The notes below the pieces were generated by a model. The model saw only the letters and a list, made by a program, of their open reading frames with translations. It was not told the DNA's origin and did not search any database. The translations under genes were made by a program, and so were the position numbers. DNA of 26,047 nucleotides from a virus, in IMG/VR virus record IMGVR_UViG_3300030108_003748, positions 3,202-29,248 of that record. One strand, given 5' to 3'. Of this stretch, positions 1 through 26,047 are shown piece after piece. Each line of letters begins with the position of its first letter. Position 1 is the stretch's first letter.

Positions 1-3000
1 AAAACACCCTTGGCTCCTGACGAAGAAGGCTTGAGTGATGCTCAACGTCAATCTGTTCTTGATCTACTGGGATTTCTTGACGACTCAAGTAGCACAAGGA
101 TGCTTCGTGATGACCCTAAAAAGTGGCAAGAGACGGTCACTGATCTTGTTAAATCCCTTAAATTTAATGAGTTAGATGACAGTAAAAAGTTCCTTGATCA
201 AACAGAACGACTTTTTGTAAAAACCATAATCGACGCAAAGAAAGCTCGAAAGTCTGCGAAGTTGGTTTCTGTTGACGATGCTCGAAACGCGACAGAAAAA
301 GCTATAAGTGCCGTCCGGGCTAACTTTGAATCTCGTGCTGCTGCGGCAGCTTTTGTACGAGAAAGAGTGGCTAACAAAGCATCCATTAAAGCTGAACCAC
401 TTTTGGTCCAATTGACCGATAGGTACAAAGCTATTGGCCGAGATGAGCTTTCTCCTGAATCTTTGGAGTTTATGGACGAAGTCGTCCGTCAGTTTCCTGA
501 GTTGGAGGGTGATGACGCATTAAAGATTGCACGACTTCTCGACCAGGAGATGAAGAAGCTTGCTGATACGCGAGTCGAGGGTAAGGGTAGTCGCACAGTA
601 GCTGATAGTTTTCGTGAACGGTTTGCTGGTTTAGTTCGTGCCCCAACTGAGTCTGAGGCGAAAAAAGTTGCAGACACTAAAGTCCCACCAACAGGCAAGG
701 CACCTGAGCCGGAACCAAAACCAAAAGATATTGAGGAACCAGAGGCGAGGACTACAGCTAAACTTCCTGCAGGAATTCGTAGGGCTATGGAGGGTGATGT
801 CGACCAGGCGTCAAAAATTGATGTTGAACTTAATAAGTTGCTGACACCATTTCCGGAAGGCCCAATTGCAAATGTACCCAAACGCCGGAAGATGCCAAAA
901 CTAAAAACTCGTGCATCTGAAGGGGCAGAGATTGGACCACAAGCAACATTTGGTGCGGCTGACGGTGGGATGCCTGCTCGTGAATTGTATGATCATATTA
1001 ATGCAATGGAGAGCGGCGTTGAGGTTGCAGAGTTTCTTTTTAAACACGCAAAATTAGACTCAACTCGTACCATTATGCGTCGAATCTTACCGACGCTACG
1101 AAAGGATCCACCTAAGTTTAGTGTGGTTGACAACCTTAACGACACAGATGGTGTCGTACTTGAGGCACGAGGTGCGGTTGGGCAGTTTAATCCTGCTGAC
1201 AATAGTGTTTTGGTTCGGGGCGCAAACTGGCCCAAGACGGGTTTGTCCGAAGAGGTAATTACCCATGAGTTACTTCATGCCGCTACAGCAAAATTCATTA
1301 CGTCAAACCCCAACAATGCTTCCGTTAAGGGACTGAAGTCTTTGAACGACGAAGTCATGGTGATTCTTGAGCGCCAGTTGACTGACTTAACTGGTGTCGA
1401 AGCTCAGCGAATTCAAAACGTCATTTCAAATATTAAGGGTAGACCAGAAGAATTTATTACCTATGCGATGACTAATCGTCGGTTTCAAACAATCCTTAGT
1501 GATATTGAAGTCGCCCCTAAGAAGACGGCGTGGAATAAATTTACCCGACTCGTGGCGAAGTTGTTTGGTTTCCGAGGAGACGGGGAGACCAACGCTCTTG
1601 CTCGAGCGATTGTGGCGAGCGAAAAAGTTATTAGTGGTGCGGCTCGGTTTGCAGATGTTTCAGCCGACGCGACCCCCGTGCTTAAGTCTGCGGTTGAGGC
1701 AAGGGCTGCGACTGATTTGATTGAACTGTCTTCGCCCTTTATTGAAGATGCTGCTCAAGGTGGTGGAATTTCTTTGCGTGTTGATACCGCATTTGATTCT
1801 CCTGTGCTCAAGGTAGACTCGGTTGAAATACCAACATTACTTCGTGGTCAGGGTTTGGGTGTTGATCTTTACCTTCGAGCACTTAAGTATGCGCAGGATC
1901 AAAAAGTAGGCTTTCTAAGCGACCTTACTCCTAATGCAGAAGCTACAAGGGTATATGGTTCATTAGAGAAATTAGGGGTTAAATTTGATCGTAAACCAGT
2001 TGAGGACGCTCAAGGTAACTTAGTCGACGCATTTTTTATCAGCCCCAGAGACCTTGCTAAGGTTGATTTAGACTCTGCAGTTCTACGTAACAGTGAGCGT
2101 AAGATTGGTGAGCAGGTACCACTGTTTATTAAAAAGGGACCTGAGTTTGCGGGTGACCCGCTTGTCGTAGAGTTTCTTGAGAATGGTCAAGCGATTATTC
2201 GTGCCGTGGGCGACACTGCGACGGTCGAAGATTTTGTGCGTGCTATTGGTAAGGTTGCGCGTAGAGATCTTGACGAGAAAGGAATGAAAGCTGTTGTCGC
2301 TTGGTTGGCGACAAAGGGTATTAAGGTTGGATATCAGGGTGCGTCATTTACGGCAGATGATGCCGCATCGATTGAGCGGGCTGAAGATGAGTTCGCTAAG
2401 GCATTCAATGAGTACGTTGAGTCTGGTTTAGCTGATAAACCGGAACTCGTTGGCCCATTCAGCACTGTACGTGAGTGGGTTGCCGACAAGTACGCGGCAT
2501 TAAAAGGTGCCGAGGTTGACGGCGCAACACTTGATATTGATTCTAATTTAAAGCGGTCCCTGGACGGCCTTCTGCGCGTCCCCGCAAAGCGTGTAGGGAT
2601 GCCGAACATTGTTTCAATTGCAAAGGATGCACTATTCAGTCCTGAGTTGGGTGGCACCTCAGTCGACATGATTGATGAGATTGCTCGAGAGAGCTTCCGC
2701 CTGGGTTACCCAATCTCTAAGAAAGATCTGAAGAAACAATTCACTAAAGCAGCAGAAGCTTATAACTCTGGTCGTAAAGAAGACGCGGTTATTAAGCTAC
2801 CTGGACCAATATCTATCAGGGGCTGGACGGCATCTAACGTTAAGGGCGGTAAGAAAGAGTTCACTTTAGACGAACTGGCTGATATTCAATTCAGCCTGGA
2901 GCAGGCAAAGCGGCTCGAAGTACAGGAAGTTGGTCGAATACCTCTTGGTGGCGTAGAAAAAACAATACAAGAACGCACCCCCTCAGAAATGGTTGATCAG

Positions 3001-6000
3001 TCCGTTAGTCGTAGTGGCTTCGGTCGGGCCATGAGAATGATGTATCTTGGTGGTGACGCGTTTGACGATATGCGTGGTTTGCCGCCTATTGTTCGCGACG
3101 CGATTATGGCTGGTGCTCGAAGAGTTCAACAGGCCGTGGGTGATGCTGTAACGCTTGTCGCAGAGGGAGACATCGTAAATCTTACTCGCCTTGTGACAGG
3201 GGAGAAAGGCGTAAAGTTTGCGAAGGGTGGTCGTGCCGCGATTAGTGCTGGTCACGACTCGATGGCTTCAGTCGCGAATATGTTGAAACGTTATTTCGAG
3301 TCTATCGATAAAGACGACTTGGACTTACTTGAAACATTTATTCGTCGTGTTCGGTTGGTTAAGGGTCCAGGTAAGACAGCCAAGGTAATGAATGATTTTT
3401 CTCCTGAAGAACGAGGGAAAATTTCTGAAGCCTTTAATGACATTATTAACGGGCCTCAGGCGTCTCGGTTTGTCAGTGAGGCGTTCCAGGCAGCAGGTCT
3501 TAAACCAACACGGATAGAACCAAAGTTTTTTACTCAACCCGCAGAAGGGTTGGACCCTGGCGGGTTATTAGAAATTCTTATGTACTACGGTAACGTTACC
3601 GGAAGAGTTGACCCCGCCAACAACGGTAATCTGACCTTGTTTAGTGAAACACTAAAGCTACAAGGAAAAACCGCTCAAACATCTCAGAATACTTTCAATG
3701 GTATTTACCAGGACATCAATCAATTTTTTGCTGACGATCCGCGAGTAGCTAACCGTATTGCCATCTTGATTCACGGTCACGGTATGGCGGATGCAGCGAA
3801 AAAAGATTGGGTCAAGCTTGGTGTTGCCGCAGATGAAAAACTCGCAACATCTATGCGTCAGTACATTGTAGGGGAAGCAATTGATCCTGCGGATTCAGTG
3901 CGGGTGAAAAATGCGTTTGAGTCTCTTGGCTACAATCCCCAGGTTGTCGAAGGCTACAATCTTGACGGCATCAAGATCTACGTACCAGAAGCAGCAAGAC
4001 GTAGACTCAGCATGGCGCTTTCGCAAGCACAGGATCCTGATTTGCTGAAAGTTGAAGGTATGGATGCTATCTCAGCCTTTAACGAGATTGCTGCTGTCCC
4101 CGAGAAGATAATTTCTGGTGGCGGTACAAACAGTTCGACGGCACTTAGCTTTGCGTTGTTCTACCGGTACATGAAGACTCGCATGGTTCGTGGTCACTTT
4201 GTTTTGAAGTCTCGGTACTTTTGGATGAACCAGTTTGACCATTTCAACCAGGTGGCGACTAAGGCTGGGTTTAGAACTGCTCTTATTTCATCCACCAGAT
4301 TGTTTACTCAAAACGTCTTATCTAACCCAGTTGGTCAAGCTGCTGTGTTTGCTGCTCGTCGGTCGGGTAAGGGAGAATCGGTCGAAGCTTTTCGTCAGGC
4401 TCTTCAGGCTGGTGGGGACAAGGGAGCCGAGTGGGCGGGCAAACTGACTCGTGGGTCTAAATGGCACATCAAGCTTAATCCTATTCTCGAAGGAAAAGAT
4501 GGAATTGTAATCCTTGGTGGTAAACCATACCGGAACGAAGATATTCGTCGGGTTGCTCTTGAGGCGGGTATTTTTGCTTCCTTTGATACGAGTCAACTGG
4601 GAACTAAAATTCAGAATGTCGGCAACTTGTTTCTTCAGACCAGTGAAGATAGCGGTCGATTGACCCAAATGGGTAAGGATATCTTGGGCGACATCAAAGG
4701 AGCTTCAGAGGATATTGCTGAAGCTTGGGCAGAGCGTGAACGATTAGGTTGTATGATTACCTTGATGGAAGGTGGTCTTGATCCTCAAACAGCCGCAAAG
4801 ATAAGTATTGATGCTCTGTACGATTACGCCGGTAGCATGTCGAAAGCAGATAGGAACTTTCTCCTTAATCTTTTCTTCCCCTTCTGGGCTTTCCAGAAAA
4901 ACGCTAATAGGCAAATCTTCGATACGATTTTCAGTCCTGAGGGCGCATATCGTTTAGGTGTTATGCGTCGAGCTTACGATAAGGGTAGCGAATACCTCAG
5001 TTACTTGGCCTATGACGCTTATGTAGATGAGAACGGTGTTGCGACTGATTCACTGCCGCCTGACCTGAAAAAAAGTTATTTCTCTCTGAAGAAACAATTA
5101 CAAGATGTGTACGGTGAAAACGGTAAGATACCGCCACCAATTCAAGAACAAATTAGACTGTACGTTTCGTTTTCTCAAGTAAGTTTTACTGGTGGTAAAG
5201 CTCTTGAGGTTGATCCCGATATAGAAGAACAAATTATTGATATCGCAGCGGCACTTAAAGGTGAAGATGGTCAGTCTTTGGCTTTAGATCGACGCGCGTT
5301 GGCTGCGTATTATTTTGCTCGACCGGATAAATCGAGTAAAGCAACTTACCTTAGGGATCGAATTAGCCTGGATCTACCATACTTTCCTGAAGACTATAAA
5401 GGTCCAGAAACTAATTATGAGCCACCAATAGAGTTCCAAAAAAGTATAAAAGCTTGGAATGACTTGTATCGGTCAAGAAGTCCGGAGGCTCCGTATTTTT
5501 CTTTGTTCCTACCCGATACAACATACGCAGCCGGATTTAATCATGGAGCGTACTTGTTTTCGGCAAAACTCCTTACACTACAAAAAATTGAGGATATGGG
5601 TGATCGTTGGTTTACTGACGAAGATGATGGATCCGAAGCGATTAGTCCTTTAACACCGCTAAACGCTTTATTGAACCCTTCTCGAGCACCGATTTTATCT
5701 GAAATACAGGCTTCTTTAGGTACGGGCGGTGCGACTATTCCGAAAAGAGTCCACCCTGATTTGGTTAATTTTTACGACTGGACCAATATTGATTTGCTTG
5801 AATTAGACGAAAAAGAAGATTTGTTTAATCTTATGTTCAAGCAAGAAGAGGCGGAGAAAAAAGGAGAGGAGCCTGAATCTCTACCTCGAAAGCCTATTCG
5901 TTCAGATGTTCAGCCAGGTAAAAAGTACTACATGATGCCGGGTGTCGGTCAAATGCTGTTCGTAAATAGTCCCCTCGGCGAGCTTAATGATATTTTGCTC

Positions 6001-6192
6001 CGTGCAGACAAAACGGGAGCCGAAGATGCTGCGGGCGTTCGGGGTGAGATACAGCGATGGGTGCGTCTTGCCAGCGGTCTGGACACCAGAGAGACTACAA
6101 GAGAACGGACAGCGATGTCAGAAAAGTACCGGGCACAAGAAGAAAGCCCTGCTGTACTGGAGAAGACTCTGAAGAGTGAGGACTTAAAATGA
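1..6192 (+). CDS. Giant multidomain virion protein (polyvalent/ejected type), 5' partial
   Basis: The frame is open from the first base, so the true start lies upstream; residue numbers here count from the TTG at position 10 (2,060 aa). Residues 1-300 are charged and helical, with a Pro/Glu/Lys linker near 225-250. A zinc metallopeptidase motif HELLH lies at 419-423, followed by the EEF at 480-482 expected for the third ligand, as in phage polyvalent metallopeptidases. Residues about 575-680 look like a GNAT acetyltransferase (RGQGLG at 612-617). Near 1618-1640, FFPFWAFQKN resembles the C-terminal associated domains (LPD38-like) of large polyvalent proteins. Known relatives are packaged in the capsid and injected with DNA, or act as internal virion proteins. 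I infer that role; domain assignments are by eye. The stop overlaps a possible small ORF at 6189. Confidence 0.72.
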   Translation, partial: KTPLAPDEEGLSDAQRQSVLDLLGFLDDSSSTRMLRDDPKKWQETVTDLVKSLKFNELDDSKKFLDQTERLFVKTIIDAKKARKSAKLVSVDDARNATEKAISAVRANFESRAAAAAFVRERVANKASIKAEPLLVQLTDRYKAIGRDELSPESLEFMDEVVRQFPELEGDDALKIARLLDQEMKKLADTRVEGKGSRTVADSFRERFAGLVRAPTESEAKKVADTKVPPTGKAPEPEPKPKDIEEPEARTTAKLPAGIRRAMEGDVDQASKIDVELNKLLTPFPEGPIANVPKRRKMPKLKTRASEGAEIGPQATFGAADGGMPARELYDHINAMESGVEVAEFLFKHAKLDSTRTIMRRILPTLRKDPPKFSVVDNLNDTDGVVLEARGAVGQFNPADNSVLVRGANWPKTGLSEEVITHELLHAATAKFITSNPNNASVKGLKSLNDEVMVILERQLTDLTGVEAQRIQNVISNIKGRPEEFITYAMTNRRFQTILSDIEVAPKKTAWNKFTRLVAKLFGFRGDGETNALARAIVASEKVISGAARFADVSADATPVLKSAVEARAATDLIELSSPFIEDAAQGGGISLRVDTAFDSPVLKVDSVEIPTLLRGQGLGVDLYLRALKYAQDQKVGFLSDLTPNAEATRVYGSLEKLGVKFDRKPVEDAQGNLVDAFFISPRDLAKVDLDSAVLRNSERKIGEQVPLFIKKGPEFAGDPLVVEFLENGQAIIRAVGDTATVEDFVRAIGKVARRDLDEKGMKAVVAWLATKGIKVGYQGASFTADDAASIERAEDEFAKAFNEYVESGLADKPELVGPFSTVREWVADKYAALKGAEVDGATLDIDSNLKRSLDGLLRVPAKRVGMPNIVSIAKDALFSPELGGTSVDMIDEIARESFRLGYPISKKDLKKQFTKAAEAYNSGRKEDAVIKLPGPISIRGWTASNVKGGKKEFTLDELADIQFSLEQAKRLEVQEVGRIPLGGVEKTIQERTPSEMVDQSVSRSGFGRAMRMMYLGGDAFDDMRGLPPIVRDAIMAGARRVQQAVGDAVTLVAEGDIVNLTRLVTGEKGVKFAKGGRAAISAGHDSMASVANMLKRYFESIDKDDLDLLETFIRRVRLVKGPGKTAKVMNDFSPEERGKISEAFNDIINGPQASRFVSEAFQAAGLKPTRIEPKFFTQPAEGLDPGGLLEILMYYGNVTGRVDPANNGNLTLFSETLKLQGKTAQTSQNTFNGIYQDINQFFADDPRVANRIAILIHGHGMADAAKKDWVKLGVAADEKLATSMRQYIVGEAIDPADSVRVKNAFESLGYNPQVVEGYNLDGIKIYVPEAARRRLSMALSQAQDPDLLKVEGMDAISAFNEIAAVPEKIISGGGTNSSTALSFALFYRYMKTRMVRGHFVLKSRYFWMNQFDHFNQVATKAGFRTALISSTRLFTQNVLSNPVGQAAVFAARRSGKGESVEAFRQALQAGGDKGAEWAGKLTRGSKWHIKLNPILEGKDGIVILGGKPYRNEDIRRVALEAGIFASFDTSQLGTKIQNVGNLFLQTSEDSGRLTQMGKDILGDIKGASEDIAEAWAERERLGCMITLMEGGLDPQTAAKISIDALYDYAGSMSKADRNFLLNLFFPFWAFQKNANRQIFDTIFSPEGAYRLGVMRRAYDKGSEYLSYLAYDAYVDENGVATDSLPPDLKKSYFSLKKQLQDVYGENGKIPPPIQEQIRLYVSFSQVSFTGGKALEVDPDIEEQIIDIAAALKGEDGQSLALDRRALAAYYFARPDKSSKATYLRDRISLDLPYFPEDYKGPETNYEPPIEFQKSIKAWNDLYRSRSPEAPYFSLFLPDTTYAAGFNHGAYLFSAKLLTLQKIEDMGDRWFTDEDDGSEAISPLTPLNALLNPSRAPILSEIQASLGTGGATIPKRVHPDLVNFYDWTNIDLLELDEKEDLFNLMFKQEEAEKKGEEPESLPRKPIRSDVQPGKKYYMMPGVGQMLFVNSPLGELNDILLRADKTGAEDAAGVRGEIQRWVRLASGLDTRETTRERTAMSEKYRAQEESPAVLEKTLKSEDLK

Positions 6193-6290
6193 TGTTTTTA
6201 GTTCTACTGTTCCAGATGCTCGATAAGTTTTTAATGTTACAATGGCGTAGACGTTGCGCCAGGAGTTATTCCAATGATCAAACAATTTAG
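6189..6290 (+). CDS. Possible 33-aa hydrophobic peptide
   Basis: ATG at 6189 overlaps the stop of the giant virion gene (ATGA). A GAGGA ribosome-binding sequence sits at 6178-6182, six bases upstream. The 33-residue product begins MMFLVLLFQML and continues with a WRRRCARS segment, so it could be a tiny membrane peptide with a basic tail. It runs 17 bases into the next gene in another frame and spans the candidate promoter at 6235-6243. No family is recognised. The good translational signals are its only support, and it may be spurious. Confidence 0.25.
   Translation: MMFLVLLFQMLDKFLMLQWRRRCARSYSNDQTI
6235..6243 (+). promoter_or_regulatory. Candidate extended -10 promoter
   Basis: TGTTACAAT matches the extended -10 form TG-N-TATAAT with one mismatch in the hexamer. 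No convincing -35 box lies 16-18 bases upstream, which is normal for extended -10 promoters. It precedes the fibre-protein run starting at 6274, whose ribosome-binding site AGGAG is at 6261-6265. The position, in the only sizeable gap between the giant gene and the fibre genes, supports it; the evidence is sequence match only. Confidence 0.4.
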
Positions 6291-6705
6291 TACCTTTGGC
6301 TACTCGTGCTCTGCCGTAGACCGAAGTATAGGAACTTCCTACACGGTGTTTCCGATTACATCTCTTGCTGCGAACAACAAGTCGACGGCGGTTCCAGACG
6401 ATTGTTTTTTGGAGTCGATAGAGTTTGAACTTAGCTCTATTGCGGCTTCAGACACAATTACACTCTTTATGGCGAGAGACTCTGCGGGTTTGATACCAAT
6501 TACGTCTGATGCTCTTGGCGGCGCAACTCAGACTGTAACTTTGAGTGCGGCATCATCAACTACTGGTGGTGTCATCTTTACGATCAACAAAGACTATCAC
6601 TTTGATACTACGGTAACTAACGCTTCTAGCGGGACGATTTATGTCGCCGTTAAGGCTAACGCGGCTTGTGTGGCCGAAAACATTCGACTGAACTGGAGAG
6701 CCTGA
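6274..6705 (+). CDS. Small beta-rich virion/fibre-associated protein
   Basis: The 143-aa product starts at an ATG with AGGAG eight bases upstream. The sequence is rich in Ser, Thr, Ala and Val with alternating beta-type patterning and no membrane segment, signal peptide or catalytic motif that I recognise. Its stop overlaps the start of the fibre-type gene (TGATG), implying cotranscription and coupled translation. Size, composition and position suggest a virion surface or tail-associated protein. It loosely resembles the four small paralogues at 9933-11669 in style but I could not align it convincingly with them. The specific function is unknown. Confidence 0.55.
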   Translation: MIKQFSTFGYSCSAVDRSIGTSYTVFPITSLAANNKSTAVPDDCFLESIEFELSSIAASDTITLFMARDSAGLIPITSDALGGATQTVTLSAASSTTGGVIFTINKDYHFDTTVTNASSGTIYVAVKANAACVAENIRLNWRA

Positions 6706-8789
6706 TGAGTACGGTAGGTAACCTTACGGGAAATGTTTTTGACTCATCGGTCACGGCTGATTCTTCTGGTAGTGTAACTATCAAGGGTGATCTTACTGTT
6801 GAGGGCGCAACTACGACCGTCGAAAGTACAAGTGTTTTGGTTGAAGACAAAATCATGGAGCTTGCTCATGGTACAACTGGTACACCGTCGGGTGATGCTG
6901 GGATTATTGTCGAGCGTGGTTCGTCAACTAACGCTGCTATCATTTGGGACGAGAGTGCGGACACCTGGGTCATCTCTACTACGAGCGCAACGGGTTCCAG
7001 TAGTGGAGACCTGACCTTAACCGACGCAGCTTTGAAGGCTGCTGCTATTACGGCGTCAGGTGACATTACAACTACCGGTGACATCATCATCGACGACGGT
7101 GGATCGCTGAAAGAAGCTGGCGGAACTGCAGCAATTACTTTTGATGGCTCAGGTAATGTCACGAAGATTGGCCAAGACTCTATGTCAAGCGGTGACGTTC
7201 TTACATGGGATGGCGCAAAGTTTGTGGGTGAAGCGCCTGCTACTGGTGATATTACTGGTGTTACTGCAGGTAATGGTATTTCTGGTGGTGGTAGCAGTGG
7301 CACCGTATCTGTTGCGCTTGATCTCGATGAGTTAAGTGCTGCAGCGGTATCTGTCGCGAACGATAGTATTGCTATTATTGACGCCGACGACAGTAACGGA
7401 TCTAAGAAAGAATCGATTGCTGACCTGGTTACAGCGATTGCTGGTACGGCGGCGTCAACTGGACTATCTGCGTCATCTGGCGTTCTTAGCGTGAGTGACT
7501 TGCACGCCGTGGGTGTTAGCGGTGCAAACAATCAGATTCTGACTGATGATGGTGATGGGACGGTTACTTCAGAGTCAAAGCTTACCTTTGATGGTACGAC
7601 GCTTTTGGTAAACTCGGATGTCACGGCGACGACAAACCACACAACTGTTGGCGCACAAATTGATTACGATGCCACGGGAATCATTGCTTCGGGTCAAACC
7701 GGAAACAATGTCGGCCTTGATGTAGATATCAACTCTGACAGCCCGACGATGGTAGGTACAGTCAATAACATTGGCTTAGACATCGACCTGACTGGCGGGA
7801 CTTCAGGGACACAAGTTAACGTTGGTGTTGATGTTAACGTAAGCGGTGCTGACACCAACATTGCGGCTTTGTTTAACGGTGGTAACGTCGGTATTGGAAC
7901 TGCTGCTCCGGCCCAGATTCTTCAGGTATCTGATGCTACCCCAATTGTTGTGGTTCAAAACACAACGAATGAGCATACTGATGGTGGCGCAGAGTCTAAG
8001 GTTCTTTTCGCTGATCATGACGGTAACGCGTTGGGTCAGATTGAGGGCGCTCACTCAGGCTCTTCAGACGACGCTAAGGGTCAGTTTAAGGTCTCGGTAA
8101 ACAATGGGTCAGGTATGCAGTTGGCAATGAGTATCGATGATACTCAACTGACTACATTTTCTGGCGACGTTGTTATCGCAGGAACAAACCCGAAACTTAC
8201 GATTGGTGATGCTGGTGCAGAAGACACCATGTTGGTGTTTGACGGTAACGCTCAAGATTACCGCATCGGATTAGACGACGGCACTGACATACTTGAGATT
8301 GGTGTTGGTACTGCCCACGGCACAACCCCTGCCTTGACAGTTGACTCCTCTCAGAACATTGATGTCTTCAAAGCGATTAATCTCGATTCTGCGCTCGCCG
8401 ATAACAGCGTCTGCGGGATCACGTCTGTCTTTACTGCGGGTGAAGCCTTGAATCGAGGAGACGTAGTTTATTTTAAAGCGTCTGATTCTAAGATGCACAA
8501 AGTAAACATGACTGCCGGAAGCTCTGAAGCTATCCCTGCTGTAGCGATGGCAGCGGATGATATTTCAGCAGATGCAGTAGGTAAGTTTCTTCTTCAAGGA
8601 TTCATCCACGATGCGGGAACGTTCCCAAGTTACACGGTAGCTGGAAGGCTTTACGCTCCCGAAGCAGAGGGGCCACCAACTCAAACAGCGCCATCGACAG
8701 ATGGTGACCTGGTTCAAGTTATTGGCTGGGCTGTCACAGCAGATAAAATATATTTCAACCCAAGCCCAGACTTCATTGAGGTTGCTTGA
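6705..8789 (+). CDS. Tail-fibre/structural repeat protein
   Basis: I take the ATG at 6705, which overlaps the previous stop and has GGAG just upstream, over an in-frame TTG 39 bases earlier; this gives 694 aa. The N-terminus (about residues 24-60) has the pattern GDLTVEGATTTVES followed by a VEDKIMELA segment, a signature I associate with many phage tail-fibre proteins. The centre is low-complexity Gly/Ser/Thr/Asp-rich repeat sequence typical of fibrous beta structure, including repeated IGLDIDL and VGVDVNV segments near 340-390. The last ~130 residues, starting around a GDVVYFK motif, look like a compact C-terminal domain found on such fibres. The likely role is an external virion protein contributing to adsorption. 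Family-level identity is inferred from pattern, not from a search. Confidence 0.7.
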   Translation: MSTVGNLTGNVFDSSVTADSSGSVTIKGDLTVEGATTTVESTSVLVEDKIMELAHGTTGTPSGDAGIIVERGSSTNAAIIWDESADTWVISTTSATGSSSGDLTLTDAALKAAAITASGDITTTGDIIIDDGGSLKEAGGTAAITFDGSGNVTKIGQDSMSSGDVLTWDGAKFVGEAPATGDITGVTAGNGISGGGSSGTVSVALDLDELSAAAVSVANDSIAIIDADDSNGSKKESIADLVTAIAGTAASTGLSASSGVLSVSDLHAVGVSGANNQILTDDGDGTVTSESKLTFDGTTLLVNSDVTATTNHTTVGAQIDYDATGIIASGQTGNNVGLDVDINSDSPTMVGTVNNIGLDIDLTGGTSGTQVNVGVDVNVSGADTNIAALFNGGNVGIGTAAPAQILQVSDATPIVVVQNTTNEHTDGGAESKVLFADHDGNALGQIEGAHSGSSDDAKGQFKVSVNNGSGMQLAMSIDDTQLTTFSGDVVIAGTNPKLTIGDAGAEDTMLVFDGNAQDYRIGLDDGTDILEIGVGTAHGTTPALTVDSSQNIDVFKAINLDSALADNSVCGITSVFTAGEALNRGDVVYFKASDSKMHKVNMTAGSSEAIPAVAMAADDISADAVGKFLLQGFIHDAGTFPSYTVAGRLYAPEAEGPPTQTAPSTDGDLVQVIGWAVTADKIYFNPSPDFIEVA

Positions 8790-9919
8790 TGGCAGACTAT
8801 GAAAAAGTCAACGATGTTGCCGCAGGCAGCATTGAAAAGATCAACGATATTGCGAAGAGCAGTATTGAGAAGATCAATGACATGACTGCTGCTGCATCTG
8901 GTGCCACATATTGGATAACGGCAATGAATGCTCGAGACATTGCATTCGCCGCTAGTTCTGACACAACTTCTTGGACCAACTACGATGCAGGCATCAACCC
9001 ACCAGGGGCGTCAGTAAACCCACTATCACTTGGCTACGGTCAAGATAATAGCAATAACCCTTTGTACGTAATTACTAACGCTACCGACAATGGCGAAATG
9101 ATGCGTGCCCCTAATGCAGCGGACTCTTCGACTACCTGGACCGCAATACAAAACGACTATCGTTTGTTTGATGTTGCTTACGGAAACGGTGTTTGGGTTG
9201 CTGTTGGTCAAATGACAGGTAGCTCACCCAAAGGAAACAATGTATTTAGATCTACTGATGGCGGCACCAACTGGAGTAGTGTGGATGTCTCTGGGGCTAC
9301 AGACATTGAGAATACAGGTTGTTATGCCATCGTCTACTCAGGCTTAAACACTAGTGATGGCGGAATATTTTACTTTGCGCAACGACAACGTATCTTTAAA
9401 AGTTCAGATGGTGGTGCAACTTGGGATCTAGCTCACACTCTGGTGGACTCAGGAGGCAGCGATCCCGGTGACATACGCGCTCTTCAAGTAACCAATGGTT
9501 CGTTAGTTGCTTTTATTAAGAGTGCCGGAGAACTGTTCTCTTGTTCGTTGTCTGATGATACCGATTGGAGCACCGAAACAACATTAACTTCTTCTGGCGG
9601 AATTAGTTTAAATACTAATATGGCTAGCGGTGGTGGCCGAGTAGTTCTTGTGCAGTCTCAGAAATTCTGGGCGGCTGATGTAAACGGCAAAACAATAACG
9701 CTTGAGCACAATAACGCTGACTTAAGTTCTGACACGCACGGAAACGCGACCAGTGTTGGTACTGATGGGTCAGGTACGTTTATTGTTGGTTGTACGGACG
9801 GTGACATCTTAAAGAGTACAGACAACGCAGATAGCTTCTCGAAACAAGGCGGCGACCCTGGCGCCGGAGCATCACTTAAATGTGTTGCTATGATTGGTAA
9901 TGTACTTTTACCTGTATAG
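8789..9919 (+). CDS. Asp-box (BNR) repeat protein, probable tail/receptor protein
   Basis: The ATG at 8789 overlaps the preceding stop (TGATG); the product is 376 aa. The N-terminus has three near-repeats of EKxNDxA at residues 5-31, spaced 11 residues apart, a short module that I know from N-termini of phage tail proteins. Asp-box motifs SxDxGxxW occur at 155-162 and 205-212, and a degenerate copy (STDNADSF) at 343-350. Asp boxes mark beta-propeller folds such as sialidases and photosystem-assembly-type propellers, and many phages carry them on adsorption proteins. No sialidase active-site arginine triad can be claimed. The inferred role is glycan or surface binding at the tail. Confidence 0.6.
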   Translation: MADYEKVNDVAAGSIEKINDIAKSSIEKINDMTAAASGATYWITAMNARDIAFAASSDTTSWTNYDAGINPPGASVNPLSLGYGQDNSNNPLYVITNATDNGEMMRAPNAADSSTTWTAIQNDYRLFDVAYGNGVWVAVGQMTGSSPKGNNVFRSTDGGTNWSSVDVSGATDIENTGCYAIVYSGLNTSDGGIFYFAQRQRIFKSSDGGATWDLAHTLVDSGGSDPGDIRALQVTNGSLVAFIKSAGELFSCSLSDDTDWSTETTLTSSGGISLNTNMASGGGRVVLVQSQKFWAADVNGKTITLEHNNADLSSDTHGNATSVGTDGSGTFIVGCTDGDILKSTDNADSFSKQGGDPGAGASLKCVAMIGNVLLPV

Positions 9920-9932
9920 GATAGGATAATTT

Positions 9933-10322
9933 ATGAGTTCAAATCTTAAAATCGCAAAGTTTGCTGGAAGTGTGCTGCCTTACACAATTGTGAACGATAG
10001 CAGCATTACAAACGACCCAATCATTGATGTTACTGGCTCAGCAGGTACACTATATGATTTGAATTTAGATCTGTCGTCAGGCATCAATCATGATTACTAC
10101 CTGAAAATTTGGCTTCAAACGGCATCAATCACGTTGGGTACGACACCACCAGACGTAATTATTAAAGCGGCACAAGATCAAATTATCCGACTAAACTACC
10201 CATCCGGGCTGTATTTTTCGGCTCTAAGTGTGGCCTTGGTTGATAGCAGCGCAGATAGTTCAACAGCTATGACAACTACAAATAACAGCGGAACTGTTAA
10301 ACTTACCATGACAGTATCTTAG
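9933..10322 (+). CDS. Small beta-rich virion protein, paralogue 1
   Basis: The 129-aa product starts at an ATG with AGGA six bases upstream, after the tandem TAGGATAGGATAA. It shares with the genes at 10332, 10928 and 11295 a common layout: a short N-terminal KIxxF-type strand, DVTGSAGTLYDLNLD, a YLKIWL strand, a GTTPPD turn, a YPSGLYFS motif and a final SGTVKLTMT strand. Such proteins are predicted single-domain beta sandwiches, and I associate similar phage proteins with virion surface or tail decoration. No enzymatic motif is visible. It pairs with the next gene, and this pair appears duplicated downstream. Confidence 0.55.
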   Translation: MSSNLKIAKFAGSVLPYTIVNDSSITNDPIIDVTGSAGTLYDLNLDLSSGINHDYYLKIWLQTASITLGTTPPDVIIKAAQDQIIRLNYPSGLYFSALSVALVDSSADSSTAMTTTNNSGTVKLTMTVS

Positions 10323-10331
10323 GAGTTCGAC

Positions 10332-10721
10332 GTGGCAATTAAAGTAACCAATATACCTAAGCGTCTCGCTGAAACTCTGGTAATCGATACAGCGTCAGAC
10401 ACGACAGCATCAGGGTCTGGCGCAAATATCTTTACTGGTACTACCAAGGCGAGTAAATTTTACTGTTGGAAGATCGATGCGTCAGCCGTAGGCTCAGCAG
10501 TTTACGTCAAGGTACAGCAAGCAACATCTTACACATTAGGTAACAACCCTGATTGGCGTTTCTACTGTCCAGCTAACTCTACGTGCTATTACATTTTCCC
10601 CGACGGCCAAGCATTTAGCACTGGGATTAGCTTTATCTCAACAACTACAGCCGCCTCAAGCGCAAACAGTCAAACAGACCCTGCGGCTGCGGTTACAGTT
10701 ACAGTTCTTGGAGGAACTTGA
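10332..10721 (+). CDS. Small beta-rich virion protein, paralogue 2
   Basis: A GTG start is used, with AGGAG six bases upstream and overlapping the previous stop region. The 129-aa product follows the family layout: a KFYCWKID strand, VYVKVQQA, a TLGNNPDW turn, YIFPDGQAFSTGISF, and a terminal AVTVTVLGG strand. It is most like the gene at 11295, particularly in the P(D/E)GQ-x-(F/Y)STG motif, so 10332 and 11295 are probably equivalent members of two duplicated pairs. It is predicted to be a surface or tail-associated protein; the exact place in the virion is unknown. Confidence 0.55.
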   Translation: MAIKVTNIPKRLAETLVIDTASDTTASGSGANIFTGTTKASKFYCWKIDASAVGSAVYVKVQQATSYTLGNNPDWRFYCPANSTCYYIFPDGQAFSTGISFISTTTAASSANSQTDPAAAVTVTVLGGT

Positions 10722-10723
10722 TT

Positions 10724-10921
10724 ATGAAAGGTTTTCTTAACTCTCTTTTTAGCTCTCAAAAGCGTGTCTCTTGGCGTAGGCTTGCTGTACTTGCACTTGG
10801 TACTGGGCTTCTTGCTGCTGGCATGCTTCAATCTGACCAGTGGTTGTACCTTGGTCTTGCTTATATTGCGGGCGATTCAGCGGAAAAAGCTATGAGTGCG
10901 CTCGGACTTAGCAAGAAGTAG
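10724..10921 (+). CDS. Small membrane protein, holin candidate
   Basis: I choose the ATG at 10724 because GGAGGA lies eight bases upstream; an in-frame TTG at 10718 would be too close to that site. The 65-aa product has a basic N-terminus (QKRVSWRR) followed by two closely spaced hydrophobic stretches (about residues 20-33 and 40-50) and a short polar tail. Small phage proteins with this layout and an AYIxGDS-like end of the second helix include some holins. Its position between two pairs of virion paralogues, and not directly beside the putative endolysin gene, weakens that idea. Another small membrane function is possible. Confidence 0.45.
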   Translation: MKGFLNSLFSSQKRVSWRRLAVLALGTGLLAAGMLQSDQWLYLGLAYIAGDSAEKAMSALGLSKK

Positions 10922-10927
10922 TGATCT

Positions 10928-11287
10928 ATGGCCGCAGAGTTAAAAATTACAGGATTCCATGATGCGGTTGACTATAAAGTCATTCAATGCACTGGAATCA
11001 CCGACACCACTCATCAAGTAAATGTTACGGGTGGCTCAGGTACTCTTTACGCGGCATATTTAGACTCGGCTCAAAGTAGCTCAAACCTTACGCTTCATAT
11101 TTTAGACAGTAAAATAACTTCAAATACGGAGTTTATTTTGCGTGGGCTCAACAAATCTGTTCGGTCAATTCAAATTCCTACGGGGTTTGCATTTGAGCAA
11201 CTTGAGTTTTGGGTGAGCAATAATGGTGCTGAAGACGACAACACAAGTTTTTCAGGAACCATTAACGTTACGTTAGTCTGCACTTGA
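10928..11287 (+). CDS. Small beta-rich virion protein, paralogue 3
   Basis: The 119-aa product starts at an ATG preceded by only a weak ribosome-binding sequence (AGTGATCTATGG), a leader nearly identical to that of the next gene (AGTGATTTATGG). It shows the family layout: VTGGSGTLYAAYLD, a LTLHILD strand, an IPTGFAFEQLEFW motif and a terminal SGTINVTLV strand. The opening is closest to the gene at 9933 (LKI-x-x-F near the start, then VTG-x-x-GTLY), suggesting that the pair 9933/10332 was duplicated to give 10928/11295. The function is inferred to be structural; no enzymatic residues are apparent. Confidence 0.55.
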   Translation: MAAELKITGFHDAVDYKVIQCTGITDTTHQVNVTGGSGTLYAAYLDSAQSSSNLTLHILDSKITSNTEFILRGLNKSVRSIQIPTGFAFEQLEFWVSNNGAEDDNTSFSGTINVTLVCT

Positions 11288-11294
11288 GTGATTT

Positions 11295-11669
11295 ATGGCG
11301 ATAACAAAAACGACAACAATATCTGAGTTAGGTGGCATACTGATTGTTGATTTTGACGCGGACTCATCAGTTGAGGCTCACGTTACAGGTAACACTTCAG
11401 GTACGTTGTATTTGGTTGAAATCGACAACACATCAAACGCAAACAATTCGGTGTACCTCAGGATTAAAGATGCGCAATCAGCGGGGTCGGCAGGCACATT
11501 AGTCCCAACCTGGATGTTTAAGGCTCCTAAGGCGGGTAAGGCTTGTTACTCTTTACCTGAAGGTCAACCCTACAGTACAGGGCTTACGATGTGGTGTACT
11601 ACAAGTAACGCACCAGAAGATACTACATCACCGTCTGGAGCGGTAATAGTTAAGCTGATTGCATCTTAG
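11295..11669 (+). CDS. Small beta-rich virion protein, paralogue 4
   Basis: The 124-aa product shows the clearest version of the family pattern: VTGNTSGTLYLVEIDN, SVYLRIKDA, a GTLVPTW turn, LPEGQPYSTGLTMW and a terminal SGAVIVKLI strand. The P-E-G-Q-x-Y-S-T-G-L segment closely matches the gene at 10332. The gene follows its neighbour with only a seven-base gap and is followed within eight bases by the next gene, so the whole run is one transcription unit. It is predicted to be a beta-sandwich virion decoration or tail-associated protein. Confidence 0.55.
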   Translation: MAITKTTTISELGGILIVDFDADSSVEAHVTGNTSGTLYLVEIDNTSNANNSVYLRIKDAQSAGSAGTLVPTWMFKAPKAGKACYSLPEGQPYSTGLTMWCTTSNAPEDTTSPSGAVIVKLIAS

Positions 11670-11677
11670 GAATGGTT

Positions 11678-11923
11678 ATGACTGATACTTTTACCTTGGT
11701 TCTTGTTGGTGCTCTTGCGGCTATTGCAGCATTTTTGAGGCTAAAGTTTTCGGGTAAGAAACTTAACAGAAGTCCAAAGCCACCGAAAAATACTGTGGCC
11801 GATGTCGCGAGAAAAATAAGTGATGAAGAGTTTCAAGAAAAGTTGAAGGCTATTGTGAGTGATGTAGAAGGTGAATCACCTGCAGATGATTTGGCATCTC
11901 GTGGGAATGCGAGAAAAAGATGA
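11678..11923 (+). CDS. Small single-pass membrane protein
   Basis: I place the start at the ATG at 11678, six bases after AGGA (11668-11671); the in-frame ATG at 11672 is too close to that site. The 81-aa product has one N-terminal hydrophobic helix (about residues 5-22, LVLVGALAAIAAFLRL), then a basic Pro/Lys segment and an acidic, helix-prone tail. The topology is N-terminal anchor with a soluble tail. It opens the small-gene cluster that holds the lysis functions and its end overlaps the next gene by four bases. No family is recognised. Confidence 0.45.
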   Translation: MTDTFTLVLVGALAAIAAFLRLKFSGKKLNRSPKPPKNTVADVARKISDEEFQEKLKAIVSDVEGESPADDLASRGNARKR

Positions 11924-12360
11924 TAGCCTTGTTCATGGTTTCTGCCGCGCTTGCACTTGAGCCTGCTGAGCGCCCAAAGGCGCCTGAGCCCGTCGCAGGA
12001 GAATGCAGCCGCAACTATGGCATCACAAAAAGCAAAGCTATTCCTGCGCATCTCGCAATTGATTTGACTTCGGCTGAGTGCTCTGCAGTTGCAGTGCCGC
12101 TTTCTCAGTATGCAGACCTGCTCGCTACTGAAGCGTGGGCAGAGAACCTTAGCGCCCGTTACAAAATAGACACAGCCGAGATTAGAAGAGAAAGAGATTG
12201 GTATAAAGATAGGTTATACCTTGAACTTCAGCCAGAACCTTGGTTAGAAAGACCAGGAACTCAGCGTTGGCTTGGTAGAATAGAAACAATAGTGATCGTC
12301 GGTATTGTTACTGCCGGGTTAGGGGCTACATATCACTACACATCGGGAGCAGGAAAATGA
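11920..12360 (+). CDS. Exported protein with C-terminal membrane helix (possible spanin-like)
   Basis: The ATG overlaps the previous stop (ATGATAG) and the 146-aa product overlaps the next gene by four bases. A short signal-like hydrophobic N-terminus (MIALFMVSAALALE) is followed by a soluble region with two cysteines, an Arg/Glu-rich helix (RRERDWYKDRLYLELQ, about 90-105) and a C-terminal membrane helix near residues 122-140. An N-terminal export signal plus a C-terminal membrane segment is the topology of unimolecular spanins, which fuse inner and outer membranes at lysis. A proper lipobox is not visible: the first Cys, at residue 29, follows VAGE. The spanin assignment is therefore tentative and the protein may be something else. 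Confidence 0.4.
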   Translation: MIALFMVSAALALEPAERPKAPEPVAGECSRNYGITKSKAIPAHLAIDLTSAECSAVAVPLSQYADLLATEAWAENLSARYKIDTAEIRRERDWYKDRLYLELQPEPWLERPGTQRWLGRIETIVIVGIVTAGLGATYHYTSGAGK

Positions 12361-12644
12361 ACTTAAAAGACTTTGCTGTTCCTTGCGGTACGATTCTATT
12401 TGCGGCGGGTGCTGCTTTTACTTCGTTTGAGTCTGCGGCACAGGAAACTGAAGAACTTGATCGTCGGGTAACAGTCCTTGAATCTAAAGAGGGCAAACAA
12501 GAAGTTGTCGATCTTAAAATCGAGGGTGTAGAAAAGCGCCTCGATAAGATGGAAGAACTTATGGGCAAGATGCTTGAAGTTCAACAGCAGCAAGCGATTA
12601 ATCAGGCCAAGATTTGTGCCGCAACTAACGCGAGTTGCAACTAA
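12357..12644 (+). CDS. Membrane-anchored coiled-coil protein
   Basis: The 95-aa product has one hydrophobic segment near residues 8-24, then a long charged helical region with heptad-like spacing (residues 30-80) ending in a Gln-rich stretch and two cysteines close to the C-terminus. The layout recalls phage haemolysin XhlA-type or Rz-like lysis proteins, but none can be named from sequence alone. The start overlaps the upstream stop (ATGA) and the stop overlaps the downstream ATG (TAATG), indicating coupled translation within the lysis cluster. Confidence 0.45.
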   Translation: MNLKDFAVPCGTILFAAGAAFTSFESAAQETEELDRRVTVLESKEGKQEVVDLKIEGVEKRLDKMEELMGKMLEVQQQQAINQAKICAATNASCN

Positions 12645-13219
12645 TGAGACCGCTTATTCTTGACTATGTTGATTCTCTTGGCCACGCCGTGTTTGAGACG
12701 GGTGAATACAACCTGAACATCATTGGTATTCGAAGCAAAGATCATCAGGCAAACAGCTTTGATGATCGTATCTGTGTAGTCTTTAAAGACGAGAATGGAT
12801 GGATAGTCCGCACTTGGGAGTGTACTACTGAGCCTGGAAAGTATTGGCTCGAAAATCCATCAAACGTAAATGGTACTGCTATACTTGTTCCTGGTCAGTA
12901 TCGATCTGTGTGGAAGATCGATAAGCACCAGGGACGATACGATGCGCTCTGTCAAAGGAACGGTACAGTCAAGACTTATCGGGATGACAATAAAGACGAC
13001 ATTATTGATCTTGATGTACAGTCTATTACTGAAGGCATGTTTGGAATCAACATCCACAAAGCCGGAACAGACTCAACGCAAGTGAACAAGTGGTCTGCTG
13101 GATGCCAGGTGTTTAGTCACAGCGCTGACTTCGAAGAGTTTATGTCTATCTGTTATGCGGCGAAAGAGAAGTGGGGTAACAGCTTTACGTATACGTTGAT
13201 TGATGAACCGGAGTTCTAA
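12644..13219 (+). CDS. Putative endolysin with L,D-transpeptidase-like signature
   Basis: I use the ATG at 12644, which overlaps the previous stop, and not an in-frame TTG nine bases earlier; the product is 191 aa. Near the C-terminus the sequence reads GINIHKAG (His138), then KWSAGCQVF (Ser151-Cys154). A His followed 13-16 residues later by Ser-x-Gly-Cys is the catalytic signature of YkuD-type L,D-transpeptidases, whose cysteine attacks peptidoglycan stem peptides. The Arg that usually follows the Cys is not evident, so this is a divergent member or a look-alike. There is no signal peptide or membrane helix, so access to the wall would depend on a holin. Its place among small membrane proteins supports a role in lysis. 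Confidence 0.55.
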   Translation: MRPLILDYVDSLGHAVFETGEYNLNIIGIRSKDHQANSFDDRICVVFKDENGWIVRTWECTTEPGKYWLENPSNVNGTAILVPGQYRSVWKIDKHQGRYDALCQRNGTVKTYRDDNKDDIIDLDVQSITEGMFGINIHKAGTDSTQVNKWSAGCQVFSHSADFEEFMSICYAAKEKWGNSFTYTLIDEPEF

Positions 13220-13534
13220 GTGGAAGCAGTGCTGGAATCACTGTTAGACGATGGACACCTTGGTGTCTTTGCCGCATTTTTAATCTATCAGTTTTTTACC
13301 ATGCAGAAACGAATGGATGGGTTGGTAGAGAATTTCCAGAAGCAACTTAAAGAGATTAATGACGAGTACGATGATCGTATTGAGAAGATGCGTGAGCGTT
13401 ATGACATCGTGATTAAAGAAGCTCGAGCTGAAACTACGGCTCAGGCGAAAGATTTTCTTCAGGTCCGCAACAAAATTCAAGAGCAGATTGTGTCTAAGCT
13501 CGATATTTTGACGGCTCGAGTTGGTCGATCATAA
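13220..13534 (+). CDS. Membrane-anchored coiled-coil protein, i-spanin/holin-like
   Basis: A GTG start follows directly on the endolysin-type gene's stop, with GGAG at 13210-13213. The 104-aa product has one N-terminal hydrophobic helix (about residues 13-28) followed by an almost entirely helical charged region with coiled-coil spacing to the C-terminus. Rz-type inner-membrane spanins and BhlA/UviB-type holin-like proteins share this layout, and position after the peptidoglycan enzyme fits either. No outer-membrane lipoprotein partner is seen embedded in or after it. Its last six bases overlap the convergent minus-strand gene. Confidence 0.5.
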   Translation: MEAVLESLLDDGHLGVFAAFLIYQFFTMQKRMDGLVENFQKQLKEINDEYDDRIEKMRERYDIVIKEARAETTAQAKDFLQVRNKIQEQIVSKLDILTARVGRS

Positions 13535-13822
13535 AAGTTTTAATACTAAACCAGCGAGAGAAATAAATAATGCGCAACAAGAAAAGACCAGGGCTCGTTT
13601 ACTGGCACGCCAATTGCGCTCAACACCATGTCGCTTCAATTCAAAGTCGAAGTGATCTTCAGGAGTCCAATCAGGAATCTTCTGGAGATACTCAGAGCAT
13701 ATCCGATGCTCCCAAAGAGCATCCTCTGGAATCTGGAGACCCCGGTACATTAAACAGGTCCCTGCCTGTTTGCTAACTCCGTTGTAGGATTTATAGAATC
13801 CGCATCGTCCGCATCTTGCCAT
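13529..13822 (-). CDS. Cys-rich small protein with C-terminal membrane helix
   Basis: I prefer the internal ATG at 13822 because it places the first CxxC directly after the start (MARCGRCGFYK); a GTG at 13840 would add six residues. The 97-aa product has CxxC near the N-terminus and further cysteines in GTCLMYRG and ICSEY, a pattern consistent with a metal-binding ribbon, then a charged middle and a hydrophobic C-terminal helix (about residues 76-97, including CCALFISLAGLVL). No family is recognised. It is convergent with the lysis cluster and separated from the upstream minus-strand genes by about 160 bases. Confidence 0.45.
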   Translation of the reverse strand: MARCGRCGFYKSYNGVSKQAGTCLMYRGLQIPEDALWEHRICSEYLQKIPDWTPEDHFDFELKRHGVERNWRASKRALVFSCCALFISLAGLVLKLL

Positions 13823-13837
13823 GGCAAAAGAATACCC

Positions 13838-13859
13838 CACTCAAGCCATGACACTCAAG
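13838..13859. repeat. Direct repeat CACTCAAG x2
   Basis: Two perfect copies of CACTCAAG (CTTGAGTG on the minus strand) lie at 13838-13845 and 13852-13859, six bases apart, immediately upstream of the minus-strand Cys-rich gene. A regulatory role is possible but rests on position only. Confidence 0.3.
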
Positions 13860-13877
13860 TGAGGTAAATTTAATCCA

Positions 13878-13957
13878 CGAGATAAAATTGATCTCGGCCT
13901 ATCCAAGATCAAAATGTAAACCACCACCAAAAAGTGGATTATGTCGCGTTAACGACA
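13878..13957. repeat. Three short stem-loops in the minus-strand intergenic region
   Basis: Perfect inverted repeats occur at 13878-13896 (CGAGAT, 7-base loop, ATCTCG), 13924-13937 (CCAC, 6-base loop, GTGG) and 13942-13957 (TGTCG, 6-base loop, CGACA). None is followed by a clear T tract on either strand, so a canonical intrinsic terminator is not supported. The stretch 13841-13981 otherwise holds no gene. Confidence 0.35.
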
Positions 13958-13981
13958 AGCTTTGATAACGCATTATTTGAA

Positions 13982-14242
13982 CTACGCTTCTATAATGTCA
14001 TGATAAAAAACATCGGCTGACCGATCGAGAAGCTTTTCTATTGCCTCAAGTGGATCATCATCTAAACCGACAGCAAGTAGTACATCCTCAAAAAACAAAC
14101 CATATCCACCATCCACTTCATTGATCTCCAGGTTGTCATAACCAAGGTCTTCAAGCGCGTAGAGGAGTTGCTGTGTGTTCTCTTTAATGAGGTACAGTGA
14201 TACTAATTCTTCTGCAGTGTCCATTTGTCTTACATATCTCAT
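13982..14242 (-). CDS. Small, highly acidic protein coupled to the XRE regulator
   Basis: I place the start at the ATG at 14242, which overlaps the stop of the XRE gene as ATGA; a GTG at 14254 would give a longer overlap. The 86-aa product has 21 Asp/Glu against 5 Lys/Arg, clusters such as LDDDPLEAIE, and no Cys. It appears to be a compact alpha/beta protein with no recognised family. Translational coupling to a DNA-binding regulator suggests that they work together. An antirepressor, regulator partner or DNA-mimic role would fit the charge, but that is inference only. Confidence 0.5.
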   Translation of the reverse strand: MRYVRQMDTAEELVSLYLIKENTQQLLYALEDLGYDNLEINEVDGGYGLFFEDVLLAVGLDDDPLEAIEKLLDRSADVFYHDIIEA

Positions 14243-14538
14243 CGGCGTGACCACCGACCAGGTCCACTCCTGGCATCAATTCTTGCACGTTCTCCGAGAT
14301 CAACCAAATGAGCGACCCAACTTTCGTATCGAACAGGCTCATTCTTACCTTGTTTGGGCGAAGAAGAAAATGCTTCAGCTAACCCCTTAACGTGTCTCAT
14401 CGTGGGCAATCTTGCCCCTGATTCAATTCTGCTTACTTCAGACTGACTCAAACCTGCTGAACGAGAAAGATCCGCGAGGGACCATTTCCTAGATTCTCTC
14501 GCCTTTCTCATAAATCTTGAAAATGCACTATCCGACAT
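14239..14538 (-). CDS. XRE/Cro-family helix-turn-helix regulator
   Basis: I choose the ATG at 14538 because GGAG (14544-14547) sits five bases upstream; an upstream in-frame start would add a stretch lacking similarity to the family. The 99-aa protein has a classic HTH_3 domain at about residues 5-60: WSLADLSRSAGLSQSEVSRI forms the scaffold, turn and recognition helix, followed by ESGARLPTMRHV. The C-terminal 35 residues are basic and of unknown role. Proteins of this family bind short inverted repeats as dimers and often repress divergent phage operons. The inverted repeat at 14575-14609 is the natural candidate operator. It is translated together with the acidic gene downstream. Confidence 0.8.
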   Translation of the reverse strand: MSDSAFSRFMRKARESRKWSLADLSRSAGLSQSEVSRIESGARLPTMRHVKGLAEAFSSSPKQGKNEPVRYESWVAHLVDLGERARIDARSGPGRWSRR

Positions 14539-14559
14539 ACCGTCTCCAGTTGAACCACA

Positions 14560-14588
14560 ACGGTAGCCCAAAAAACAGGGTACGTCAA
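14560..14588 (-). promoter_or_regulatory. Candidate leftward promoter for the XRE gene
   Basis: On the minus strand a TTGACG -35 box (14588-14583) is followed after 17 bases by TACCGT (14565-14560), a weak -10. Transcription would begin near 14553, giving a leader of about 15 bases containing the GGAG ribosome-binding site. The -35 box lies within the left arm of the inverted repeat, so binding there would be expected to affect this promoter. Confidence 0.35.
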
Positions 14589-14611
14589 CTTTAGTCCTTG
14601 ACACCCTGTCA
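14575..14611. promoter_or_regulatory. Inverted-repeat candidate operator between divergent genes
   Basis: The left arm ACAGGGTacGTCAA (14575-14588) and right arm TTGACACCCTGT (14598-14609) are reverse complements apart from two extra bases in the left arm, with a nine-base centre. The right arm also overlaps a separate perfect palindrome TGACA-CCC-TGTCA (14599-14611). Both arms cover a -35 box of the divergent promoters. It is a plausible binding site for the XRE regulator encoded next to it; binding itself is inferred. Confidence 0.5.
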
Positions 14612-14626
14612 CGGTTAGCATATTGT
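14598..14626 (+). promoter_or_regulatory. Candidate rightward promoter for the replication module
   Basis: A perfect TTGACA (14598-14603) is separated by 17 bases from TATTGT (14621-14626, four of six matches to TATAAT). The predicted transcription start falls at about 14631-14635, on the helicase ATG at 14633, so the transcript would be leaderless or nearly so. The -35 box is embedded in the inverted repeats described for the operator. Confidence 0.55.
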
Positions 14627-14632
14627 CGATTC

Positions 14633-16555
14633 ATGAACGGACAACCGAACATCCGATATTTTGTGAATTCTCCTATGGATATCGCCTTCTTGGAAGGTTT
14701 TGAGGTCTTGGTACCTGGTACTCTGGTATACGGTCGTCGCTCGTATGGTCGTAAGTTTCGATTGAAAAATGCATCATATGAGCAGAGGCAGGAGATTGTA
14801 TCTTGCGAAATATATTCACCCTTGCACGCGGCATGGTTAGTCGAAGGATTACTTGCTCAAAACGGATTCGAATACAACTTCTTAGCGACGGGCATCGAAT
14901 CTATTACAGGTTGGTCAAACGACTCCGACGATCTTGAAGCTCTAAGGGTGCGTGGTGTTGAGAAGGTAGACGAGCTTATTCGTTCTGGTGAATTGCGTAG
15001 TCATGTTTCGGAGATTGCTACTCCATATCAATTTATGGGTGTCGAGTGGGCGAGAACGCGTCCCTGGTCGATGAACGTTTGGGCTTGTGGTTCAGGTAAA
15101 ACACTTGGCGCAATCATGTCTTCTCTTGCTCGGCGTGGTCCAATTCTTGTTGTCTGCCCTGCCAAGGCTCGCCATGTGTGGTGGAGTCAGGTCCAAGAGT
15201 ACACACACTTGAAACCCTTCAGGGTAAAACCTTCCTCTGAGATCCGTAAGAAAGATCAAACTTTTGAAGATTACATAGAGGAGTGCTGGAACGAATCACG
15301 TCGACCCTTTGTGATTATAGGCTCAGAGGCTCTTGCAGATAAATCGTCTTTGGTAAAAAGTCTTGAGCCACGTGTATTAATCTTGGATGAGATTCACACG
15401 CATGGGAGCCGTAAAAGGTGGACTGCTATTCAAGAGGCTGACGGTAGCGTCTCTTTCGAAAGACGAAAAACGGCTGCAAGCAATCGGGCAAACTCTGCGA
15501 TTGATCGTGAGAACCGCGCTGTTGCTGCGATGGACTTGAGTCGCATGAAGAGTTTGGACCTTCGAATAGGCTTGACCGCAACTCCGCTTGACGATGGTAG
15601 GCCCCGCAGGCTGTGGTCACAACTTGATTTGCTTGCTCCTGGCGGCTTCTCACACAGCTATTCAAACTTTGCTACTCGGTATTGTGCCGCCCGTCCCGGT
15701 CAGTATGGTGGGCTTGATGACACTGGCTCGAGCAATCTGCCTGAACTGAAGGCTCGGTGTTCGTTCCTGGTTCATGAGGTTCCCTACTCTGAGTCTCATG
15801 CATCACTACCTGATACCCGTGTTCAAGTTGTTTATTTAAGTTCAACTGAGCTTAACCGCGCAGATCGGTGGAGTGATAATCAAACCTTTGGTCAAGCAAC
15901 GCGAGGGTTTGTCCGAGAAGCGCGAGAGAATCCCCTTGCAAGAGAACGTGTTGTAGAAGCGCGGTTAGCTGAAGCGTGTAGCAGGAAGCGCAAATATGTT
16001 GTTACTGAAGCGATAGAAGGTTTAAAGGGAGGGGGTAAGGTTGTTATCTTTACTGCACGAAGGCGCGAAACAGAACTGTGGGAGCATGATCTGCGTCGAG
16101 CACTTAAGCGCGGAGATGAAGCCTTAGGCGAGGTCCCAGTCTGGATGGCTCACGGGGGTGTGCCCGAATCAGAACGGGATTTGATGGTCGATACTTTTCG
16201 GGAATCCAATGGTCCGTGTTGTTTAATCGCAACAGGACAAAGCGTTGGAACAGGTGTCGACGGTATGCAGACTGCGGATCTCGCCATTTTCGCTATGCTT
16301 CCTTGGAAACCTGGAGACTTTGTTCAGTGGAAGGGAAGGTTTGACCGGCTCGGAGGTAGTGCCACACTTCTAAAAGTAGTTGTGGCGACAGGTACTTACG
16401 ACGAGCGAGTTGTGGAGATATTGGTTGAAAAGTTTGGTCCTATCGAAACATTCTTAAAAGCTGATGAGCTTGAAGGATTAGGAGACAAGCTTTTAGGTAT
16501 GGAAGACGAAGGTGCATTGGTCAGCAGCATCATCAGTAAACTGGAGGTAGTGTAG
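14633..16555 (+). CDS. SNF2-type DNA helicase/translocase
   Basis: The 640-aa product carries the superfamily 2 motifs in order: motif I ACGSGKT (151-157; Lys156), motif II DEIH (252-255), motif III GLTATPL after residue ~310, motif V GTGVDGMQ, and motif VI QWKGRFDRLGG (565-575, with Arg569 and Arg572 as finger residues). The Q-x-x-GR-x-x-R-x-G form of motif VI is characteristic of SNF2/SMARCAL1-like enzymes, which in phages act in replication-fork remodelling or recombination. The N-terminal ~130 residues precede the helicase core and are unassigned. No ribosome-binding site precedes the ATG, consistent with a leaderless transcript; an ATG at 14675 also lacks one. It opens the rightward module. 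Confidence 0.85.
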   Translation: MNGQPNIRYFVNSPMDIAFLEGFEVLVPGTLVYGRRSYGRKFRLKNASYEQRQEIVSCEIYSPLHAAWLVEGLLAQNGFEYNFLATGIESITGWSNDSDDLEALRVRGVEKVDELIRSGELRSHVSEIATPYQFMGVEWARTRPWSMNVWACGSGKTLGAIMSSLARRGPILVVCPAKARHVWWSQVQEYTHLKPFRVKPSSEIRKKDQTFEDYIEECWNESRRPFVIIGSEALADKSSLVKSLEPRVLILDEIHTHGSRKRWTAIQEADGSVSFERRKTAASNRANSAIDRENRAVAAMDLSRMKSLDLRIGLTATPLDDGRPRRLWSQLDLLAPGGFSHSYSNFATRYCAARPGQYGGLDDTGSSNLPELKARCSFLVHEVPYSESHASLPDTRVQVVYLSSTELNRADRWSDNQTFGQATRGFVREARENPLARERVVEARLAEACSRKRKYVVTEAIEGLKGGGKVVIFTARRRETELWEHDLRRALKRGDEALGEVPVWMAHGGVPESERDLMVDTFRESNGPCCLIATGQSVGTGVDGMQTADLAIFAMLPWKPGDFVQWKGRFDRLGGSATLLKVVVATGTYDERVVEILVEKFGPIETFLKADELEGLGDKLLGMEDEGALVSSIISKLEVV

Positions 16556-16728
16556 TGGACTTAAGTGATGAAAGATTTTACCGTCGAACAATCCCGTGGG
16601 CATCTCTTGTTCAAGATGGGTTTGATCCCCGACAAGTAATGTTGGAAGCTCAAAAACGAAGGCTGTGGAAAATTGCCCGCAGTGCTCGCCATCGCTTGGA
16701 TAACGAAAAACACGGATACGTTGGGTGA
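16555..16728 (+). CDS. 57-aa basic protein, unknown
   Basis: A GTG at 16555 overlaps the helicase stop (TAGTG) and has a strong GGAGG at 16543-16547, seven bases upstream. The 57-residue product is rich in Arg, Lys and Trp, with the segments FYRRTIPWASL and KRRLWKIARSARHRL, and is probably helical. Its stop overlaps the next GTG start (GTGA). The tight coupling on both sides makes it a likely real gene within the replication operon. No family is recognised; nucleic-acid binding is plausible from the charge. Confidence 0.55.
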   Translation: MDLSDERFYRRTIPWASLVQDGFDPRQVMLEAQKRRLWKIARSARHRLDNEKHGYVG

Positions 16729-17711
16729 CTAAGTTACTTATTGACGCAGGTAGATCATCTCGTGGGTGGTCAAGGATCGGATCTTTCTTCCGTTGTCCGC
16801 AGTTGTTTGCGTATCAAAATCGACTGAACAAAAGTCTAATCCCCGCCAGCGCCCTTACTCGTGGCAGCATGGGTCACGTAATCCAGGCGCATCAACATGC
16901 AATCTGGGGGGCAAGAACACCCTCTGGAGTTTGGGTCGACGAGACATGGTACGATGATCCCACTGTCTTTCTGGACCCTGAAGACGCCGTAAAGGTTTGG
17001 TGCGATACCAACGGTGGGCATCAGTACCTTGACCGAATGATTGAAACGTTTCATAACTATATGGAAAAGTATCCTGAGTGTCCTGGTGATGTTGTTGCCG
17101 TCGAATACCCAGTTACGGCAGTTCTTGGGACAAAGGATAATGATTGGGGTCTTTGGGTTGTTCATCCTGAAGACCAACATTTTAACCGTAGGGCAGTATC
17201 CGTGAAGGCTTTTGATGGGGGGAAGATAATTCCTAGCCCTTTAAACTGCCCTGGTCACCCTGACTGCGGCGCTGCAATTGTCCTCACACGAAGGCTTGAT
17301 CTCGTTATCCGCGACCGCGCAGGAAAGATTTTTATCTGGGATCACAAACACCAAGCCCGTGTTTCCGTGAATGGTAGTGTCGATGGCTATGCCGTTGATG
17401 GTGGGTTTGCAGCGTTTAGAATTATGGGTAAGCAGCTTTATGGTGCTGAGTTCGGCGGTGTCGCACTGAACCTCATTCAGACACAAGAGCCATGGAAAGT
17501 TGCGCGCCCGATGGTTCCCGCAACTCCTCACAGAGACAAACACTTTGCTGACATGCTCTGGCGGGCTGAGCACAATCTTGCACGCTTAGACCTTGAGTTG
17601 CCTGAGTATTGGAACTGGCCGAAGGTTCAACATGAGACTTCTTGCGTCGGTCGGTATGGTGCATGTGCTGCAATTAAGATGTGCTTTTACGGCGAAGCAG
17701 CCACAATTTGA
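16725..17711 (+). CDS. Cas4/RecB-like PD-(D/E)XK nuclease
   Basis: The 328-aa product starts at a GTG overlapping the preceding stop. It has the layout of Cas4/RecB-type nucleases: an N-terminal FFRCPQLFAYQ with Cys24, an LTRGSMGHVIQAH helix in the place of the family's conserved GxxxH motif, then RRLDLVI (Asp192) and IWDHKH (Asp206-His-Lys208) forming the D...DxK metal-binding core. Near the C-terminus Cys307, Cys314 and Cys320, together with Cys24, have the arrangement of the 4Fe-4S cluster of Cas4 and AddB. Family members are exonucleases or nickases acting on DNA ends. Its neighbours indicate processing of replication or recombination intermediates. No CRISPR array or other cas gene is present. 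Confidence 0.75.
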   Translation: MTKLLIDAGRSSRGWSRIGSFFRCPQLFAYQNRLNKSLIPASALTRGSMGHVIQAHQHAIWGARTPSGVWVDETWYDDPTVFLDPEDAVKVWCDTNGGHQYLDRMIETFHNYMEKYPECPGDVVAVEYPVTAVLGTKDNDWGLWVVHPEDQHFNRRAVSVKAFDGGKIIPSPLNCPGHPDCGAAIVLTRRLDLVIRDRAGKIFIWDHKHQARVSVNGSVDGYAVDGGFAAFRIMGKQLYGAEFGGVALNLIQTQEPWKVARPMVPATPHRDKHFADMLWRAEHNLARLDLELPEYWNWPKVQHETSCVGRYGACAAIKMCFYGEAATI

Positions 17712-17716
17712 CCGGT

Positions 17717-17755
17717 GCAGAAAATCTGCGTCTGTTAGTCTGAACAACCCAAAGC
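17717..17755 (+). promoter_or_regulatory. Hairpin plus AACAACCCAAAGC element, copy A
   Basis: A perfect inverted repeat GCAGA-AAA-TCTGC (17717-17729) is followed by AACAACCCAAAGC (17743-17755), which ends 22 bases before the Sak4-like ATG; GGAG at 17768-17771 serves as ribosome-binding site. The 13-mer recurs before other genes of this module. A TTGACC at 17708-17713 is present upstream but no good -10 accompanies it. Confidence 0.4.
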
Positions 17756-17777
17756 TATTACCAACCTGGAGAAACTG

Positions 17778-18755
17778 ATGACATCTGATAATGAGCTTCC
17801 AACCGTGATGATTACCATCTACGGTAAACCAAAACAAAAGAAAACCAGTGACGCACTTGCAGCATTTCCGACGGCGTTGTTTCTCGGTGTGCCATCTGCA
17901 GTAACTCTTGTTGCTCAAAATGAATTGGGGTTCACCCCATCAGTTCACCCCGACCCACCTAAGAATCTTGTTGAGCTTGTAACGCTTCTTCGTTCTCTCG
18001 CAGACACAGGCAAGGCTCTTGAGTATGGTGCTGTGGTGGTTGATGACCTCAGTCACATGTGTAAGCGATCGATGTTGGAGTGGACTGATCAGGCACCTAC
18101 AGGTCGAAGCGGTAAAAAGGATAGGTTTTTTCCTTACCAACAACTTAATCAATACCTGCTTGAAATAGCTCATTTGTCTCGACACCTCGGCGTTCACTTA
18201 GCGATGACGTTTCACGAGCGCATGCCAGGTACAAATGCGGACGGTAGGTTCTGTCCTGGTGGACCAGATGTTCCTTCGCGAAACCAAGTTGAGACTCTTC
18301 CCTCTTGGTGCGATGTAAATATTCGTGCCATGGTGGACCCCAACTATCCAGACCCATGGTTCCCCAGTATCTATTATTGCGACCCGACAAATCCTGAGTG
18401 GGTAACCGGTGATCGCACAGGTATCTGCACCAGAAAGACTCCTGGAAACTTGAGAGAAATACTTCGCGCAAGCGAAAGTAACTATCGTTTGAGTCGACTT
18501 CCTGGGCTTGAATGGCAAGATGAGGTTGCTCAATCTGTAGCAGACGATATGTTGGAGGGTACTGCTGTTCGGGATGCGATTCAGTCAGCAGTGTCAGGTC
18601 GGACTGACAACCCGCTACATCTACGTTGGGCATGCCAAGATGGCATCGCTCGTGGCGTTCTGTTGCAGCAGGCTAAAAGGTCTCTATTTGACTTTCAAAA
18701 GACAGAAACAAAGGCAGCAAACTCACCAACTTTGCCGCCTCCACCAAGCAATTAA
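17778..18755 (+). CDS. Sak4/RecA-like P-loop ATPase with atypical Walker A
   Basis: The 325-aa product begins with a beta strand leading to YGKPKQKKT (residues 15-23) in the position of the Walker A loop, and has a Walker B hydrophobic strand AVVVDD (Asp89-Asp90). This layout, with the P-loop close to the N-terminus, matches phage AAA_24/Sak4-type proteins, which are RecA-fold single-strand annealing or strand-exchange proteins. The Gly that normally precedes the catalytic Lys is a Lys here (G16-x4-K21-K22-T23), so ATP binding may be altered. The C-terminus is a Pro-rich tail. The next gene encodes a candidate ssDNA-binding protein, a common pairing for Sak4. Confidence 0.6.
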   Translation: MTSDNELPTVMITIYGKPKQKKTSDALAAFPTALFLGVPSAVTLVAQNELGFTPSVHPDPPKNLVELVTLLRSLADTGKALEYGAVVVDDLSHMCKRSMLEWTDQAPTGRSGKKDRFFPYQQLNQYLLEIAHLSRHLGVHLAMTFHERMPGTNADGRFCPGGPDVPSRNQVETLPSWCDVNIRAMVDPNYPDPWFPSIYYCDPTNPEWVTGDRTGICTRKTPGNLREILRASESNYRLSRLPGLEWQDEVAQSVADDMLEGTAVRDAIQSAVSGRTDNPLHLRWACQDGIARGVLLQQAKRSLFDFQKTETKAANSPTLPPPPSN

Positions 18756-18768
18756 TTTTTAACCCCCC

Positions 18769-18793
18769 GGTCATTCTGACCAACAACCCAAAC
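18769..18793 (+). promoter_or_regulatory. Hairpin plus AACAACCCAAAC element, copy B
   Basis: GGTCA-TTC-TGACC (18769-18781), a perfect inverted repeat, abuts AACAACCCAAAC (18782-18793). The element ends 13 bases before the chosen ATG at 18807, with TGGAG (18796-18800) between. It matches copies A and C except for the loss of the G in AAAGC. Confidence 0.45.
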
Positions 18794-18806
18794 AATGGAG
18801 CCTATC

Positions 18807-19403
18807 ATGGCCATTAAAATTTCCGGCAGCGCATTTCAAGGTATTAGTTCTCTGGGATCTTCTGTTCCTGAGCCAGGTGTTTACCCCGTATCAATCGTAA
18901 ACATTGAGACTGGAGCAAACGACAAGCCCGGTACTCGTCGGTTTCACGTACAGTTCGAGAACGGATTCAAGATGTTTACGTTCCTTAGCCTTCCTTACGA
19001 CGACAACGGTAACGCTCTCCCAGGTCTTACTGATAAGCAAGTTCGTGGCCGCATGGCAGCGCTTCGAACTGTTCTTGAGTCTCTTGGATACTCCAAGGAA
19101 AACATTGAGACTGCCCAAGAGATTAACGACTCTTGGTTCCTGGCTGAAACAAACAACGGTCGCTTGGCCTACGTTGAGTTTGTTCCCGGTCAAAAGGGTG
19201 TACCTGGCTCGTACAATGAGATCAGCAAGTTCATGACTAAAGCTCAATACGAAGCTATGAAGTCAACGACAGAGGTAAGTGCTTCACAAACTACTGAAGC
19301 TCCTGCTGTTGTCGAGGCGACTCCAACTAACGGCGCCCCTGTACCTCCTGCAGGTGTATCATTGCCTCCTCCTGCGAGTGCGGCACAAGGTATCGTGAGC
19401 TAA
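18807..19403 (+). CDS. Candidate single-stranded DNA-binding protein
   Basis: I choose the ATG at 18807, six bases after GGAG; an ATG at 18795 overlaps that site. The 198-aa product has a beta-rich N-terminal domain of about 140 residues (VYPVSIVNIETG, RRFHVQFENGFKMFTFLSL, RLAYVEFVPG) that could be an OB fold, followed by a low-complexity Ala/Pro/Thr/Val tail from about residue 150. Phage ssDNA-binding proteins commonly have an ordered domain plus a flexible tail. The usual acidic tip (DDxF-like) is absent, which lowers confidence. Its place between the Sak4-like ATPase and the DNA polymerase supports a role at replication forks. Confidence 0.5.
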   Translation: MAIKISGSAFQGISSLGSSVPEPGVYPVSIVNIETGANDKPGTRRFHVQFENGFKMFTFLSLPYDDNGNALPGLTDKQVRGRMAALRTVLESLGYSKENIETAQEINDSWFLAETNNGRLAYVEFVPGQKGVPGSYNEISKFMTKAQYEAMKSTTEVSASQTTEAPAVVEATPTNGAPVPPAGVSLPPPASAAQGIVS

Positions 19404-19406
19404 TTA

Positions 19407-22187
19407 GTGTCGTCCTTCAACCCTAAGAGTTGTGGTGCTAAATGCGACATCTGCCCTTTGGGGCCAGAGGGACCACTACACAAAGATGAATGGAGGCCCG
19501 TCGGTGGAGAGTTCCATCGGGGGGCCTCTATTATTGCTATTGCAGAAGCCCCTGGACCAGATGAGACACAACATGGTCGACCTCTTGTTGGTCGTGCTGG
19601 GAGTGAGTGGGGAAATGCATTGACGTTGTCTAATCGAAGTCGCCCAGATGTTGACTTAGACCATGTCATATCATGCAAGCCTCCAGGCCAAGAATCAGGT
19701 TCTTGGAGAAGAATGGAGAAATCGTTAGATCGATTGAACCGAAAACGTGTGAAGCAGGGAAAGGATCCCTACCCTCATCCAGCTATTTGCTGTAGGCCGA
19801 GACTATTAAATGTAGTGTCTAAATACGACAAGGTCATAACCCTCGGTAAGACAGCCACAACTGCACTGACGGGTCAGTCATCCAGCATACAGTCAATGCG
19901 TGGTGGACCCATGCAGGTGGACGACAACTGGGATTGGGTTCCCGAGAACGGTACGCGAAAGCTTCTACCAATGTTGCACCCATCTTTTATATTAAGGGCT
20001 CCGAGTTGGCGGCATGTGTTGCACTCCGACATGGCAAAGGCATTTCGTTGGTTTGATGGAACTCTAAGGTGGACTGATCCTGACTCTGTTATCAACCCAA
20101 CACCACAAGAACTTCGGGAGTGGTTGGCTCAGCCCGCTCCTTTTTGGGCTTACGATGTAGAGACCGACGGGATTGAGCCTCTTGAGTGTAATCTTCGCAC
20201 GATTGCCATAGCTATCCCTGACTTGAATGAACGGGGGTCAGCGTCACGAGACACGGTTTCTCAAAACGCACGCGCTATTGGGGTGGGGCTTCTATCTACT
20301 GACGGGCACACAAGATTGTACCCACCTTCCCAAGAGCAAGAGATTCTTGAGATCCTCCGACAAGCTTTTACTGATGGACGTGTCTGGGTTGGTCACAATG
20401 CTGGTTACTATGATCGCATGGTCATTGAGGCACAGCTTGGCGTAACGCCATCGCCTCTCGTAGATACATTATTTCACGCGCGCTTCCGCGCCCCAGATTT
20501 ACCGAAAGGCTTGAAGACTATTGGCTCTGTGCTGACAGATGTCGAGCGGTGGGAGACAACAGAGAAGGGCACAAAGATTTCTACAGGAAGCCAGGATGAC
20601 ACTGAGCTTCTTCGGTACAACATTATCGACTCAACTGTAAACGCACGGATAGTCGTTCCGCTTATTGATGCGGCGACAAATGCTGGTGCGTTCAAACCTA
20701 TATCGGATGGACTCAAGCCATCAGGGTGGCCGATAGAGCGACCATGGAACTTAAACGAAGTTGACCATGCCACACAAGAGATGTGCGTTGGGATGCACAA
20801 GTCAGGTATCTGGGTAGATCAGAAACTCAGAATGGACTTGGAGTGCGAGTACGACATCTCAGTAAAGAAGAGGTACAAGAACCTTCAATCTTTAGCACAA
20901 GATGTTGGACTTAAAAACTTAGACGCCGACTCAGTAAACGAGTTGAACCCAGGTAGTGCCGACCAAATACGAAACCTCTTATACGAGCGTTGGGGTCTGG
21001 GCATTCCAGCGTCGATGGATGCAAGGGAGTTTTACACGGAGACTGGTGCGCCTGGGACTGGGGACGCAGTTCTTCGTGCTCATTTGGCTTCGGGTAGATT
21101 GAACCATAATCAAGAATCATTTGTGAAAGAGCTTCGGTTGTATCGGCGTGAGAAGAATAAGATTTTGGGTACGGTGTTGATTCCGTTACGTCGTAGGGAC
21201 TTCGACCCGAAGAAGGGGTTGGTCCATGGAGATGGTCGAGTGCGTTCGACTTGGAACGCTCACGTAACGAGTGTTGGAAGGCTATCAAGCTCAGGACCTA
21301 ATCTTCAGAACATTGGTAATAGAAAGGGTCAGGGTAGATTAAAGTCAGTATTTGCTGCGCCTCCTGGTCGGATACTCGTTGGAGCGGATCTTGACCAAGC
21401 ACATCTTCGAATCACTGCGTGCTACTGGCAGATACCTCGACTACTGGAATGCTTTGACACAGGTAAGGATCCTCACAATCTGCTGGCTTACGATGTGTTT
21501 GGAAAAGACTTTAAGAACGCAAGCGGTTGGGGACCTGATGGTTTCAGCTTAGATCGGAAGCCTACAGGTGGTGAAGCGAAAGCCATGCGTGATGTCATGA
21601 AGACATTCCGTTATGCGTCTATTTATTGGGCTGATCCCAGCACTGTATGGCAAGTACTTACAAGTACTGAGACTGATGATGGTCGTATGCCCTATCTCAA
21701 ATTCGAGACACGAGAGGTAAGACACTTTCACAACAAGTGGTTGGAAGCTGAGCCTGAGTGGGAAAGTGCGTGGAAGAAGATGGTGCAAACGTACGAGCAC
21801 CAAGGTCACATGTTTGAGCCGGTGTTCGGTAGACGTTCTGGTCCTCTATCAGACGGAAAGAAAAACGAAGTGGTAAACTTTCCTATCTTGGCCGCAGAAT
21901 CTTCTATTATGAGATTGGCTGAACAGGAGATAATCAACGCGTTTCCGTTTGATTATGCCGGTAAGGGTACTGGGATGATCCATCAGTGCCACGATTCTAT
22001 CGCTGTGGAGATGCCTTTACCTGATGGGCTCGCTCCTGATTGGCGACCTGTAAGCGGAGAGCCCTTGCCGACTGCTATCGAAGAGGCGCGACGTGTTGTT
22101 GAAGAGTGTATGACGGTAACCATCCCTGGTTGGGAGGTTGCTATGACTGCTGAAGCCGATGTCGGTCGAAGCTTAAAAGATGTTTAG
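19407..22187 (+). CDS. polA: UDG / 3'-5' exonuclease / family A DNA polymerase fusion
   Basis: A GTG start gives 926 aa. Residues 1-225 resemble a family 4 (Fe-S) uracil-DNA glycosylase: Cys9, Cys13 and Cys16, AEAPG (46-50) with GRPLVGRAG, CKPP (Cys90), Cys128/Cys129 and LHPSFIL (His191). Residues 245-415 are a DnaQ-like exonuclease: DVE (Asp250, Glu252), HNAGYYD (330-336) and YNIID (404-408). From about 450 follows a family A polymerase: motif A ADLDQAHLRI (660-669), motif B Arg728-x3-Lys732-TFRY (Tyr736), and motif C QCHDS (His862, Asp863). The KTFxY form is that of T7 polymerase, so this is the replicative polymerase, with a Tyr where E. coli Pol I has Phe762. Trp741 replaces the usual Gly after motif B's Tyr. 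A glycosylase joined to a replicative polymerase would couple uracil recognition to synthesis; whether the UDG part is active is unknown. Confidence 0.88.
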   Translation: MSSFNPKSCGAKCDICPLGPEGPLHKDEWRPVGGEFHRGASIIAIAEAPGPDETQHGRPLVGRAGSEWGNALTLSNRSRPDVDLDHVISCKPPGQESGSWRRMEKSLDRLNRKRVKQGKDPYPHPAICCRPRLLNVVSKYDKVITLGKTATTALTGQSSSIQSMRGGPMQVDDNWDWVPENGTRKLLPMLHPSFILRAPSWRHVLHSDMAKAFRWFDGTLRWTDPDSVINPTPQELREWLAQPAPFWAYDVETDGIEPLECNLRTIAIAIPDLNERGSASRDTVSQNARAIGVGLLSTDGHTRLYPPSQEQEILEILRQAFTDGRVWVGHNAGYYDRMVIEAQLGVTPSPLVDTLFHARFRAPDLPKGLKTIGSVLTDVERWETTEKGTKISTGSQDDTELLRYNIIDSTVNARIVVPLIDAATNAGAFKPISDGLKPSGWPIERPWNLNEVDHATQEMCVGMHKSGIWVDQKLRMDLECEYDISVKKRYKNLQSLAQDVGLKNLDADSVNELNPGSADQIRNLLYERWGLGIPASMDAREFYTETGAPGTGDAVLRAHLASGRLNHNQESFVKELRLYRREKNKILGTVLIPLRRRDFDPKKGLVHGDGRVRSTWNAHVTSVGRLSSSGPNLQNIGNRKGQGRLKSVFAAPPGRILVGADLDQAHLRITACYWQIPRLLECFDTGKDPHNLLAYDVFGKDFKNASGWGPDGFSLDRKPTGGEAKAMRDVMKTFRYASIYWADPSTVWQVLTSTETDDGRMPYLKFETREVRHFHNKWLEAEPEWESAWKKMVQTYEHQGHMFEPVFGRRSGPLSDGKKNEVVNFPILAAESSIMRLAEQEIINAFPFDYAGKGTGMIHQCHDSIAVEMPLPDGLAPDWRPVSGEPLPTAIEEARRVVEECMTVTIPGWEVAMTAEADVGRSLKDV

Positions 22188-22195
22188 GAGTTGCG

Positions 22196-22627
22196 ATGAG
22201 TACGTCACAATGGTTTTTAGCTCATTCCAAACAGGATGATCCCGAAGAGATTGAACTCTGGTGCCAAGAGTTAACTGAATCTCTTAGCGGTGATGGTTGG
22301 AGTGCAGTCGTTATCTCGGGCAGAGATGACTACGAAAATAGGTCAGCGGCATTGGGTGGATGGAAAGCCTGGTGCGAGGATATTCCTTGCGGTATAGACT
22401 ACACGGGCGCCCCTCTATACCATGGTGTCATAGTTCCGGTGGACTCAGTGATTGAGGATCCGACAGTCGGTAAAGCTACGGCACAGATACTACAGGGATT
22501 TTTGAACGAATCGAAGCACGTACACGCTTGGTGCCCAGACTCGAAGTCATTTAGGGAGGTGACTTCAGTCGAACAAATTCCAGAAGATAACTGGACCGCA
22601 TGGGCTAGATTAGTGTTTGAGTCTTGA
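22196..22627 (+). CDS. Small Rossmann-like protein (TIR/deoxyribosyltransferase/SLOG-like?)
   Basis: The 143-aa product has AGGAG five bases before its ATG. It opens with a strand-helix FLAHSKQDDPEEIELWCQEL, reminiscent of the start of TIR domains, and later has VIVPVDS, then TVGKATAQILQGFLNESKHVHAW, a strand-helix-strand pattern like the nucleotide-handling region of nucleoside 2-deoxyribosyltransferase or SLOG folds. A GRDDYENRSAALGGW segment (about residues 42-56) is distinctive. I do not recognise a named family. Related folds cut or transfer nucleoside or NAD bases, so nucleotide metabolism or interference with host nucleotide signalling is possible. The last two bases of its stop codon fall inside the promoter for the next gene. 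Confidence 0.4.
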   Translation: MSTSQWFLAHSKQDDPEEIELWCQELTESLSGDGWSAVVISGRDDYENRSAALGGWKAWCEDIPCGIDYTGAPLYHGVIVPVDSVIEDPTVGKATAQILQGFLNESKHVHAWCPDSKSFREVTSVEQIPEDNWTAWARLVFES

Positions 22628-22650
22628 CAATGCGGTAAGAGTTTTATAAT
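22624..22650 (+). promoter_or_regulatory. Consensus -35/-10 promoter for the Rad50-like gene
   Basis: TTGACA (22624-22629) and TATAAT (22645-22650) are both perfect hexamers, but the spacer is only 15 bases against the usual 17, which would limit strength or require a partner. The -35 box overlaps the stop codon of the gene before. Transcription would start near 22657, on the AACAACCCAAAGC element, so the Rad50-like gene can be expressed independently of the upstream operon. Confidence 0.6.
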
Positions 22651-22655
22651 AATCA

Positions 22656-22668
22656 AACAACCCAAAGC
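22656..22668 (+). promoter_or_regulatory. AACAACCCAAAGC element, copy C
   Basis: This is an exact copy of the 13-mer before the Sak4-like gene. It ends 18 bases upstream of the Rad50-like ATG and is followed by CCTGGAGG, the ribosome-binding site. It lies at the predicted transcription start of the promoter just upstream, so here the element would be at the 5' end of the mRNA. Confidence 0.45.
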
Positions 22669-22686
22669 AACTGTCCTGGAGGACTT

Positions 22687-24687
22687 ATGCGACCATATGT
22701 AGAAAGCGTCTATAGTAATTTAAAATCCCCACTACCTGGTGGGGAGGCTTGGAAGATTGATCTAAGTCAACGAACACTATTTGTAGGATCAAATACAAGT
22801 CACAAGAGCGGGGTCATTCAGTCAATTGAATTAGCTCTTGCAGGTTCAGCCGATGATATCTTTGGTCGAAGCGCTGTTTCTGACGCCGCATTGTTGTTGA
22901 CTCTTGCGCCTAATGATGAGTTAGGTGTTTCAGCCACCTTGTCGGATCAGCAGGTCGCTTCATTCAATGCCAAGCGTGAGGGGTCTAAAGTTAAACGACC
23001 TACGCATGATGGCCCTGGACCAGCAACACTTGTGCATCGATCGGTGGCCTCGGCTTTGTCAGGCTCTCCTGCGTCTGCTCGTAAGGCATTCTTGGCGTGG
23101 TCAGGTAACAACATTGATCAAGACAGCATTGTTGCCTACTTACCAGAAAGTCTGCAGGGCAAGTACAAAGACATCGCAGAGCATAAAGGTAGAGGTAAGT
23201 CGTCGGTGGAGACACTTATCGATGTTGCGGCTTATGCGGGTCAAAGACAACGTGAGGCTTCGAAGGAAGCGAAGGGTGCAGAGATTATACTTGAGAGCCT
23301 TGGCGATAAAGTAGAAGCTCGGCCAAGCGACGAAGACATGACGAAGATGCGCTTTGCTGTGGCAGAAGCTCGAGAGATACTTGACTTGTCTGTTAACCAA
23401 GCGAAGGGTGGTTTGAGTGAGGCCGACAAAGATCAACAGATGGTCGCCCTAAACAAGAAGCGCGATGCTTGGTTGGAGTGTAAAAGCGAGGCTGAGTTTT
23501 CTCTCAGGGACCTCAAGTCTCAACTACCTTACAAGGGTGAGAATGTTGACAACGCAATAGCTATCGTAGACATCGCGGTAAAGCATGAGCTTTCGGTTTG
23601 TCCTGTGTGTAGTTCTCGTGTTGGTTTGAAGCATCTAAAGAACTGCCAGGGCTTTTATCAGGCTCAGCACAGACAGTGGGAGGACAAGTCTAAACAGGTG
23701 CTCGAGTCGATTAGGTTGACTGAAGAGCGGATTGTGGGCTTCGATAGAAATGTTGTAGCGGTTGACTTTGAAATAGAAGAGCTAAACAACAAACCGATTA
23801 CGAACTTGGATTCTCGAGCTATCCCAATTACTGATGCTCAGTCCAGACTGCAAGTCGCTATGGATGCTCTGACCAAGATGGATGTCAGTTGTTCTCAGTG
23901 GGACAATATTGCGTCGGCTCGTAACAAAGTCGTTAGTATGCAGGCAGATGCAACAACCTATAAGGAGCTTAAGTCTGCTTGTGAGGTTGCGATTGGTAAG
24001 CTCTTGGGTGAGCAGGCTAAGTCATTTTCATCTCGTGTTCAGAAGTACCTACCAAAGCAGTGGGACTTTAATATTGAGCTTGTGGATGGTGGTCGTGAAG
24101 TGTTCCGCATGGGTCTGATGCGTGACGGAAAACTGCATGCTGCATTGTCTGGTGCCGAGTGGACTTCTGTTGTTACTGCTATCGCGATGGCTGTGACAGA
24201 TAGTCTGCCCGATGACTACCCTGCTGTACTGATCCCAGAGGATCGTGCGTGGGATGGTAAGACGTTGGCCTCCGTTATGCGTGGGTTCTCTTCTTTCGAT
24301 GGTCAGGTGGTCATGGCAAGTACGACGCGCCCAGCAGGTAAGACTCCTAAGGGTTGGACCATTATTGATATGGACGAGGTGAGTGCTTCTTGGCTTGGAT
24401 CTACTGATGAGAAAGTTGTAGAAGAAGTTGTCGAACAAACGAAGCCTGTAAGTAAGACCAGCCTCAACCATGCGAGTGGTGGATTCCGAGTGACTAGCCG
24501 TAGTGCTTTGATACTTGAAGAGATGGGTTTCGATAAAGATGACATTCAGTTGATGTCACGGGACACTGTGTCGCAAATTATCAAGTCAAGTATTTCGCCT
24601 GATAACGTTCGCGTAAAGGAAGATGGTAGTTTTTATACAGTGAAGAGCGGTAACGTTCTGACACTACCTCCATCACCTAAAGCGTAG
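22687..24687 (+). CDS. Rad50/SMC-like ATPase with CxxC hook
   Basis: The 666-aa product has an N-terminal GSNTSHKS loop (34-41) in the Walker A place, then a long charged helical middle (about 190-460) interrupted by CPVC at 305-308, like the Rad50 zinc hook. The C-terminal ATPase half has a signature ALSGAEW, followed by LIPEDRAWD in the Walker B/D-loop position. Rad50-like proteins bind DNA ends and work with an Mre11-type nuclease in repair and replication; no Mre11-like gene is visible, so the Cas4-like nuclease is a possible partner. Two consensus residues differ: the Gly before Lys40 is His, and the Walker B Asp is Pro while the Glu remains. It has its own promoter at 22624-22650. Confidence 0.7.
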   Translation: MRPYVESVYSNLKSPLPGGEAWKIDLSQRTLFVGSNTSHKSGVIQSIELALAGSADDIFGRSAVSDAALLLTLAPNDELGVSATLSDQQVASFNAKREGSKVKRPTHDGPGPATLVHRSVASALSGSPASARKAFLAWSGNNIDQDSIVAYLPESLQGKYKDIAEHKGRGKSSVETLIDVAAYAGQRQREASKEAKGAEIILESLGDKVEARPSDEDMTKMRFAVAEAREILDLSVNQAKGGLSEADKDQQMVALNKKRDAWLECKSEAEFSLRDLKSQLPYKGENVDNAIAIVDIAVKHELSVCPVCSSRVGLKHLKNCQGFYQAQHRQWEDKSKQVLESIRLTEERIVGFDRNVVAVDFEIEELNNKPITNLDSRAIPITDAQSRLQVAMDALTKMDVSCSQWDNIASARNKVVSMQADATTYKELKSACEVAIGKLLGEQAKSFSSRVQKYLPKQWDFNIELVDGGREVFRMGLMRDGKLHAALSGAEWTSVVTAIAMAVTDSLPDDYPAVLIPEDRAWDGKTLASVMRGFSSFDGQVVMASTTRPAGKTPKGWTIIDMDEVSASWLGSTDEKVVEEVVEQTKPVSKTSLNHASGGFRVTSRSALILEEMGFDKDDIQLMSRDTVSQIIKSSISPDNVRVKEDGSFYTVKSGNVLTLPPSPKA

Positions 24688-24692
24688 TCGTT

Positions 24693-24914
24693 ATGCGGTG
24701 CGCCTTATGTGGAGCAAAAACGAAGGTGGTTGATTCACGTCATAGTGATTCAACCGCCACGTTTAAGGGGCAAGGTCTCGTAAGAGAACATGTCTCCTGG
24801 TACACCCGCGACTGGGTATGTCGAAGGCGTAAATGCACCAAGTGTCAATCCGTTGTTGTGACCGTCGAGATCTTACTGGATGATCTCAACAACGGTTGGA
24901 CACCAAAGACTTAA
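24693..24914 (+). CDS. NrdR-type zinc-ribbon protein
   Basis: The 73-aa product starts MRCALCG and shows C3-x2-C6 and C48-x2-C51 with VVDSR (12-16), CRRRKCTKC and a trailing TVE. This is the pattern of the zinc ribbon of NrdR, the repressor of ribonucleotide reductase genes (MRCPxCG...VxDSR...RRRRxCxxC). The ATP-cone domain that makes NrdR about 150 aa long is missing, so it cannot sense nucleotides in the usual way. Small phage homologues of this type are common, with unclear roles. No good ribosome-binding site precedes the ATG, six bases after the upstream stop. It is convergent with, and overlaps by four bases, the histone-like gene. Confidence 0.65.
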   Translation: MRCALCGAKTKVVDSRHSDSTATFKGQGLVREHVSWYTRDWVCRRRKCTKCQSVVVTVEILLDDLNNGWTPKT

Positions 24915-25273
24915 TGCTCTTCTACTGAATGGTTTCTTACCGTTCGGAAACTAAACGTCCCATTCGTTCCTACTAACTTTCGTAGTGCGGGAGGGGTGCG
25001 ACTACCTCCACCATCTTTTGGAGCTTCTGTGACAATCCGTAGTGCTTCTTCAAAACGACTATCACTGGTAAAGTTGATTGAAAACTGTCCTGCATTGGTA
25101 GCTACATGTAGTGTGCGGTGCTTCATTACTGGTGCTGGTGCAGGGGCAGCCTTCTTCGGCGCGGCTTTAGGTGCAGCTTTTTTGGGTGCTGCTTTCTTTG
25201 GTGCGGTCTTTTTTGGTGCAGCCTTTTTCTTTGGTGCAGCCTTTGCCTTCGTCGTTTTCTTTGTCGTTGCCAT
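24911..25273 (-). CDS. Histone H1-like Lys/Ala/Pro-rich protein
   Basis: The 120-aa product starts at an ATG six bases after AAGGAG. Residues 1-48 are a tail of repeated (A)APKK units, typical of the C-terminal tails of histone H1 and of bacterial AlgP/HctB-type proteins that bind and condense DNA by charge. Residues 50-120 are a separate, beta-rich domain (RTLHVATNAGQFSINF, TFSFRTVRNH) with no recognised family. The tail being N-terminal is unusual. It likely coats or compacts phage or host DNA, or binds nucleic acid more generally. A candidate extended -10 promoter lies at 25299-25307. Confidence 0.7.
   Translation of the reverse strand: MATTKKTTKAKAAPKKKAAPKKTAPKKAAPKKAAPKAAPKKAAPAPAPVMKHRTLHVATNAGQFSINFTSDSRFEEALRIVTEAPKDGGGSRTPPALRKLVGTNGTFSFRTVRNHSVEEH
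25140..25250 (-). repeat. Imperfect 15-base repeat encoding AAPKK
   Basis: The region encoding the Lys/Ala/Pro tail consists of repeated GGTGCxGCxTTxTTT-like units on the plus strand (reading as AAPKK on the minus). Copies differ by a few bases and some are lengthened by one or two codons. Such tracts can expand or contract by slippage, so tail length may vary between related phages. Confidence 0.6.
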
Positions 25274-25282
25274 GGTGTCTCC

Positions 25283-25375
25283 TTATGACGGTGAGGTAAG
25301 TATAACAGGATGTAGTGTGTTCGGGTTTGACACGGTAACGATCACCCCGATAGAGTTGGTAAGTCTGGTTCTCAT
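25283..25375 (-). CDS. Possible 30-aa leader peptide upstream of the histone-like gene
   Basis: A minus-strand ATG at 25375 opens a 30-residue frame (MRTRLTNSIGVIVTVSN and onward) ending at a TAA that directly precedes the AAGGAG site of the histone-like gene. A CCTGGGGG sequence and a copy of the CAACCCAAAGC element lie upstream at distances similar to the other copies. There is no recognised family. The candidate promoter at 25299-25307 would fall inside it, so both cannot be simple. Support is limited to arrangement. Confidence 0.25.
   Translation of the reverse strand: MRTRLTNSIGVIVTVSNPNTLHPVILTSPS
25299..25307 (-). promoter_or_regulatory. Candidate extended -10 promoter for the histone-like gene
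   Basis: Minus-strand TGTTATACT matches TG-N-TATAAT with one mismatch in the hexamer. The expected start near 25292 gives a leader of about 20 bases containing AAGGAG. There is no convincing -35 box. Confidence 0.4.
25327..25356 (+). promoter_or_regulatory. Candidate rightward promoter for the edge gene
   Basis: A perfect TTGACA (25327-25332) is followed after 18 bases by TAGAGT (25351-25356, four of six matches). Transcription would start near 25363 and run through the hairpin at 25405-25435 before the ATG at 25492, giving a leader of about 130 bases. Confidence 0.35.
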
Positions 25376-25394
25376 TTCCCCCAGGAATGGTCCA

Positions 25395-25405
25395 GCTTTG
25401 GGTTG
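25395..25405 (-). promoter_or_regulatory. CAACCCAAAGC element, copy D (minus strand)
   Basis: On the minus strand CAACCCAAAGC repeats the last 11 bases of the element seen at 17743, 18782 and 22656. It directly follows the hairpin at 25405-25435 and ends 19 bases before the ATG of the possible 30-aa ORF, again with a CCTGG-G sequence between. Confidence 0.35.
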
Positions 25406-25435
25406 CATCGCCTGAGTTCCCTGCTCAGGCGGTGC
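25405..25435. repeat. Strong 12-bp stem-loop
   Basis: GCATCGCCTGAG (25405-25416) and CTCAGGCGGTGC (25424-25435) are complementary with one G-U wobble around a 7-base loop TTCCCTG. There is no T tract after it on either strand, so it is not a standard intrinsic terminator. It lies in the leader of the edge gene and directly upstream of element copy D, which suggests a regulatory or RNA-processing role. Confidence 0.6.
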
Positions 25436-25491
25436 GTTCCTGTACTGATGTTTCGACTTAACTTTTGGACTTTTATTTGTAGGTGGTGAGA

Positions 25492-26047
25492 ATGGAAAGT
25501 GATGGCTCAGCGACGGTAGAAGAACCTCGCAGCGCAGATAATGCTGAGCCCAGCGAAGAAACGATTGACCCAGCATTAGAGATTCTTTCTCGGTTGTTGG
25601 AGTCGCTTCAGACTGGTGGACGTGAAGACCATAGAGCGGCTTGGTCCGCTATCCAAGATCCCGATGTAATGGCTACATTGGCTGACGGATGGCGAACTAA
25701 TGAGGCAAACCTCAGTGCCGCGCTATCAACACTCGAGACTGTACCTGGACAAGTACAACGAACTCGTAACCTACGATCGGCTGTTCGCAGGTTGGCAGAA
25801 GAACGCAGTCGACGAGACGCCGATGCTCTCATTGATCAACTGGAAGAGCAGCTTGGTCAGCCGCAAACGATTGCACAGCTTTTATCCACAGGGGCTCCCC
25901 CTCCTTCTGTTGTTCCGATTCAAACGCTCGAGACTTTACAGGCTCCACGCGGATACGATCTTGACGCGTCAGGGGTATATCGATTGTCAGCGACAATGGA
26001 TGGGCAGTTGAATCGTACACGTATTGCTCCTGCTCCGATCTTTATCG
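25492..26047 (+). CDS. Protein of unknown function, 3' partial (possible primase/helicase N-terminus)
   Basis: An ATG at 25492, five bases after AGGTGG, opens a frame that stays open to the window edge (185 codons). The first ~40 residues are acidic and flexible. Residues about 70-130 are a charged helical region with coiled-coil features (RRLAEERSRRDADALIDQLEEQL), and near residue 160 comes APRGYDLDASGVYRL, followed by RIAPAPIFI. A glycine-tyrosine/GV segment followed by a Pro-rich strand recalls the N-terminal part of DUF927-type primase/helicase proteins, but that is a weak resemblance. The location beside replication genes fits. The catalytic part, if any, lies outside the window. Confidence 0.5.
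   Translation, partial: MESDGSATVEEPRSADNAEPSEETIDPALEILSRLLESLQTGGREDHRAAWSAIQDPDVMATLADGWRTNEANLSAALSTLETVPGQVQRTRNLRSAVRRLAEERSRRDADALIDQLEEQLGQPQTIAQLLSTGAPPPSVVPIQTLETLQAPRGYDLDASGVYRLSATMDGQLNRTRIAPAPIFI

Follow-up and report, generated by a model that had tools for sequence, protein, structure and literature searches.

Most phage-encoded small RNAs (sRNAs) of known role belong to cultivated phages that infect enterobacteria, Vibrio, or Pseudomonas. The sar RNA of P22 and the OOP RNA of lambda are cis-encoded. Both are short antisense RNAs that tune phage genes, and sar blocks the translation of ant (PMC12197685). In phages P1 and P7, the c4 RNA blocks the translation of a phage mRNA by pairing around the ribosome-binding site; the complementary sequences are probably in loops, and c4 controls a single antirepressor mRNA, for immunity (PMC12197685). 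Two other phage-encoded sRNAs, PreS (from lambda) and VpdS (from phage VP882), are Hfq-dependent. PreS targets the host gene dnaN, and VpdS acts on both host and phage RNAs (PMC12197685).

Here, we describe a viral locus that probably encodes an sRNA that represses the translation of the phage's own replication and recombination genes. Like c4, this predicted RNA would pair at the ribosome-binding site of phage mRNA, but c4 has one target, while here there would be at least two replication or recombination mRNAs that share a target tag at their 5' ends. Whereas sar and OOP are each antisense to one phage mRNA, the RNA gene in our locus lies 2.6 and 7.6 kb from its predicted targets, and the RNA matches them imperfectly, in two parts. 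PreS is similar in being phage-encoded and concerned with DNA replication, but unlike PreS or VpdS, the predicted targets here are the phage's own genes. Phage RNAs that block phage ribosome-binding sites are already known, so what would be new is an sRNA that recognizes a common 5'-terminal tag on the phage's own replication and recombination mRNAs.

We analyzed a window of 26,047 nucleotides, which spans bases 3202-29248 of an IMG/VR virus record 31.5 kb long. We found no near relative of this virus among cultivated phages: its Rad50-like gene had no match in the "phages" database, and the best matches for its polymerase in that database were under 28% identical. We also found no relative of the polymerase in host genomes (genome_contigs). 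(Separately, positions 10-6192 hold an open reading frame of giant virion size, 2847 amino acids in G005; it weakly matches phage virion RNA polymerase, phrog_2206, 8.7e-11.) The features of interest are:

17733-17741, plus strand: extended -10 (TGTTAGTCT) of the Sak4 transcript; TGnTAnnnT is mostly retained, at a fixed distance 5' of the repeated element, in clade-I relatives
17743-17755, plus strand: copy A of the element, a conserved candidate target site where the Sak4 mRNA is predicted to begin (helix at 17745-17756); top predicted target among 88 gene starts
17765-17771, plus strand: CCTGGAG, the Sak4 Shine-Dalgarno sequence and, in the predicted duplex, a second contact of the sRNA
17778-18755, plus strand: gene for a Sak4-like ssDNA annealing protein (phrog_124, 7.8e-12), a predicted target
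22624-22652, plus strand: promoter of the Rad50-like gene (TTGACA, 17 nt, TAATAA), conserved in relatives
22656-22668, plus strand: copy C, a conserved candidate target site where the Rad50-like mRNA is predicted to begin (helix at 22658-22668); second-best predicted target of 88
22687-24687, plus strand: Rad50-like gene (a name from the sequence-only reading), a predicted target with relatives in clades I-VI
25327-25356, plus strand: sigma70-type sRNA promoter, TTGACA (25327-25332), 18 nt, TAGAGT (25351-25356), matching the consensus at 10 of 12 positions
25362-25445 (ends approximate), plus strand: predicted sRNA that would act in trans, or the primase/helicase gene's terminated 5' leader, from conserved plus-strand structure and promoter
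25378-25385, plus strand: C-rich loop of the stem-loop (CCCCCAGG), the predicted anti-Shine-Dalgarno contact, pairing with CCTGG of leaders A and C in predicted duplexes
25394-25405, plus strand: seed linker AGCTTTGGGTTG, which is copy D on its correct strand; can form 12 contiguous pairs with the leader of Sak4 and 11 with that of the Rad50-like gene
25405-25435, plus strand: terminator-like 3' hairpin with a covarying 12-pair stem
25492-26047, plus strand, running past the end of the window: DNA primase/helicase gene downstream of the sRNA, from its translation and an orthologue match

The element is a 13-mer that occurs exactly at 17743-17755 (copy A) and 22656-22668 (copy C). Copy B, at 18782-18792, has 11 bases in common with it (AACAACCCAAA) and diverges afterwards; copy D is the minus strand of 25395-25405 (CAACCCAAAGC). 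Allowing up to two mismatches, there are six sites, versus 0.78 expected, and none of 100 shuffles reached six. (The remaining two near-copies, at 4148 and 17150 (minus strand), are within coding regions.) A sequence-only reading of this window had described a repeat in four equivalent copies. The repeat is real, and the distances it gave to the start codons (22, 13, and 18 bases for A, B, and C) are correct, but the copies are not equivalent: A and C are conserved leaders, B is not conserved, and D belongs to the opposite strand. The TGGAG or TGGGG that it saw after every copy is, for the TGGAG 3' of A, B, and C, just the Shine-Dalgarno sequence.

To compare leaders, we used about 90 related viral loci gathered by Sak4, polymerase, and Rad50-like queries. 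Copies A and C are retained in essentially all of the clade-I relatives that have these leaders. The Sak4 leaders of close relatives retain a TGTTAnnnT-type extended -10, about 6 nt, CCCAAAG(C), and the Shine-Dalgarno sequence, and relatives' Rad50-like leaders retain TTGACA, 17 nt, TAnnnT, 7-8 nt, AACCCAAAGC, and then GGAG. Because the layout from promoter to element is retained, we place both copies at predicted mRNA 5' ends. For A and C, the proposal of a phage-specific leader element that lies at the mRNA 5' end and defines a regulon holds up. It does not extend to copy B: relatives' SSB leaders show AACACAAAAAATGGAG, ATCAACATCAACAACGGAG, and others at this place, and we rejected B as a full member. 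The inverted repeats noted upstream of three copies also differ. The one before A (17717-17729) is not conserved, and we rejected it as part of the element; before B (18769-18781), there is a conserved but unrelated hairpin; and at D (25405-25435), the repeat is conserved, shows compensatory changes, and forms the 3' hairpin of the predicted RNA.

Three observations about these leaders stand apart from the element. Between Sak4 and SSB, at 18763-18781, there is a CCCCCC and a hairpin, GGTCA-TTC-TGACC. Most clade-I genomes retain GGTC-N4/5-GACC despite a varying loop, so it resembles an RNA hairpin and is perhaps a control element for SSB. In the clade of L055 and L056, the sRNA loop CCCAUGAAUGG (G005:60856-60905) is an 11-nt perfect complement of the region around the SSB start codon, CCAUUCAUGGG, so SSB may be an additional, lineage-specific target there. 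Clades I and IV conserve a GCGGTA or TGGTAA block in the spacer of the Rad50-like promoter (22630-22637), which is perhaps an operator. (The Rad50-like gene itself matches no family in Pfam or PHROGs.)

Copy D had been taken as a fourth leader, on the minus strand, before a small open reading frame. We rejected this because the frames and start codons on that strand vary between relatives. Since the promoter and hairpin on the plus strand are conserved and the minus-strand frames are not, we read D as a small RNA or a terminated leader, with a linker that is the reverse complement of the leader element. Across 12 aligned clade-I genomes, the -35 and -10 blocks of the promoter are invariant and the spacer is variable. 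In a promoter scan of 8 kb, the sRNA promoter scored second, after the promoter of the Rad50-like gene. The invariant parts around D in the 12 genomes are, in order, TTTGACA-N16-GATAGAGTT, GTCTG, the C-rich loop, CTTTGGGT, and the hairpin with its compensatory changes; between the stem-loop and the hairpin, the linker reads AGCUUUGGGUUG. In the alignment of the hairpin, 96% of cells are paired, and 14 cells are changed on both sides, versus 4.7 in shuffles. (We rejected another pairing from RNAalifold, AGAGTT with GGCTTT, as an artefact that arose because the alignment contained the -10 box.) The U tract 3' of the hairpin is weak in clade I and strong after the equivalent hairpin in clade IV. 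The seed is predicted to be about 30-40% unpaired and is partly paired with bases 3' of the hairpin. No Rfam family matched the window at its gathering score, and the best match below threshold covers the hairpin alone (21.1 bits, with 72.2 required).

The RNA (25362-25445) is encoded separately from its predicted targets (at 17743 and 22656). About 55 nt 3' of the hairpin, the primase/helicase gene begins; its orthologue at L119:7547-9682 matches phrog_8841 (5.8e-92) and DUF927. Two small genes lie nearby. One (24911-25273, minus strand) encodes a small protein rich in Lys, Ala, and Pro, is divergent from the sRNA, has its own extended -10 (TGTTATACT), and matches no family. The other (24693-24914) has an NrdR-like zinc ribbon (PF22811, 1.1e-7).

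The linker and loop of the sRNA are complementary to the 5' end and the Shine-Dalgarno sequence of leaders A (12 contiguous pairs) and C (11), and the predicted duplexes are extended by CCAGG in the sRNA against CCTGG at the Shine-Dalgarno sequence. We scored targets by ranking gene starts and by ungapped helices instead of by sliding RNAduplex across the genome, which is too noisy because G+C-rich coding regions score well. Of the contig's 88 gene starts, Sak4 has the best duplex energy (-37.8 kcal/mol) and the Rad50-like gene the second best (-36.4 kcal/mol). In most clade-I genomes, the genome's own Rad50-like duplex is stronger than almost every one of 1000 dinucleotide shuffles of the leader (p = 0.001-0.015, or 0.03 in L055). 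In L008, for instance, UUCCCAGG in the sRNA and UCUGGGAGG in the leader of the Rad50-like gene form 10 contiguous pairs. (Two accessory genes on the minus strand, L052:12937 and G006:24163, have leaders that contain ACCCAAAGCC and are possible further targets.)

Our main reading, to which we give a probability of about 75%, is that the D locus encodes a trans-acting RNA that base-pairs with the Sak4 and Rad50-like mRNAs and represses their translation. The sigma70-type promoter just 5' of the primase/helicase gene would make an RNA of about 80 nt that ends at the hairpin. The linker and the C-rich loop would pair with the first nucleotides and the Shine-Dalgarno sequence of both mRNAs, which would cover the ribosome-binding site and repress translation in trans. 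We infer, from the sequences, that the RNA is produced, that its 3' end is at the hairpin, and that the outcome is repression. Pairing at the mRNA 5' end and the Shine-Dalgarno sequence points to translational repression; this step draws on how bacterial sRNAs generally act. For the leader element, the best explanation is that the D-encoded RNA targets it. A protein-binding or processing site, as had been suggested for the repeat, is unsupported, with D encoding the antisense partner.

The comparison between clades, which the polymerase tree keeps apart, bears on this reading. The sRNA promoter is also found 3' of the Rad50-like gene in clades II-VI. (We rejected L153, L155, L158, and similar contigs as chance matches, since they show the bare promoter pattern but lack the RNA.) In clades II, III, and V, the linkers differ from that of clade I, yet they match their own Sak4 and/or Rad50-like leaders. 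In clade II (L066, L067, L092, and L095), the linker is UCAGGGUUU, with an upstream CUCC that faces the Shine-Dalgarno sequence; the Sak4 leaders have GAACCCUGAGU or AAACCCUGAAC, the Rad50-like leaders have AAACCCUGA or GAAACCCU, and Sak4 is the top-ranked gene start at all four loci. There are matched changes even within this clade (GUUCAGGG/CCCUGAAC in L066 versus GCUCAGGG/CCCUGAGU in L092), and another, for Sak4, in L053 (GACUUUGGG/CCCAAAGUC). In clade III (L112), UUGGGUUUAGGGU pairs with AUCCUAAACUCAA in the Rad50-like leader (13 contiguous pairs, including G-U) and, with one bulge, with ACCCUAACCCAA in the Sak4 leader. By total energy, the Rad50-like leader of L112 is not significant (p = 0.33), although the contiguous helix is long. 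In clade V (L075), GGGCUCAGGG pairs with CCCUGAGCCU in the Sak4 leader, and the Rad50-like leader has no match to its own RNA. L070 likewise shows no match. Clade IV has the promoter and clear terminators, and complementarity is weak or absent in most of it: we found it in L040 (p = 0.007) and marginally in L043 and L063 (p = 0.054). Clade VI (L141:15295, L142:12179, and L143:15546) retains the promoter but has neither the sRNA nor the terminator hairpin, so gain or loss of the RNA took place within the primase leader.

We also took five representatives from four clades and swapped their RNAs, which weakened the pairing. For Sak4, and likewise for the two targets taken together, no other of the 120 assignments equalled the observed one; for the Rad50-like leader alone, the figures were 5 of 120 (ungapped helix) and 3 of 120 (cofold). 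These figures ignore kinship. Within clade I, own pairs beat swapped pairs for either target (0 of 5000 permutations were as good, again ignoring kinship). Overall, the seed differs in kind on different branches, and it covaries with its targets in clades I, II, III, and V and fails to in most of clade IV. It appears that the RNA and its landing sites changed together across related uncultured aquatic phages.

The position of the RNA in the primase leader makes another explanation possible, and this is the main rival: the RNA could be chiefly the 5' leader of the primase/helicase mRNA, with the hairpin as an attenuator. The Sak4 and Rad50-like mRNAs would then act through their 5' ends, relieving termination in trans and so coordinating primase expression with their own. 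The RNA is directly 5' of the primase gene with the hairpin between them, and clade VI retains the promoter as a plain primase leader. In the predicted fold, the GGG of the seed lengthens the hairpin at its base, so pairing with a target could loosen it. But the seed is outside the 12-pair main stem, which pairing would leave unbroken, and the extra contacts with the Shine-Dalgarno sequence fit repression of the targets, not antitermination. We consider this explanation unlikely. A bolder proposal, which we hold only tentatively and think will more probably prove wrong, is that this is an undescribed family of phage RNAs, derived from the primase leader, that acts as a two-way switch. The terminated leader would silence the translation of Sak4 and the Rad50-like gene in trans, and abundant target mRNAs would titrate or open the leader and release primase expression.

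It is quite improbable that a regulator of phage or host origin uses the element as an operator in double-stranded DNA, direct at A and C and inverted at D. Every copy is near a promoter, and repeats of this type are commonly operators, but the element begins at the transcription start in A and C and about 40 bp downstream of it in D. Furthermore, matches between clades need G-U pairs and bulges (L112, L040, and L054), which make no sense for DNA sites; the complementarity reaches into the Shine-Dalgarno sequence; and the linker is held at one position of an RNA fold. The original model of four equivalent mRNA leaders with a processing or protein-binding element describes A and C well as leaders with the element at the mRNA 5' end, but it is very hard to sustain given the plus-strand promoter at D, the unconserved minus-strand frame there, the unconserved copy B, and the different but still complementary sequences that other clades carry instead of the element.

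If the two-way switch exists, then one RNA-RNA contact would time recombination against the priming of replication, and its seed would have been rewritten together with its targets as the phage lineages diverged. The several independent rewrites of seed and target amount to a natural compensatory-mutation experiment. The locus also suggests a general way to search for such RNAs: look for a motif that is common to several mRNA leaders and has an inverted copy beside a terminator-like hairpin elsewhere in the genome. For our main reading, a conserved predicted sRNA in uncultured aquatic phages, aimed at their own replication and recombination genes, suggests that these viruses control their own replication genes by an RNA.
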